From positions 1-64,000 of the forward strand of contig CAUJDF010000004.1 in assembly GCA_963169045.1 (NCBI GenBank): 64,000 nt of DNA, written 5' to 3'. The stretch comes from Myxococcota bacterium. GTDB lineage: Bacteria > Myxococcota_A > Bradymonadia > UBA7976 > UBA1532. The position numbers were made by a program, and so were the translations under genes. How positions within the stretch are numbered: the stretch's first letter is position 1; every line of letters begins with the position of its first letter. The notes under the pieces are model-generated. The model searched no databases, was not told the DNA's origin, and was given only the letters and a program-made list of their open reading frames with translations. Positions 1 to 64,000 of this stretch are shown piece after piece.

Positions 1-81
1 CCGGCGGCGGCGCCGCCGCCTTCACCTTCTGAATCCACCGACCCTTGCGTCGCGAGGCGCACCGGCGCGAGACTCCCGCCG

Positions 82-648
82 ATGGAAGCACGTGACGTGA
101 CCCAGTTGTTGGTCGCCGCGAGCGGCGGCGACGCGAAGGCCGCCGAAGCGTTGCTGCCCGTCGTCTACGACGACCTGCGGCGCCGCGCCCAGGCGATGAT
201 GCGTCGCGAGGGCGGCGGGCACACGCTGCAGGCGACGGCGCTGGTGCACGAGGCGTACATGCGCCTCATCCAGCAGGACCGCGTCGACTGGCAGGGACGC
301 GCCCACTTCTTCGCCATCGCCGCGCAGATCATGCGGCGCATCCTCGTCGACCACGCCCGCGGACGCCTGCGAGCCAAGCGCGGCGGTGGGCAGGCGAAGG
401 TCTCGCTCGACGAGGGGCTGCCGCTCACGACCGAGCGCGACGCCGACGTCGTGGCGCTCGACGACGCGCTGCAGCGCCTCGCCACGCTCGACCCCCGCCA
501 GGCGCAGATCGTCGAGATGCGCTTCTTCGGCGGCCTGACCGTCGAAGAGGTCGCCCTGGCGCTCGGCGTGTCGAAGCGCACCGTCGAGGCCGAGTGGACG
601 CTGATCAAGGCCTGGATGCGCCGCGAGCTCTCGCCCGACGCGGATTGA
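82..648 (+). CDS. ECF-type RNA polymerase sigma factor
   Basis: 188-aa sigma-70 family ECF factor that would direct RNA polymerase to a specific regulon. Seen: a region 2 helix block at about residues 25-105 (including HTLQATALVHEAYMRL and FFAIAAQIMRRILVDHAR) and a region 4 helix-turn-helix at about 130-175 (LDPRQAQIVEMRFFGGLTVEEVA, then LGVSKRTVEAEW). This matches the compact ECF family often found beside Ser/Thr kinases and lacking an anti-sigma gene. It ends 3 bp before the kinase GTG at 652, so the two are almost certainly co-transcribed and functionally paired; phosphorylation control of the sigma factor is an inference. The ATG follows a weak purine-rich stretch. No anti-sigma factor is visible. 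Confidence 0.93.
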   Translation: MEARDVTQLLVAASGGDAKAAEALLPVVYDDLRRRAQAMMRREGGGHTLQATALVHEAYMRLIQQDRVDWQGRAHFFAIAAQIMRRILVDHARGRLRAKRGGGQAKVSLDEGLPLTTERDADVVALDDALQRLATLDPRQAQIVEMRFFGGLTVEEVALALGVSKRTVEAEWTLIKAWMRRELSPDAD

Positions 649-651
649 TTC

Positions 652-1833
652 GTGGATCCGGCACGTTACGCGCGCGTCAAGGACGTCTTCTTCGAGGCGC
701 GCGAGCTCCCTGCCCCCGAGCGTGAGACCTTCCTCGACGCGGCGTGCGGCGCCGACGCCGGCCTCCGCGCCGAGGTCGCCTCGCTGCTGTCCCACGACGT
801 CGAGGCCCCGCTCATCGACAGCCGCCCGCCGACGCTGCCGGGCGAAGCACCGCCGCCCGCCGATCCCGCCGATCCGCTGGCCCTCGTCGGCGCCGTCCTC
901 GACGAGCGCTACCGCGTCGACGCCTATGTGGCCGAGGGCGGCTTCGGCTACGTCTACCGCGCCTGGCACGTGCGCTGGAGCCGGCCGGTGGCGGTCAAGG
1001 TCTTCAAGCCGCAGCTCAGCGTCGTCGAGGCCGAGGAGCTGAAGCAGGCGTTCATCAAGGAGGGCGCCCTCCTCAACGAGCTGTCGCGAAAAACGACGGC
1101 CATCGTGCAGTCGTATGACGTGGGCACGTTCATCCGGCCCGACGGCACGCCGCTGCTGTTCACGGTGCTCGAGTGGCTCGAGGGGCGCTCGCTGCACGAG
1201 GAGGCGCGGGCGACGCCGGGGCCGTGGCCGCTCGTGCGGGTGCTCGCGACGTTGGCGCCGGTGGCCGAGGCGCTGGCGGTGGCGCACGCGAGCGGCGTGG
1301 CGCACCGCGACGTCAAGCCGCGCAACATCATGCTCGGCGAGTCGGCGAAGCTGCTCGACTTCGGCGTCGCCAAGGTGGCCGCCGAGCGCGGGCGCGGCTT
1401 CCAGAGCACCGGCGGCAAGCTGACGGCCTTCACGGTCGACTATGCCGCGCCCGAGCAGATCTCCAAGATGCACGGCCCCACGGGACCGTGGACCGACGTG
1501 CACGCGCTGGCGCTCGTTTGCGTCGAGCTGCTGGCGGGCCGGCACCCGCTCGGGGAGGTCGACGTCGTCAAGGCGATGGCGCGGCTGCGGGACCCGGCGC
1601 GGCGGCCCACGCCGCGGACGGCGGGGGTCGAGGTGTCCGACGCGGTGGAGGCGGTCTTCGCGAAGGCGCTGGCGGTGGAGCCGTCGGAGCGGTTCCAGGA
1701 CGTGGGCGCCTTCTTTACGGCGCTGCGCGACGCGGCCGCGGCCCCGGCGCCGCCCCGGCGCGCGCCGGGGGCGTGGGCGCTCTGGGGGGCGGCGGTGGGC
1801 GTCGTGATCGTGGTCTGGGCGCTGCTGCGTTGA
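652..1833 (+). CDS. Membrane-anchored Ser/Thr protein kinase paired with ECF sigma factor
   Basis: 393-aa Hanks-type kinase. The N-terminal ~70 residues match the segment common in sigma-linked kinases (…FLDAACGAD…LRAEVASLL). The kinase domain spans about 90-365: Gly loop AEGGFGYVYRA, VAVKVF lysine, catalytic loop HRDVKPRN near residue 218, LLDFGVAK and YAAPEQ. One C-terminal membrane helix (ALWGAAVGVVIVVWALL) leaves only a short tail outside, so there is no sensor domain and signals must be read in the cytoplasm or through partners. The GTG start sits 3 bp after the sigma-factor stop; all active-site residues are present. Substrate unknown; the adjacent sigma factor is the obvious candidate (inference). 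Confidence 0.94.
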   Translation: MDPARYARVKDVFFEARELPAPERETFLDAACGADAGLRAEVASLLSHDVEAPLIDSRPPTLPGEAPPPADPADPLALVGAVLDERYRVDAYVAEGGFGYVYRAWHVRWSRPVAVKVFKPQLSVVEAEELKQAFIKEGALLNELSRKTTAIVQSYDVGTFIRPDGTPLLFTVLEWLEGRSLHEEARATPGPWPLVRVLATLAPVAEALAVAHASGVAHRDVKPRNIMLGESAKLLDFGVAKVAAERGRGFQSTGGKLTAFTVDYAAPEQISKMHGPTGPWTDVHALALVCVELLAGRHPLGEVDVVKAMARLRDPARRPTPRTAGVEVSDAVEAVFAKALAVEPSERFQDVGAFFTALRDAAAAPAPPRRAPGAWALWGAAVGVVIVVWALLR

Positions 1834-1898
1834 GCGGGTGCGGAGGGGGCGCGTCGATCGCGCGTAGGGGAGGGGGCGTGCGCCCCGGGAGGTGTGCG

Positions 1899-2372
1899 GT
1901 GACGAACGCGACGTGGCGGGCGGCGGCGCTCGCGGCGCTGCTGGTGGCGAGCTGCCAGGAGGACGAGGCGTCCGGCGACGGTGCCGGCGGCGCCGGCGGG
2001 GACGGCGCCGGCGGCGGCGGCGGCGGCGGGATGCTGATCCCACCCGACGGCGAGGGCGGCGCCGGGGGAATGGAGCCGCCGATGGGCGGGGCGGGCGGGA
2101 CGCCGCCGCCGATGGGCGGGGCGGGCGGGATGCCGCCGCCGATGGGCGGCATGGGCGGGATGCCGCCGCCCGGCGGCCCGACGCCGTGCGAGGATCAGTC
2201 CGACTGCGAAGGCAACTGCCCGCCCGGCGCGATCGGCTGCCTCTGCGCCGAGACGCCGATGGGCAAGGCGTGCATCCCCACCTGCGCGCAGGACGCCGAC
2301 TGCCCGCAGCCGCCGGACCGGCAGCTCATCTGCGACGCGGAGCGGGGCGTCTGCGCCCCGCCGATGCGCTGA
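1899..2372 (+). CDS. Gly/Met/Pro-rich lipoprotein with Cys-rich tail
   Basis: 157-aa predicted lipoprotein. The GTG at 1899 is chosen because GGGAGG lies 6 bp upstream and it opens directly on a signal peptide ending in lipobox LVASC at about residue 19. After the Cys come an acidic patch, a Gly-rich linker of repeated [11 protein letters not shown]-like units (about residues 28-90) and a compact C-terminal domain with ten Cys ([20 protein letters not shown], then [10 protein letters not shown]). The domain resembles the Cys-rich modules of myxobacterial surface lipoproteins. Function unknown. The last 47 bp overlap the 3' end of the convergent pseudouridine synthase gene. Confidence 0.75.
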
Positions 2373-3057
2373 CCTTTTTCTGCGGACCGTCGCCGCGCCC
2401 GTCGCGTTCCGGATCAGAGCCCCCGGACGGCGGGGGCCGTCGGTCCGGTTGTCCGTCCCGCCCGGATCGGTGGCCCCCGCCGCCTCCCCCCCGCCAGCCC
2501 GCCGGCCAGTCCGGGGGCACGCCGGCCTCGCGCCATTCGCCCGGCGCCAGGTCCTCGAGCCGCCAGGGCCCCACCGCCACCCGGATGAGCCGCAGCGTCG
2601 GGAAGCCGACCGCGGCGGTCATGCGCCGCACCTGCCGGTTGCGCCCCTCGCGCAGCACCAGCTCGATCCACGCCGTCGGGAGCGCGCGGCGCTCGCGGAT
2701 GGGCGGGACGCGCGGCCACACGCCCGGCGGCGCGGGCAGCAGGTGCGCCTCGGCGGGCAGGGTCGGGCCGTCCCGGAGCGACACACCCGTGGCGAGACGC
2801 CGCAGCGCCTCGTCGGTCGGGATGCCCTCGACCTGCGCCCAGTACGTCTTGGGCAGCTTGTGGCGCGGATCGGTGATTCGGTGCTGCAGGGGGCCGGCGT
2901 CGGTGAGCACCACCAGCCCCTCGCTGTCGGCGTCGAGGCGACCGGCGGGGTAGACGTCCGGCACGTCGACGAAGGCGCCGAGCGTCGGGCGGCCCTCGGC
3001 GTCCGTGAACTTGCAGTGGACGCCGAAGGGCTTGTTGAGCAGGAGGATGCGGGCCAT
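2326..3057 (-). CDS. 23S rRNA pseudouridine synthase, RsuA/RluE family
   Basis: 243-aa RsuA/RluB/E/F-type enzyme that isomerises a specific uridine in rRNA to pseudouridine. It starts directly with the catalytic fold ([15 protein letters not shown]), with no S4 domain, as in RluE (U2457 of E. coli 23S rRNA). Catalytic Asp lies in [20 protein letters not shown] at about residue 40; the conserved [13 protein letters not shown] and [15 protein letters not shown] motifs are present. The final ~60 residues are a low-complexity Gly/Arg/Pro tail not typical of the family, and they overlap the convergent lipoprotein gene. The exact target uridine cannot be told from sequence alone, so the symbol is withheld. 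Confidence 0.9.
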
Positions 3058-3105
3058 GCCGCCGACATTCGGCGCGGAGCCGCGCCGGTGTAAAGCGTCT
3101 CGGCG

Positions 3106-3717
3106 TCAGCGCATCTCGGGAACGTGCGCCTGCGACGACGACATCGACGACATCGACGACGGGCCCTCGTCGCTCTGGGACAAGCGCCCGCGGAGCTCGG
3201 ACAGGCGCGGCAGCTTCAGCATGCCGCTGCGGCGCACGCGATCCACGATCGCGAGCAGGATCAGGGCCTTGGCGATCTTTCCGAACGTGCTGCCGCCCTT
3301 GCCCTCGTCCACGTCCACGTCGTCGCGGATGCGCGCCCGCACGTCCTCGACGTCGACGTCCTCGACCCGCTCCTTGGCCCGGCGCAGCCAGCCGCCACGG
3401 CGCTCCTGGCGGACGTCCTCGAGGCGCCCCGAGATGCGGTTCGCGATGCGGCCGATGCCCGAGAGCCCGCCGCGCCGGCGACGGTCGGGCGCCTCGACGT
3501 GCCCGACGGCGCTGCCGAGGGCGCGCGCGCCCTGCCACAGCAGGAAGCCGCCGATGGCCGTGCCGAGGACGGACAGCGCGATGGAGCCGCCGTGCGCGCC
3601 GACCCACTGCACCGTGCGGCGGCGCCGCCCCGGCTGCTCGTAGAGGCCGTACGGGCTCTGGCCCGCCTGGTCGTACACGCCGCCGGAGATCCTCGAGAAG
3701 TCCCGTTCTTCGTTCAT
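3106..3717 (-). CDS. Uncharacterised single-pass membrane protein
   Basis: 203 aa; not recognised. The ATG at 3717 is preferred over an upstream in-frame start because GAGG/GGAG (in ggagacgaggaatc) lies just upstream. Layout: a soluble N-terminus of about 35 residues with Tyr/Gly/Gln, a basic RRRR patch, one membrane helix (SIALSVLGTAIGGFLLWQGARALG, about 48-70), a highly basic then acidic middle (VEDVDVEDVRARIRDDVDVD) and a second hydrophobic stretch (FGKIAKALILLAIVDRV). The tail is Ser/Met-rich. Encoded just upstream of the pseudouridine synthase on the same strand with a 48-bp gap. Function unknown. Confidence 0.7.
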   Translation of the reverse strand: MNEERDFSRISGGVYDQAGQSPYGLYEQPGRRRRTVQWVGAHGGSIALSVLGTAIGGFLLWQGARALGSAVGHVEAPDRRRRGGLSGIGRIANRISGRLEDVRQERRGGWLRRAKERVEDVDVEDVRARIRDDVDVDEGKGGSTFGKIAKALILLAIVDRVRRSGMLKLPRLSELRGRLSQSDEGPSSMSSMSSSQAHVPEMR

Positions 3718-3848
3718 GATTCCTCGTCTCCTTCGCTCCGCACCTCCGGCACGACAGCAACCGCCGTGCCGCACCGCCCGGCGCGCAGTCGCGGGCCTCC
3801 CCCGGCACGCGACTGCCGCATTCCGCCACGGCCGGCGTAGACTGGGGC

Positions 3849-4076
3849 ATGGCCGATTCGCAGTCGAACGACCCCCTCCACGGCGTCACGCTGGAGCGCA
3901 TCCTCACCGAGCTCGCCGAGCACGTCGGCTGGGAGGAGATGGGGCGCCGCGTGCCGGTGCGCTGCTTCCTCCACGATCCGAGCATCAAGTCGAGCCTGAC
4001 CTTCCTGCGCCGCACGCCCTGGGCGCGCGCGAAGGTGGAGCGCATGTACCTCGCCTGGAAGAAGAAGCGCGGCTGA
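3849..4076 (+). CDS. VF530-family (DUF2132) small DNA-binding protein
   Basis: 75 aa, the usual length of the VF530 family, whose Vibrio fischeri member has been reported as a DNA-binding fold. Family features seen: [26 protein letters not shown] near the start, then [27 protein letters not shown] in the middle and YLAWKK at the end. Stand-alone gene, transcribed divergently from the membrane protein at 3717; the 131-bp gap between them would carry both promoters. Cellular role unknown. Confidence 0.88.
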
Positions 4077-4188
4077 AGCACGCCTCCGCTGCGGGTTCCG
4101 CCCGCGCACGTCGCGTCCAGAGGGGGCGCCGTCCGCTGGCGGCGCGCGCGAACCTCGGGATAGGCTCGGCGAAACCGGAGACGTGTCG

Positions 4189-6783
4189 ATGCAGAACGCG
4201 CGGTGGGCGGTCGTGGCGGTCCTCGCCCTTTCGGGATGTCGGGAGCTGCGCACGATCGAGGCGGACGGGCGCTGCGGCAACGCCATCCTCGAGCCCGAGG
4301 TGGGGGAGGACTGCGATCTGCACGGCGTCCCGCCCGGCAGCCGTTGCGGGTCGCCGGGCACTGCCGAGGCCTGCCACTACCTCTGCGGCGGCGTCGGTGA
4401 CGAGGCCGCGGTCTGCCCCGCGGGGTGGGGCTGCGGCCGGGACGGCGTCTGCCGGGCGCCCTCCGGCGCGCTCGACGTGCGCCGCGTGGTCCCGGTCGAC
4501 GGCCCGCACCTCGCCTCGGGCGACGTCGACAATGACGGGCTCGACGACGTGATCGCCTTCGCCAGCGACCACCTCTCCATCGCGTTCGGCGATCCGGACG
4601 GTCGCTTCGACAGCCGCACCGAGGTGCCGATCACCGCGCCCGAGCCCCATGCGGTCGTGGCGAACGTCGACGCCGAGGCCGCCGAGGACCCCGACGCGGT
4701 CGCCGCCGACGTGATCGTCCCGCAGGTCGGCGGCGCGCAGATCTTCCGCGGCGGCGGCGATCGCCGCCTGAAGCCGGTGGCGATCCCGAGCCTGGCGGTC
4801 GGCGATCTCGGCCCGTTCGGCCGCGTCATCCCCGCGCGCGCCGAGTCGCCGTACGTCCGCCACGACGTGCTGCTGGCCGCGAGCGACGGGGCCGGCACCA
4901 CGTTCCGCGTGGCGGGCCGCGAGCGGACCGACGCGACCGAGGCCGACGCGCTCTTCCGCGGCCGCGAGCTCGGCGTGCGCGCGTCGGTCGCCAGCGGCGA
5001 TCTCGACGGCGGCGGCTCGCCGGACGAGGTGGCCCTCGCCGCCGGCGACCGGATCGCCGTGCTCTCGGTGCGTTGCGACGTGGCGCCCGGCGACTGCGTG
5101 GTGGAGGTGCGCGACGTGCTCGACACGCCGCCGCAGACGACCGCGACCGGCAGCACCTGGTTCGCCGACTTCGAGGGCGACGGGGACCTCGATCTGATCG
5201 CCCCGCTGCGCATGGGCGAGGCCTTCGCCGTCGGCGTCGCGGTCGTCGACGAGGAGGGCAAGCTCGGCGCCCTCACCCTCCAGGAGCACCTCGCCGTCGC
5301 CGTCGGCTGCATGCAGGCGCAGACGGCCTGCCGCTCGCCCGTGGACTCGCCGCTGCTCGCGGTGGGCGACGTCGACGGCGACGGCGTCGCCGACTTCGTG
5401 AAGACCGGCGGCGTCTACGTCGCCGGTGACGGCACGCCCCCGAAGATGACCGAGCGCTTTCGCGCCACGCGCCCCTGGAACGCCGCGGCCATCGGCGACT
5501 TCAACCACGACGGCACGCCGGACGTGGCGGCGACGCGCCCGGGCACCGTCGACCTGCTGCTGACCGCGCCCGACGGCCTCTTCAACCCGCTGTACGCCGA
5601 GATCGAGGACGAGGCACGCACGCTGCGCACCGGCGACTTCGACGGCGACCTCGTCACCGATCTGGCGGTCGTCGAGGCGCCCGGGCGGCTCGTGGTGCTG
5701 TTCCGCGGCGCCCAGGGCACGCCGACCGAGCGCATCGTGATGGCCGACCTGCCGGAGATCGGCGGCCTTGAACCGCTGCGCAGCGAGGCGAACGATCGCA
5801 TCGACGACCTCGTGATGCTGACGCGGACGCCCGAGGGCAGCCTCGTCACGGCGATGGTGGGCACGAGCTCGCGGCGCATGCTGGCGCCGATCCCGCGCTT
5901 CGGCCGGGTCTTCGCGACCGCGGCCGTCGGGCGTTTCCTCGGCGGCGCGCGTCCCGACATCGTCACCGGCGAGGTCACCAACGTGGACGGCGCGCGGTTC
6001 GTCGACTTCCGCTTGACGAAGGGCGACGACCTCGAGCGCTCGCCGGCGGTCTCGACCCAGCTCGCGCGGGACGCCGAGTGCGTGCTCCCGCGTGACTTCG
6101 CGGGCTCGTCCGCCGTGGCCGACCTCGACGGCGACGGCCACGACGAGCTCGTCTTCCTCGAGAGCGCCTCGCCCGACGAGAGCGCGGGGATCGGGGCGAA
6201 CGGCTGGAAGTCGTGGATCCTGCGCTTCGAGGAGGGCGCGCTGCGCTGCATCGAGCCGGGCGTGGTCCGCTCGTCGATGTCACCCGGGAAGGTGCGCCTC
6301 GCCGACCTCGACGGCGACGGCGCGCTCGACGCGTTCGCGCCCCTCGACATCAGCCGGCGGAGGGGGCCGACGGCGCCGACGGCCGGTCGGCCGACGCTGG
6401 CGTTCTGGAAGGGGTTGAAGCAGGCGCCCTGGCTCGACGCGCCGGTCGTCTTCACGTTGCAGGAGGACGAGGTGCCGCGGTTCGACGTCGCCGCCGCCGA
6501 GCTCGACGGCACGCCGGGCGCGGAGCTCTTCGGGCTCTCCGACGCCGGCCGCATCCGCATCGACATCGAGAAGGGCGGCGCCCGCGTGCGAGCGGACGGG
6601 CACGAGGCCGCGCCGCGCGACGTGATCGGCCTCCACACGATGGACACCGATGGCGACGGCCTCGACGATCTGGTCGCCACGACGGGCAGCGAGCTGTACA
6701 CGTGGCGCCAGAAGCCGTGCCCCGCCGCCCAGGTGCACGCCGGCACGTGCGTCCGCCGCGAGCCCGAGGCCGCCGAGCGCTGA
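4189..6783 (+). CDS. FG-GAP/VCBS-repeat lipoprotein
   Basis: 864-aa secreted lipoprotein. The ATG at 4189 is favoured over GTG 4183 because GGAG at 4177-4180 then has 8-bp spacing. Signal peptide ends at lipobox LALSGC. Residues ~30-100 form a Cys-rich head (CGNAILEPEVGEDCDLHG, then ACHYLCGG), the myxobacterial pattern that often precedes repeat domains. The rest carries at least eight FG-GAP/VCBS-like units with DxDxDGxxD calcium-binding loops (DVDNDGLDD, DLDGGGSPD, DVDGDGVAD, DFNHDGTPD, DLDGDGHDE, DLDGDGALD, DTDGDGLDD), consistent with a beta-propeller on the cell surface. Ligand or adhesion role unknown. Confidence 0.9.
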   Translation: MQNARWAVVAVLALSGCRELRTIEADGRCGNAILEPEVGEDCDLHGVPPGSRCGSPGTAEACHYLCGGVGDEAAVCPAGWGCGRDGVCRAPSGALDVRRVVPVDGPHLASGDVDNDGLDDVIAFASDHLSIAFGDPDGRFDSRTEVPITAPEPHAVVANVDAEAAEDPDAVAADVIVPQVGGAQIFRGGGDRRLKPVAIPSLAVGDLGPFGRVIPARAESPYVRHDVLLAASDGAGTTFRVAGRERTDATEADALFRGRELGVRASVASGDLDGGGSPDEVALAAGDRIAVLSVRCDVAPGDCVVEVRDVLDTPPQTTATGSTWFADFEGDGDLDLIAPLRMGEAFAVGVAVVDEEGKLGALTLQEHLAVAVGCMQAQTACRSPVDSPLLAVGDVDGDGVADFVKTGGVYVAGDGTPPKMTERFRATRPWNAAAIGDFNHDGTPDVAATRPGTVDLLLTAPDGLFNPLYAEIEDEARTLRTGDFDGDLVTDLAVVEAPGRLVVLFRGAQGTPTERIVMADLPEIGGLEPLRSEANDRIDDLVMLTRTPEGSLVTAMVGTSSRRMLAPIPRFGRVFATAAVGRFLGGARPDIVTGEVTNVDGARFVDFRLTKGDDLERSPAVSTQLARDAECVLPRDFAGSSAVADLDGDGHDELVFLESASPDESAGIGANGWKSWILRFEEGALRCIEPGVVRSSMSPGKVRLADLDGDGALDAFAPLDISRRRGPTAPTAGRPTLAFWKGLKQAPWLDAPVVFTLQEDEVPRFDVAAAELDGTPGAELFGLSDAGRIRIDIEKGGARVRADGHEAAPRDVIGLHTMDTDGDGLDDLVATTGSELYTWRQKPCPAAQVHAGTCVRREPEAAER

Positions 6784-6944
6784 CATTCCCGAGCGAATTC
6801 GTGGCCGTCCGGCCGCCCCCCGCGCGCGGCTGCCGGCGATCGGCGGCCGCGCCGTGAAACTCCGCCTCTCCCGGCGCCATCGGCTTGCACGGGACCGCGC
6901 TCGCGTCATGCGGGCCGCGGGTCGACGACGGAGAGGGAGAGTCG

Positions 6945-7517
6945 ATGAAGACGGGACTGCGGTGGGCGCTGCTCGTGCTGGCGCTGGCGGCGTGGGGCTG
7001 TGACGACGACGACGACGATGACGGCGCCGGTGGGGCCGGCGGTGCCGGTGGCGCCGGTGGTGCCGGCGGTGCCGGTGGGGCGGGCGGTGCCGGCGGCGCC
7101 GGTGGCGCGGGCGGCGCCGGTGGCGCGGGCGGCGCCGGTGGCATGGGTGGCGCAGGCGGCGCGGGTGGCGTGGGCGGCGCCGGGGGCGCAGGCGGCGCCG
7201 GTGGCGCGGGCGGCGCGGGTGGCGCGGGTGGCGCGGGTGGCGCGGGTGGCGCGGGTGGCGCGGGTGGCGGCGGCTCCCCCTGCGAGCAGGCCTGCGACAC
7301 CGTCTTCGACTGCGGGACGAGCGGCCAGCCGGCGCTCTGCCCCGGCTTCGACGACCGCGATGCCTTCGTCACGCAGTGCATCCCCACCTGCGAAGACAAC
7401 CCGGCCTTGCAGGCCATCGTGAACCAACAGCAGGACGACTGCCCGACGCTGGTCTCGACCTTGAAGACCGTGAACCCGGACTTCCGGGCGGGCTGCGAGG
7501 GGACCGACGGCGGCTGA
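6945..7517 (+). CDS. Gly-Ala-Gly repeat lipoprotein
   Basis: 190-aa predicted lipoprotein. The ATG at 6945 follows GAGAGGGAGA; an upstream in-frame ATG at 6885 would put 20 extra residues before the signal peptide and is rejected. Signal peptide MKTGLRWALLVLALAAWGC with the lipidated Cys at 19, then a run of seven Asp, then about 85 residues of GGAGGAGG repeat, then a ~65-residue domain with six Cys (PCEQACDTVFDCGT, ALCPGFDD, CIPTCEDN, DDCPTL, AGCEGTDGG). The architecture suggests a small disulfide-rich domain held off the membrane by a flexible linker. Function unknown. The stop abuts the aat gene. Confidence 0.8.
   Translation: MKTGLRWALLVLALAAWGCDDDDDDDGAGGAGGAGGAGGAGGAGGAGGAGGAGGAGGAGGAGGAGGMGGAGGAGGVGGAGGAGGAGGAGGAGGAGGAGGAGGAGGAGGGGSPCEQACDTVFDCGTSGQPALCPGFDDRDAFVTQCIPTCEDNPALQAIVNQQQDDCPTLVSTLKTVNPDFRAGCEGTDGG
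7024..7272 (+). repeat. Coding GGX tandem repeat (Gly-Ala-Gly-Gly)
   Basis: About 250 bp of near-perfect 9-bp coding repeats (ggtggcgcg / ggcgccggt variants) encode the Gly/Ala linker of the lipoprotein starting at 6945. The 9-bp unit keeps frame if copies are gained or lost, so length variation between strains is expected. Confidence 0.85.
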
Positions 7518-8144
7518 TTAGCCCCGCGCCCGCACCATCTCGTGATAGCGACTGCGCGGCACGGCGACGGCGCCGAGCCGCCGCAGGTGCGGCGTCATCG
7601 CCTGGCAGTCGACCCACGCGAAGTCGCGCTCCGCCACGTGCCAGAGCGCCAGCTTCGAAGCGTCGTCGACCCGCGAGAACATCGACTCGCCGCAGAACAC
7701 GCCGTTGATCACGAGGCCGTACAGGCCGCCGACGAGCGCCTCGTCGGCCCACACCTCGACGCTGTGGGCGACGCCCCGCGCGTGGAGCGCCGAGTAGCAG
7801 GCGACGACGTTGGGCGCGATCCAGGTGCCCGCCTCGTGGCGGCGCGCGATGGTGGCGCACGCGCGGATGACCGCCGCGAAGTCCTTGTCCCACGTGACGC
7901 GCAAGTGCCCGCGCCGCCTCGTCTTTTCGAGGCTGCGCGATGCGTGGAAGCCGCCGGGGAGGATCACCGCGCGCGGATCGGGCGAGCACCACGGGATGGG
8001 ATCCTCGCCCGTCCACGGGAAGACCCCCTGGCGGTAGGCGGCGAGCACCGTCTCGGGGGAGAGCGACCCCCCGAGCGCCACGAGGCCGTAGGGATCGCCG
8101 GGCCGTGGCCGCACCGGGATCACACCGGGCATGTCCGCGAACAT
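7518..8144 (-). CDS. aat: Leucyl/phenylalanyl-tRNA--protein transferase
   Basis: 208-aa L/F-transferase of the N-degron pathway; it adds Leu or Phe from aminoacyl-tRNA to proteins with N-terminal Lys or Arg, marking them for ClpAP. Family motifs run the whole length: YRQGVFPWTGEDPIPWCSPDPR, HASRSLEK, WDKDFAAVIRACA, TWIAPNVVACYSALHARGVAHSVEVW, LVGGLYGL, GVFCGESMFSRVDDASKLAL and DCQAMTPHLRRLGA. Length is close to the E. coli enzyme. It is divergent from the M55 peptidase gene with a 76-bp gap. An alternative ATG lies 12 bp downstream. Confidence 0.96.
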   Translation of the reverse strand: MFADMPGVIPVRPRPGDPYGLVALGGSLSPETVLAAYRQGVFPWTGEDPIPWCSPDPRAVILPGGFHASRSLEKTRRRGHLRVTWDKDFAAVIRACATIARRHEAGTWIAPNVVACYSALHARGVAHSVEVWADEALVGGLYGLVINGVFCGESMFSRVDDASKLALWHVAERDFAWVDCQAMTPHLRRLGAVAVPRSRYHEMVRARG

Positions 8145-8220
8145 GCCGACGATTCTATGCCGCTTTCCGCTGGCAGTGCGCGCGCGTAGAGTGGCGCGCC
8201 ATGAACGGGCCCGGCGTCTC

Positions 8221-9051
8221 GTGAAGGTCTACGTCTCCATCGACCTCGAGGGCGTCGCCGGCGTCGTGCACGTCGACCAGACGCGGCGCGCCGGCCACGA
8301 TTACGAACAGGCGCGTCGCTGGATGACCGGCGAGGCCAACGCCGCCGTCGCCGGCGCCTTCGAGGCCGGCGCCGAGGGCGTCGTCGTCAACGACGCCCAC
8401 GGCGACATGCGCAACCTCGTGCTCGACGAGCTCGACCCGCGCGCCGAGGTCGTCACCGGCGCCCTCAAGCCGCTGTCGATGGTCGCCGGGGCCGACGCCG
8501 GCTTCGGCGTAGCGCTCTTCGTCGGCTACCACGCCGGCGCGGGCAGCCGTCGCAGCGTCCTCGACCACACCTACGACGGCCGCGTCGTCACCCGCGTGCG
8601 CGTCAACGAGGAGGAGTGGGACGAGGCGGCCATCAACGCTGCCGTCCTCGGCCTGCGCGGCGTGCCGGTGGGCCTCGTCACCGGCGACGCGCACGTGTGC
8701 GAGCGCGCGGCGAAGCGCTTCGGCGGCGTCGAGACGGTCGCCGTCAAGGACGCGCTCGGCCGCTACGCGGCGCGCACGCTCCTGCCGAAGAAGGCCCGCG
8801 AGCTGGTGCGCGAGGGCGCCCGGCGCGCCGTCGCCCGCGCCCGCGTCGGCGCCTTCGCGCCGTTCCGCCCCGAGCCGCGCTTCGAGCTGCGGGTCAGCCT
8901 CGCCAACGCCGGCTGCGCCGACGCCGCCGAGCTGCTGCCCGGCACCCGGCGCACGAGCGGCGTCACCCTGGCCTACGCCGCCGACGACGCCGACGTCCTG
9001 CTGCGTGTCATCCGCTGCTGGGCCACGCTCGGCGCCTCCGCGCTCGTGTAG
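8221..9051 (+). CDS. M55-family D-aminopeptidase (DppA-like)
   Basis: 276-aa zinc peptidase of family M55 (Bacillus DppA), which removes D-amino acids such as D-Ala from small peptides. Zinc and catalytic signatures: YVSIDLEGVAG at the start (Asp and Glu ligands), VVNDAHGDM (His), FVGYHAGAG (His) and RVNEEEWDEAAINA (Glu). The GTG at 8221 is chosen because it opens directly on the conserved first beta strand; an upstream ATG at 8131 would run back into the aat promoter. A 12-bp gap to the Ppx/GppA gene suggests co-transcription. Role in peptidoglycan-peptide recycling is inferred from the family. Confidence 0.92.
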   Translation: MKVYVSIDLEGVAGVVHVDQTRRAGHDYEQARRWMTGEANAAVAGAFEAGAEGVVVNDAHGDMRNLVLDELDPRAEVVTGALKPLSMVAGADAGFGVALFVGYHAGAGSRRSVLDHTYDGRVVTRVRVNEEEWDEAAINAAVLGLRGVPVGLVTGDAHVCERAAKRFGGVETVAVKDALGRYAARTLLPKKARELVREGARRAVARARVGAFAPFRPEPRFELRVSLANAGCADAAELLPGTRRTSGVTLAYAADDADVLLRVIRCWATLGASALV

Positions 9052-9063
9052 GATCCGCCCCCG

Positions 9064-10613
<1,550 letters not shown>

Positions 10614-10614
<1 letters not shown>

Positions 10615-11114
10615 TGTGGCTCTACCTGCTGCGCCACGGCATCGCGATCGACCGCGACGACCCGGCGTGCCCCGCCGATCCCGATCGCTATCTCAGCGAC
10701 GAGGGTCGTGAGAAGACGTGGGACGCGGCGCTCGGCCTCGCGGCGATCATCGATCCGCCGGACCGCGTGCTGTCGAGCCCCTACCGCCGGGCGCGGCAGA
10801 CCGCCGATCTGGCGATGGCCGCGCTCGGCGTGGGGCCGTCGCAGCTCGAGATCACCGAGCTGCTCGTGCCCTCGGCCCTCGCGTGGCACGTCCTGGCCCT
10901 GCTGAAGCAGCCCGAAACCGAGACGGCGCTGCTGTGCGGGCATGCGCCGCACCTCGACGAGCTCGTCGCGCACCTCGTCGACGCGCCCCGGCCGGTCACC
11001 GAGCTGAAGAAGGCGGGCCTCGCGGTGCTCGACGTCGACCGCCTCGAGCGGGGCGGCGCCCGCCTGCACGCGGTGCTCACGCCCAAGCTCCTGCGTCGGT
11101 TGGGCGGACGATGA
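10614..11114 (+). CDS. SixA-type histidine phosphatase
   Basis: 166-aa branch-2 histidine phosphatase. Catalytic RHG motif in YLLRHGIAIDRDDP at residues 4-12, the SSPYRRARQTADL motif, and second catalytic His in LLCGHAPHLDEL at about residue 106. Length matches E. coli SixA, which dephosphorylates phosphohistidine. The start overlaps the Ppx/GppA stop (tgATG) and the end overlaps the MscS start (ATGA), giving a tight operon with a phosphate-handling theme. The partner phosphoprotein is unknown. Confidence 0.9.
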
Positions 11115-12187
11115 GCGCCCTGGACGGCCTCGTTGATCTCGTCAGCCGGCGCCCCGACGTCCAGGCGGCGCTCATCGTGCTCGCCTCAGTGCTCATCGCG
11201 TGGCTGGCCGGCTTCGTCATGCAGCTGCTCGTGCGCCTCGTCACGAAGCGCACCGCCTCCGACCTCGACGACCAGGTCGTGCAGGCGCTCCGCCGGCCGG
11301 TGGGCGTCAGCATCGTCCTCGTCGGCGTCCACGCCGCCAGCCTCGCGTTCGGCCTGTCGGCCCGCCTCGAGTTCCTGCTCGCCGGCGTCCTCGCCACGAT
11401 GGCGGTCTTCGTCTGGACGGGCGCGGTGCTGCGGATCGGCACCCTGCTGCTCGAGCACTTCAGCACGCGCACGCAATGGGTCCAGCCGCGCACGCTGCCG
11501 CTCTTCGACATCGCGGCGAAGGTGGTGGTCATCGGCCTGGCGATCTACTTCAGCTTCCTGGCTTGGGAGATCAACCTGACGGCGTGGCTGGCTTCGGCGG
11601 GCATCATCGGCATCGCCGTCGGCTTCGCCGCCAAGGACACGCTGGCGAACCTGTTCTCCGGCATCTTCATCGTGGCGGACGCCCCCTACAAGGTGGGCGA
11701 CTACATCGTCCTGGACGGCACGCTGCGCGGGCAGGTGACGCGCATCGGGTTGCGATCGACGCGCGTCCTGACGCGCGACGACGTGGAGATCACCATCCCC
11801 AACTCGGTGATCGCGAACTCGAAGATCGTGAACGAGATGGGGGGGCCTTCACCGCGCCAGCGAGTGCGAGTGAAGGTGTCGGTGGCGTACGGGGTCGACA
11901 TCGACCTCGTTCAGCAGGTGTTGCTGCGCAGCTGGATCGGCGTGAAGGGCGTGCTGACGACGCCGGAGCCGCGCGTGCGCTTCCGGCGCTTCGGCGAGTC
12001 GGGGCTCGACTTCGAGCTGCTCGTCTGGATCGAAGAGTCGCCCATCCGCGGCCGCGTGCTGCACGACCTCAACTCTCGCGTGTACAAGGCGTTCGTCGAC
12101 GCGGGCATCGAGATTCCGTTCGCCAAGCGCGACATCTACATCAAAGAGATGCCGGCTTTGCGGCGGGTCGACAGGGACGAGAATTGA
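11111..12187 (+). CDS. MscS-family mechanosensitive ion channel
   Basis: 358-aa inner-membrane small-conductance channel. Four hydrophobic segments lie before the conserved pore block (about residues 18-40, 62-82, 88-112, 132-155), then the pore-lining helix and beta domain ASAGIIGIAVGFAAKDTLANLFSGIFI, with YKVGDYIVLDG, GQVTRIGLRSTRV and VEITIPNSVIANSKI downstream. The C-terminal alpha/beta cage is complete (VDAGIEIPFAKRDIYI). It would release solutes under osmotic downshock. Overlaps the SixA gene by 4 bp upstream and the MBL hydrolase gene by 4 bp downstream. Confidence 0.95.
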   Translation: MSALDGLVDLVSRRPDVQAALIVLASVLIAWLAGFVMQLLVRLVTKRTASDLDDQVVQALRRPVGVSIVLVGVHAASLAFGLSARLEFLLAGVLATMAVFVWTGAVLRIGTLLLEHFSTRTQWVQPRTLPLFDIAAKVVVIGLAIYFSFLAWEINLTAWLASAGIIGIAVGFAAKDTLANLFSGIFIVADAPYKVGDYIVLDGTLRGQVTRIGLRSTRVLTRDDVEITIPNSVIANSKIVNEMGGPSPRQRVRVKVSVAYGVDIDLVQQVLLRSWIGVKGVLTTPEPRVRFRRFGESGLDFELLVWIEESPIRGRVLHDLNSRVYKAFVDAGIEIPFAKRDIYIKEMPALRRVDRDEN

Positions 12188-12981
12188 TCTTCCTCACGGC
12201 GGGCTACATGAAGGTGCCGGCGGGGCTCTTCCGTCCCGGCGGCGGGTGGTCGTGGACGGTCATCCCCATGACCGTGGCCGTGATCCGGCGCGAGGACGGG
12301 CGTTACGTGCTCGTCGACTGCGGCTTCTCGCGCGCCGAGATCGAGGACCCCGCGGCGGCCTTCGGCGTCGTCCGGCAGTACGCCTTCCGCCTCGACCGCC
12401 GCCGCGACCCGCCGCGGGCCGTCGTCGACCAGCTGGCCGACCGCGGCATCGACCCCGCCGACGTCGCCGCCATCGTCCCCACGCACCTGCACCTGGACCA
12501 CGTCGGCGGCTTCGCCGACTTCCCGAACGCCGAGATCGTCGCCCGCGAGGACGAGCTCGCGAGCGGCCGCCGGCGCGGCCGGAACCACGGCTTCATCCAT
12601 CTGAAGGGCCTCGACGCGTCGGGGCGGGCGCGCGCCGTGCAGCTGAGAGAAGAGGACCGCCACGGGTTCCCCGGGCACCTCGACCTGTTCGGTGACGGCC
12701 GCGTGGTGCTGCTCGACGCGCGTGGACACACGGCCGGCAGCGTGGCGGTCCTGCTCACCGATCCCGAAAGCGGCCGCTCGGCGCTCATGGCGGGCGACGC
12801 CGCCTACCACCCCGACGAGCTGCGCACGGGGCGCATCAGCCTCCTCGCGCGCTACACCACCTTCCAGAAGGAGTGGCTGCGCGCCACCTGGGGCCGTCTG
12901 CGCGACTTCCAGTCCGCCCACCCCGAGACGCCCGTGGTCCTCGCGCACGATCTCGACTGTTTCCGCCACCTGCCGCACTGA
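12184..12981 (+). CDS. MBL-fold metallo-hydrolase (lactonase-like)
   Basis: 265-aa metallo-beta-lactamase-fold hydrolase. Metal motif HLHLDHVGG at about residues 101-109, downstream ligands in DARGHTAGSVAV and MAGDAAYHPDE, and a final VLAHDLDCFRHLPH. The layout resembles N-acyl-homoserine lactonases of the AiiA/AttM group, but substrate cannot be assigned from sequence. Start: TTG at 12184, overlapping the MscS stop (TTGA), brings in the conserved first strand IFLTAGYMKVPAG; ATG 12208 is the alternative and would drop it. Likely last gene of the operon that begins at 8221 or 9064. Confidence 0.85.
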   Translation: MIFLTAGYMKVPAGLFRPGGGWSWTVIPMTVAVIRREDGRYVLVDCGFSRAEIEDPAAAFGVVRQYAFRLDRRRDPPRAVVDQLADRGIDPADVAAIVPTHLHLDHVGGFADFPNAEIVAREDELASGRRRGRNHGFIHLKGLDASGRARAVQLREEDRHGFPGHLDLFGDGRVVLLDARGHTAGSVAVLLTDPESGRSALMAGDAAYHPDELRTGRISLLARYTTFQKEWLRATWGRLRDFQSAHPETPVVLAHDLDCFRHLPH

Positions 12982-13040
12982 GAAATGTGCTATCTCCCCG
13001 CGCGTTCGCACCGTGGACCTGAACGCCCGAGGAGGTCGAG

Positions 13041-13805
13041 ATGAAGCTCGAAGACATGCGGATCGTGGTGACCGGCGGCGCCAGCGGCATGGGGCGCCAC
13101 TTCACGCTGGCCCTCGCCGGCGCCGGCGCGAAGGTGGCGGTGGTCGACATCGGCGACGAGGGGCTCGCCAGCCTCGCCGACGACGCGAAGGGCCTGCCCG
13201 GCGAGATCCGCACCTGGAAGGTCGACGTCTCGAACGAGGAGCAGGTCGTCCGCTTCTTCGAAGAGGCGTGGCAGGCGTTCGGCGGCCTCAACGGCCTCGT
13301 GAACAACGCGGGCATCTTCCGTGACGGCCTGCTCGTGAAGAAGGACAAGGACGGCTCGATCAAGACGATGACCCTCAAGCAGTGGCAGCAGGTCATCGAC
13401 GTCGATCTGACGGGGCCGTTCCTCTGCACGCGCGAGCTGGCGAAGCACGTCGTGGCCAACGAGTCCGGCGGCGCGGTCGTCGTGAACATCAGCAGCGTCG
13501 CGCGCCACGGCAACGTGGGGCAGAGCAACTACTCCGCGGCCAAGGCCGGCCTCGTCGCCGACACCAAGATCTGGGCCACCGAGCTTGCGCGGTATGGCAT
13601 TCGCGTGGGCGCCATCGCCCCCGGCTTCGTCGAGACGCCCATCCTGCTCGGCATGCGGCCCGAGGTGCTCGAAGGCATGCTGAAGGGCGTGCCGCTGCGC
13701 CGCGTCGGCAAGCCCGAGGAGATCTACGCCGCCGTGAAGTTCATCATCGAGTGCGATTACTTCACCGGCCGCTGCATCGACGTCGACGGCGGGTTGACGG
13801 TCTGA
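13041..13805 (+). CDS. SDR-family NAD(P)-dependent oxidoreductase
   Basis: 254-aa classical short-chain dehydrogenase. Cofactor motif TGGASGMGRH at residues 11-20, Asp after beta2 (VVDIGDEG) suggesting NAD preference, NNAGIF at about 88, catalytic Ser in VVNISSVAR, and the SNYSAAKAG Tyr/Lys pair at about 164-168. The C-terminal GFVETPIL and GRCIDVDGGLTV are typical. A good ribosome site, GAGGAGGT, precedes the ATG by about 6 bp. Substrate unknown; it stands alone between an MBL-gene operon and a convergent gene. Confidence 0.93.
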   Translation: MKLEDMRIVVTGGASGMGRHFTLALAGAGAKVAVVDIGDEGLASLADDAKGLPGEIRTWKVDVSNEEQVVRFFEEAWQAFGGLNGLVNNAGIFRDGLLVKKDKDGSIKTMTLKQWQQVIDVDLTGPFLCTRELAKHVVANESGGAVVVNISSVARHGNVGQSNYSAAKAGLVADTKIWATELARYGIRVGAIAPGFVETPILLGMRPEVLEGMLKGVPLRRVGKPEEIYAAVKFIIECDYFTGRCIDVDGGLTV

Positions 13806-13808
13806 GCC

Positions 13809-14954
13809 TCAGGTCTTCGCCTTCACCATCTCCTTGGCGGCGCGCGAGATCGCGCCGGAGACGTTCTTGCTGCGCGAGACGTTGCGCAGGTCGCTCGACC
13901 GCAGCTGGCGCAGGAAGTTCATCGCGAAGCCCACCGGCGTGCGCGGGTTCATCACGAGGTTGAGCCGCACCTTGTAGTGCCGCGTCCAGTTCTTGTTCTT
14001 CGCGATGTAGGCCAGGATCTCCTCGGGCAGACCCTTGTTGCTCGCGAAGCTCATCACCTCGGTGTCGGCGAGCGCCGGGCTCGTGATGACCGCGCGCGAG
14101 ACGAGCTTGTTGGAATCCTTGATGAGGATGGCGCGCTCGGCCTTGCTGCCCATGAGCGCGAGGCGCACCTTCTGGGGCACGCTCAGGTCGCGGATGCGGC
14201 CTGCCGCCGACTTCTTCTCCTTCGTCGCCTCGCTCTCCGGCTGCTCGTCGATCGCCGCCAGCGAGTCGAGGAGCTGCTCCTCGTCGGTCGCCTTCTGCGC
14301 GATCTGCTCGACCGCCTGTTTGGCCTCGAGATAGGCCTGATCCGCCTTTGCGGCGTCCTCGGCGGTCTTCGATGGCGTCTGTTCGCCCCGGATGGCCGCC
14401 AGGACCGCGTCGAACCCGGGCAGGTGCGACAGGTCGAGGCCGCTGCGGGCCGCGAAGTCGACCACACGGTCCGCCGTCGATGCGCGGGTGTTCGGGTTGT
14501 AATACAGGGCCTCGACGATGGCCGCGGAGCGCACGAGGCGCGCCTGGTTCAGCGCCACCGACTCGGTGACGCGCTCGTTCCCGCTGCGGGCGATGCGCGC
14601 GACCGTCTCGTCGTCGGTCATCTTGTTGACGATGACCGACTCGAGCATGTCGTCCGCGTCGCTGAACACGTCCGCCAGCCAGTCGAGCACGGCGGGCAGC
14701 AGCGGCTCCTTCGCCACCCCGACCATCACGTTGCGCTGCTGGTTGCGCAGCGTCCCGGCCGCGGCCTGGGCCAGCTCCGCGTCGCCGAGCGCGGCGAGGT
14801 GGCAGAGCGCCGACACCTGTACGACGGGCGGCATCGGCACCATGCCGCGCGCGCACATCATGCGGAGCTGCGGCGTCGCGTCGGCGGCGATGAAGCGGCG
14901 GACCTTCTCGGGGAACTTCTCCTCGGGGATCCGGCGATCTTCGGACAGCGCCAC
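13809..14954 (-). CDS. Uncharacterised conserved helical-repeat protein
   Basis: 381 aa, cytoplasmic (no signal peptide or membrane segment). Built of short amphipathic helix pairs resembling degenerate HEAT-like repeats (VSALCHLAALGDAELAQAAAG, AILIKDSNKLVSRAVITSPAL). In the middle, about residues 205-265, lies a charged Lys/Glu/Ala-rich stretch that looks like coiled coil or disordered linker. The GTG at 14954 has GGAG about 7 bp upstream. Only 12 bp from coaX on the same strand, so it is probably the last gene of the ParB-like/epmA/birA/coaX operon. Proteins of this look recur in myxobacteria (from memory); no function is known to me. Confidence 0.75.
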   Translation of the reverse strand: MALSEDRRIPEEKFPEKVRRFIAADATPQLRMMCARGMVPMPPVVQVSALCHLAALGDAELAQAAAGTLRNQQRNVMVGVAKEPLLPAVLDWLADVFSDADDMLESVIVNKMTDDETVARIARSGNERVTESVALNQARLVRSAAIVEALYYNPNTRASTADRVVDFAARSGLDLSHLPGFDAVLAAIRGEQTPSKTAEDAAKADQAYLEAKQAVEQIAQKATDEEQLLDSLAAIDEQPESEATKEKKSAAGRIRDLSVPQKVRLALMGSKAERAILIKDSNKLVSRAVITSPALADTEVMSFASNKGLPEEILAYIAKNKNWTRHYKVRLNLVMNPRTPVGFAMNFLRQLRSSDLRNVSRSKNVSGAISRAAKEMVKAKT

Positions 14955-14966
14955 GTGGGACTCCTC

Positions 14967-15733
<767 letters not shown>

Positions 15734-15737
<4 letters not shown>

Positions 15738-16456
15738 CGCCAGTCGACCATCTGGACTTCACCGGTGTGGACCTGGACCTCGCCGCCCTCGGTGAGCAGG
15801 CGGAGCGCGCCGTCGGGTCCGAGCCCGGCGAACGTGCCTTCGAGCGCGCCGCGGCGCATCCGGGTGCCGGGCGCCGGGCCGTACTCCAGCCACGCCCGGA
15901 TCACGGGGGCCGCGCCCTCGTCCGTCGCCCGCGCGAGCCACGCGTCGAGCGCCTCGATCACGCGCAGCGCGACGTCGCGGGCCGGGGGCACGTCGGCGAC
16001 CTGCGCGTCGAGCGCGATGCCGGGCACGTCGGGCGGGAAGCCCTCCGGCGGCGTGCGCAGGTCGAGCCCCACCCCGACCACCGCCGCCCAGGCCCCGGGA
16101 CCGATGCGTGCCTCGCAGAGGATGCCGGCGAGCTTGCGCCCGCGCAGCAGCAGGTCGTTGGGCCAGAGCAGCATCGGCCGCGCGCCGAGCCGGTCGCAGA
16201 CCTCGGCCAGCGCGACCGCCGCCAGCAGCGGCACGATCGTCCCGCGCTCGGGGCCGAACGCCGGCCGCGCGATCCACGAGAGGTACAGGCCGGCGCCCGG
16301 CGGCGAGAACCAGGCGCGCCCGCGTCGCCCGCGCCCGCCCGTCTGCCGGTCCGCCCCGACGGCGCGCACCTCGGGCCGATCGATGGCCGCCAGCGCCAGA
16401 TCGTTCGTGCTGACGCAGGTCTCGAGCCACACGAGGCCGTTGGCGTCGGGCGTCAT
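15734..16456 (-). CDS. birA: Biotin--[acetyl-CoA-carboxylase] ligase, catalytic-only
   Basis: 240-aa biotin protein ligase that makes biotinyl-AMP and transfers biotin to the biotin carrier protein. The biotin/ATP site GRGRRGRAW and the LLWPNDLLLRGRKLAGIL motif are intact; the C-terminal beta domain (GTFAGLGPDGALRLL) is present. It lacks the N-terminal winged-helix domain of E. coli BirA, so it is a monofunctional ligase and should not act as a bio-operon repressor. The ATG overlaps the epmA stop (ATGA) and the stop overlaps the coaX start. Confidence 0.94.
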
Positions 16457-17436
16457 GGACCGTCCCAGGGCTGCGCGCGCACCTCGTCGATGCGCTCGGC
16501 GCCGGTGAGCAACATCACGAGCCGGTCGAAGCCCAGGGCGATGCCCGCGGTCGGACGCATGCGCCCGAGGGCGCCGACGAGCGCGTCGTCGATCGGCGGC
16601 ACCGGCTTCTGCAGGCGATGGCGATGATCCCGGTCGTCCTCGAAGCGCCGCCGCTGCTCGGCCGGATCGGTCAGCTCGTCGAAGGCGTTGGCCAGCTCGA
16701 GGCCGCCCGCGTACAGCTCGAACCGCTCCGCGACCGAAGGATCCCGCGTGTTGAGCCGCGCGAGCGCCGCCTGGCTCGCCGGATAGCCGTACAGGAACGT
16801 CGGGCGGTCCTGCCCGAGCTTCGGCTCCACGGAATTCAAGAAGATCTGGAAGAAGACGTCGTCCCAGCACGGGCTGTCGGTGGGCACGTCGACGCCGGCG
16901 GCGCGGCCGGCCGCGCGCAGGTCGTCGGCGAACGGGTGCTCCCACGGGTCGACCCCGGCGTGCAGGCGGAACGCCTCGCGCATCGACAGCCGCTCGAACG
17001 GCGGCTCGAGCGAGACGGCGCGCCCGCGGAAGGTGAGGCCCGTGCCGCCGTGGAGCGCCCGGCAGACCGCCGCCAGCATCGCCTCGGTCTGGGCCATCAG
17101 CCCCGCGAGGTCGAGGCCGACCTCGTACCACTCGAGCATCGTGAACTCGGGCGCGTGGGTGCTCGATGGCGGCTCGTCGCGGAAGCAGGGCCCCACCGCG
17201 TACAGCCGCTCGAAGCCGAGCTCGCCGAGCAGGCGCTTGAGGGCGTACTCCGGGCTCGTGTGCAGCCAGCGCCGGTGTGCGTGGCCATCGACGGCGAACG
17301 GGTCGAGGTGCGGTTCGAGGCCCGGCGAGCGGACGATGATCGGCGCCTCGATCTCGACGAAGCCACGTTCGTCGAAGAAGGCGCGCGCGGCGCGCAGCGC
17401 GCGCGCCCGCGCCTCGAGTCGGGCGCGGCGGCTCAC
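16453..17436 (-). CDS. epmA: Elongation factor P--lysine ligase (EpmA/GenX/PoxA-type)
   Basis: 327-aa class II LysRS-like protein lacking the anticodon-binding domain, the size of E. coli EpmA (325 aa). EpmA attaches (R)-beta-lysine to EF-P to help ribosomes through polyproline. Motif 2 CFRDEPPSSTHAPEFTMLEW and motif 3 ALGFDRLVMLL are present, with LYGYPASQAALARLN for substrate binding. GTG start overlaps the upstream ParB-like gene stop (GTGA). EF-P and EpmB genes are not in the window. This proteome is rich in Pro stretches, so a polyproline rescue factor makes sense. Confidence 0.9.
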   Translation of the reverse strand: MSRRARLEARARALRAARAFFDERGFVEIEAPIIVRSPGLEPHLDPFAVDGHAHRRWLHTSPEYALKRLLGELGFERLYAVGPCFRDEPPSSTHAPEFTMLEWYEVGLDLAGLMAQTEAMLAAVCRALHGGTGLTFRGRAVSLEPPFERLSMREAFRLHAGVDPWEHPFADDLRAAGRAAGVDVPTDSPCWDDVFFQIFLNSVEPKLGQDRPTFLYGYPASQAALARLNTRDPSVAERFELYAGGLELANAFDELTDPAEQRRRFEDDRDHRHRLQKPVPPIDDALVGALGRMRPTAGIALGFDRLVMLLTGAERIDEVRAQPWDGP

Positions 17437-18398
17437 GTCCGGAGGCGCGCCGCCACGCGGGCGAAATAGGTGACGAGCTTCTCGAGCGCGGCGCGGTCGT
17501 CGGCCTCGAGCTCGCCCCAGTGCGGCCGGAGGGCGGCCACCCACGCGGCGCCCTCGGCGAGATGGTGCCGGGCGTCCTCGGCCATGTCCTCGAGGAACAC
17601 GTCCTCGCTGACCGCCTCGTCGTCGGCCGAGACGAGCGGGAGCACGTCTGCGAAGCCCGGCGCGTCGCCCAGGCGCGCGGCGAGGTGCCGGACGGCGTTG
17701 GGCGACACGCCCTCGACCAGGCAGTTCTCGGCCACGTACAGCGCGGCGGCGGTGCCCGGGTCGAGGTCGCGCACGACGCGCACCAGGGCGTGCGTCATGC
17801 CGGCGCGCTTGAGCGCCGCGAGGCGGCGGTAGCCGGTGACGAGGCGCCAGCCGTCGCCGTCGGGCGTGACGACCATCGGCTGCAACTGCCCGAAACGCTT
17901 GATGTTCGCGGCGAGGCGGGCCACGCCGCGCAGTGGGCGGGGCCGCGACTCGGGATCGGTGGTGATGTCGGCGAGCGGAACACGGCGCTCGACGGCGGCC
18001 TCGGCCGCGGCGCGGCGCGCCCGGGCCAGCAGCCGCTCCGCCTCGGCCTCGCGCGCCTTGAGCTCGAAGCGCGTCGCCTCGAGCGCGGCGCGGGCCCGGT
18101 CGAGGTCGCCGCGTGCCGCGTCGAGCGCCGCCTCGCGGTGCCGCAGGTCCTCGCGCTCGCGGCGGACCTGCTCGGCCACCTGCCGCGCCTTCTGGAGCCG
18201 CTCGCGGTCGCCGAGCGCTGCCCGCAGCGCGTCGCGCCCCCGCTCGGGCAGCCGCGCCACGACCCAGGCCAGCCATGCCGGCGCGCCGGGATCGGGAGCC
18301 CCGGCCTCGGAGAACCCCTGGCGCGCGCGGTCGGCGATGCCCCGCGAGCGTTCGGCGACGACGCGCTTGAACTGATCGAAGTCCGTCCGGCGGCCCAT
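17433..18398 (-). CDS. ParB/Spo0J-like nuclease-domain protein with coiled coil
   Basis: 321 aa. N-terminal ~70 residues, then a long heptad-like coiled coil (about 75-150, Arg/Glu/Ala-rich), then a ParB-type N-terminal domain (about 150-235): VPLADITTDPESRPR, LAANIKRFGQLQPMVV, WRLVTGYRRLAALKRAG and YVAENCLVEG. A canonical ParB helix-turn-helix is not obvious and no ParA gene is adjacent, so it is not the chromosome partition pair. Chosen start is ATG 18398; a TTG at 18434 would extend it by 12 residues, and neither has a strong ribosome site. First gene of the epmA-birA-coaX operon. Confidence 0.8.
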   Translation of the reverse strand: MGRRTDFDQFKRVVAERSRGIADRARQGFSEAGAPDPGAPAWLAWVVARLPERGRDALRAALGDRERLQKARQVAEQVRREREDLRHREAALDAARGDLDRARAALEATRFELKAREAEAERLLARARRAAAEAAVERRVPLADITTDPESRPRPLRGVARLAANIKRFGQLQPMVVTPDGDGWRLVTGYRRLAALKRAGMTHALVRVVRDLDPGTAAALYVAENCLVEGVSPNAVRHLAARLGDAPGFADVLPLVSADDEAVSEDVFLEDMAEDARHHLAEGAAWVAALRPHWGELEADDRAALEKLVTYFARVAARLRT

Positions 18399-18455
18399 GG
18401 GCGGCAGGCTCGCAAAGGCCACCTCCGGTGTCAACGGGACCCCCGGGTCAGCGCT

Positions 18456-18484
18456 TTGACGACCCCCGGGGCCCGTGTTAAGGG
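18456..18484 (+). promoter_or_regulatory. Candidate sigma70-type promoter for the TPR/CHAT-like gene
   Basis: TTGACG at 18456-18461, 17-bp spacer, TAAGGG at 18479-18484. It lies 25 bp upstream of the ATG at 18509, in the 110-bp gap between divergently transcribed genes, where a promoter is required. Confidence 0.5.
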
Positions 18485-18508
18485 GGATCGATCCATGGAG
18501 GGACGTCG

Positions 18509-21500
18509 ATGCTCCTCAGTCCCCGCGCGCTCGCCCTGGCGGCCGCCCTCCTGTTGGGCGGCCAGGCGGCGCCCGCCCACGCCGGCGCCGCGCCGTACAC
18601 CGACTTCGCGTTCGACCTGAAGCGCGCGGCCGACGGCGGCAACCTCGACGCCATCGGCGAGCTGGCCCGGAAGGACGGCGACTTCGCCCGCGTCTGGTTC
18701 TACGGCATGGTCTTCGACCTCGTGACGACGGGCGTGCCCGACGCCGAGAAGTCCGCGCTCCGGCCGCGGCTGACCCGCATCGCCGAGGCCCTCAAGGGCG
18801 CGGAGCCGCCCGACGTGCTCCCGCTCCTGCTGCTGGACCGCGAGGCCAACGGTCAGCTCGAGCCGCTCGCCCAGCGCGCCCGCGACAAGCAGCAGCAGAT
18901 GATCGATCTGGTGCGCAGCGGCGATCCGCTGGCGGCGCGCCTCGCGGCCGTCGAGGACCCGGAGGCGGCGGCGGCGGCGTTCTACGGCCTGTTCTTCCGC
19001 GCTGAGCTCGCCGGCAGCCGTCTCGGCGGCGAGCGCGAGAAGGCGCTGCTGCTCGACACGGCGCGCGCGGTGGCCGAGGGCTTCGCGCTCGGGCCCGGCG
19101 AGCTCGGCCCTTGGCGGACGTTCGCGAAGTACCACGGCGGCGCTGCGCCCCTCAACGGCCTGCCGCAGGTCGAGCAGCTGCTCGACGCGGGGCTCGACGC
19201 CCGTCTCGCCGGCGACCTGCCGGGGGCGCGCGCCCAGCTGGAGCAGGCCCTGCAGGTGGCCATCGGCGCGCGCGGGGCGACGATCTTCACGGTGATGATC
19301 CAGAACGGCGTCGCCAACGCGGCGCACTGGATGGGCGACTTCCCCGGCGAGCGCATGGCGCGCGTGCGCGTGCTGCAGGCCGTCCGCCCCCTCCAGAAGG
19401 CGTTCTTCACCGCGCTCGTGCTCGAGCAGATGGTCGAAGCGCACCTCGGCGACGGCACGCTCGCCGATGCGATCGCGTATACGCGGGAGCTGCGATCGCT
19501 CGGCGGCGCGCTCAGCGACGCGCGCAGCCTGCGGACGCTCGGCCGCGCGGCGACGGCGTTCACGCAGGCCGGCACCGCCGAGGCCCAGGCCGGGCACCTC
19601 GAGACGGCCCTGCGCTACCGGGGCGAGGGCGAGGCGATCCTGGCCGCGATCCAGGCGCCGGAGGCCGTGGCGCGATACACGGTGGCCGCCGAGCGCACCG
19701 CGGCGCGGCTCACCCTCCGGCGGGCGCTGGCCGACTCGCGCGTCGCGACCGGCGACGTCGAGCGGCGGCGCGGCCGCTTCGAGACGGCGCGCGCGGCCTA
19801 CGACGAGGCGCGCGCGATCTACGGCAGCGAGCTCGTCGACGGGGCCGCGGCCACGAGGGTGCTCGTCACCCTCGCGGAGACGCGGCTGGCCGAGGGCGCG
19901 CTCGACGAGGCGCTGGCGGCGACCGACGAGGCGAAGGCGGCGCTCGTCGCCGGCGATGCCCTCGATCGGGCGCGCAACTACGGCGTGAAGGGCTGGATCC
20001 GCCTGCGCCGGGGCCAGCCCGCGCCGGCCTTCGCCGACGCGAACCACGCGCTGACCATCTTGCGCGACGTGAAGGACGCGCCCGCGTCGATGCGTGGCGC
20101 GCTGCACCGGCTGGCGGCGCTCGCGCTCGAGGCCGGCGGCTACCGCGAAGAGGCGCTGCGCCGGCTCGAGTTCGCCTTCGGGGTCGACCCGTCGCTCGAG
20201 ACGGCGCGCCTGCTGGCGCAGGCGCGGGTCGAGGCAGGCCGGGCGGCCGAGGCGGCCGAGGGGCTCGCGCGCTTCGAGGGTGAGGGGGAGGCGGCGCGCC
20301 TCGCGTCGGTGCACCGTGGCTGCGCCCTCACCGCCGCCGGCCGCTTCGACGAGGCCATCACGGGCCTCGCGACGGTGCCGGGCATGTCGCTGCCGCACCT
20401 GCGGACGGCGCAGATCGTCGGGTCCACGTGCCTGACGGCGGCGTACCTCGGCAAGAGCGACCCCACCCGGGCGCGGCAGGTGCTCGCACCGGCCCGCGCG
20501 CTGATGCTCGAGCACGCCGATCCTGCGCTCGCGTGGCGGGTGCACGCGCTCGACGGCGAGATCGCGCTACGCGAGGGCCGCCCCGCCGAAGCCGCCGGGG
20601 CGTGGCGCCAGGCCATCGACTTCTGGGGCGACGCGCTGGGCGACGCCTCGGCGCGGGGCGTGACGCTGGACCTGCGCAACCTCGCGCAGCCACTCGACAT
20701 TTCGTCCGTTGGTCGACAGGCGCCCGAGGCGCTGCTCCAGGCGGCCGATCGCGACCGCAAGGCCGCCGACGTCAACCGTCAGGCGGCGCTGTCGATCGCG
20801 CTGTGGGAGCGCCGCCGCGCCGCCGCGCCCGCGTCGCCGGGCCTGGCCCACGCCAGCCGGGCGCCGGCCTCGGAGCTCGGCCTCCGGGCGGCGACGGCGC
20901 GGGCCGAAGGGCTGCGCGCCGTGCTGTCCGACGCCGCCGTTGAGGGCACCGACCGCGTCGCCGCCGGCAAGGGCTTCAACGACGCCTTCGCCGAGCGGTC
21001 GCGCCTCGACCGCGACCAGCGCGTGCAGACGCCGGCGTGGGACGGCTGGCTGACGCCGATGCCGAGCCCGGCCGGGGCCCTGGCGCCGCGCGACGGCGAG
21101 GTCCGCCTCTACTACGCGGTGGGCGACGCGGCGAGCCACCTGTGGCTCTGGGCCGCCGGGGACGCCGCGCCCGCGAGCTACGCGCTGCCGGGCAGCGCCG
21201 CGCTGGCGGGGGCGGTGAAGTCGGCGGTCGGCGCCGTGGCCGATCCCCCCACCGCCTGGCCGGCGCTCCAGAAGGGCCGTCCCACCGATCCGAACGAGGC
21301 CGACTGGGACGCGCTCTCCGCCCCGGTCGAGACGCTGTTGCCGTTCACGAAGGACAAGAAGCTCGCGGCGAAGCTGACGGCGGCGCCGTTCACGCGGCTG
21401 GTGGTGTTCCCGGACGGACCGCTCGTGCGCCTGCCGTTCGCGGCGCTCGTCCTCGAGGCGCCCGGCCGGCGCGAGGCCGGCAAGACACCGGTGTTCGTGG

Positions 21501-22213
21501 CGTCGAAGTGGGCGGTGGAGACGCGCCTGCTCGCCGACGCCCCCGCGGGACCCCGCAGCGGCCAGCCCGCCAAGCGCTACGCGTTCGTGGGCCCGCTGCC
21601 CGAGGGCACGACCTGCGCGGGCGTGGGCGGCTACCAGCCGTGCGGCGGCGCGGACGCCGTCGCCGAGGCCCAGGCGGTCGGCGCGGCGTTCGAGAAGGCC
21701 GCGCCGTCGTTCACCGCGTTCGGCGGCGCCGAGGCGGGCCGCGGCGCCTTCGCCCGTGCGCTCGCCGAGCACACCTACGTTCACCTGGGCACCCCCGTCG
21801 ACGTTTCGACCGGCGACGTCCTCGTCGCGCCCGCGGGCGGCGGCGCGGCGCCGGGGCGCATCACCCCCGCCGACCTCGCTGCGCTCCCCGTGGGCGCCGA
21901 CGGCCTGCTGGCGACGCGCCCGACGCTCGGCGACATCGAAGCTGAGAGCGGCGACGGCCTGCGCCGCCTGGCTGCCGCCGCCTGGCATGCGGGCCTCGGC
22001 GAGATCGTGCTGGCCGTCACCCGCGACGGCAGCCCCGCCGACGCCGAGGTGGCGGGTGCGCTCGCGTTCCAGGTGGCGTCCGGCGCCGAGCTCGAGACGG
22101 CGCTGCGCACCCTCCAGCGCGACGAGATGGCGAAGCCTGTCGATCCGAAGGCCGGCGGCCCCGTCCGGCACCATCCCTACTTCTGGGCGCGCTGGATCGC
22201 CATCCGCCGCTGA
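18509..22213 (+). CDS. Secreted TPR protein with degenerate CHAT domain
   Basis: 1234 aa; GGAGGG lies 6 bp before the ATG. Cleavable signal peptide (ALALAAALLLGGQAAPAHA), so it is periplasmic or surface-exposed. Residues ~170-780 form a long array of TPR-like helix pairs (for example YRGEGEAILAAI and FETARAAYDEARAIYG). The C-terminus (about 850-1230) follows the CHAT caspase-like fold: FPDGPLVRLPFAALV, SKWAVETRLLAD, HTYVHLGTPVDV, LRRLAAAAWHAGLGEIVLA and HPYFWARWIAI. The catalytic HG and Cys positions are not conserved (HLGTPVD in place of HxxHG; LLATRPT in place of LSAC), so it is probably not a protease. Monocistronic. Confidence 0.82.
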   Translation: MLLSPRALALAAALLLGGQAAPAHAGAAPYTDFAFDLKRAADGGNLDAIGELARKDGDFARVWFYGMVFDLVTTGVPDAEKSALRPRLTRIAEALKGAEPPDVLPLLLLDREANGQLEPLAQRARDKQQQMIDLVRSGDPLAARLAAVEDPEAAAAAFYGLFFRAELAGSRLGGEREKALLLDTARAVAEGFALGPGELGPWRTFAKYHGGAAPLNGLPQVEQLLDAGLDARLAGDLPGARAQLEQALQVAIGARGATIFTVMIQNGVANAAHWMGDFPGERMARVRVLQAVRPLQKAFFTALVLEQMVEAHLGDGTLADAIAYTRELRSLGGALSDARSLRTLGRAATAFTQAGTAEAQAGHLETALRYRGEGEAILAAIQAPEAVARYTVAAERTAARLTLRRALADSRVATGDVERRRGRFETARAAYDEARAIYGSELVDGAAATRVLVTLAETRLAEGALDEALAATDEAKAALVAGDALDRARNYGVKGWIRLRRGQPAPAFADANHALTILRDVKDAPASMRGALHRLAALALEAGGYREEALRRLEFAFGVDPSLETARLLAQARVEAGRAAEAAEGLARFEGEGEAARLASVHRGCALTAAGRFDEAITGLATVPGMSLPHLRTAQIVGSTCLTAAYLGKSDPTRARQVLAPARALMLEHADPALAWRVHALDGEIALREGRPAEAAGAWRQAIDFWGDALGDASARGVTLDLRNLAQPLDISSVGRQAPEALLQAADRDRKAADVNRQAALSIALWERRRAAAPASPGLAHASRAPASELGLRAATARAEGLRAVLSDAAVEGTDRVAAGKGFNDAFAERSRLDRDQRVQTPAWDGWLTPMPSPAGALAPRDGEVRLYYAVGDAASHLWLWAAGDAAPASYALPGSAALAGAVKSAVGAVADPPTAWPALQKGRPTDPNEADWDALSAPVETLLPFTKDKKLAAKLTAAPFTRLVVFPDGPLVRLPFAALVLEAPGRREAGKTPVFVASKWAVETRLLADAPAGPRSGQPAKRYAFVGPLPEGTTCAGVGGYQPCGGADAVAEAQAVGAAFEKAAPSFTAFGGAEAGRGAFARALAEHTYVHLGTPVDVSTGDVLVAPAGGGAAPGRITPADLAALPVGADGLLATRPTLGDIEAESGDGLRRLAAAAWHAGLGEIVLAVTRDGSPADAEVAGALAFQVASGAELETALRTLQRDEMAKPVDPKAGGPVRHHPYFWARWIAIRR

Positions 22214-22237
22214 CGACCGCCGCCGGGCGGCCCGCCG

Positions 22238-24105
<1,868 letters not shown>

Positions 24106-24109
<4 letters not shown>

Positions 24110-25005
24110 GGCGCCTCTTCGCCGCCGGTGACGAGCATCACCACGCCGGCGATCACGCCCGCCGCCCCCGCGGCGTAGAGGCCGTCGGCGACGAGGGCGT
24201 AGCGGCTGCCGTCGTCCTGGAGGGAGCGCAGCGCGTCGGCGTCGCCGGCGGTGCCGCCCGCGGCGAGGTCGTCGGCCTCGCCGTGTTTGTCGAGGGCCTG
24301 CATGCCGAAGAACGCGCCGCCGGCGAGCATGGCCCCGCCGGCGCCGAGCGCCACCCAGGCCCACGTGCGGTCGGGCGCTTCGGCGTCGGCCACCCCGCCG
24401 GGCATGGGCACGAGCTGGACCTCGCGGCGCGCCGGCGTGTCAGGCTCGATCGTCACCTCTGCCGAGGCGCGTGTGTAGCCCTGCTTCTCGAGGGTGAGGA
24501 AGTGGTTGCCGGGGGCGAGCTCGACCTGGAGCGGCGTCAGCCCCGCCTCCTGGCCGTCGACCAGCACGCGCGCGCCGTCGGGCTTCGACGTGACGGCGAG
24601 GGGGACGCGCGCCTCGGCGCGGGCGCGCTCGCGCAGCAGCTCGAGCGTGCGGATGGTCGCCTCCACCTGCGGGCGGTCCTCGGCCTGGGGCGCCATCTCG
24701 AGGTACTTCTTGTAGAACTCGACCGCGGGGCCGTAGTCCTTCAGCTCCTCGAAGGCGCGGGCCATATTGAAGACCAGCACGGGGTTCGGGTCGATCCGGT
24801 AGGCCTTGTTGAACTCGGCGATGGCGTCGCTGTAGCGCTTCTCGCGGAAGTGCTCGACGCCGGCGAGGTAGGCGCGCCGGGCGGGGCTCGACTCGGCGGG
24901 GGACGACGAAGGCGCCGGTCCACCGGCCTGCGCCGGCTGGGCCCTCGCGACGCCCCCCCCGGTGAGCGACGCGACCGCCAGCGCGGCGAGCGCCTGCCTC
25001 TTCAT
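24106..25005 (-). CDS. TPR and PEGA domain membrane protein
   Basis: 299 aa; ATG 25005 has GAGGGG about 5 bp upstream. Signal peptide MKRQALAALAVASLTGGGVARAQ. TPR-like helices at about 45-125 (YLAGVEHFREKRYSDAIAEF, NMARAFEELKDYGPAVEFY), a PEGA-like beta domain at about 135-200 (SKPDGARVLVDGQEAGLTPL) and two C-terminal membrane helices (VALGAGGAMLAGGAFFGMQAL; GLYAAGAAGVIAGVVMLV). This is the standard myxobacterial arrangement encoded next to PEGA kinases. Likely the envelope-side partner of the overlapping kinase; inference. Confidence 0.88.
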
Positions 25006-25090
25006 GAGCCCCTCGGGCGCTCCCGTTGACCTTTTCCCGCGCATGCTAACACACGGTCCGACGCCAAAACCAAGTCCCTCGCGACCGCGG

Positions 25091-25291
25091 TCAGCCGCGA
25101 GCGTCCGGGTCGTCGTCGTCGTCGCGCCGGGGCAGGGGCTCCTGGCCGTCGGGGAGGGGGGACGAGACGACGTAGTCGCCCACCATCCAGCGGCCGAGAT
25201 CGACCATGCGGCAGCGCTCGCTGCAGAGTGGAAAGGCGGGGTTCTCGGCGCGGGGCGCCACGGGGCGGCGGCAGATGCGGCAGGTTTTCAC
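25091..25291 (-). CDS. yacG: DNA gyrase inhibitor YacG
   Basis: 66-aa zinc-finger protein of the YacG family, which binds GyrB and inhibits gyrase in E. coli. Zinc ligands CxxC…CxxxC: CRICRRPVAPRAENPAFPLC, then SERC. The family's following DLGRWMVGDYVV is present. The C-terminus is acidic. The GTG at 25291 overlaps the stop of the rhomboid-like gene (GTGA). Normally near coaE; here the neighbour is different. Confidence 0.9.
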   Translation of the reverse strand: MKTCRICRRPVAPRAENPAFPLCSERCRMVDLGRWMVGDYVVSSPLPDGQEPLPRRDDDDDPDARG

Positions 25292-26214
25292 GAAGGCTCC
25301 ATGCCCTGGCGGTGGAACGTGGGGCGGTCGCGCCCCTTGTCCCCCGGGATGACCTTGAACTCGGCGCGGCGGCGGGCGTTGCGGCGGCGGAGCCGCCAGA
25401 GGCGGAACTCGTTGTACCAGCGGTCGGGGCGCCACGTGCCGCCGATGAGCAGGCGGGCGACGCCCACGCCGGCGAGGGTGTAGAGGCCGACCGCCCGACT
25501 GACGAACAGGAACTCGAGCACGCCGAATGCCACGAGCACCCAGACGAGCTTGTAGGCCTCGATGCGCAGCAGGGCCAGGCGTTGGCGGCCGAGCATGGCC
25601 ACCCAGGCGGTGAGCAGCGCGGTCGTCAGCGCGCTGTCGCCGATGGGCAGGCCCGCGTCGCGCGTGGCGAGCGCACCCGACGAGGCGGGCCACAGGTAGA
25701 GGACGAGGCCGGCGACGAGGTTCGTCGCCAGCATCACCCAGAAGGAGAAGAGCAGCAGACGCTGGGCGCCCCACCGCCGCTCGACGGCGGTGCCGAACCA
25801 CGACAACACGACCACCGAGGTGGCGAGGCCCCAGAAGCCGGGGAGCACGAAGCGATTGACCAGGTAGAGGGCCACGAACGCGCCGACCACCGTCGCGATG
25901 AGCTGCGCGCGGCGTCGGTACCAGAGCCAACGGACGAGGTCCTGCTGAAAGTACGCGGCGAGCAGCGCGAACACGATGAGCGGGAAGGGCGAGAAGCCCA
26001 GGTTGACGAAGGCGTTGGTGAACAGCGCCGGCACGGGCACCGGGGACCCGCCGTCGACCACCAGCCGCTGGTGGAAGTCGCCCCACACACCGATGGCGGT
26101 CAGGGCGGCGGTGACGCCGACCAGCACCAGCGTCCCCGGCGGCGGGCGCATCGCGTCCCAGACCCGCCCCAAGGCGCCGCTCCCACCTCTCCGATCCCCG
26201 AAAGTCACCGCCAC
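25288..26214 (-). CDS. Rhomboid-like integral membrane protein, likely inactive
   Basis: 308 aa with about six hydrophobic segments between residues 28 and 250. The stretch GLATSVVVLSWFGTAVERRWGAQRLLLF resembles the rhomboid L1 region (Gly/Glu/Arg-Trp-Gly), and GDSALTTALL sits where the GxSx catalytic motif would be. The usual catalytic His in the last helix is not seen (TLAGVGVARLLIGG), so protease activity is doubtful. The C-terminal tail is strongly basic and cytoplasmic. GTG start 26214 has AGGAG 7-9 bp upstream. Co-transcribed with yacG by overlap. Confidence 0.65.
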   Translation of the reverse strand: MAVTFGDRRGGSGALGRVWDAMRPPPGTLVLVGVTAALTAIGVWGDFHQRLVVDGGSPVPVPALFTNAFVNLGFSPFPLIVFALLAAYFQQDLVRWLWYRRRAQLIATVVGAFVALYLVNRFVLPGFWGLATSVVVLSWFGTAVERRWGAQRLLLFSFWVMLATNLVAGLVLYLWPASSGALATRDAGLPIGDSALTTALLTAWVAMLGRQRLALLRIEAYKLVWVLVAFGVLEFLFVSRAVGLYTLAGVGVARLLIGGTWRPDRWYNEFRLWRLRRRNARRRAEFKVIPGDKGRDRPTFHRQGMEPS

Positions 26215-26360
26215 GGCTCCACTCCTGACCGCCGGTCAGGATCGACCGGCACAGTAAGGACGACACGACGAGGGCGCAACGGGTGGCGCGTCGGAAGTTG
26301 GGGGGCTCGCCCCCGTGTGCTACATTCCCGCCCGGTATTTGCCCGCCCGACCGGTCCAGA

Positions 26361-27977
26361 GTGGCATACAAGGCGTGTTTCCAGTGTGAGCTGCTGTTCG
26401 AGGTCGACGAGGAGTCGGCCGGACGCGGCATGTCCTGTCCGCAGTGCGGCGGTCCGCTCGACGACTACGCGGCCGCGGGCGACGAGGTCGGTCACGAGGC
26501 CCCCGAGCCCGCCGAGACGGTCGCGCTCCCGCAGGAAGCCGCCGAGTCCGGCATCGTCTCGACGCGCGCCTTCGACGGCCTCGCGGCGGCCGTCCGCGAG
26601 CAGCTCGAAGCGCGAAAGTCCCGGCGCGAGGCCGCCGAGGCCGCGCCGGATCCGGCGCCCGCCGAGCGGCCGGTGGCGGCCGCGGTGGGCCCGCCGCCGG
26701 GCGGCAGCTACGGCACCAAGATCCTCGACCTGTCCTCGGCCGAGGCGGGCGGCGCCGCGGGCGATCCCATCGGCCCGGGCGAGGTCCTCGAGCCGACCGC
26801 GATGCTGGGCAAGGACCTCTCGGCGGCGGTCCGCGCGGCCGAGCGCCCGCTGCCGGCCGAGCCGCCGCCCCCCGTCGCCGAGGAGACCCCCAAGCCCAAA
26901 CGGCGCTATGGCGCGCCGCCCGGCAGCGAGGACCAGGCGCGGCGCACCATGGTCGCCGACGTCGACGAGCTCGAGGGCCGCACGCCGGCCCCGAAGGGCG
27001 GTCCGGCGGCGCCGAGGGGCGGCGCGTCCGCGACGGCGAGCGGTCCCCCCGCCGACGCCCGGCGCTCCGCGCCCCAGCCGCGACCCCGGTCGAGCGGCGG
27101 CGCGGGCCGGGTCGTCCTCATCGTGCTGCTGCTGGTCGTCGTGGGCGCCGGTGGCGGCGCCGCCCTCTGGTGGTTCGTCCTGCGCGAGAAGCCGCAGACA
27201 GTCGCGAAGCCGGACGACGCGGCGCCGGTCCGGGAGCCGGACTTCGACGAGAAGCTCGGGCGCATGCTCGAAGACGGACAGGCGGTCCTGCCCGTCGTCA
27301 CCACCGAGCTGACCCTCGCGGAGAGCCCCTTCATCGCCGGGGGTCCCGAGGGCCTCTCCACGAGCGCGGGCGTCATCCCCGGCCTGCCGTCGGTGAAGAT
27401 CAACGAGCCGCTGGTCGAGTCCGACGGCGGCGGCGAGTGGGTCAGCACGCTGAAGACGGCGCTCGACCCCGCGTCCGGCGACGGCAGCGCGCGGCTGGCG
27501 CTGGCGCTCGACGGCAGCGTCCCGCTGAAGACGATCACGCGCCTCGCCTACTCCGGCTTCAAGGCAGGCTTCCGCAAGTTCGCGCTCGTGGTGGGGCGCG
27601 GCAACGGCGCGCCGGGCGAGCGCGGCCTGCTGCCGTTCACGCTGCAGCTCCCCGAGACGAAGGCGCCGGCGCCGGCGGCGGTGGTCATCCGCATCGGCAG
27701 CCGCGGGATGCTGGTCGCCGTCCAGGGGCCCGACGGCAACGACCTCGACCCGGCCGAGCGCGCGAACATCCCGCGCCGCGAGAAGGACAACGGCCTGGAC
27801 CTCACCATCCTCGGCGAGAAGCTCGACGCGCTGAGCGCCGCCCACGCCGACGTGAAGGCGGCCATCATCTACGCCAACGACGACCTCAAGCTCGAGCAGC
27901 TGGCGCAGATCGTCGCCATCGTCCGCAATGGCGCCGAGAAGGCGCGCTTCCCCGAGGTCGCCCTCAGTACCCGCTGA
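26361..27977 (+). CDS. Zinc-ribbon/transmembrane protein with ExbD-like C-terminal domain
   Basis: 538 aa. N-terminal zinc ribbon CFQC…CPQC (residues 5-36), the MJ0042/GYF-linked type found in myxobacterial signalling proteins; a ~210-residue disordered Ala/Pro/Glu-rich linker; one membrane helix (VVLIVLLLVVVGAGGGAALWW, about 253-273); then a periplasmic region ending in a domain resembling ExbD/TolR (VVIRIGSRGMLVAV, then VKAAIIYANDDLKLEQLAQIVAIVRN). The GTG at 26361 opens directly on the zinc ribbon; an upstream in-frame start adds residues with no family match. Overlaps the convergent gene by 14 bp. Partner motor proteins are absent nearby. Confidence 0.78.
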   Translation: MAYKACFQCELLFEVDEESAGRGMSCPQCGGPLDDYAAAGDEVGHEAPEPAETVALPQEAAESGIVSTRAFDGLAAAVREQLEARKSRREAAEAAPDPAPAERPVAAAVGPPPGGSYGTKILDLSSAEAGGAAGDPIGPGEVLEPTAMLGKDLSAAVRAAERPLPAEPPPPVAEETPKPKRRYGAPPGSEDQARRTMVADVDELEGRTPAPKGGPAAPRGGASATASGPPADARRSAPQPRPRSSGGAGRVVLIVLLLVVVGAGGGAALWWFVLREKPQTVAKPDDAAPVREPDFDEKLGRMLEDGQAVLPVVTTELTLAESPFIAGGPEGLSTSAGVIPGLPSVKINEPLVESDGGGEWVSTLKTALDPASGDGSARLALALDGSVPLKTITRLAYSGFKAGFRKFALVVGRGNGAPGERGLLPFTLQLPETKAPAPAAVVIRIGSRGMLVAVQGPDGNDLDPAERANIPRREKDNGLDLTILGEKLDALSAAHADVKAAIIYANDDLKLEQLAQIVAIVRNGAEKARFPEVALSTR

Positions 27978-29169
27978 CGTCCACCGTCACGGTCAGCACG
28001 TCGCCCGTCGTCACCGCCAGCCGGAGGCGTTCGATCCGCCGCAGCGCGGGCAGCCACGGCTGCAGATCGGGGAGCGCCTCGAACAGCGCCGCCGGGGCCG
28101 CCGACGGCCGGACGTCGACCAGGAGCGCCGGCGTCTCCGGCGGCGCGCCCTGGGCCACCGGGGGCTCGGCGCGGGTCGAGAGCAAGACGAAATCCTCGTG
28201 AATCCGGGTGGATAGGGGCTTCGTCTCCGCGACGAGCGACGCCGGGAGCGCGGCGCGCACCGCGGCGGCGTCTCGCACGCGGAGGGCGGCGGTCGTCTCG
28301 CCGTCGCGGTCGACGACCACGTGCGCGTCACCGGTGAAGCGGTCGGCGATGGTGCGGGCGAAGACGAGGCGGTGCAGGCCGCGTTGCAGGAGCGCCGCCT
28401 GGAGCAGGCCGATGCCGGGGGGCGCGAGGCGCGCGCGCACGACCGCCACCGCGTCTGCCGTGGCGAGCGGCGGCGCCTTGCCGGCGGGCTCGCGCGCGAG
28501 GACGAGCGAGAGCCCGGCGGCCGCCGCGCCCCGGGCCCGCATCTCCACGCCGGCGCGCTTCGCCTCGAGGCGGATCGTGGCGCAGCTCCCGACGCCGTCG
28601 CCGACCGTCCGGCCCGGCGGCCCGCCGAGCACCACGAGCGCCGCCTCGCCGGGCGGGCACAGCGACTCGTCGGGCGTGGTCGCGGGCGCGGCCAGCACGC
28701 GCTTCAGCGTCGGCTCGTCGGCGGCGGTGACGACGTAGCCGTCGCGCTCGGTCACGAGGAGGCCGGGGAGGCGGCGCACGTCCACCTCGCCGACGCGCGC
28801 CGTCGGGGCCTCGGGGGCCAGGCGCGCGGCGGCGCCCGGCTCGGCGGCGACCACCGCGGCGACGATCCGGCCGCCGCGCTGCGCGAACCAGCTCGGCGCC
28901 TCGACGCGCGCACCGCGCGCCTTCCACGCGGCGCCGCTGAACGGATCGAAGGCGAACGGCCCGCGGGCGACGGCGCGGACCTGCTCGACGAGTGCGCGCC
29001 CCTGCGGATCGGCCTCCGCTGCGCCCGCGGCGCGGGCGACGCCGTCGAGCCAGGCGTCGAAGCGCGGGGCGCGCGCGACGGTGTGGCCGACCGCGGCGAG
29101 GCGGCCGGTCCAGGGATCGGCGGCGTGCGCGGGCGCGGCGAGGAGGGCGAGCAGGAGGAGGCGGCGCAT
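27964..29169 (-). CDS. Uncharacterised secreted protein
   Basis: 401 aa with signal peptide MRRLLLLALLAAPAHA. The mature part alternates beta strands and Ala-rich helices (ARVGEVDVRRLPGLLVTERDGYVVTAADEPTLKRVL), reminiscent of bacterial proteins of the DUF3352 type, but the match is weak. Two Cys (CPPGEAAL and GSCATIRL) could form a disulfide. Ends within the convergent zinc-ribbon gene (14-bp overlap). Function unknown. Confidence 0.72.
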   Translation of the reverse strand: MRRLLLLALLAAPAHAADPWTGRLAAVGHTVARAPRFDAWLDGVARAAGAAEADPQGRALVEQVRAVARGPFAFDPFSGAAWKARGARVEAPSWFAQRGGRIVAAVVAAEPGAAARLAPEAPTARVGEVDVRRLPGLLVTERDGYVVTAADEPTLKRVLAAPATTPDESLCPPGEAALVVLGGPPGRTVGDGVGSCATIRLEAKRAGVEMRARGAAAAGLSLVLAREPAGKAPPLATADAVAVVRARLAPPGIGLLQAALLQRGLHRLVFARTIADRFTGDAHVVVDRDGETTAALRVRDAAAVRAALPASLVAETKPLSTRIHEDFVLLSTRAEPPVAQGAPPETPALLVDVRPSAAPAALFEALPDLQPWLPALRRIERLRLAVTTGDVLTVTVDVSGY

Positions 29170-29429
29170 GCGGCGACGATAGCGGAAGGCGCGACTCCGA
29201 CGCTGCGGCGGCCAGCCGCAGGCAGCCGGTGATGGCGAGACTCACGTCGGCGTCGGCGCGACGGCAGCGCCTCGCGGCCGTTCGCCACGATCATTCGCGC
29301 CCCCGGGGTCGTCGGCGCCCGCGCGGTGAAGCCCGCCCCCTCGCGGTCGTAGAAGCGCATGAGACCCCCCACGCGCCGGTCGCCGACTCACGAGCCAGAC
29401 GGTCGTCGCCGCGACCGCGCGCCGGTCGG
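29170..29429. other. Gap with possible decayed minus-strand fragments
   Basis: No intact gene. On the minus strand two short stretches look coding by composition and sense (about 29270-29360, MRFYDREGAGFTARAPTTPG; about 29415-29460, VELGAVYLSVQAPTGA), but they are in different frames and interrupted. Probably debris of a lost gene; no promoter or terminator is evident. Confidence 0.35.
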
Positions 29430-29920
29430 CGCCTGCACGGAAAGGTACACGGCGCCGAGCTCGACCTCTCGACCCGGTGCCACCGCGCCACGAAGCCGCA
29501 GGACGCGAGGAGGGCGATGGTCTGCGCCCTGCGCGGACTGGCCGATGACATCCTGCAGGGCGACATCGCGACGGTCGTGGCGAGCGGCCGCGAGCTGCTC
29601 GTCCGCTCGAACGCCTTCCCGACCTGCGGCGCCGGAGACGACTCGCCGGCCTGCCGCGCCCTGACGCGCGACCGTCGGCGGGGACGAACCGCGTACCAGC
29701 GGCGATGTCATGCCATCGCTCACGCTCGGCGTCGCCGCCGACTCTCACCGCCACTGCGGCTGGGGCGTCCACTTCGAGGTCGCGCCCCTCAACCTCGGCA
29801 ACTACGCCGTCTGGCGCACCCGAGGACGGTCACGACGAAGACCACCAGACCGGCGGCGTCGTCGATCCGGCGAAGAGCGACGTGTTCGCGCCGGCGCTCC
29901 TGATCGGGATCTCATCCTGA
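29430..29920 (+). pseudogene. Frameshifted remnant of a secreted/outer-membrane-type protein
   Basis: Coding-quality sequence continues through three frames. Frame 3 from about 29430 (LRGLADDILQGDIATVVASG … CGAGDDSPACRAL); frame 1 from about 29665 (GGDEPRTSGDVMPSLTLGVA … FEVAPLNLGNYAVW); frame 2 from about 29815 (DGHDEDHQTGGVVDPAKSDV … PALLIGISS) to a stop at 29918-29920. Two frameshifts (about 29660-29670 and 29810-29820) break it; no start is visible. The ending (…LLIGIS) resembles the last strand of an outer-membrane beta barrel. Real decay and assembly error both fit. Confidence 0.6.
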
Positions 29921-29935
29921 CATCAACGGACGCCG

Positions 29936-31987
29936 TCAGCGGCAGCCTTCACCGGCGGGGTCCTCGGGATCGCGCTGCTCGACGCGGCCGCCGGCGCCGC
30001 AGCTCAACTCCGCGTCCCGCTCGCCGTCGCGCGCGTACAGCAGGTTGGTGCCGCCGTTGCCGCGCAGCCGGTCGCGGCCGGCGCCGCCGTAGATCCGGTC
30101 GTCGCCCTCGTGGCCCTCGATCGTGTCGTTGCCGCCGAGACCGCGGATGACGTCGTCGCCCCCCCAGCCCCAGAGGGTGTCGTCGCCCTCGCTGCCGATC
30201 AGCTCGTCGTCGCCGCCGGCGCCCTCGAGGATCTCGATGTCGTCGGCGAGCCGCGTGCCCTGCTCGCGCGCGCAGAAGGCCGGCTGGAAGGCGCGGAAGC
30301 CGATCTGGGCCTCGATGCGCTGGCGGCGGCGCTCCGCGGCGCTGTCGAAACGCGTGCCGACGCGGGCGAAGCCGCCGACGTCCACGCCCGGACCGCCGAT
30401 GAACTCGTTGCCGGCGCACGGGTAGTTGCTGACGAGCTGGTCGTTGCCGGCGCCGGCGTCCATCACGTCGGCGTCCTGGCTCTCGCTGAGGAGCGCGTCG
30501 TCGCCGTCACCGCCGCTGAGCCGGTCGCGTCCCGTCCGGCCCGCGAAGAGGATGTCCTGGCCGGCGTGCCCGCCGAGCACGTCGTCGCCGTCGCCGCCGT
30601 CGAGCGTAGCCGTCATCTCGCGCGGGAAGCCGTTGCCCTCGAGCGCGATCGTGTCGTTGCCGGCGCCGCCGTAGCCGAGGATGAAGCGCAGCTCGGCCTC
30701 GAGCACGCAGCGGACCTCGGCGGGGCTCGCGGTGGCGACGCAGCCGGGTCCCGGCGAGACCCCGGCGCCGTCGGTCGCGCGCACCACGGCGACGCCGCGC
30801 ACGATCGAGACGGCGAGGCGATCGTCGCCGTCGCTGCCGAGCACGACCAGGCCCAGGTCCCGCGGGCCGGTGGCGAGGAACACGAACGGGCCCTCGGGTC
30901 GGTCCGCCGGCTCCCCCGGCTCGTGCCGCGTGCCCGGGCCGTCGAGGAGGGTGTCGGCGAAGGCCGATCCGATCACGACCTCCACACCGACGAGCGCCTC
31001 GCCGGCGCCGTCGCCGCTGGCGCGCCCGCGCGCAGGGTCGCGGTTGTCGACGACCACGCCCTCGACCGCCGGCAGACCGTCGAGCGCCTGGCCGGGGGGG
31101 GTGGCGGTCATGAAGCTGGCGGTGTCGCGGCCGGCGCCGCCGGTGATCTCGTCGCGGTTCGTGTCGCCGCGCAGCCAGTCGTCGCCCTCGCCGCCGTGCA
31201 TCACGTCGATGCCGTGCCCGCCGACCAGCAGGTCGTTCCCGTCGTCGCCGTACATCTCGTCGTCGAGCAGATCGCCGTAGAGGGCGTCGTTGCCGGGTCC
31301 GCCGCGGAGCAGGTCGCCGCCGCTGCGGCCGTGCAGGAGGTCGCGCCCCGCGCCGCCCTCGAGGCGGTCGCGGCCGAACCCGCCGTCGATGTAGTCGTCG
31401 CCGTCGCCACCGGTCACGAAGTCCTCGCCGCCGCCGGCGCAGATCACGTCGTCGCCGCCGTTGCCGTGGATCTCGTCGTCGCCCGCGTCGCCGAAGATGA
31501 CGTCCCGTCCGTTGGTGCCGACGAGCCGGTCGGGGCCGGGCGTGCCGACGATCGTCGGGCGGAGCGTCCGGCACGGATCGTCGGTCGGCGCGGCGAATCC
31601 GTCGGGCAGCGGACCGGGTGGCGTCGGCCCCGCGTCCCCGCCGGCGGCAGCGTCCGTCCCGTCGGGCGGCGCGACCGCGGCGTCGCCCTCGATCGGCCGC
31701 CCGGCATCGTCTACGAGCGGCGGCGCGCCGTCGGTCGCGCCGCCATCCGCGGTGGCCACGCCGCCATCCGTCGTGCGCGCGCCGCCATCCGCCGTGGCCG
31801 CGCCGCCATCCGCGGCGACCGGCGCGCCATCGCGGGCGGCCGCGTCGGCGTCGTCGGCCGGCGCCTGCGCGTCGCCTGCCGCCGGCCCGCCGTCGCCGGC
31901 GGCCCCGGACGCCCCCTCGTCGGCGCAGCCCGCCGACAGCGCCCACGCCACGACGGCGATCCGAAACGCAGCAAACGCTCCCCCCAC
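29936..31987 (-). CDS. Lipoprotein with hemolysin-type calcium-binding repeats
   Basis: 683 aa; GTG 31987 follows GAGAGGGGGGC. Signal peptide and lipobox LSAGC (residue 21), then ~110 residues of Asp/Ala/Gly linker (ADGGA-type repeats). Calcium-binding RTX nonapeptides (GGxGxDxhx) occur in two blocks, about residues 140-290 (GGAGRDLLHG, GGPGNDALYG, GGEGDDWLRG) and 480-660 (GGDGDDVLGG, GGDGDDALLS, GLGGNDTIEG, GGAGRDRLRG). RTX proteins usually leave by type I secretion; this one has a Sec lipoprotein signal and no T1SS genes nearby. Likely a surface calcium-stabilised beta roll; ligand unknown. Confidence 0.9.
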   Translation of the reverse strand: MGGAFAAFRIAVVAWALSAGCADEGASGAAGDGGPAAGDAQAPADDADAAARDGAPVAADGGAATADGGARTTDGGVATADGGATDGAPPLVDDAGRPIEGDAAVAPPDGTDAAAGGDAGPTPPGPLPDGFAAPTDDPCRTLRPTIVGTPGPDRLVGTNGRDVIFGDAGDDEIHGNGGDDVICAGGGEDFVTGGDGDDYIDGGFGRDRLEGGAGRDLLHGRSGGDLLRGGPGNDALYGDLLDDEMYGDDGNDLLVGGHGIDVMHGGEGDDWLRGDTNRDEITGGAGRDTASFMTATPPGQALDGLPAVEGVVVDNRDPARGRASGDGAGEALVGVEVVIGSAFADTLLDGPGTRHEPGEPADRPEGPFVFLATGPRDLGLVVLGSDGDDRLAVSIVRGVAVVRATDGAGVSPGPGCVATASPAEVRCVLEAELRFILGYGGAGNDTIALEGNGFPREMTATLDGGDGDDVLGGHAGQDILFAGRTGRDRLSGGDGDDALLSESQDADVMDAGAGNDQLVSNYPCAGNEFIGGPGVDVGGFARVGTRFDSAAERRRQRIEAQIGFRAFQPAFCAREQGTRLADDIEILEGAGGDDELIGSEGDDTLWGWGGDDVIRGLGGNDTIEGHEGDDRIYGGAGRDRLRGNGGTNLLYARDGERDAELSCGAGGRVEQRDPEDPAGEGCR

Positions 31988-32121
31988 GCGCCCCCCTCTC
32001 GTCGAAGCGGGGCGACGCCAGCTGCACGTCGCGCGCCAGACGCGGTTTCAGCCGCCGGCGGCTTCGAAGTGGGACCTGCGCGTCACAGGGGTCTGCCTGG
32101 ACCGTGTCGCGGCGGACGCAT
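31988..32121. other. Intergenic gap between two minus-strand lipoprotein genes
   Basis: 134 bp. Holds the ribosome site of the calcium-repeat gene and a GC-rich hairpin (GCCGCCGGCGGC at about 32052) lying between the two genes; no T-run follows, so a rho-independent terminator cannot be claimed. Confidence 0.3.
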
Positions 32122-33282
32122 TCAGCGGCGCAGCAGCTCGTTGAGGGCTTCGTTCAGGTCGCTCTGCCCCGACCGGTCCGAGTGCAGGTACTCGAAGGTG
32201 CGGCCGCGGACGACGGCGTTCCACGGCAGGCCGAACTCGCCGTTCGGTCCGAAGTACGCCCACATGTGCTGGAACGTGGTGGCGAAGCTGCCCTGGCCGT
32301 CGTGGTCGATGTAGAAGCGCTCGGGATCGGCGCCGAAGTGTCGGGCGTAGCGGCGGCAGAAGTCGAGCGTCGGCCGACCGTAGGCGCTGTCCTCGCCGAC
32401 GATGATCATGGGGCGGATGGAGAACGTGCCGCGGTCGCGCTGGATGTTGTCCATGGCCTGCAGCGCCTGGGGGATGAACTGCTCGCAGGCCGAGCACCAG
32501 CCGGCGCTGGCGATGATCCACACGCCCAGCGCGTTGGCGGCGTGGCGGTGCAGGCTGACCATGCGTTCGGACGCGCAGTTCTGCAGACGGAAGTCGGTGA
32601 CGATCTCGCCGAGCCGGGCCGGCCGGGGGAGGACCTCCTGGTCGATCGTCTGCTCGGGGTTGCACCAGCGATCGCCGCGCGCGACCGGCGTGGAGCGCCG
32701 CGTCGCGCGATCGATCGTCACCTGTTCGAGCTCGAGGCCGTGCAGCGTGGCGACGAAGCGCCCGCCGACCTCCTCGAGCGCGTCGATCACGACGGTGCCG
32801 GCGCGCGGGTAGAAGACCTTGCGACAGCCCTCCTGCGGGTCGCACTCGCGCAGGCCGGTGACACAGACCTGGCAGTCTTCGTAGTTGGTGCCGGTCAGGT
32901 CGTAGGCGCCCGGGCCGACGGCGCCGCCCGCGTCGCGGATCTCGATGATGACCGCCGCGAACGGGTTCATGTTGCCGTCGAGCGCCTGGTAGCGCAGGCC
33001 GCCCTCGTCGAGCTGGACGCGCTCCTGGACGGGGACGAAGGGATCGCCGTCGCACGTGGGCCAGGGGGACGCGTCGGGCGCCGCGTCCGCCGGATCGGGG
33101 GCGCCGTCGGCGGCCCGCGCGCCGGCGTCGGGCGTCGCGGCGGCGGCGTCGGGCGTCACGGCGGCGGCGTCGGGCGCCTCGGCGGCGGCGTCCGGCGCGG
33201 CGGCCTCGGCCTCGTCGTCGGCCCCGCCGCAACCGCCGGCCGCGAGACACGTCAATGCGATGATCAGGAAACTGCGGCGCAT
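32122..33282 (-). CDS. Thioredoxin-fold lipoprotein with Asp/Ala linker
   Basis: 386 aa; ATG 33282 has GGAGGGGG 3 bp upstream. Signal peptide with lipobox LAAGGC (Cys 18), then ~60 residues of PDAAA/DA-rich linker. A beta-rich middle (about 75-215) contains Cys pairs (CQVCVTG). From about 245 a thioredoxin-like domain: ALGVWIIASAGWCSACEQFI with an active-site CSAC, then IRPMIIVGED and a C-terminal alpha/beta part. Suggests a membrane-tethered periplasmic or surface thiol oxidoreductase. Divergent from the M60 peptidase gene over a 132-bp shared promoter region. Confidence 0.85.
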   Translation of the reverse strand: MRRSFLIIALTCLAAGGCGGADDEAEAAAPDAAAEAPDAAAVTPDAAAATPDAGARAADGAPDPADAAPDASPWPTCDGDPFVPVQERVQLDEGGLRYQALDGNMNPFAAVIIEIRDAGGAVGPGAYDLTGTNYEDCQVCVTGLRECDPQEGCRKVFYPRAGTVVIDALEEVGGRFVATLHGLELEQVTIDRATRRSTPVARGDRWCNPEQTIDQEVLPRPARLGEIVTDFRLQNCASERMVSLHRHAANALGVWIIASAGWCSACEQFIPQALQAMDNIQRDRGTFSIRPMIIVGEDSAYGRPTLDFCRRYARHFGADPERFYIDHDGQGSFATTFQHMWAYFGPNGEFGLPWNAVVRGRTFEYLHSDRSGQSDLNEALNELLRR

Positions 33283-33414
33283 GACCCCCTCCGTGCGCAC
33301 CACTACACACGATTGCGGGCGCGGACACCAGCGCTCGGACGCGGCGGACGGTCGCGGGGGCGACGCCGAGTGTGCGAAGGTCCCCGCAGCAACGTTGGGC
33401 GGGGTCGAGGCGCG
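33283..33414. promoter_or_regulatory. Shared divergent upstream region
   Basis: 132 bp between the divergently transcribed thioredoxin-like and M60 lipoprotein genes; it must hold both promoters. It is slightly more AT-rich near 33297-33315 (ccactacacacgattg), but no convincing -35/-10 pair is seen. Confidence 0.35.
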
Positions 33415-35268
33415 ATGCGGCGGTGGCTCTGGGGATGGATGGTCGTGCTGGCGGGGTGCGCCGGCGGCGGGTCGGGGGACGGCTCGCGCGATGGCGCGGT
33501 CGCCGGCGACGGCGCGGTCGAGGCGCCCGACGGCGCGATCGGCAGCGACGGCGCGGTCGGCGACGGCGCGATCGAAGCGCCTGACGGCGCGGTCGAGCGT
33601 CCGGACGGCGCCACCGCCGACGCGGCGCCGCCCGTCGACCCCGACGCGTTCGTGCCCCCGGTCGAGCGCCCGTCGTGCGCACCGTGCGCCGCGGCGCGCG
33701 CCGCCCTCACGGACGGGCTGCAGCGCGTCCACTTCGACCTGCTGATGAGCCGCGTCGAGGCCGACCGCGCCACATACGTGCCGCTCGTCTGGGGCTCGCC
33801 GCGGGCGACGGGCGGCGACGTCGCCGGCCTCGCGGGGACGCTGCCCGCGCCCGGCTGGCTGGGCCTCGTCGGCGCCGGTCGGGTCGTCGTCTGGGCCGGC
33901 CACGAGGGCGCGTTCGGCGGCGGCGGCGACGGGCGCGTCGACAACGACGCCTTCCGCCAGCGCCTGGTCACGTGGCTGCTCGGCGGCGGCGCGCGGCTCG
34001 GCTTCGCCACCGGGCACGGCGAGTGGCTGCGGCCCGACGGGTTCTCGCCGGCGGTGCGCCGCGCGCTCGAGGCGGCCGGCGTGCGCGTCGTGTCGCTGGA
34101 CGGCCCGCTCGACGCCGCCGCGCTGGCCGGCGTCGACGCGCTCGTCCTCGGCAACCCCTGGGGCGAGGTCGGCGACGCGGAGCTCGCGGCGCTCGACGCC
34201 TGGGTGCGCGGCGGCGGCGGCCTGCTCGCCCTCGGCCTCGGCTGGAGCTGGCGCGGCAGCAACGCCGATCCCGACGCCGCGCGCTACCCGGTCCAGCGCC
34301 TCGGGGCCCGGCTCGGCTTCGACGTCCGGGACGGGGCCATCTCCGATCCGGGGGCGCCCGCGGGCACCCCCGCCATGCCTGCCTATGACATCCGCCCGCT
34401 CGACGAGTGGCAGCCGCTCGACCTGGTGGTCCTGCGCGCCGCCGACACCGACGTCGGGCGCGTGAAGGTGCTCGCCGGGTCGGGCGGGCGGGCGCTCTAT
34501 GTCATCGAAGGGCGGCACATGGGTCTGTCGCTGCCGACGGACGACTGGACGCTGCTCGACGACCCCGCCGGCGCGCTCGAGGCGCTCGACGCGCTGTACG
34601 AGGCGGAGCGCGCGCTGGCCGGGGGCCACGCGCCGTTCGGCGGCGCGAAGGTCTGGATCATCGGCGAGGACGCGCCGGACGCGCCGTGGTGGATGCACTC
34701 CGGCAACCCCATCGTCTACAAGGTCGAGGCCGCGCGCGCCGAGATCATCGCGCGGCTGAACGCCGAGGGACACCCGGGCTGGGGCATCGCCCACGAGCAG
34801 GGACACAACATGCACGCCGCGGCCTGCGGCGATCTGTTCGTCGCCGACGGCACCGGCGAGGTGTGGCCCAACGTCTTCGGTCTGTTCAGCTATCGGCAGA
34901 ACGGCTGGGACTGGGCGCCGCAGATGGGCGCGGATCTGTTCGCGGCGGGACACGCCTACCACGCGCAGGCGGCGCCCGACATCGGGCAGCTGCGGCGCGA
35001 CCCGTTCATCCTGCTGGGCTGCCTCGAGCTCATCTGGTCGCGGTACGGCTGGGAAGGCATGGAGCGCTTCATGACGCGGGCCGCGGCCGACCGGGCGATG
35101 GGCCGGCAGGCCGGCGACGACGCCACGCGCATCGCGTACTGGGTCGAGAACCTGAGCCGCGCCTACGAGGTCGACTTCGCGCCGCTCATCGCCCACTGGG
35201 GCTTCCCCGTGAGCGAGGCGACGCGCGCCGTCACGCGCGCCTGGCCGCCGAGCGACATCGGCTGGTAA
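33415..35268 (+). CDS. M60-like (enhancin-type) metallopeptidase lipoprotein
   Basis: 617 aa. Signal peptide MRRWLWGWMVVLAGC lipidated at Cys 15, then ~55 residues of DGA-type linker. Residues ~90-400 form an alpha/beta domain like the glutamine-amidotransferase-like N-terminal part of M60 proteins (ALVLGNPWGE, GGGLLALGLGWSW). The peptidase domain follows: zinc motif IAHEQGHNMH (HExxH near residue 460), a Glu ligand downstream in GTGEVWPNVF, then a helical C-terminus. M60 enzymes degrade mucin-type glycoproteins or insect mucin; in a soil myxobacterium it may serve predation or glycoprotein turnover (inference). Confidence 0.9.
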   Translation: MRRWLWGWMVVLAGCAGGGSGDGSRDGAVAGDGAVEAPDGAIGSDGAVGDGAIEAPDGAVERPDGATADAAPPVDPDAFVPPVERPSCAPCAAARAALTDGLQRVHFDLLMSRVEADRATYVPLVWGSPRATGGDVAGLAGTLPAPGWLGLVGAGRVVVWAGHEGAFGGGGDGRVDNDAFRQRLVTWLLGGGARLGFATGHGEWLRPDGFSPAVRRALEAAGVRVVSLDGPLDAAALAGVDALVLGNPWGEVGDAELAALDAWVRGGGGLLALGLGWSWRGSNADPDAARYPVQRLGARLGFDVRDGAISDPGAPAGTPAMPAYDIRPLDEWQPLDLVVLRAADTDVGRVKVLAGSGGRALYVIEGRHMGLSLPTDDWTLLDDPAGALEALDALYEAERALAGGHAPFGGAKVWIIGEDAPDAPWWMHSGNPIVYKVEAARAEIIARLNAEGHPGWGIAHEQGHNMHAAACGDLFVADGTGEVWPNVFGLFSYRQNGWDWAPQMGADLFAAGHAYHAQAAPDIGQLRRDPFILLGCLELIWSRYGWEGMERFMTRAAADRAMGRQAGDDATRIAYWVENLSRAYEVDFAPLIAHWGFPVSEATRAVTRAWPPSDIGW

Positions 35269-35328
35269 TCAGCGCCGGCCGGCAACGGCGATGCGCGCCG
35301 GCGGGCCGTGTGCGGTTATCATCCGCAG

Positions 35329-36093
35329 ATGCACGACGACCAGAAGACGCTCCGCCTCGCGTGCCTCCTCGTCGCCGCCGGGCTCGCCGCTTGCGACGAC
35401 GGCGGGAGCGGCGCCGCCGACGCCGCGCCCGACGCGGCGCCGCTGACCTTCGACGCCGCGCCGCCGGGCGACAGCGGCGCGCCGCCGCCGCGCGACATCG
35501 ACTGCGCCGCCCTCGCGGCGACGTATGGCACTCGCTGTCCGGAGCACCTGGGCATCAGCGACGACACGACGGCGTGCGCGGCCATCCGCGACGGCCAGGC
35601 CGCCGGATCGCCGCGGGCGCCGATCGCCCGCGCCGCGGCGGTCTGCGCGCAGGCCGGGGAGAGCTGCGACCGCATCTTCGTCTGCGTCGCCGACGAGCAC
35701 GGCCTCAGCGCGCTGACGACGACGGCCCACGTCACGGGCGGGGCGGTCGTCGAGGGCGACGCCTTCATCTTCGACGCGCGCGACGCCTGGGCCTGGCTGG
35801 CGACGAAGGGCGGCGGCGATCCGGGCGACCTCGAGGTGCTGTTCACCCACGAGGGCGAGCCCTGGTACTTCAAGCTCGAGGACTTCGCCGAGCGCGCCTT
35901 CGACCTGCCCTACCGCGTCGACCTCGACCACCCCGTCAAGCTCGAGAACGGCGAGGACAACGTGGAGATCACCGTCGGCACCGTGGAGATCGACGCGTTC
36001 TCGCTGCCCGGCGCCTTCGAGCTGTCGGCCCGGGCGATGGACGAGGCGACGGGCGAGGAGATCGACCTGCGGGTGCGCGGCACGTTCGAGTGA
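35329..36093 (+). CDS. Uncharacterised lipoprotein
   Basis: 254 aa; start ATG 35329 (an in-frame start at 35308 would put extra residues before the signal peptide). Lipobox LAAC at Cys 21 with DDGGSGAADAA-type linker to about residue 60. The mature domain has an N-terminal half with six Cys (DCAALAATYGTRCPEHLG, TACAAIRD, VCAQAGESCDRIFVCVAD), then a beta-rich half ending FELSARAMDEATGEEIDLRV. Not recognised. It lies 60 bp after the M60 peptidase gene on the same strand and may be co-transcribed. Confidence 0.75.
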   Translation: MHDDQKTLRLACLLVAAGLAACDDGGSGAADAAPDAAPLTFDAAPPGDSGAPPPRDIDCAALAATYGTRCPEHLGISDDTTACAAIRDGQAAGSPRAPIARAAAVCAQAGESCDRIFVCVADEHGLSALTTTAHVTGGAVVEGDAFIFDARDAWAWLATKGGGDPGDLEVLFTHEGEPWYFKLEDFAERAFDLPYRVDLDHPVKLENGEDNVEITVGTVEIDAFSLPGAFELSARAMDEATGEEIDLRVRGTFE

Positions 36094-36105
36094 GGGCGGG
36101 TCGAA

Positions 36106-36561
36106 TCAGCGCGGCACGGCCGGGGGCGGATCGCACGCCTCGCTGGTGAGGCGCGCGTTGCACTGCCAGATGTAGCTCGAGTCCGTGATCGGCGGCGCGA
36201 TCACCACCGATTTCGCCTCCTGCTTCTTGGTGCGGCCGAAGCCATCCGAGCAGAAGGTGGTGGTCACCGGCGCGGTGGGGTGTATCCCGAGCCGCACGGC
36301 GATCTTCTTGCCCTTGGGCAGCGTGCCCGTCTTGTGGGCGATCTCGAAGCGCGTGGCCTGGAAGATGTCCTGCGAGGCCGGCGGCGCCGCCGGATCGACA
36401 CGGCAGTCGAACGTCGCCGCGACGGCGGCGGCGGCGATGGGCGTCTTGGCGGCGGTCGTGGCGCGGGTGGCCCCGCCGGCGGGCGGATTGCCGGCGTGCG
36501 CGGCGCCGCCGAACAGGACGGCGGCCAGTGCGATGCGACCGATGGGACGGAAGAGAGACAT
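36106..36561 (-). CDS. Small uncharacterised exported protein
   Basis: 151 aa; ATG 36561 has GAGGTG 3-6 bp upstream. Signal peptide MSLFRPIGRIALAAVLFGGAAHA. The mature region starts with an Ala/Thr-rich segment (about 25-50) and a beta-rich domain with four Cys (DCRVDPAAP, TTFCSDGF, YIWQCNARLTSEACDP). Convergent with the 254-aa lipoprotein gene, 12 bp apart. Function unknown. Confidence 0.7.
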   Translation of the reverse strand: MSLFRPIGRIALAAVLFGGAAHAGNPPAGGATRATTAAKTPIAAAAVAATFDCRVDPAAPPASQDIFQATRFEIAHKTGTLPKGKKIAVRLGIHPTAPVTTTFCSDGFGRTKKQEAKSVVIAPPITDSSYIWQCNARLTSEACDPPPAVPR

Positions 36562-36629
36562 GAACACACCTCGCGATGGGGTCCGCGGAGCGGACGGACG
36601 TTGTGCTTGCGGGGTCCGCTCGGAGGGAC

Positions 36630-36645
36630 GCCGCCCGTGGGCGGC
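36630..36645. other. GC-rich hairpin between two minus-strand genes
   Basis: GCCGCCC-GT-GGGCGGC, a perfect 7-bp stem in the 138-bp gap downstream of the Cys-rich lipoprotein gene. On the plus strand it is followed by TTT; on the minus strand, the transcribed one, it has no T-run, so a terminator role is uncertain. Confidence 0.3.
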
Positions 36646-36699
36646 TTTGCGGAGAATCTTACGCGGGCGTGTCGTTTTTCTTCGGGGCGGGCGGGAGAA

Positions 36700-39402
36700 T
36701 CACTCGCCGAGGCAGGCGGCGATGGCCTCGCCGCAGGCGTCGTCGATGCACTCGCCGTCGGCGGGATCGCAGCCGGATTCGTCGATGCAGGCGGCGGCCG
36801 CGGCGAGCTGGTCGTAGCCTTCCGGCGAGGCGGCCACGATGCAGGCGCGCTGGCAGTCGAAGTCGTCGACGCAGAACGTCAGGCAGTCGTTGAGCTCGGC
36901 GCAGGTCGCGTCGCCCTGCGGCTCCGGCGCCGGACCGAAGCAGGCCTCGGACTCCTCGACGCAGTTGGCCTCGTAGCAGGCCTGATCGAAGTTGCCGGCA
37001 TCGTCGACGCAGCCGTTCTCGTCGATGCACGCGAAGATGGCCGCATAGGCATCGATCGCCGCCGGATCGGCCTGCTCTTCGCAGCGCGCCGCGCAGGCCT
37101 GGTCGTCCCCGCACCGGCCGAAGCAGCCATCGAGCTGCCCGCAGGTCAGCGCGGGGCGGTCCTGATCGAGGCAGGCGGCGATGTCGTCGCCGCAGACGCG
37201 CTCGATGCAGGCGCCGTCGTCCTCCGCGCAGCCGGAGCCCTGGATGCACTCCACCGCGGTCACGAAGAGGTCGAACGCCTGGGGCGACGCCGCCTCGATG
37301 CACCGGCGCTGGCAGCCGCCGTCGTCGCCGCACAGGGTGAGGCACTCGTTGAACACGCCGCAGGACGCCTGGCCGCGCGGCTCGGGCGTGGGCCCGAAGC
37401 ACGCCTCGGCTTCGGCGAGGCAGTTCTCCTCGTAGCAGGCTTCGTCGAGGAAACCCTCGTCGTCGATGCACCCGTTCTCCTCGACGCACGCGAAGATCGC
37501 GTCGTAGGCGGCGAGGCCTTCGGGCGTGGCGTCCTCGCGACAGGCGTCGGCGCACGCCTGGTCGGCGCACCCGCCGACGCAGTCGTTCAGGCCGGCGCAG
37601 TCCAGCGCCACCGGGGGCGGCGGCACGTGGTTCAGGCAGCTGTCGATCGCCTCGCCGCAGGTCTGCTCGATGCACTCGCCGTCGTCCTCGGCACAGCCCG
37701 ACTCCTCGATGCACACGATGGCCTGCTCGAGCAGTGCCAGGCCTTCGGGCGAGGACGCCGCCACGCAGTCGTTCACGCAGGCGTCGTCGCCGGCGCAGAA
37801 GCCCAGGCACTGGTTCAGCTCGCCGCAGGAGGCGCCGCCGCGGGGCTCGGCCGGTGTGCCGAAGCAGGCCTCGGCCTCGGCGCCACAGTTCTCGAAGTAG
37901 CAGGCCTCGTCGAGGAAGCCTTCGTCGTCGACGCAGCCGTTGTCCTCGACGCACTGCAGGATGGCGCCGAACTGCTCGAGCGCCTCGGGGTCGGAGTCGT
38001 CGATGCACGCCTGCTGGCAGGCCTCGTCGTCGCCGCACTCGCCGAGGCAGTCGTTGAAGCCGGCACAGTCGAGCGGTCCCGGGGCGGGGCCGCCGCCGAG
38101 GCACGCGTCGATCTCGTCTCCGCACGCCTCGCCGATGCACTGGCCGTCGCCGGGCAGGCAGCCCGACTCGTTGATGCACGTCACGGCGTCGACGAGGCGC
38201 TGGTAGGCCTGCGGCGACGCGTCGGTGATGCAGTCGCGCTGGCAGTCGGGGTCGGCCTCGCCGCACTCGGTGAGGCACTGGTTCAGCTCGCCGCAGGTCG
38301 CGCGGCCCATCGGCACGGCGGGCGGGCCGAAGCAGGCGTCGCGCTCCGCGGCGCAGTTGTCGTTGAAGCAGGCCGGGTCGACGCCGTCGTCGCTCAGGCA
38401 GTCGTTGTCCTCGGCGCAGCCGAGGACGGCGTCGTAGTCCCGCAGGGCCTGGGCCTGGGCCGAGTCGCGGCACTCGCGCTCGCAGGCGGCGTCGTCCTCG
38501 CATCGCGCGATGCACAGATCGAGGTCGGTGCAGTCCAGGTCGCCGGCGGGCGGCTCCTGGCCGAGGCAGAGCGCGAGCTCGCCGCCGCACTCCTCCTGCA
38601 CGCAGGCCGCGTCCTGCAGGCCGCAGCCCGCGGCGTCGACGCACTCGCGCGCGGCGGCGTACAGGTCGGCCGCGCGGGGCGTCGCCGCGTCGGCGCAGTC
38701 GTCCTCGCAGGCGCGGTCGCCGCCGCACTCGACGACGCAGATGATCACGTCCTCGCAGGTGGCGTCGCGGGGCTGCTCGGCGTCGCCGGCGCAGGCGCGC
38801 AGCTCGTCGCCGCAGGCCGCCTGGACGCATCCGGAGTCGCCGGGCGCGCACTCGGCGCCGGACACGCACTGCCGGGCGTCGAGGAACAGCTCGTAGGCCG
38901 CGGGGGAGGACGCCTCGATGCAGACGGCCTCGCAGGCCGCGCGGCCGCCGCAGCGGGAGACGCACTGGTTCAGCTCGCGGCAGGTGTCGTCGCCGCGGGG
39001 CATCGGCGGAGGCGGGACGTCGCCGCCCTGGCCGCCCTCGCCGCCCTGGCCGCCCTGACCGCCGGCGCCGCCCTGGCCGCCTTCGCCGCCCTGGCCGCCC
39101 TGGCCACCGGCGCCACCTTCGCCGCCCTGGCCGCCTTCGCCGCCCTGGCCACCGGCGCCGCCTTCGCCGCCCTGGCCGCCTTCGCCGCCCTGGCCGCCTT
39201 CGCCGCCCTGGCCGCCTTCGCCGCCTTCGCCGCCGGCGCCGCCTTCACCACCGGCGCCGCCCTGGGAGCCGGCGTCGCGAACCCGGATCGACCCGTCCGG
39301 CGAGTCGCCGCTCTCGCCGCCCGCGTCGTCGCAGCCGGCGGCCAGCAAGGCCGCGGTACAGACAAGGAGCGGCCTCAACCGCTGCATCAGCTTCGATCGC
39401 AT
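36700..39402 (-). CDS. Lipoprotein of ten alternating 10-Cys modules with Gly-rich linker
   Basis: 900 aa; ATG 39402 has GGGGGAG 5 bp upstream. Lipobox LLAAGC at Cys 24; Gly/Glu/Gln linker GGEGGQGG at about 46-130; then ten tandem ~75-residue Cys-rich modules to the C-terminus. Each has ten Cys with pattern TCxELNxCLxxCGxDxxCxxxC … C … GC … C … CG … AC. From module 3 onward two types alternate strictly: one with NGCxDDEGFLDxACYxxNC, one with SGCxxDDGxCIxxxCG. Likely a long, disulfide-stapled surface rod. No family recognised. Confidence 0.85.
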   Translation of the reverse strand: MRSKLMQRLRPLLVCTAALLAAGCDDAGGESGDSPDGSIRVRDAGSQGGAGGEGGAGGEGGEGGQGGEGGQGGEGGQGGEGGAGGQGGEGGQGGEGGAGGQGGQGGEGGQGGAGGQGGQGGEGGQGGDVPPPPMPRGDDTCRELNQCVSRCGGRAACEAVCIEASSPAAYELFLDARQCVSGAECAPGDSGCVQAACGDELRACAGDAEQPRDATCEDVIICVVECGGDRACEDDCADAATPRAADLYAAARECVDAAGCGLQDAACVQEECGGELALCLGQEPPAGDLDCTDLDLCIARCEDDAACERECRDSAQAQALRDYDAVLGCAEDNDCLSDDGVDPACFNDNCAAERDACFGPPAVPMGRATCGELNQCLTECGEADPDCQRDCITDASPQAYQRLVDAVTCINESGCLPGDGQCIGEACGDEIDACLGGGPAPGPLDCAGFNDCLGECGDDEACQQACIDDSDPEALEQFGAILQCVEDNGCVDDEGFLDEACYFENCGAEAEACFGTPAEPRGGASCGELNQCLGFCAGDDACVNDCVAASSPEGLALLEQAIVCIEESGCAEDDGECIEQTCGEAIDSCLNHVPPPPVALDCAGLNDCVGGCADQACADACREDATPEGLAAYDAIFACVEENGCIDDEGFLDEACYEENCLAEAEACFGPTPEPRGQASCGVFNECLTLCGDDGGCQRRCIEAASPQAFDLFVTAVECIQGSGCAEDDGACIERVCGDDIAACLDQDRPALTCGQLDGCFGRCGDDQACAARCEEQADPAAIDAYAAIFACIDENGCVDDAGNFDQACYEANCVEESEACFGPAPEPQGDATCAELNDCLTFCVDDFDCQRACIVAASPEGYDQLAAAAACIDESGCDPADGECIDDACGEAIAACLGE
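39019..39265 (-). repeat. Coding Gly-rich tandem repeat
   Basis: About 250 bp of 9-bp units (ggcggccag / ggcggcgaa on the coding strand) encode the GGxGGx linker of the lipoprotein starting at 39402. Similar in kind to the 7024-7272 array, but using Glu and Gln instead of Ala. Confidence 0.8.
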
Positions 39403-39428
39403 CGATCTCCCCCGTTGATTGCGCGCGC

Positions 39429-39457
39429 ATTCAATCCGGGAAGGCGGGAGCTGTAAA
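39429..39457 (-). promoter_or_regulatory. Candidate sigma70-type promoter for the Cys-rich lipoprotein
   Basis: On the minus strand TTTACA (39457-39452), 17-bp spacer, TTGAAT (39434-39429), 26 bp before the ATG at 39402. The AT-rich hexamers stand out in this GC-rich gap. Confidence 0.55.
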
Positions 39458-39546
39458 GTCTCTTGCGGCGCCCGCGTCCCAGGCCGCTCGAGGGCCGGCC
39501 CGCCCGCGCCGAGGCGCCACGGTCGCGCCCGCCGGGGGGGGTGGCA

Positions 39547-40224
39547 TCAGCCGATCGACAGACCGAGCGCCGCGAAGCGGGGCCGATACTCACGCGCGAA
39601 CGTGCGCTCGAGGATTTCGCGGTAGGCGGCGGCGTCCAGCAAGCCCCAGGCGACCTCGCCCGCGGTCACCGGCGTCGGATCGGCGTCGGGGGCGGCATAC
39701 TGCGCGCGCAGCGCCGCCAGCATCGACGGCAGCCACGCCGCCGCGTGCGCGCGCAGGGCGGGCGCGCCGGTTTCGAGCAGCCAGCCGACCAGCGTCCAGC
39801 CGAAGTCCCGGTGCCGCACCTCGTCGCGCAGCACGCGGTCGAGCGCCGCGCGCGCCGGCGGTACCGTGCAGCCCTTGCGCAGCGCCGAGAAGAGCGGCAC
39901 CGCCACCGTCTCGCCCAGGCAGAAGACGCGCAGGCCGGCCCACAGCACGTCGAGCTCGAGCGGGCGATCCGCGTGCCGGGCGAGCGCGAGGCGTTCGCGC
40001 GCGACGGGCGACGTCATCGCCCCGCCGGCGGCCACCAGCACCGCGTGGCTCAGCTCGGCGTGGCTGAGCTCGTCCTCGACGATGCGCAGCCCGTCGCGCA
40101 CGAGGTCCGGGGACGCGCCGATCTGCAGCAGCCACAGCGTGAGGTGCTGCGTGATCGCCGCCGACGTGTATTCGGCCTCGACGCGGCGCGCCCACTCCTC
40201 GCGGACGCGCGGCGTCGCGCTCAC
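39547..40224 (-). CDS. Ferritin-like diiron-type protein
   Basis: 225-aa helical protein with two ExxH-type motifs spaced as in ferritin-like four-helix bundles: YTSAAITQHLTLWLLQIGA with RIVEDELSHAELSHAV (about 20-60), and LGETVAVPLF with RVLRDEVRHRDFGW (about 100-150). This suggests a diiron or dimanganese site for oxygen or peroxide chemistry. No signal peptide. The GTG at 40224 overlaps the stop of the small Cys/Pro-repeat gene. Substrate and partners unknown. Confidence 0.8.
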   Translation of the reverse strand: MSATPRVREEWARRVEAEYTSAAITQHLTLWLLQIGASPDLVRDGLRIVEDELSHAELSHAVLVAAGGAMTSPVARERLALARHADRPLELDVLWAGLRVFCLGETVAVPLFSALRKGCTVPPARAALDRVLRDEVRHRDFGWTLVGWLLETGAPALRAHAAAWLPSMLAALRAQYAAPDADPTPVTAGEVAWGLLDAAAYREILERTFAREYRPRFAALGLSIG

Positions 40225-40724
40225 TGCTCGGGCGGGCAACGGACCTGCCGTGGCCGCGGGGGATTGCACGCCTCGCCGGGCGGGCAGTGCGGCGGCGTCG
40301 CGTAGGCCCAGCAGGTGCCGTCGGGGCGACGCTCGAGGTGGTCGCCCGGGGCCGCCTCGGCCAGCGCGGGCGCCGGCGGGCACTGGATCTGTCGCGGCGG
40401 CGGCGGATTGCACGTCGCGCCGGGCGGGCAGTTCACGTCCTCCCGCTCCCAGCACGTGCCGTCGCGGCGCATGAGCAGGCGCGTCCCGGGCCGCTGCGCC
40501 GGCAGCGGACACTGCACCTGCATCGGCGGCGGCGGGTTGCACGTCGCCACCTCCGGCGGAGGGCACTCGACCTTCGGCTCGAACCAGCAGCGCCCGTCGG
40601 CGTCCCGGCGCACCTGGGCCGGATCGGGCGCGGGGGGCAGCGGCTCGGCGGCGAGGGCCGGGCCGGCGACGGAGGACGTCACGAGGAATGGCGCGGCGAG
40701 GCGGCGCAGCTTGCGGTGCGTCAT
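40221..40724 (-). CDS. Exported protein with three Cys/Pro repeats
   Basis: 167 aa; ATG 40724 starts a signal peptide MTHRKLRRLAAPFLVTSSVAGPALAA (twin-Arg-like but lacking a full Tat motif). The mature part is three imperfect ~38-residue repeats of pattern RRDGxCWxxxxxxCPP…xTCNPPPPRQxxCPP, each with four Cys. Followed by the overlapping ferritin-like gene, so the two form an operon. Function unknown; the repeats look like a small disulfide-bonded structural unit. Confidence 0.75.
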   Translation of the reverse strand: MTHRKLRRLAAPFLVTSSVAGPALAAEPLPPAPDPAQVRRDADGRCWFEPKVECPPPEVATCNPPPPMQVQCPLPAQRPGTRLLMRRDGTCWEREDVNCPPGATCNPPPPRQIQCPPAPALAEAAPGDHLERRPDGTCWAYATPPHCPPGEACNPPRPRQVRCPPEQ

Positions 40725-40907
40725 GCGGGCGACGATACGACGGGCACCGCTCTGCGACAACGCCGGACCGCTGGTGCCCGGCGCTGTCGTCCGTGCGACT
40801 GCCGTGCGATGGGAGGGAGGCTCGGCCCGGAACGGGCCCGCGAGAGGCGCAGGAGGAGGAGGGCCGCGCCGCAGGGCGGCGCCTCGCGACGGCGCGGTCC
40901 GGGGCGC

Positions 40908-42974
40908 TCAGCAGATGCCGAGCCAGTTGCAGACCTTCTTGGCGCCGTCGCCGACGTCGTCGATGAAGTCGCCCGCGTCGTCGAGGAAGTCGCTGACGTC
41001 GCCGCCGAAGTCCTCGAGGCCCTCGATGACGTCGCCCGAGGCGTCGACCACCGCGCCGCTCGCCAGGCTCCAGCCGGCCTCGACCGCGTCGCCGACGTTC
41101 TCGTACACCGACTCGATGTTGTTGAAGATCTCCTCGGCGTTGCCGCTGGCGTCGATGCGCACGCAGACCGTCGTGCCGGCGCAGAGCTTCAGGTAGCCGC
41201 TCGCGACGGAGGTGGTCATGTTGACCGTGTTCCAGCCGCCGGTGGCGAAGTTGTAGACCTTCAGCTGCGCCGAGCCGTCGAAGCCCGTCGCGTCCAGCTC
41301 GTACGACAGGCGGATCTCGGCGAAGCCCTCGTTCAGCGTGTAGGTCTTCGAGCCGCTCATCTGCAGGTCGAGGTCGCTCACCGTCGCGCTGGCGCTCAGC
41401 CGGGTGACGCCGAGGTCGAGCGTGCCGCTCAGGCGGGCCTGGCTCTCGGTGGCGGCGACCTCGAAGTCCAGGATCTCGACGCCGCCGGGCGCCGTGACGG
41501 CGGCCGCGAGGTTGAGCTCGCGCAGGTCGCCGTCCTCGATGTGCATCGAGACCGAGGCGCTCGACGTGGACAGCGCCTGGCCGAGCTCGCCGAAGCCGCT
41601 GATGTCCGCCGTCTCGCCGGCGACTACGACCCGCTGCTCGGCGCGGTCATACAGCGCCGAGGCGTCGGTCAGGTCGAGCTCGATCTCGGCCAGCTGCAGG
41701 TCGAGGACGAAGCTCGTCCCGAGGTTGCCGGCGACCGCGTCGAGGCTCTCGCCCAGGTCGCCCGAGCCGTGGATCAGCTCCTGGAAGTCGACGTCGGCCA
41801 GCAGCTCGCCGTCGAAGCGCAGCTTCAGGATCTCGTACAGCTCGAGGTCGACGACCGCGTCGAGCCAGAGGTTGCCGCGCTGCTCGACCATCACGTCCTC
41901 GACCTCCCAGGTGACGTCGGGCGTCCAGACGAGCGAGTCGTTCGCCGAGAAGCCGAGGCCGACCTCCTCGATCGAGATGGGGGAGCCGTCGATCTCCGGG
42001 AAGATGCCTTCGGCGTTGACGTAGATCGTCGGCGCCGTCGGCTCGACCACCAGCAGCATCGAGCCCGAGTACTTCGTCGAGCCGAGCGTGATGGCGCTCG
42101 TCAGCGGGATCGTCCCCACCGAGACCGACAGGAAGAAGTAGGACTGCGTGGTGTCGATGGGCGCATCGATGCCATCGAGCACGTCGCCGCTGCCATACCC
42201 GACGGTGATGTCGGTGGCGGTCAGCAGGTCGTCGAGCAGCCCGAAGGGCCCGATGTCGGACGAGAAGCCGTTGCCGACGCTGCCGCCGACGAGGTTCAGG
42301 TGGTCGCCGTCGAGCTCGACCTCGAGGATGGCATCGTAGAGCGTGATCGAGTAGTCGCCGAAGACGACGTCGATGTCGCCGTCGATGTAGACGCTGCCGT
42401 CGTCGTCCTCGTACAGGTCGTTCGGGTCGTACTCGAGGCTGAGATCGCCGAGGTCGATGCTGCCGGTGTTCACCTGATCGAGGTCGAGCTCCATGCTCCA
42501 GCTCTTGTTGGCGGAGCTGCCGGCGCTGCAATCCCACAGGTGCAGCGGGTTGCCGTTGTTCGTGTCGTTGTTCTTCTTGTGGATGCACTTCGCCGCGTTG
42601 TAGCGGGCCTTGATGAGCCCGGTCGACGCCTCGTAGTCCCACGACTTGTTGGCGGCGACGCCGGCGCTGCAATCCCACATGTGCAGCGGGTTGCCGTTGG
42701 TCCAGTCGCTGTTCTTCTTGTGCAGGCACTTCGACGTGTTCTCGGCGAAGTGGATGTAGCCGGTCTCGGGGTCCCAGTAGAACGTCTTGTTCGCCGACGG
42801 GCCGGCGCGGCAATCCCACAGGTGCAGCGGGTTGCCGTTGCTCCAGTCCTGCAGCTTCTTGTGGATGCACTTCGACGGCGCGGCGGCGAGCTGGATCTGG
42901 CTGTCCGCCAGGGCGGCGCCCGCGGGCACGAGAGACAGGAGGGCGGCGGCGGCGGCGGTCTTCAGCGTGTTCAT
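40908..42974 (-). CDS. Secreted beta-trefoil lectin-like protein
   Basis: 688 aa with signal peptide MNTLKTAAAAALLSLVPAGAALA. Residues ~24-155 hold three ~43-residue repeats (SKCIHKKLQDWSNGNPLHLWDC, SKCLHKKNSDWTNGNPLHMW, AKCIHKKNNDTNNGNPLHLW), the threefold pattern of a ricin-type beta-trefoil. The usual QxW is replaced by ANKxW/F. The rest (about 160-620) is a long Asp/Leu-rich beta region without Cys until LCAGTTVCVRI, and the tail ends in an acidic amphipathic segment and CNWLGIC. Possibly sugar-binding and surface or extracellular. Ribosome site GGGAA; divergent from drmD. Confidence 0.8.
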   Translation of the reverse strand: MNTLKTAAAAALLSLVPAGAALADSQIQLAAAPSKCIHKKLQDWSNGNPLHLWDCRAGPSANKTFYWDPETGYIHFAENTSKCLHKKNSDWTNGNPLHMWDCSAGVAANKSWDYEASTGLIKARYNAAKCIHKKNNDTNNGNPLHLWDCSAGSSANKSWSMELDLDQVNTGSIDLGDLSLEYDPNDLYEDDDGSVYIDGDIDVVFGDYSITLYDAILEVELDGDHLNLVGGSVGNGFSSDIGPFGLLDDLLTATDITVGYGSGDVLDGIDAPIDTTQSYFFLSVSVGTIPLTSAITLGSTKYSGSMLLVVEPTAPTIYVNAEGIFPEIDGSPISIEEVGLGFSANDSLVWTPDVTWEVEDVMVEQRGNLWLDAVVDLELYEILKLRFDGELLADVDFQELIHGSGDLGESLDAVAGNLGTSFVLDLQLAEIELDLTDASALYDRAEQRVVVAGETADISGFGELGQALSTSSASVSMHIEDGDLRELNLAAAVTAPGGVEILDFEVAATESQARLSGTLDLGVTRLSASATVSDLDLQMSGSKTYTLNEGFAEIRLSYELDATGFDGSAQLKVYNFATGGWNTVNMTTSVASGYLKLCAGTTVCVRIDASGNAEEIFNNIESVYENVGDAVEAGWSLASGAVVDASGDVIEGLEDFGGDVSDFLDDAGDFIDDVGDGAKKVCNWLGIC

Positions 42975-43261
42975 CGGTGTGTTCCCCGTTGTTGGTTTGC
43001 ACACACCGACGCGGCGGCGGGCGGCGGAGTCCGCAGCGCTCCGCGTCACTTTTTTCGACGGGCGCAGGCATGCGGCGACGAGCCGGGCGCCTCGTCGGCC
43101 GGTGGCATGGGAGGGGGCGGCGCGCCTCGCGCAGGGCGGTGGTCCGGAAGACGCGCGCACCGTCGCCGATCTCCGGCGTCGGACGACCGTCTTCACCTTC
43201 CGTCGCTCGCCGAGCCCGTCTAAGGTAGCGCTCCACGGGCGAACGACGGACGGGAGGGGAC
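42975..43261. promoter_or_regulatory. Divergent upstream region of lectin gene and drmD
   Basis: 287 bp. Near the lectin start an inverted repeat CGGTGTG (42975-42981) / CACACCG (43002-43008) encloses a T-rich 20-bp loop and could be an operator or 5'-leader hairpin. GGAGGGG at about 43254 is the drmD ribosome site. No clear sigma70 promoter for drmD is visible. Confidence 0.4.
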
Positions 43262-46200
43262 GTGCAGGCGCCGACGGTCGAATCGGTGCTCCGCGGGCTG
43301 ACGCGGGCGCGCATCGTCGAAGTGGCGCGGGCGCTGGGGCTCGACCCGGCGACGAGCCTGGCCAAGGACGAGCTGGTCGGGCGCATCGGGCGCACGCCGG
43401 TCGCGACGCTGGCGCGCGTCCTCCCGCTGCTGCGGCGCGACGAGCTCCGCGATCGATGCCGCGCGCACGGCCGCGACGACACGGCCCGCGCCCGCGCCGA
43501 TCTGATCGCCGCGCTCGCCGGCGAGGCGCCCGCGGCGCCCGAGCGCCCGGCCGACGCGCTCCCCGAGCCGAACGACATCGTCGTCGTGCGCCAGCGCCAG
43601 TACCTCGTCGAGGCCGTGGCGGCGTCGTCCGGCCTGCAGCGCCCCCGCGGGCCGCGTCAGGCGACGCGCGTCTCGATGGTCTGCCTCGACGACGACGCGC
43701 AGGGCGAGCCGCTCGAGGTCCTCTGGGAGCTCGAGCTGGGCGCGCGCCTGCTGCAGCCGCACCGGCGCGGCCTGGGCGCCGTCGAGCGCCTCGACGCCCC
43801 GGACGCCTTCGTCGCCTACCTGCGCGCGCTGCAGTGGAACAGCGTCACCGCGACCGACGCGAAGCTCTTCCAGGCGCCCTTCCGCGCCGGCATCCACCTG
43901 CTCGACCACCAGCTCACGCCGCTGATGAAGGCGCTGCGCCTGCCGCGCGCGAACCTCTTCATCGCCGACGACGTGGGCCTCGGGAAGACGATCGAGGCGG
44001 GCCTCGTCGTGCAGGAGCTCCTGCTGCGGCAGCGCGTCGAGACGATCCTCGTCGTGTGTCCGCCTTCCGTCGCCCTGCAGTGGCGCGACGAGATGCGGTC
44101 CCGCTTCGGCCTGCACTTCGAGATCTACGACCGCGCCTTCGTGGCGCGCCGCCGCGCCGAGCGCGGCTTCGCCGTGAACCCGTGGTCCACGCACGGCCGC
44201 TTCATCGTGAGCTACCAGACGCTGCGCCGCCCGGAGCACCTCGACCCGCTGCTGCACCACCTCGGCGAGCGGGCGAAGCGCAGCCTGCTGATCCTCGACG
44301 AGGCGCACACCGTGGCCCCGGCCTCGGCGACGAAGTACGCGGTCGACTCGGCGCTGACGCAAGTGGTCCGCGAGCACCTCGCGCCGCGGTTCGAGAACCG
44401 CCTCTTCCTGTCGGCCACGCCGCACAACGGGCACTCCAACAGCTTCGCGGCGCTGCTCGAGATCCTCGATCCGCAGCGCTTCACGCGCGGCATCCCGATG
44501 CGCGACCCGGCGCGGCTCGAGCCGGTCATGGTGCGCCGCCTCAAGAGCGACCTCGGCCCGCTCGGCGTCACCTCGTTCCCCCGCCGCGCCGTACACCGCT
44601 ACGTGCTCGAGCACACGGCCGGCCGCTGGCGCCAGTCGGTGTTCACCGTCGACCCGAACGGAGCGCTGGCGCCGGCCGGCGACCCCGTCGAGCTCGGCGA
44701 GGCGAAGCCGACGGAGCTCGTCCTGGCCGAGAAGCTGGCGGCCTATACCGAGATCATGGCGCCGGTCAGCGGGCGCGCGCGGCTCGTCTTCACGAACCTG
44801 CAGAAGCGCCTGCTGTCGAGCGTCTGGGCCTTCCACCGCACGTTCGAGGCCCACTGCCGGCACCTCGACGACGCGCCCCTCCGCCAGCTCGCGATGCGCG
44901 CCGCGTCGGATGAGGAGGACGCCGCCGGCGCCGACGACGAGGCGCTCGACGAGGCGGACGCCGACGCCGTGGCCACGGGATCGGCGGGCCTGCGCGATCC
45001 GTCGGCCGAGGCGGCGACGCTGCGCGCCGACCTCCGGGCCCTCGCCAGCGCGGGCCGGTTGCTCCCGGACGCCCGCGTGCGCGCGCTCGTCGACTGGGTC
45101 CGGCGCCATCAGTGCCCGGCGGCGCAGCTCGGCGGCGCCCACGGCACGCCGCTCGCGCAGCGCAGGTGGTCGGACAGGCGGCTGATCGTCTTCACCGAAT
45201 ACGGCGACACGCGGAAGTACCTGCTCCAGGTGCTGCGCGAGGCCATCGCGGGCACGGACCAGTCGGACGCGCGCATCCTGAGCTTCCACGGCGGCATGGG
45301 CGACGAGCAGCGCGCCGAGGTGCAGCGCGCCTTCAACGGCCCGCCCGACGACGAGCCGGTCCGCATCCTCGTGGCCACGGACGCCGCGCGCGAGGGCATC
45401 AACCTGCAGAGCTGGTGCGCGGACCTCTTCCACTTCGACGTGCCGTGGAACCCGGCGCGCCTCGAGCAGCGCAACGGCCGCATCGACCGCACGCTGCAAC
45501 CATCCGACGAGGTCCGCTGCGCCTACTTCGTCTACCCGCAGCGCCCGGAGGACGCCGTCCTCGACACGCTCGTCCGCAAGGTCGACACCATCCGCCGCGA
45601 GCTCGGGTCGGTCGGCTCCGTCGTGCTCGAACGCCTCGAAGAAGCGTTCGCCGAAGGCATCCGCGCCGGGACGGCCGACGCCGTCGCGCACGCCGGCGCG
45701 GACCGGGCGGCCGAGGAGACGTCGAAGGCCGAGCTCGAGACGCAGCGCGCGTCCGCCGCGCTCAAGGCGGAGATCGACGAGGCGCGCAAGGCGCTCGACC
45801 GCTCGCGAAAGGTCATCGCCTTCGAGCCGGACACGCTGCGCGGCGTGCTCGACATCGGCCTCGGGTTCGTCGGCGCCGGCCCGCTGACGCCGGTCGAGCT
45901 GAAGCTGCCCGAGGGCGGGACGCTGCGCGCGTGGCAGCTCCCGTCCCTGCCGTCGGACTGGCAGGTCACGCTCGACACGCTGCGCCCGCCGCGCCCGCGC
46001 GACGAGGCGGTCTGGGAGTGGCGCAAGCGCCCGCCGCTGCCGGTCGTCTTCTCGCCGGCGCCGCGCCTCACGACGCCGGTGGTGCACCTGCACCTCGAGC
46101 ATCCGTTCGTGCACCGCGTCCTCGCGCGCTTCCGGGCGCAGGGCTTCGCCGCGCACGACCTCGGCCGCGCGACGGTCCTCGGCAACTCGCACGACGCCAC

Positions 46201-46792
46201 GCCGCGCGTCGTCGCCGTCGGACGCCTGTCGCTGTTCGGCCCCGGCGCGACGCGCCTGCACGACGAGCTCGTCTACGTCGGCGCGCCCTGGTTCGAGAGC
46301 GGCGGCGACGGGCACCTCGTCCCGACGCCGGACGACCGCGAGACCCGCAGCCGACTGGATCGACTGCTGCGCGAGCCGTTGCGCGCGGCGCCGCCCGTGG
46401 CCGCGGCGCGGCTGCGCGACCACGCCGCGTCCGACTTCGCGCGGCTGTGGCCCGCGGTCGAGGCCGAGGCGGACGCGCGCGCCCACGACGCCGCGATCCT
46501 GCTCGCCCGCCGCGCCGACGAGGAGCGGGCGGAGCTGCGCCGCATCCTCGAGGCGCAGCGCGCGCGCATCGAGCAGGAGATCGCGCAGACCTCGTTCGCC
46601 TTCGAGATCGAGTCGCTCCCGGCGGACCAGCGCCGGCAGCTGCAGGACGACCGCAAGCACATGGAGGCCCGCCTGGGCGCGCTCGCGAAGGAGATCGCCG
46701 CCCAGCCGGACGAGCTGGCCGAGCTGTATCGCGTGGTGCGCACGCGCGTCGAGGCGGTCGGGCTGGTGTACCTCTGGCCCGTGGCGGCGTGA
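43262..46792 (+). CDS. drmD: DISARM SNF2-like helicase DrmD
   Basis: 1176-aa SF2 helicase, first gene of class 1 DISARM. N-terminal ~100 residues hold SAP-like helical repeats (LGLDPATSLAKDELVGRIG). ATPase core: ADDVGLGKTIEAGLVVQELL (Walker A near 240), VCPPSVALQWRDEMR, LLILDEAHTV (about 346), FLSATPHNGHSNSF. Helicase C: LIVFTEYGDTRKYL and FHGGMGDEQR, then ATDAAREGINLQ with an arginine-finger block LEQRNGRIDR near 720-745. The C-terminal ~400 residues are helical with a coiled coil (about 1075-1140). Start GTG 43262 follows GGAGGGG. Ten bp separate it from drmMI. Remodels or tracks invading DNA in the DISARM model. Confidence 0.92.
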   Translation: MQAPTVESVLRGLTRARIVEVARALGLDPATSLAKDELVGRIGRTPVATLARVLPLLRRDELRDRCRAHGRDDTARARADLIAALAGEAPAAPERPADALPEPNDIVVVRQRQYLVEAVAASSGLQRPRGPRQATRVSMVCLDDDAQGEPLEVLWELELGARLLQPHRRGLGAVERLDAPDAFVAYLRALQWNSVTATDAKLFQAPFRAGIHLLDHQLTPLMKALRLPRANLFIADDVGLGKTIEAGLVVQELLLRQRVETILVVCPPSVALQWRDEMRSRFGLHFEIYDRAFVARRRAERGFAVNPWSTHGRFIVSYQTLRRPEHLDPLLHHLGERAKRSLLILDEAHTVAPASATKYAVDSALTQVVREHLAPRFENRLFLSATPHNGHSNSFAALLEILDPQRFTRGIPMRDPARLEPVMVRRLKSDLGPLGVTSFPRRAVHRYVLEHTAGRWRQSVFTVDPNGALAPAGDPVELGEAKPTELVLAEKLAAYTEIMAPVSGRARLVFTNLQKRLLSSVWAFHRTFEAHCRHLDDAPLRQLAMRAASDEEDAAGADDEALDEADADAVATGSAGLRDPSAEAATLRADLRALASAGRLLPDARVRALVDWVRRHQCPAAQLGGAHGTPLAQRRWSDRRLIVFTEYGDTRKYLLQVLREAIAGTDQSDARILSFHGGMGDEQRAEVQRAFNGPPDDEPVRILVATDAAREGINLQSWCADLFHFDVPWNPARLEQRNGRIDRTLQPSDEVRCAYFVYPQRPEDAVLDTLVRKVDTIRRELGSVGSVVLERLEEAFAEGIRAGTADAVAHAGADRAAEETSKAELETQRASAALKAEIDEARKALDRSRKVIAFEPDTLRGVLDIGLGFVGAGPLTPVELKLPEGGTLRAWQLPSLPSDWQVTLDTLRPPRPRDEAVWEWRKRPPLPVVFSPAPRLTTPVVHLHLEHPFVHRVLARFRAQGFAAHDLGRATVLGNSHDATPRVVAVGRLSLFGPGATRLHDELVYVGAPWFESGGDGHLVPTPDDRETRSRLDRLLREPLRAAPPVAAARLRDHAASDFARLWPAVEAEADARAHDAAILLARRADEERAELRRILEAQRARIEQEIAQTSFAFEIESLPADQRRQLQDDRKHMEARLGALAKEIAAQPDELAELYRVVRTRVEAVGLVYLWPVAA

Positions 46793-46802
46793 GGAGAGTC
46801 CG

Positions 46803-49800
46803 ATGGCCGCGCTGAACGACGCCCACGTCCGTTTCCACGAGCAGTGGCTCGGCATGGTCCAGCCGAGCGAGGGCCTGGTGTTCTCGGTCCCGGTGCTCGC
46901 CGAGGCGCAGGTGATGGACCGCACCGGCGGGACGGCGCGGCGCCGCCTGCTCGCCGAGCTGTGCCCCGACGACCGCATCGCCGACCTGCGCGACTTCTTC
47001 GCGCGGCTGCTCGACCTCGACGCCGACGCGTTCGACGACGCGCCCCCGGACGACCTGTCGCTGTACGTGACCGAGGGCCAGCAGACGCTGCGCCCGACGC
47101 TCGCGCTGCGCGACCCGTACGCGCGCGAGGCCGCCGAGGACGCGCCGCCCGCCGTCCGCGCCGGCGCGGCGTACGCGGCGCTCGTCTGGGACCTGCCTGT
47201 GGGGCTCGCGCTCGACAAGCCGGAGGTCGAGACGGGCGCGTGGCGCTACCCGCCCGGCGCCAAGTTCGACCGTCTGCTGCGCGCGTGCCGCACACCCGTC
47301 GGCCTCGTCACGAACCGCGAGGTCGTGCGGCTCGTGTACGCCCCGCACGGGCAGTCCTCCGGCTGGATCGACTTCCGCATCAAGGACATGGCGAGCGCCG
47401 GCGGCGCGCCGATCCTCGACGCGTTCGTCTCGCTGCTGCGCGCCGAGCGCTGGTTCGGCGTCGCCGAGGAGCACGCGCTGCCGCGGCTGCTGGCCGACAG
47501 CCGCAACCGCCAGGCCGACGTCACCAACGAGCTCGCGGAGCAGGTCTTCGCCGCGCTCGCGGAGCTGCTCGCCGGCTTCGACCGCGCCAACGAGCGCGAT
47601 CCGCGGCGCCTGCTCGACCGTGCGCTCGAGGAGGGCACCGTCTACGGTGGCCTGCTGACGGTGCTGCTGCGCGTCGTCTTCCTGCTCTACGCCGAGGAGC
47701 ACGGGCTGCTGCCCGTCGAGCACCCGCTGTACGGCGAGCACTTCAGCGTGCTCGGCCTGTACGACCGCCTGCTCGCCGACGCGGGCGCGCACCCGGACGA
47801 GATGTCGCGGCGGTTCGGCGCGTGGCCGCGGCTGCTCGCGGTGTTCCGCGCCGTGTACTTCGGTGTCGAGTGGCACGGCTCGGGCGACGCGCTCGTCATG
47901 CCCGCGCGGCAGGGCGAGCTCTTCGATCCGGACCGCTATCCGTGGCTCGAGGGGCGCGCGTCGCCCGGGGCGAGCCTCGATCCGGCGCAGAACGTGGAGG
48001 TGCGCACGCCGTCGCTCGACGACGGGACGGTGCTCGCGCTGCTGGACCGGCTGATCGTCGTCGAGGGGCAGCGGCTCAGCTACAAGGCCCTGGACGTCGA
48101 GCAGATCGGGTCGGTTTACGAGCGCCTGATGGGATTCCGCGTGCAGCGCCTGGAGGCGACGGCGGTATGCCTTCGCCCCAGTCGCGTGTGGGTCACGGGC
48201 GTCGAGGTGCTCGGCGTGCCGGCGAACCAGCGCGCGCGCTGGCTGCAGGACGAGGCGGCGCTGGCGCGCGCCGAGGCGGGGCGGCTCGCGTCGGCCCTGT
48301 CGGGCGTGGACACACCGGACGCTGCGTTGGACATGCTCGAGAAGAGCGCGTACCGCGGTCACGGACGCGCTTCGGGGGGCCGTCTCGTACTGCAGCCGGG
48401 GAGCGAGCGGCGCCGGACGAGCAGCCACTACACGCCGCGCAGTCTGTCGGGTCCCATCGTGCAGCGGACGCTCGAGCCGCTGCTGCGCACGCTCGGCCCG
48501 GACCGCACCGCGGATCAGATCCTGAGCCTGAAGGTGTGCGATCCGGCGATGGGATCGGGCGCGTTCCTCGTCGAGGCGTGCCGCTACCTCGCGGGCGAGG
48601 TCGAGGCGGCCTGGATCCGCAGCGGGCAGGCGTCCGAGCTGGCGGCGACGGTGCCGGACCTCGCGACGCACGCGCGGCGGCTCGTGGCGCAGAAGTGCCT
48701 GTACGGCGTGGACAAGAACCCGTTCGCCGTCGGGCTGGCGCGGCTGTCGCTGTGGCTCGTCACGATGGCGCGCGACCTGCCGTTCACGTTCGTGGACCAC
48801 GCGCTGCGGGCGGGCGATTCGCTGGTGGGGCTGAGCTTCGAGCAGATCGGCGGCTTCCACTGGGCGCCCGAGGCGCAGCTGTCGCTGTTCACGACCGAGA
48901 TCCGGCGGACGCTCGACGACACGGTGGAGCTGCGGCAGCAGATCCTCGCGCTGGCGTCGTCGCCGGACACCGCGGAGAAGGAGCGGCTGCTGCACGACGC
49001 GGACGTGCTGACCGGGCGCGTGCGGTTGATCGCGGATGTGGTCGTCGGGGCGTTCTTCGCTTGTGAGAAGCCGGCGGCGCGCGAGAAGGAGCGGAAGCGG
49101 CGGCTCGCGCTGGTCGAGCAGTGGCTGCGGGACGACGACCCGTCCGTGTACGACGAGCTCGTGGACATGCAGCGGGCGCTGCATGCGCAGGTGACGCCGT
49201 TTCATTGGATGGTGGAGTTCCCGGAGGTGTTCTACGCCGAGCGCGAGGACCCGCTGGCGGGCGGGGCGCGCGGGGTGGCGTTCATGGATGCGTTCGTGGG
49301 GAATCCGCCGTTCCTCGGCGGACGACTCATTCGAGGTGTCCTCGGAGGCGGCTACCTCGATTGGATCGGCGATGTATACACGGCGAGCAAGAACGCGGAC
49401 TTGTGCGCGTTCTTCTTCCTTCGAACTGCCGAGTTGCTTGGTCAAAATGGCACCCTCGGGCTGATCGCGACGAATACCATTGCTCAGGGAGACACACGCG
49501 AGGCGGGCCTCGCTCGACTCGTAGAATCCGACCAGTCACCAATCACCATATTCGATGTGACGGAGAGCATGCCATGGCCCGGTGAGGCGGCGGTGACCGT
49601 GTCCGTGGTGCATGGCGCCAAGGGCTCGCCTGCTGCAGGTCAGCTTGAGGCGAGACTGAACGGCGTGCTGGTCGCGTTCATCAACTCGCACTTGCGTGCT
49701 GAAGCGGAACGTATGCCGCTCGCGGCGTTGAACGCGAACCGTGGGAGGTGCTTTCAGGGTGCAGTGCTCGCCGGAATTGGTTTTACGCTGACACCAGACG

Positions 49801-50729
49801 AGCGTGAAGAACTCGTTCAGCGCTGGGCAGGAAACGCGGACCGGATCCGCCCATATATCGGCGGTCAGGAGGTCAACAACAGTCCGCGGCACGATTTCGA
49901 TCGCTTCGTGATCGACTTTGGCGACATGAGCCTCGACCACGCTAGCCAGTGGTTCGATCTGATCTCCATCGTCCGAGCACGAGTGAAGCCAGAGCGAGAT
50001 GGTGTTCGACGCGAAACTCACCGCCGATTCTGGTGGCACTTCGGCGACAAGCGTCCAGCGCTGGGCGAGTCCCTTCGACACGTCGGTCGGTGTCTCGTGA
50101 ACTCGCAGGTTAGTAAGCACCTTGTGTTCGCATGGCAGCCGACGGATCGAGTCTTTGGACATACGCTCTACGTGTACCCGATCGACGGCAATGCTTGGTT
50201 TGCGGTCTTGCAGTCGCGAGTGCACGAGAGATGGGCCTGGTTGCTGTCGTCGTCGCTCGAAGGCCGCCTTCGCTACAGCCCGACGGACTGCTTCGAAACC
50301 TTCCCGTTCCCGGCCGACATGGCCGACCCGGCCCTCGAAGCGGCCGGCGAAGCGCTCTACACCGCGCGCGCCGACTACATGGTCCGCCACGACCAGGGCC
50401 TCACCGCCACCTACAACCAGCTCAAGGACCCGGACTGCCACGACCCCGAGATCGAGCACCTGCGCCGCCTGCACGAGGCGATGGACCGCGCCGTCCTGCG
50501 CGCCTACGGCTGGGACGACATCGACGTCCCGCCCTACGGCACGGCCGCGCCCGAGCCGCGGCAGGCCTTCGAGGACGAGGTCGTCGACCGCCTCTTCGTC
50601 CTGAACGCTCAGCGCGCCGAAGAGGAGAAGTCCGTCAGCCTGAACGCCGCCCCCGCGAAGCCGAAGAAGCCGCGCGCCCCGAAGAAGCCCAAGCCCGGCG
50701 ACGACGACGGCCAGCCGAGCCTCTTGTGA
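46803..50729 (+). CDS. drmMI: DISARM adenine methyltransferase DrmMI
   Basis: 1308-aa type IIG-like N6-adenine methyltransferase. SAM site VCDPAMGSGAFLVEACRYL near residue 580; catalytic NPPF in FVGNPPFLGGRL at about 832. N-terminal ~500 residues are helical; there is no obvious nuclease motif, as expected for DrmMI. It would mark self DNA so DISARM spares it. The segment from about 49320 to 50280 (target-recognition part) has clearly lower GC and different codon choice from the flanks, suggesting replacement by recombination. Stop overlaps the next gene's GTG (GTGA). Confidence 0.92.
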   Translation: MAALNDAHVRFHEQWLGMVQPSEGLVFSVPVLAEAQVMDRTGGTARRRLLAELCPDDRIADLRDFFARLLDLDADAFDDAPPDDLSLYVTEGQQTLRPTLALRDPYAREAAEDAPPAVRAGAAYAALVWDLPVGLALDKPEVETGAWRYPPGAKFDRLLRACRTPVGLVTNREVVRLVYAPHGQSSGWIDFRIKDMASAGGAPILDAFVSLLRAERWFGVAEEHALPRLLADSRNRQADVTNELAEQVFAALAELLAGFDRANERDPRRLLDRALEEGTVYGGLLTVLLRVVFLLYAEEHGLLPVEHPLYGEHFSVLGLYDRLLADAGAHPDEMSRRFGAWPRLLAVFRAVYFGVEWHGSGDALVMPARQGELFDPDRYPWLEGRASPGASLDPAQNVEVRTPSLDDGTVLALLDRLIVVEGQRLSYKALDVEQIGSVYERLMGFRVQRLEATAVCLRPSRVWVTGVEVLGVPANQRARWLQDEAALARAEAGRLASALSGVDTPDAALDMLEKSAYRGHGRASGGRLVLQPGSERRRTSSHYTPRSLSGPIVQRTLEPLLRTLGPDRTADQILSLKVCDPAMGSGAFLVEACRYLAGEVEAAWIRSGQASELAATVPDLATHARRLVAQKCLYGVDKNPFAVGLARLSLWLVTMARDLPFTFVDHALRAGDSLVGLSFEQIGGFHWAPEAQLSLFTTEIRRTLDDTVELRQQILALASSPDTAEKERLLHDADVLTGRVRLIADVVVGAFFACEKPAAREKERKRRLALVEQWLRDDDPSVYDELVDMQRALHAQVTPFHWMVEFPEVFYAEREDPLAGGARGVAFMDAFVGNPPFLGGRLIRGVLGGGYLDWIGDVYTASKNADLCAFFFLRTAELLGQNGTLGLIATNTIAQGDTREAGLARLVESDQSPITIFDVTESMPWPGEAAVTVSVVHGAKGSPAAGQLEARLNGVLVAFINSHLRAEAERMPLAALNANRGRCFQGAVLAGIGFTLTPDEREELVQRWAGNADRIRPYIGGQEVNNSPRHDFDRFVIDFGDMSLDHASQWFDLISIVRARVKPERDGVRRETHRRFWWHFGDKRPALGESLRHVGRCLVNSQVSKHLVFAWQPTDRVFGHTLYVYPIDGNAWFAVLQSRVHERWAWLLSSSLEGRLRYSPTDCFETFPFPADMADPALEAAGEALYTARADYMVRHDQGLTATYNQLKDPDCHDPEIEHLRRLHEAMDRAVLRAYGWDDIDVPPYGTAAPEPRQAFEDEVVDRLFVLNAQRAEEEKSVSLNAAPAKPKKPRAPKKPKPGDDDGQPSLL

Positions 50730-51607
50730 GCGCCGCCCACCGTGAGCGCCTGAGAACGGCCTACGCACGCATCGCAAGGGAGCACGGAGACTGGCCCGAC
50801 TGGGCCGCCCCGCTCGTCGCGCCGATCCCCTTCGTCGGCGACCACTACGCCGAGGACCCCGACGCCCCGCGCCTGCTCGTGTACGCCTCCGCCGAGAACC
50901 TCATCACCTCGAAGAGGCTCGCCGCGCCCTGGTTCGACGACGCCTCCCTGGCCCGCGACCGCCACCGCTTCACCTGGACGCGCGGCTGGTCCGACGTGGC
51001 GCCCGGCACGCGCATCGGCGTCGCCCCTTACGAAGACGGCCCGCTGCTCGAAGCCGCCGACCGCCTGTGGCGCTGGGAGCGCGACGCCGGCCGCGCCGCC
51101 CGTCCCGTCCCCGAGCAGCCCGCGGCCCTGACGGAGCACGTCGCCGTCGCCAACTTCTCGAAGTTCGCCCTGAGCCCGGAAAGGGCCAACGACGACGTCG
51201 ACGACGAAGCGCGCCTGCGCGACTCGCTCCCCTACGTCCAGGCTGACCTCGACCTGCTCCGCCCCTCGGTCGTGCTCCTCGCGAAGACCCTCTCCGCCGC
51301 GCTCACCGCCGAAGTCGCCCAGTTCGCTGCCCGCCGCGGCGCCCTCCTCGTCGTCATGCCCCAGGCCTCCGGCCAGGGCCCGCTGCACGCCCCGGCCCAC
51401 CTCGCGCGCATGCGCCACCCCGAGGCCGTCGCCGACCTCGCGCCGCTCCGCTCGCTCGCCGGCAAGCCGCGCACCGGCGGCGCCTGGCCTGCATGGTTTG
51501 CGCTGCTCCGCGCCCGCTACGATGCCGCCGCGACGTGCCTGCGCGCCGCCGAGAGTTTTTCCGACGGCACGGGCGCTTCGCGTCGAGCGGGCCTGGAGGC
51601 GCAGTAG
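50726..51607 (+). CDS. Uncharacterised DISARM-linked protein, possibly UDG-fold
   Basis: 293 aa; the GTG overlaps the drmMI stop, so it is translated with the methyltransferase. No signal peptide. An alpha/beta pattern with hydrophobic strands followed by Asn/Lys motifs: VGDHYAEDP, RLLVYASAENLI, VAVANFSKFAL, DLDLLRPSVVLLAKTL, ALLVVMPQASGQG. This resembles the strand order of uracil-DNA-glycosylase-like proteins (NxxK and 'L.P..V' motifs), but the diagnostic UDG motifs (GxDPY, HPSP) are not seen, so the fold call is a guess. Could also be a DNA-binding accessory. It is not one of the five core class 1 DISARM genes. Confidence 0.6.
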   Translation: MSAAHRERLRTAYARIAREHGDWPDWAAPLVAPIPFVGDHYAEDPDAPRLLVYASAENLITSKRLAAPWFDDASLARDRHRFTWTRGWSDVAPGTRIGVAPYEDGPLLEAADRLWRWERDAGRAARPVPEQPAALTEHVAVANFSKFALSPERANDDVDDEARLRDSLPYVQADLDLLRPSVVLLAKTLSAALTAEVAQFAARRGALLVVMPQASGQGPLHAPAHLARMRHPEAVADLAPLRSLAGKPRTGGAWPAWFALLRARYDAAATCLRAAESFSDGTGASRRAGLEAQ

Positions 51608-51680
51608 CTCCGAACACTCGAGCGTGAGCTCCGAACATTTGAGCGTGAGCTCCGAACATTTCGTACCGCGGGTCCGAACA
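51606..51680. repeat. Four TCCGAACA boxes in 21-bp tandem repeats
   Basis: TCCGAACA at 51609, 51630, 51651 and 51673, spaced 21, 21 and 22 bp. The first two full 21-bp units (51606-51626, 51627-51647) are nearly identical; the third (51648-51668) diverges at its end. The array lies at the very end of the upstream gene and in the gap before the promoter at 51728. Two-helical-turn spacing suits cooperative regulator binding; repeated TGTTCGGA on the other strand also resembles terminal repeats of some transposons. Confidence 0.8.
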
Positions 51681-51727
51681 ACTCACCGGCTCGCGGGAAG
51701 CGTGGGGGCTGCCCGGCGGCGCGACCC

Positions 51728-51757
51728 TTGACAGCGCGCGCCGGCGCCGCCTATCGT
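51728..51757 (+). promoter_or_regulatory. Candidate sigma70-type promoter for the DISARM insert
   Basis: TTGACA at 51728-51733 (perfect -35), 18-bp spacer, TATCGT at 51752-51757. It lies downstream of the TCCGAACA array and ~200 bp before the 955-aa gene, giving a long 5' leader. Confidence 0.6.
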
Positions 51758-51776
51758 CCGCGACGTGTTTCGCGGT

Positions 51777-51823
51777 CCTCCTCGTCGGAGGGTCGTCCGG
51801 TCGGGATGGTTCGTAGTCCCGAC
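51777..51823 (+). promoter_or_regulatory. Two-hairpin 5' leader
   Basis: Downstream of the -10 at 51757, two stem-loops: CCTCC (51777-51781) with GGAGG (51787-51791), and GTCGGGA (51800-51806) with TCCCGAC (51817-51823) enclosing a 10-nt loop. The GTG start is 130 bp further on, leaving room for leader regulation. No known riboswitch class recognised. Confidence 0.4.
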
Positions 51824-51955
51824 ACCCGCCCTGGGTAATCGAAGAGAAGCCCGGCCGCGTCGCGGCCGATGCCGCCCGTTCCCGAACCGAATGGCGTCCG
51901 TTTCGACGGACGAGGGTCGGACGCGCGCTCGACCGGGCTCGAGGAAGTCCATTCC

Positions 51956-54823
51956 GTGAACGTCAGTCCCAATCCGTTGGCGTCCTTCGTCGAGCTCGAC
52001 GAGGACGAACTGAACAGCCTCGTCGAGCAGTGGCGCGACGTGGTGCCCCTCGACGATCCGAGGCCGCTCATCGCCTGCGCCTATGCCCTCGAGCTCCACG
52101 GCAAGGAGCACCCGCTCGGCCCGCCAGGCGGCCACCGCAGCTACAAGTCCACGATCGACTGGCTCGTGGAGTTCCTCGAAGCCGCTCCGGCGCACCGGGG
52201 ACGTTCGTTCCAGTGGCATCTCACCCGCTACGCCCTGCTCGGGCGTGGGCGGCCGGAGGCCTGCGCGTGGATCCGCGCGACATCCGGCGAGGGCGACGCG
52301 TTCGCGCTGGCCGGTGTGCGCCTCGTCCCTCGCGTGGACGCGTCCATGCTTCTGCCGCACGTGCTGCACCACCTGGGCGATGTCGCCGCCGTCACCTTCC
52401 TCGCGCACAACGTCGACGCCTTCGAGCGGCTGCGTGACGTCGGCGCGCTGGTGGTGGCCCTCGCCCGCATGCTGGCGGCGGACGAGCGCTCGCACGGCGT
52501 CGGCGACCTGCTCGGACGTCTGGCGAAGCGGCTGGACGGTCCCTCGCTCGTCCTCGTGCTCGCGGCGATCGCGCCCGCGCTCGACCGGCAGTGCCGCGAC
52601 GAGTACGCGCGGATGAACGCCTGGGCGCACTTCCAGCTCGAGGGCCTCGCCGTCGAGCCGCTCGTCGAGCGCGCGTTCGGCGGGCGGCGCGACGCCACCG
52701 TGCCGGACGGCCTCACGGCGGCGGCGTCCGCGTCGCCCGGCGTGGCGTGGGCGGTCGGTCGCACGCTGGGCGCGGGTCAGCTGCTCGGCCGTCTCGTCGC
52801 CGAGGACGCCAATGGCGTGCGCGCGCTGCTCGCCGCGTGTCCGGCGGCGGTGTCGGCGCTCCTCGCCGAGCGCCGGCCGCACGAGCGGAGTGGGAGCGAC
52901 GAGGAGCTGCGGGCCGTCTTCGCCGGCGAGGCGCGGTTCCTGGACGTCGCCCTCCCGCCGGGCGAGCGCCTGGTGTTGCTGGTCCTCGTCGGCACGCCGG
53001 CGGCGGGCGAGGGTGTCGTCGCGATCCTGCGCGACGCGCGCGCGCCGCTGGACGCCGGGCTGATCGCCTGGGCAGCCGACCACACGCGGGATCTCGTGCC
53101 CGCGGCGGCCCTGGTCGAGCGCGCCGCCCGTGACTGCCTCGTCGCGCTCGAGAAGTCGGCGCGGCTGCGGGCGTTCGCGACGCGGCACGAGCCGTCGCGT
53201 GACGTGCTGCTCGGCGCCGACCCGCTCCGACTGGTCGACGAAGCGCCGACCGTCGCGATGGCGGTGCTCGGCGGACGAGACACCGCGCTCGCCGCGCTCG
53301 ATGACGAAGATCGGCTGTCTCGGCTCCCCCTCCTGGTGGCGATCAAGACCGAGGCGGCGTTCGCGAGGACGTCGCCCTGCCTCACGCCGTGGGCCGACTT
53401 GTGGAACGAGGGGCGCGCGCCATACGTGTCGCGTCATCACCCGCTCATGCGGGCTTCCACGGAGTGGCTCGCGAGGTGGCATGGCGCCGGCATCCTGCCG
53501 CTGGACGCGGTGCGTGACGTGCTCGCCGCCCAGGTCCGCGGGCGGAACCTGTTCGACGACGAGACCGACGGCGGCCACCCGTCCTCGTCCGGCGCGATTC
53601 CGGCCGCGCTGGCGCGCGACCTGATCGACCTGCTCGTCGGAGAGACCGAGACCACTTCCGCCGGCGACCTGGGGCGCGCCCGTCTGTTCGGGGCTTGCGC
53701 GGCGCATGCCTTGCGTGGCGGGTCGCTCGACGTCCCGTCGCTGGCCGAGAAGCTGCAGGCGTTCCTCGGCGAGCGCACGTTCGTCGCGGAGTGGGTCGCC
53801 ACGGCCTTCTTCAGGGCGATTCCGGCGGCCGAGTGGCCCGACGTCGTCCGGCGTCTCCTCGACGAGGTGCCGGAAGATGTCGCGTCGCGTCTGCGGTCGC
53901 GCCGCTGGGACGACGAAACCGCCCTCGACGCGCTGCGCTCGCTCGCCGGGGAGGCGCTGTCCAGGCGGCGGCCGCCGCTCGCCGGGCTGCCGCGCGACAC
54001 CACCCTCGATCCGCGGCCGTGGCGGCGTGCCATCGCCACGCTCCTGGGCGAGGCCGCGCGCGACGAAGCGCCCGACGACGCCGCGCTCGGCGACGACGAC
54101 CTCGACGCGTGCTGGGACGCGGTCGCCACCGAGGTCGCCGCACGAGCGGCGGCGCCGGCCGTCGACTCGCACCTGGCGGAGCGGCTCGTGCGGACCGCGG
54201 GCCGGGCGGTCGTGCGCGCCTTGGCGCGCAGGCTCGACGACGCGACCCTCTCCGCGGTGCGCGACGCGCTCGGGACCCACTACCCGACGCGTCCGCGGCT
54301 GGAGCAGGCGCTCGCCGCCGCGGGCGTGGGCGCCGTCGGCAAGGTCGCCGATGCCGCGGCGGACGAGCGGCTGCCGAAGCTGCTCCGCGACGCGCTCGCC
54401 GCCGTGCTCACCCATCGGGTCGAGCACTGGTCCGAGAGCGACGACGCGCCGGTGACGCTCGCCGCCGCCGTCGTCGACGCGGTCTTCGCCGCTTGCGCGA
54501 ACCACCCGGCGATGCCCGCGCGGCCGCTCGTCGATGTCCTCGCCGAGCACGGCGACGCCCGCGCCGGCGTCGACGTCATGCGGGGGATGATGTTCGCGCT
54601 GGGCGACCTGCGCGAGCCGCTGGGCGGCCGCCCGTCGAAGGTGCTCCTCGGCCTTTCGCGCAACGACGATTTGCCCGACGCGCTGCGTCACGCGGCCGAG
54701 ACGCAGAAGCGGCTCTTCGACCGCGACAACCTCAACAAGGGCCGGTTCCGCAAGGCCGAGGCGCGCACCGCCAAGGCGCTCGAGAGCATCCGCGTCGGCA
54801 GCCAGCGCACCGCCGCCTCGTGA
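51956..54823 (+). CDS. Large uncharacterised helical protein in DISARM insert
   Basis: 955 aa; GTG 51956 with GAGGAA about 9 bp upstream is preferred over ATG 51869, which lies in the structured leader. No signal peptide, membrane helix, Walker or nuclease motif. Composition and pattern suggest a long array of helices, perhaps HEAT/ARM-like (VLHHLGDVAAVTFLAHNVDA, LVRTAGRAVVRALARRLDDA, DALRSLAGEALSRR). C-terminus basic (NLNKGRFRKAEARTAKAL). Could be a scaffold or sensor protein. Same strand and 85 bp ahead of the ATPase gene. Not recognised. Confidence 0.72.
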   Translation: MNVSPNPLASFVELDEDELNSLVEQWRDVVPLDDPRPLIACAYALELHGKEHPLGPPGGHRSYKSTIDWLVEFLEAAPAHRGRSFQWHLTRYALLGRGRPEACAWIRATSGEGDAFALAGVRLVPRVDASMLLPHVLHHLGDVAAVTFLAHNVDAFERLRDVGALVVALARMLAADERSHGVGDLLGRLAKRLDGPSLVLVLAAIAPALDRQCRDEYARMNAWAHFQLEGLAVEPLVERAFGGRRDATVPDGLTAAASASPGVAWAVGRTLGAGQLLGRLVAEDANGVRALLAACPAAVSALLAERRPHERSGSDEELRAVFAGEARFLDVALPPGERLVLLVLVGTPAAGEGVVAILRDARAPLDAGLIAWAADHTRDLVPAAALVERAARDCLVALEKSARLRAFATRHEPSRDVLLGADPLRLVDEAPTVAMAVLGGRDTALAALDDEDRLSRLPLLVAIKTEAAFARTSPCLTPWADLWNEGRAPYVSRHHPLMRASTEWLARWHGAGILPLDAVRDVLAAQVRGRNLFDDETDGGHPSSSGAIPAALARDLIDLLVGETETTSAGDLGRARLFGACAAHALRGGSLDVPSLAEKLQAFLGERTFVAEWVATAFFRAIPAAEWPDVVRRLLDEVPEDVASRLRSRRWDDETALDALRSLAGEALSRRRPPLAGLPRDTTLDPRPWRRAIATLLGEAARDEAPDDAALGDDDLDACWDAVATEVAARAAAPAVDSHLAERLVRTAGRAVVRALARRLDDATLSAVRDALGTHYPTRPRLEQALAAAGVGAVGKVADAAADERLPKLLRDALAAVLTHRVEHWSESDDAPVTLAAAVVDAVFAACANHPAMPARPLVDVLAEHGDARAGVDVMRGMMFALGDLREPLGGRPSKVLLGLSRNDDLPDALRHAAETQKRLFDRDNLNKGRFRKAEARTAKALESIRVGSQRTAAS

Positions 54824-54908
54824 CCCACCCGCCGCCCCGCCCACCTTGCGACCGTCCGAAGCCCTCTGCTAAGAGGGCCCAGGACCGTGGCGAGCGCGCG
54901 AGGCCTTG

Positions 54909-56102
54909 ATGGCGACCCGATTCGATCGCATTCACGTCAGGAACTTCCGTTCCCTGGCCGACGTGGATGTCGGGCTCCGCGACGTGAACGTCCTCTTCGG
55001 CCGCAACGGGTCGGGCAAGTCGAGCTTCCTCGACACCTTCTGGTTCGCTCGGGACTGCGCCGCGCGCAGCGTGGAGCTCGCGTCTTCCTCGAGGAGCCAC
55101 GGCATCGGCTTGCGCTTCGACGGCGCGCCCGACGATGCCCTCATCGAGGTCGCCCTCCGTTCCGGGACGCTGCAGTACGCGCTTCGTTTCGGACTCTCCT
55201 CCGGACGCATCGAGCCGTTCCCCGGCGAGCGGCTCTCGCTCACCTCCGACCCGAGCGAAATTCTGATCGAGCGAGAGGTCGGCAGCGACATGGCGCGCTT
55301 CCGATTCGAGCTGCTCGACGAGACGACGGTGCGGCTGCGGGAGCCACAGAAGCTCAGCCTCGCGCGCTACGCCGATCTCGAGCCCGGGGACGCCGCCGAG
55401 ATGGACCGCTCCTTGCGGTACATCCACAAGTACGACGCGCGGAAGTTCTTCCTGAATCGCATCAAGTCCCAAGGCTCGGAGGCAAGTCACGAGACCTTCC
55501 TGTGGGACTTCGGCGACAACGTCTGGTCGGTGCTGCGCAATCTCCTCGGCAAGGCGAAGGTCGACCATCGCTACGAGACGATCATCCGCTACATGCGGGA
55601 GGCGTTTCCCGAGTCGTTCGAGGATCTGGTGCTCGAGGCGACCGGTCCGACGACGGTCTACGGGAGCTTCGTCGAAAGAGGGCGGCGACGGCCGATCCTC
55701 GCTTCTGGGGTGTCCGACGGCCACCTGCAGATGCTCCTGCTCCTGACGGCTCTGTTCTCGGAAGGGGAGTCCCGCGGCTCGTTGATGATCTTCGACGAGC
55801 CGGAGATCTCCCTGCACCCGTGGGCGATCGCCGTCCTGGCGAAGGCGATGCGCGAGGCCGCCTCTCAATGGAGCAAGCAGATCGTCCTGGCCACGCATTC
55901 GCCCGTGCTGCTCAGCCAGTTCGAGCCCGTCGAAATCCTGGTGTCCGACGTCGTCGACGGACGCACTCGCCTGCAGCGGCTCAGCGAAGTCCACGAGGTC
56001 GAGGACCTGCTGAGGGACTATTCCGTGGGCACGCTCTACATGAGTGAAGCGGTCGGAGCGCAGAGCGGCCCGACGTCGCGGGCGGACGACCAGGCCGATT
56101 GA
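54909..56102 (+). CDS. AAA/ABC-type ATPase of a two-gene defence-like module
   Basis: 397-aa ATPase of the AAA_15/AAA_21 (SMC/RecF-like) group. Starts IHVRNFRSLADVDVGLRDVNV, Walker A FGRNGSGKSS at 30-39; a helical insert (about 90-240); ABC signature-like ASGVSDGHLQM, Walker B SLMIFDEPEISLHP near 292, and H-loop VLATHSPVLL near 327. Such ATPases pair with Toprim or HNH effectors in OLD, PARIS, AbiL and Gabija systems. ATG 54909 follows AGG; its stop overlaps the partner's ATG. Codon use is less GC-extreme than drmD. Confidence 0.88.
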   Translation: MATRFDRIHVRNFRSLADVDVGLRDVNVLFGRNGSGKSSFLDTFWFARDCAARSVELASSSRSHGIGLRFDGAPDDALIEVALRSGTLQYALRFGLSSGRIEPFPGERLSLTSDPSEILIEREVGSDMARFRFELLDETTVRLREPQKLSLARYADLEPGDAAEMDRSLRYIHKYDARKFFLNRIKSQGSEASHETFLWDFGDNVWSVLRNLLGKAKVDHRYETIIRYMREAFPESFEDLVLEATGPTTVYGSFVERGRRRPILASGVSDGHLQMLLLLTALFSEGESRGSLMIFDEPEISLHPWAIAVLAKAMREAASQWSKQIVLATHSPVLLSQFEPVEILVSDVVDGRTRLQRLSEVHEVEDLLRDYSVGTLYMSEAVGAQSGPTSRADDQAD

Positions 56103-56860
56103 TGTGGAAGTTCGTTCGGTTCGGTCTGTTCGTGACCGGGAAGGGGGAACGCACGTTTTTCCCCGCTTTCCTGCGTTCGCTCACGGAGTCCGGTCACTGC
56201 ACGTTCGACGTCGTCAGACAGGTGCCGCAGCTGAGCCCCCGCACGTCGGGCAAGCATGAGCTGAAGATCGTCGGCACTTCGCGCCATCTGCCGACCCGGG
56301 ACGAGGAGCTGGGTCTCTTCGCCCGTGGCTATCTCGACCGGTATCCCGACGCGTTCGTGCTGCTCGTCGACGATCTCGAACACGATCGGCGAAGCGTGCG
56401 CGTGGATGTCTTCGCTCGTTATCGGAACGCCCTCGACGGAATGCTCGGCGAGCGAGGATGGCGCGCTGGAGTCCACTTCCTCGTCAACATGCTCGAGGCG
56501 TACTACTTCGCCGACGCTGCCGCCGTGAACGCCGTCCTCGGTACGAAGCTCGTCGACCACACAGGCGACGTGGAAGAGATTCGTCATCCGAAGAACGACC
56601 TGAAGGCCCTGTCGCCCGGCTTCGACGAGGTCAGACACGGCGCGGAGATCGTGCGCAGGCTCGACGTGCCGCACGTCCTCTCGCGACCTGAAACCTGCGG
56701 GTCGCTCCGCGCCATGTTCGCCTGGTGCAGCGCCGCGCTCGCCGAGGACGCGGGGGCGCGCTTCCGATTCGCGGACGGAACGTACGACGAGGTCACGCGT
56801 CCGCAGGTGCGACGTCTCGCTGAGAACCTTGCACGCCGCGGCGGCGAGCCGACGGGCTGA
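56102..56860 (+). CDS. Toprim-like (DUF4276/RloB-type) partner of the ATPase
   Basis: 252 aa; ATG overlaps the ATPase stop by one base (tgATG). Pattern fits Toprim-like partners: FVTGKGERTFFPAFLRSLTE (Gly/Glu/Arg near residues 11-22, like the EGxTE motif), FVLLVDDLEHDRRSVR (acidic DD at about 84), and VHFLVNMLEAYYFADAAAVN (Glu). This resembles DUF4276 or RloB proteins that accompany AAA ATPases in defence loci. If so it would be the nuclease effector; the exact family is inferred. Followed by a promoter gap before drmA. Confidence 0.72.
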   Translation: MWKFVRFGLFVTGKGERTFFPAFLRSLTESGHCTFDVVRQVPQLSPRTSGKHELKIVGTSRHLPTRDEELGLFARGYLDRYPDAFVLLVDDLEHDRRSVRVDVFARYRNALDGMLGERGWRAGVHFLVNMLEAYYFADAAAVNAVLGTKLVDHTGDVEEIRHPKNDLKALSPGFDEVRHGAEIVRRLDVPHVLSRPETCGSLRAMFAWCSAALAEDAGARFRFADGTYDEVTRPQVRRLAENLARRGGEPTG

Positions 56861-56895
56861 CGCTCGGCGAATCGTGCGCAGGCGGACGCACCGTC

Positions 56896-56924
56896 TTGAC
56901 TTGGTCTGACGGACGGTCTCGGAT
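56896..56924 (+). promoter_or_regulatory. Candidate promoter and inverted repeat upstream of drmA
   Basis: TTGACT at 56896-56901, 17-bp spacer, TCGGAT at 56919-56924 (weak -10). ACCGTC (56890-56895) and GACGGT (56912-56917) form a 6-bp inverted repeat around the -35, a possible operator. The 88-bp gap is where drmABC would need its own promoter. Confidence 0.4.
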
Positions 56925-56948
56925 CGCCCTCCGCTCGGAGGGCAGAGC

Positions 56949-59900
56949 ATGACCGACCCGACCGCGATCCGCGCCCACCTCGTCGACGCGCTCCGCGCCG
57001 ACCTCGTCGGCCCGTACGACCTGCACGATCCGCACGCCGCCGAGCTGCTGCCGCTCCCACCGTCGCGCTGGTATCTGACGGGCTTCCTCGCCTGCGAAGG
57101 CGACCGCGAGAACGACGATCCCGAGGCGGACGACGAGGGCGGCGCGGGCGACGACGTGGACGACGGCGCGTCGGCGGCGGCCGAGGTGCAGCCCGAGACG
57201 AAGCAGCCGAAGGTCTTTCCGGCGAGCCTCGGGCTGTCGGTGCTGCTGCCGCCCGGTGACGGCGGCGTGCTCGAGGCGGAGCTGCGCTTCGCCGAGTACC
57301 TGCGCGAGGAGGCGAGCGACGAACCCGAGGCGCCGCCGCGCCGCGGTCGCTCGCATCGCTGGAAGCGCCTCCCGTTCACGGTCGTCATGCCCGTCCCGCT
57401 CGACGCCACGGCGCTGTCCGCGCGCATCGCGGTGCCGGGCCACGACGGCCTGCGTCTCGAGGGCCGCCTCGAAGCCGTCCACGGCGTCGCCGGCCTCGCC
57501 GACGGCTCGCGCGCGCTGTCGCTCTTCCTCGTGAACGGCCGCTCGCCCGGCGCGCCGGGCCGGCAGGACGAGGCCTGGATCTTCCAGGTCGAGCTGACGC
57601 TGCGCCCGACCGGCGGCGCGCGCTTCGTGCCGCGCCCGGACCCGCGCGCCGCCGGCTCCAAGGACCCGGACGAGCGCATCGCCGACCTGCAGTTCCGCGA
57701 TGTATGCGACTACGCGGTCGGTCACGGCGTGAGCGTCGTCGGCGCGCCGGACGGGTCGTGGGTCCGCACGACGTGGGTGCCCGAAGGCACGGTCAAGCGC
57801 GTCACCACCCACGACGTCGAGAAGGTCACCACCGATATGGACGCGCTCGGCGCGCTGTCCGACGGCGAGGCCCTTCGCACGGCGCTCTCACCGCTCGTCG
57901 ACGCCTACGGCGACTGGATCGCGAAGCAGAAGGCGCGCGACGTCGGCGGTGGTCAGCGCGCGAAGACCCGCGACGGGCTGATGCACGACGCGGAGATCGC
58001 GAAGAAGCGCATCGCCGCCGGGATCGCGCGGCTCGCGACGGACGGCGAGGCGCGCAAGGCGTTCTGCCTCATGAACCGCGCGATGGCGCTCGCGGCCCGG
58101 CAGCGCAGCCCCGAACGCTACGCCGGCGGCAAGGCGCCGTCGTGGCGCCTCTTCCAGCTCGCGTTCGTGCTGCTCAACGTCTGCGGCGTCGCCGATGACG
58201 ACCACGAGGACCGCAAGTCGGTCGAGCTGATCTTCTTCCCGACCGGCGGCGGCAAGACCGAGGCGTACCTCGGCGTGATCGGCTTCACGCTTCTCCTGCG
58301 CCGCCTGCACGGCCGGCACCGCGACGACGGCGGGCTCGGTGTCGCCGTCATCCTGCGCTACACGCTGCGGCTGCTGACGCTCGACCAGCTCGGCCGCGCC
58401 GCGACGCTCATCTGCGCGCTGGAGCGCCTGCGCCGCAAGGAGCCGTCCCTCGGCGACGCGCGCTTCGCCATCGGCCTGTGGGTCGGGCGGTCGGCCACCG
58501 CCAACACGGTCAAGCAGGCGGCGAAGTCGGTCACCGACTACAAGAACGGCCGCGCGCCGTCGCCGTTCCCGCTGCCCCAGTGTCCCTGGTGCCGCGAGGA
58601 GCTGAAGCCGGCGGGCTTCACGCTGAAGCCGGATCGCACCAACCCCGAGGCCGTCGACGTCGCGTGCGTGCAGGCGAAGTGCGACTTCAACGCGCGCAAC
58701 GGCGGCCTGCCGGTCCTGTTCGTCGACGAGCAGATCTACCGCGAGCTGCCCTGCTTCCTGCTGGCGACCGTCGACAAGTTCGCGATGCTGCCGTGGCGCG
58801 GCGAGACGGGCGCGCTGTTCGGCCGCGTCCACTCGCGCGGCGGCCACCAGTTCTTCGGCCCGATGGACGACCCGCTGCCGAAGAAGGGCCACGCGCCGCT
58901 GCCCGCGGGCCTCGTGCCGCCGGAGCTCATCGTCCAGGACGAGGTGCACCTGATCTCGGGGCCGCTCGGCACGATGGTCGGCCTGTACGAGACGGCCATC
59001 GAGCGCCTGTGCCGCTGGAAGACGGTGGGCGGGGCGGAGCGCCGGCCGAAGATCATCGCCTCGACGGCGACGGTGCGGCGGGCGCGGGCGCAGATGCGCG
59101 CGCTGTTCGGCCTCGACGACACGCGCGTCTTTCCTCCGCCGGGCGTGGACGACGGCGAGAGCTTCTTCGCGACGGTCGACACCCGGGCGCCCGGTCGCCT
59201 CTACGTCGGCGTCGCCGCGGCGGGCCGCTCGATGAAGGCCGTCCTGCTGCGCACGTACGTGACCTTGCTCGCGGCCGCGCAGCGACAGTGGGAGGAGAGC
59301 GGCGGCGCCGCCGACGCGTGGATGACGCTCGTCGGCTACTTCAACAGCCTCCGCGAGCTCGGCGGCATGCGTCGGCTCGCCGAGGACGAGGTGCGCAGCC
59401 GCGTCGCCCGCGCCGGGGAGAGGCTGCCCGCCGACCGCCAGGGGGAGCGGCACCGCTGGCTCGCCAGCCGCACGATCGCCGCCGATCCCATCGAGCTGAC
59501 GAGCCGCGAGAGCACGGCGCGCATCGCCGCGTCCAAGGCGCGCCTCGAGGTCGTCCACGGCGAGAAGGGGGCCGTCGACGTCGCGCTCGCCACGAACATG
59601 ATCTCGGTCGGCGTGGACATCGACCGGCTCGGCCTGATGGTCGTCGCCGGCCAGCCCAAGACGACGGCGGAGTACATCCAGGCCTCGAGCCGCGTGGGCC
59701 GCCAGCCGGAGAAGCGGCCCGGCGTCGTCGTCACCTGCCTGAACCTGCACCGGCCGCGCGACCGCTCGCACTACGAGCACTTCGCCGCGTTCCACGGGAG
59801 CTTCTATCGCCATGTCGAGGCGAACAGCCTCACGCCGTTCTCGGCGCCGGCGCTCGACCGTGGCCTGGCGGGGACGCTCGTGGCGATGATCCGCCTGAGC

Positions 59901-60305
59901 GATCCGGTGCTCACGCACCCGCGCGGCGCCGAGGCGCTGCCGGCGCACACCGAGGCGGCCGAGGCGCTCGCGCAGGCGATCGTGACGCGCGCCGGCGACG
60001 CCTCCCAGCTCGACCACGCGGCGGAGACGATCCTCGCCCACGAGGTGCAGCAGCGGGCGCTCGCGCTGCTCGACGCGTGGAAGAAGATCATCGCGGCCGC
60101 GAAGCAGGAGCAGGCGGCGAAGCGCTGCTACTCCGGCTTCGACCGTGGGAACCACGGCAAGCCGATCCTGCGCACGGCGCTCGAGCGCGACGCGCTCGAG
60201 ATCGCGAGCGTGGACGAGGCCCGCTTCGTCGCGCCGACGTCCATGCGCGACGTCGAGCCGTCGGTGCACGTGTGGCTGCAACTCAAGCCGGGGCAGGGGG
60301 GCTGA
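56949..60305 (+). CDS. drmA: DISARM helicase DrmA
   Basis: 1118-aa SF2 helicase, core DISARM subunit that with DrmB binds and unwinds DNA and recognises free 5' ends in studied systems. N-terminal ~400 residues with an acidic stretch (about 55-80). Walker A FFPTGGGKTEAYLGV near 431; zinc-like Cys CPWCREELK … CVQAKC in an insert (about 545-580); DEVH box VQDEVHLISGPLGTMVGLYE near 662; IIASTATVRRA (motif III); NMISVGVDIDRLGLMVVAGQ, then QASSRVGRQPEKRPGVVV (motif VI with arginine fingers, about 910). ATG 56949 follows GGAGGG. One base separates its stop from the drmB ATG. Confidence 0.94.
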   Translation: MTDPTAIRAHLVDALRADLVGPYDLHDPHAAELLPLPPSRWYLTGFLACEGDRENDDPEADDEGGAGDDVDDGASAAAEVQPETKQPKVFPASLGLSVLLPPGDGGVLEAELRFAEYLREEASDEPEAPPRRGRSHRWKRLPFTVVMPVPLDATALSARIAVPGHDGLRLEGRLEAVHGVAGLADGSRALSLFLVNGRSPGAPGRQDEAWIFQVELTLRPTGGARFVPRPDPRAAGSKDPDERIADLQFRDVCDYAVGHGVSVVGAPDGSWVRTTWVPEGTVKRVTTHDVEKVTTDMDALGALSDGEALRTALSPLVDAYGDWIAKQKARDVGGGQRAKTRDGLMHDAEIAKKRIAAGIARLATDGEARKAFCLMNRAMALAARQRSPERYAGGKAPSWRLFQLAFVLLNVCGVADDDHEDRKSVELIFFPTGGGKTEAYLGVIGFTLLLRRLHGRHRDDGGLGVAVILRYTLRLLTLDQLGRAATLICALERLRRKEPSLGDARFAIGLWVGRSATANTVKQAAKSVTDYKNGRAPSPFPLPQCPWCREELKPAGFTLKPDRTNPEAVDVACVQAKCDFNARNGGLPVLFVDEQIYRELPCFLLATVDKFAMLPWRGETGALFGRVHSRGGHQFFGPMDDPLPKKGHAPLPAGLVPPELIVQDEVHLISGPLGTMVGLYETAIERLCRWKTVGGAERRPKIIASTATVRRARAQMRALFGLDDTRVFPPPGVDDGESFFATVDTRAPGRLYVGVAAAGRSMKAVLLRTYVTLLAAAQRQWEESGGAADAWMTLVGYFNSLRELGGMRRLAEDEVRSRVARAGERLPADRQGERHRWLASRTIAADPIELTSRESTARIAASKARLEVVHGEKGAVDVALATNMISVGVDIDRLGLMVVAGQPKTTAEYIQASSRVGRQPEKRPGVVVTCLNLHRPRDRSHYEHFAAFHGSFYRHVEANSLTPFSAPALDRGLAGTLVAMIRLSDPVLTHPRGAEALPAHTEAAEALAQAIVTRAGDASQLDHAAETILAHEVQQRALALLDAWKKIIAAAKQEQAAKRCYSGFDRGNHGKPILRTALERDALEIASVDEARFVAPTSMRDVEPSVHVWLQLKPGQGG

Positions 60306-60306
60306 G

Positions 60307-62142
60307 ATGTCCGGCAAGCCCGACACGAAGGAGGCGCTGCAGCCCGAGGGCAAGGTGCGGCGCAGCCAGATGCTGACGAGCTACGGGCCGGGCGCGCTCG
60401 TCGACCTGCTCGACTACGCGGTCATCGTCAACGGCCTCGATTTCTGGAAGTACGGCAAGAAGGAAGGCATCGAGGTCGTCGAGGAGCCGCGACTGCGCGA
60501 GCGCCTCACCGCGCGGTTCAAGAAGCTCGGGCGCGACCTGCGGGTCGAGGGGGCGTTCCGCACGCCGCCCGCGGGCGACGACGCGCGCCCGAGCCCATAC
60601 CACGGCGTCACCGCGCGTCTGTTCCCGCGCTGGTTCGTCTGCCAGCGCTGCCGCGCGCTGGTCCGGTACGACGGCCTCGAGTTCAGGGGCGGCCGGTTCC
60701 TGCACGGCTGCCATGGCAAGGGCGTCGAGTGCGTCCCCGTGCGCTTCGTCCAGGCCTGCCCGAGCGGACACGTCGACGACCTGAACTGGATCGGCGTCGC
60801 CCACCAGGGCCCGCCGTGCGACGCGCCCTCGCTGAGGCTGCAGGAGGGCGTGACCGGCGACTTCAGCGAGGTCCGGGTCGAGTGCGAGACGTGCCGCAAG
60901 TCGCGCTGGCTCATCGACCTCAAGCAGCCCGAGACGCGCCCGAAGTGCCGCGGCACGCGTCCCTGGCTCGGCCCCGAGGGCGAGGAGGCGTGCGAGCAGC
61001 CGGCGACGCTCATCGTGCGCACCGCCAGCAGCGCCTACTTCAGCCAGACCGACAGCGCGCTCTCGATCCCCGAGAAGGAGAACGCGCTCCACGAGGCCGT
61101 GCTGAAGCACAAGGCGATCCTGCTGAACGCCACCGCGGCGACATTGTCGGCGTTCCGAACCATCCCGCAGGTCGGCGCCGACGTCGCGCCGTGGACCGAC
61201 GCCCAGGTGCTCGACGCGGTGGAGCTCATCAAGGCGGGCAAGAAGCCGGAGCGGCCCCCCATCCGCACGGCCGAGTTCCAGCGATTCGTCGAGGCGGAGT
61301 GGGAGACGCCCGGGCAGATCCCGCCGCCCGGCGTGCACTTCTTCGCGCGGCGCGCCAAGGTCCCGGCGCTGCCCGGCGTCGAGCGCGTCGTCCTCGCCCA
61401 CAAGCTGCGCGAGGTCCGCGTGCAGGTGGGCTTCACCCGCCTCGACTTCCCGACGCCGACCCTGCAGGGCGAACACGACCTCGGCGTGCGCAGCGCGCCT
61501 GTCGGCCTCAACACGGACTGGCTGCCGGCGGTCGAGGTGTTCGGCGAGGGGCTGTTCCTGCGGCTCGACGAGCAGGCCGTCCAGGCGTGGGAGGCGCGTC
61601 CGGAGGTCCAGGCGCGCGAGGCGGCGCTGCGCGGCGCCTTCGACGCGGCCTTCTCGTCGCGCGACGTGCCGCCGCCGTTCCCCGGCGCGCGCTTCTACCT
61701 GCTGCACAGCCTCGCGCACCTGCTCGTCACCGCCGTGTCGCTCGAGTGCGGCTACTCGGCGAGCGCCATCCGCGAACGCATCTACTGCGCGCCGGCGACG
61801 GACGCCGTGCCGATGGCGGCGATCCTCCTGTCGACCGGGACGCCCGGCACGGAGGGCACGCTCGGCGGCCTCGTCCAGCAGGGCCGCGACGTCCACGCGC
61901 ACCTGCGGCATGCGATGCGGCTCGGCCGCCTCTGCTCGAACGACCCGGTCTGCGCGGCGCACGATCCGCTCGGACCGACCGAGCGCCGCCTCGAGGGGGC
62001 GGCCTGTCACGGCTGCCTGTTCACCGCCGAGTCGTCCTGCGAGTGGTTCAACCGCTACCTGGACCGCGCGCTCGTGGTGCCCTGCCTCGGACGCCCGGCC
62101 GCCCTCGCGTTCTTCGGAGACGGCGAGTGGCCGCAGACCTGA
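60307..62142 (+). CDS. drmB: DISARM DrmB (DUF1998)
   Basis: 611-aa DrmB, forms the core complex with DrmA. N-terminus KVRRSQMLTSYGPGALVDLL (conserved in DrmB). Zinc-like Cys pairs FVCQRCRALV and ECETCRKSRW. C-terminal DUF1998 signature: HSLAHLLVTAVSLECGYSAS, IRERIYC, then a Cys cluster near 541-600 (CSNDPVCAAHDP, AACHGCLFTAESSCEWFNRYLDRAL). ATG starts one base after the drmA stop; its last 16 bp overlap drmC. Confidence 0.94.
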   Translation: MSGKPDTKEALQPEGKVRRSQMLTSYGPGALVDLLDYAVIVNGLDFWKYGKKEGIEVVEEPRLRERLTARFKKLGRDLRVEGAFRTPPAGDDARPSPYHGVTARLFPRWFVCQRCRALVRYDGLEFRGGRFLHGCHGKGVECVPVRFVQACPSGHVDDLNWIGVAHQGPPCDAPSLRLQEGVTGDFSEVRVECETCRKSRWLIDLKQPETRPKCRGTRPWLGPEGEEACEQPATLIVRTASSAYFSQTDSALSIPEKENALHEAVLKHKAILLNATAATLSAFRTIPQVGADVAPWTDAQVLDAVELIKAGKKPERPPIRTAEFQRFVEAEWETPGQIPPPGVHFFARRAKVPALPGVERVVLAHKLREVRVQVGFTRLDFPTPTLQGEHDLGVRSAPVGLNTDWLPAVEVFGEGLFLRLDEQAVQAWEARPEVQAREAALRGAFDAAFSSRDVPPPFPGARFYLLHSLAHLLVTAVSLECGYSASAIRERIYCAPATDAVPMAAILLSTGTPGTEGTLGGLVQQGRDVHAHLRHAMRLGRLCSNDPVCAAHDPLGPTERRLEGAACHGCLFTAESSCEWFNRYLDRALVVPCLGRPAALAFFGDGEWPQT

Positions 62143-62861
62143 CGCGCGTCGGGACGGGGCGACTGCGGGCGCTGCGCGACGCGCTCGCGGCGGGGCGCCT
62201 GCCCGTCCCGCTGCGGCCCGAGGACGTCGGCGACGCGTCCGCGTTGCTCGGCCTGGAACCCGCCGCGGCGCTCGCGGTGCTCGACGCCGTCCTGGCCGAG
62301 CGGGCCGCCGACACGCGACCCGCTCAGCTCGTCTGGACGGGCCCGCACCCCGTCCACAGCGCCGCCCGCGACACGTCCGTCGTCCTGCGCGAGCTGTTCG
62401 AACGTGCCGCGACGCGGGTGATCGTCGCCGGCTACGCCTTCGACCACGGCCGCGAGATCTTCGCGCCGCTGCACCGCGCCATGGTGGAGCGGGGCGTCGC
62501 CGTGCGCCTGTACCTGAACATCGCCGTCGGCGACGACGAGAGGGACGCCGCGCCCGACGCCATCATCGACGCGCGCGTCGCCGGTTTCCTGCGCGACAAC
62601 TGGCCGTTCGGCGCGCCGCCGCCGGCGATCTTCTACGACCCGCGGCCCGTCACGACCGAGCGCTTCACGAGCCTGCACGCGAAGTGCGTCGTCGTCGACG
62701 AGGCCGCCGCGCTCGTCACCTCCGCGAACTTCACGAGCCGCGGCCAGCACCGCAACGTCGAGGTCGGCGCGCTGATCCGCGACCCGGTCTTCGTCCGCGC
62801 GCTCGCCGCGCAGTGGGACAACGCGACGAGCCACCACCTGTTCGTCCGCCACGACCGCTGA
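62127..62861 (+). CDS. drmC: DISARM phospholipase D-like DrmC
   Basis: 244-aa PLD-superfamily protein, third core DISARM subunit. HKD motif LHAKCVVVDEAAALVTSANF near residues 182-201; the ~90 N-terminal residues are helical, then RVIVAGYAFDHGREIF. Only one clear HKD copy, so it would act as a dimer, as in PLD nucleases. Start GTG 62127 is inside drmB (16-bp overlap). DrmC is reported as dispensable in some DISARM systems. Last gene of the drmABC unit; the hairpin array begins 12 bp downstream. Confidence 0.9.
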   Translation: MAADLTRVGTGRLRALRDALAAGRLPVPLRPEDVGDASALLGLEPAAALAVLDAVLAERAADTRPAQLVWTGPHPVHSAARDTSVVLRELFERAATRVIVAGYAFDHGREIFAPLHRAMVERGVAVRLYLNIAVGDDERDAAPDAIIDARVAGFLRDNWPFGAPPPAIFYDPRPVTTERFTSLHAKCVVVDEAAALVTSANFTSRGQHRNVEVGALIRDPVFVRALAAQWDNATSHHLFVRHDR

Positions 62862-62873
62862 CGCGCGCCGCGC

Positions 62874-63110
62874 CGCCTCTGCCGGCGAGAGGCGCATCGC
62901 GCCGACGGCGGGACGCCGCCTCCGCCCCGCAGAGGACGCGCCCCCCGGCGACCGCGCGCCGCCTCCGCCGGGCAGAGGCACGGCGAGGCGATCCGCCGTC
63001 TCGTCCTCTGCCCCGCGGAGGACGCGCCCGCCGACGACCGGATCCCGCCTCTGCCGGGCAGAGGCGCACCGCGGCGACGGGACCCGATCGCCTCTGCCGG
63101 GCAGAGGAGC
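62874..63110. repeat. Six-unit 43-bp palindromic hairpin array
   Basis: Six ~20-bp palindromes start at 62875, 62918, 62961, 63004, 63047 and 63090, exactly 43 bp apart. Type: GCCTCTGC-CGG-GCAGAGGC (63047-63065). Stems of 7-9 bp in the better units; unit 4 (63003-63023) has swapped end pairs (GTCC…GGAC against CGCC…GGCG) that keep pairing. The 23-bp spacers are GC-rich, diverged but related around a GCGACG core. 43 bp is not a multiple of 3, so it is not coding. No cas genes are near. Confidence 0.88.
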
Positions 63111-63175
63111 GCGCCCCCACCGCGCAGGTCGATCGAGAGACCGCGGGAGGGGCGTGCAAGATCGAAAAGATTTTC

Positions 63176-63186
63176 CACCAGTGGTG
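63176..63186. promoter_or_regulatory. Palindrome upstream of the sigma54 promoter
   Basis: CACCA-G-TGGTG, a perfect 5+1+5 palindrome, about 65 bp upstream of the -24 element at 63251 and within an unusually AT-rich stretch (63158-63210). Also ATCGAAA (about 63161) and TTTCGAT (about 63198) form a wider inverted repeat. Candidate activator site. Confidence 0.45.
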
Positions 63187-63250
63187 CCGACATTTCCGAT
63201 TTCGATAAAACCGGCGTGCCCGCACCCGCGCCGAGGCCCGAAGTACCGTG

Positions 63251-63266
63251 TGGCACGAACCCTGCT
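63251..63266 (+). promoter_or_regulatory. Sigma54-type promoter
   Basis: TGGCACGAACCCTGCT: -24 TGGCACG, 4-bp spacer, -12 CTGCT; GG (63252-63253) to GC (63264-63265) has the obligatory 12-bp register. One mismatch (C for T) to the consensus TGGCACG-N4-TTGCW. It lies 59 bp upstream of the ATG at 63325. Confidence 0.65.
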
Positions 63267-63324
63267 GATACGTCTCTCGGCAACAACGAGGGGCCGCGAG
63301 CCCCGGAAGAAGGGAGAGACGGTC

Positions 63325-64000
63325 ATGGCGAATCGAAAGCATGAGACGGCGGGATCGCTGCGGAAGGCGGGGCTGCTCGCGTTCGTGGCGTGGCTCATCG
63401 ACGCCGGGCGCGAGCGCTTCTGCGTCGCGCTGGCGGGACGCATCTACGTGGAGCCGATCGCCGCGGCCTATGCGGCCGTGACGAAGCCGGCCGCCGGGGC
63501 CGCGCCCGCTGCGGACGGGCCCTCCGGCGAGACGTTACAGGCGCACACCGACCTGGGGCTCGCCATCTGGTACGGCCTGGCCGGCCTCGCGACCAACCTG
63601 GAGTGCGACGCGGCGACGCGCGGCGCGGCGGTCCGCACGCGGGACTTGTTCGGGGGAAAGCCGATGAGCCCGCACATGCGACCCGAGCAGCGCGTCGAGC
63701 GCGCCGCCGCCGTCCGGAGCGAGCTGCCGTCGCGCGAGGCCGAGATGGCGCTGCTGACCGCGGCGCCGGGCGGCGCGGCGCTCGTGCGCTGGATCCACGA
63801 GTGGTGCGCCGTCGCGGCCGGCATGGCCGAGGGCTTCGTGGACGCGGCGGTCGAGCGCAAGAAGGCCGCGCCGCGCGCGGCCTCCGAGGACACGAAGGGG
63901 ACGAAAGTGCGCCGGCTCCTCGGGCTGGTCAACCGTGCCCGCGTCGCGCTGCGCGACGAGGTCGCCCACGACGAGCGCCTGCCGCGCACGCTCGAGACGG
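63325..64000 (+). CDS. Uncharacterised protein, partial (runs off window)
   Basis: At least 225 codons with no stop before the window end. ATG 63325 follows GAAGAAGGGAGAGAC. Begins MANRKHETAGSLRKAGLLAF, no signal peptide; a helical pattern (WLIDAGRERFCVALAGRIYV, YGLAGLATNLECDAATRG, RWIHEWCAVAAGMAEGFVDA) and a basic linker (VERKKAAPRAASEDTKGTKV) before a further helix. Three Cys, no recognised motif. Downstream of a sigma54-type promoter and after the hairpin array, so not part of the DISARM operon. Function unknown. Confidence 0.75.
   Translation, partial: MANRKHETAGSLRKAGLLAFVAWLIDAGRERFCVALAGRIYVEPIAAAYAAVTKPAAGAAPAADGPSGETLQAHTDLGLAIWYGLAGLATNLECDAATRGAAVRTRDLFGGKPMSPHMRPEQRVERAAAVRSELPSREAEMALLTAAPGGAALVRWIHEWCAVAAGMAEGFVDAAVERKKAAPRAASEDTKGTKVRRLLGLVNRARVALRDEVAHDERLPRTLET

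Follow-up and report, generated by a model that had tools for sequence, protein, structure and literature searches.

The window (the whole stretch of DNA analysed, 64,000 nucleotides of contig C4) contains near its right end a class 1 DISARM operon, drmD-drmMI-...-drmA-drmB-drmC, which ends at 62861 with the stop codon of drmC (62859-62861). About 10 bp past that stop begins an intergenic array of six palindromes (Table 1). A sigma-54 site on the plus strand is located 144 bp downstream of the array and is followed, on that strand, by a gene for a 288-aa protein. Convergent with this gene, and beyond the window at contig positions 64193-65782, is a gene for an RtcR-type CARF/AAA+ activator.

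Table 1. Features at and around the palindrome array (positions in the window)
Feature	Position	Strand	Remarks
drmC, PLD family, last gene of class 1 DISARM operon	62127..62861	+	PADLOC DrmC E=1.7e-59, Pfam PLDc_2; upstream neighbour, outside the element
Array of six 43-bp units	62874..63110	none	17-bp dyad core + 26-bp variable spacer
Palindrome 1 CCTCTGCCGGCGAGAGG	62876..62892	none	
Palindrome 2 CCTCCGCCCCGCAGAGG	62919..62935	none	
Palindrome 3 CCTCCGCCGGGCAGAGG	62962..62978	none	
Palindrome 4 CCTCTGCCCCGCGGAGG	63005..63021	none	outer pairs changed on both sides
Palindrome 5 CCTCTGCCGGGCAGAGG	63048..63064	none	
Palindrome 6 CCTCTGCCGGGCAGAGG	63091..63107	none	
AT-rich promoter-proximal stretch with TTTCGATA element (ATTTCCGATTTCGATAAAACCGG), candidate RtcR site	63172..63215	+	common to the array-less C11 promoter
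Sigma-54 -24/-12 site TGGCACGAACCCTGCT	63251..63266	+	GG-N10-GC, 11/12 consensus positions
288-aa protein gene	63325..64000 (to 64191 on contig)	+	predicted target of the sigma-54 site

The six 17-bp dyads follow one another at a pitch of exactly 43 bp, or about four helical turns, with the consensus CCTCYG-N5-CRGAGG (also written CCTCYGCC-SSG-CRGAGG-like). The array was called by TRF at periods 43 and 86, and its lag-43 periodicity, corrected for composition, was strong (z = 10.6). Arms of 5-7 bp, in phase, were 88-93% paired as compared to 67-74% in column-permuted arrays; the observed level of dyad pairing was reached in 0 of 150 column permutations (P<0.01). Between-unit identity was 0.84 in an 18-bp core and 0.46 in the remainder (P < 0.0005). 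The positions, the TRF calls, the periodicity and the permutations thus bear out the description in the initial annotation of six palindromes at an exact 43-bp period. It was also correct that the array is noncoding, being intergenic and of a period not divisible by 3, and that it is unlike a CRISPR. The array does have the repeat-spacer look of a CRISPR, but CRISPR spacers are unrelated (~26-72 bp) and accompanied by cas genes, whereas here the repeats are 17-20 bp, the spacers (~26 bp) are related to one another, and no cas gene was present among the genes scanned (PADLOC: DISARM genes near the array). A CRISPR was therefore rejected.

Unit 4, in which two outer pairs are changed on both sides (GTCCTC/GAGGAC), had been taken as a hint that pairing itself is selected. 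The double change is real, but one-sided changes within the arms were observed in four of the six units, so that base pairing is not clearly the target. Units 2 and 3 have CCTCCG opposite CAGAGG, unit 4 has CGGAGG and unit 1 GAGAGG; the CCTCYG variation is tolerated alike in both half-sites and is mostly uncompensated. As judged from the sequence, such variation would fit the half-sites of a dimer better than it would fit selected pairing.

The uncompensated changes also count against the array acting as a structured RNA or as a multi-hairpin 3' end of the drm operon, a reading we consider improbable. The array does lie directly after the drmC stop and, in line with the original suggestion of a structured RNA, it folds better than column-permuted arrays (z = -4.2 on the plus strand, -2.6 on the minus strand). 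However, there was no Rfam match up to E=1 and no U-tract terminator across the array, and in 29 relatives drmC is not followed by an array. An array of intrinsic terminators was ruled out, as no stem-loop is followed by a T run. The drmC loci of the relatives (array at 0/29) also indicate that the array is not a part of DISARM and rule it out as a DISARM boundary; the proposal that it marks an end of the DISARM island was not upheld, and the array is independent of DISARM.

The palindrome array was not found elsewhere in its own genome, in 379 genomes of the phylum, in a one-genome-per-species collection, or in viral contigs. Near matches outside the array were at background level, with none in the 379 genomes, and a whole-array blast-type search in the family returned weak GC-rich matches. 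A look-alike at C38:138399-138517 was rejected as a chance occurrence in coding sequence, the proline-rich linker of a protein kinase. The palindrome itself is thus not distributed as in REP/BIME elements, where one palindrome occupies many intergenic loci. The initial annotation had let the pattern stand or fall with a second locus or a relative showing it; the palindrome sequence has neither, but the 43-bp pattern recurs, as described below.

The known element with a closely similar anatomy is the F-plasmid partition site parS/sopC, with twelve 43-bp repeats and 16-bp inverted repeats (PMC6238139). As in sopC, where SopB sites lie in direct repeats of exactly 43 bp and most repeats have one 16-bp inverted repeat, the array consists of 43-bp direct repeats with inverted-repeat sites. 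It differs in being on a chromosomal contig, in its sequence, in having a sigma-54 promoter adjacent, and in having no linked parAB operon found. No parA/parB operon, relaxase or replication gene was found among the genes searched in the window and its flank, and the single weak ParB_N-like gene (17436-18434) is 45 kb off. A centromere-like partition site of the sopC kind is therefore very unlikely to be the explanation.

The sigma-54 site has the exact GG-N10-GC spacing. On either strand about 100 kb separates one site of this kind from the next, giving a chance of ~0.003 for one within 300 bp on the right strand. The neighbouring activator matched PF06956 (E=4.7e-37) and Sigma54_activat and is 52.6% identical to the canonical RtcR of the genome. 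A same-strand -24/-12 promoter downstream and the gene of an enhancer-binding protein nearby are what is seen at a sigma-54 enhancer (UAS). The 288-aa protein had no Pfam, NCBIfam or PADLOC match; its model is all-helical, of moderate confidence (pLDDT 74), and a fold search with this model yielded no match with E below 0.001. Paralogues of the protein are encoded in its own genome, and no related loci were detected in the genome-contig collection searched. The convergent pair of 288-aa helical protein and divergent RtcR (CARF) activator (C4 63325-65782) recurs at C101 and, in degenerate form, at C56.

At C101:39634 the paralogue is paired with a convergent RtcR, and its promoter carries a sigma-54 site (TGGCACGCCGGCTGCT) together with eight 42-bp units (one step 43) of core GAGTCGARCCGG; the paralogue at C70:89909, without a local RtcR, has a sigma-54 site (TGGCACGCCACGTGCT) and five 43-bp units with the core CTTCCAGTCTCGAAGACG. 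Both arrays are ~117-145 bp upstream of the promoter. Of the sites with a sigma-54 score of at least 11 at the RtcR-linked loci scanned, those of C4, C101 and C70 alone showed strong upstream 42/43-bp periodicity. The promoter of the C11 paralogue, the ORF of which is intact (not a pseudogene), is homologous to that of C4 (an 80-bp match at the 63172-63215 stretch, P<0.002), but its -24 GG has been lost and it lacks an array. C56 has no array and no sigma-54 site, and the RtcR paired with the gene there is missing the GAFTGA loop. The three array-bearing paralogous promoters, together with array-less C11 and C56, make an enhancer reading attractive.

In the specific form of that reading, a special case of the explanation we prefer (given below), the array would be a distal enhancer for the adjacent RtcR, with six dimers loading hexameric activator(s) onto sigma-54 polymerase. 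It is consistent with the adjacency, the sigma-54 site and the distance, and has a precedent in the UAS, IHF site and -24/-12 promoter of E. coli rtcBA (PMC9650030). Like the UAS of RtcR and other sigma-54 activators, the array has its dyads at an upstream distance of 140-380 bp from a -24/-12 promoter, and the cognate activator gene is adjacent. The 6-5-6 geometry of the dyads is likewise seen at RtcR-like promoters of two relatives (G001 and G002), where TGGTGC-N5-GCACCA is repeated at 20 and 45 bp spacing; repeated dyads with the geometry of the array core thus do occur at such promoters. In these relatives (L098:5796-5906 in G002 and the matching L099 region in G001), an RtcB gene, an RtcR-like regulator and a sigma-54 site (TGGCACGGGGCCTGCT) accompany the paired palindromes, which are a clear candidate, from sequence, for the UAS of a second RtcR branch.

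Unlike a typical RtcR UAS, however, the array comprises six sites at a fixed pitch, its sequence is absent from other RtcR promoters, and a separate conserved element lies closer to the promoter. The array cores differ among the paralogous promoters (C70 and C101 have cores of their own), and no array is present at C11 or at the canonical rtcR-rsr promoter, C79. A proximal TTCGAT element, in contrast, was found in all five RtcR-linked promoters of the genome (C79, GGTTCGATACG; C4, ATTTCGATAAA; C11, ATTTCGATAAG; C70 and C101, CGTTTCGATGC), with TTCGATAnGAACGG common to the C79 and C11 promoters (P=0.016), and the canonical RtcR promoters of relatives have one AT-rich dyad each at a comparable position. 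As the TTCGAT element is common to RtcR promoters, including those without an array, it gives RtcR another candidate site, and a simpler one. RtcR may therefore do without the array, and its site could be elsewhere. We regard the RtcR enhancer as possible but doubtful.

The 43-bp pitch is not confined to these promoters. At least 7 noncoding 41-43-bp arrays with unrelated units were located in 1.6 Mb of contigs from the same genome, leaving out L125, whose repeat is of 21 bp, and L151, a below-threshold array upstream of asnS. Lag 43 prevailed (four arrays) among tandem lags not divisible by 3 in this sample, the others amounting to three cases only (41, 77, and a 29/34/56 cluster); the C70 array (L122) is not an unbiased match, because C70 was chosen for its paralogue. 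Noncoding 42-bp arrays number at least two if only clear cases are counted (C75 and C11:42600), and C56:34754 is a weaker one. Extrapolation from the 1.6-Mb sample would give several dozen such arrays per genome. Family relatives, sampled over 395 kb, yielded one such array, of 7 units at 42/43 bp, in G006, from a related genus. A search of the open literature turned up no account of 42-43-bp phased intergenic arrays as a class in bacteria of this kind.

Individual members of the class are varied. A second 43-bp family, with core GCGCGAACGTTCGCG, occurs at L116:1-330, L117:5244-5410, L068:3653-3740 and L219 (C96, C69, C48, C77), the C48 copy being directly upstream of a divergent rtcR. The 42-bp intergenic arrays at L186:2599-2792 and L162:8907-9310 (C11, C75) have the hairpin cores AACCCGTCTTCGCGGGTT and CCAGTGTCGGASACTGG, and nine near-perfect 41-bp tandem units, GGGCAGCGCGCCTGTTGCGCCCGGCGGCGGCG..., fill the intergenic region L120:10584-10961 (C70:50584-50961). 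The C70 core reappears at C58 with unrelated spacers. Neither the C58 array nor those at C69, C38 (L176) and C29 (L168), the latter three between convergent genes, has a sigma-54 site, which rules out an RtcR UAS as the explanation of every array. We also noted a multi-copy gene family of ~220 aa (L128:15384 and L176:7384-8082; C70, C38), within its family only in this genome, two members of which adjoin a 43-bp array.

The breadth of this class raises the possibility that the arrays are passive intergenic repeats, REP/BIME- or NIME-like, generated either by tandem duplication on the spot or by an enzyme that mobilises them, and without a role at the promoter. The abundance of the arrays in the 1.6-Mb sample agrees with it, as does their location, which is close to random placement among intergenic regions between tandem, convergent or divergent genes; core alpha is present at two unlinked loci and core beta at four. 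At the class level the arrays indeed resemble REP/BIME and REPIN elements, as short intergenic palindromes clustered with spacers at several loci per genome. The NIME/dRS3 elements of Neisseria are likewise short intergenic palindromes in spacer-separated clusters at several loci. The REP/BIME-like suggestion of the initial annotation holds in this sense, with 41-43-bp arrays dispersed in the genome and two families at 2-4 loci, but not for the palindrome itself, which is found at one locus only. REP/BIME, REPIN and NIME elements also differ from the array in that it is strictly head-to-tail, and from the class in that its members have a common pitch and unrelated cores. Neutral duplication would not predict the strong conservation of core relative to spacer in this array. 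Outside C4 and C101 such clustering was only borderline, and a significant dyad was absent in most other arrays, which weighs against the explanation we prefer. Finally, the 1.6-Mb sample contains 32 strong sigma-54 sites, only 1 of them accompanied by an array, as compared to three RtcR-partner promoters with one; as a sequence association this enrichment argues for a link, with the qualification that the RtcR-partner promoters are related by descent and not fully independent. We consider passive repeats rather unlikely as an account of this array.

The most plausible account of a conserved dyad core, a free spacer and a fixed four-turn pitch is that a dimeric DNA-binding protein has its sites along one face of the double helix. 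Of the four readings in the initial annotation, a protein-bound array is thus the best supported, by these features and by the half-site-like variation. The explanation we favor, at about an even chance of being correct, is that the array is a set of helically phased dimer-binding sites, one of a lineage-specific class, in the distal control region of an RtcR-linked sigma-54 promoter and independent of DISARM. A dimeric protein would occupy the six dyads as a row at the DNA level, and the four-turn pitch would set the bound dimers on roughly the same face, forming one nucleoprotein complex. The array would act as a distal control region upstream of the sigma-54 promoter from which the 288-aa gene, the partner of the RtcR-type activator, would be transcribed, and would belong to an intergenic class that has the 41-43-bp pitch in common and not the core sequence. 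Both the binding of a protein and the modulation of the promoter, as a distal enhancer or architectural element, we infer from the sequence. The neighbouring RtcR is tentatively the first candidate for the bound protein; another regulator or an architectural protein could also fill the role. Equally tentative is a broader view, in which a mechanism that reads helical pitch instead of sequence (a bridging or wrapping protein, or an enzyme duplicating at a fixed step) makes and keeps the arrays, with RtcR-partner promoters having adopted them as control regions. There would then be several dozen arrays in this genome, and others in at least one related genus, with a ~18-bp core differing by locus.

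If the arrays are bound platforms, they would represent bacterial control DNA with a fixed helical pitch and freely changing sequence, and would connect an uncharacterised 288-aa protein family with the signalling family of RtcR/CARF, which is known above all from RNA repair. The three paralogous promoters in one genome make the platform idea directly testable.

The DISARM region has two further features of its own. Between drmMI and drmA (window 51869-56860), the operon encodes a 984-aa protein without a known family and a pair consisting of an AAA_21 protein (OLD/AriA/HEC-01-like) and a DUF4276-like protein. A 21-bp repeat, AGCTCCGAACATTTGAGCGTG, is present in 2.7 copies at window positions 51606-51661.
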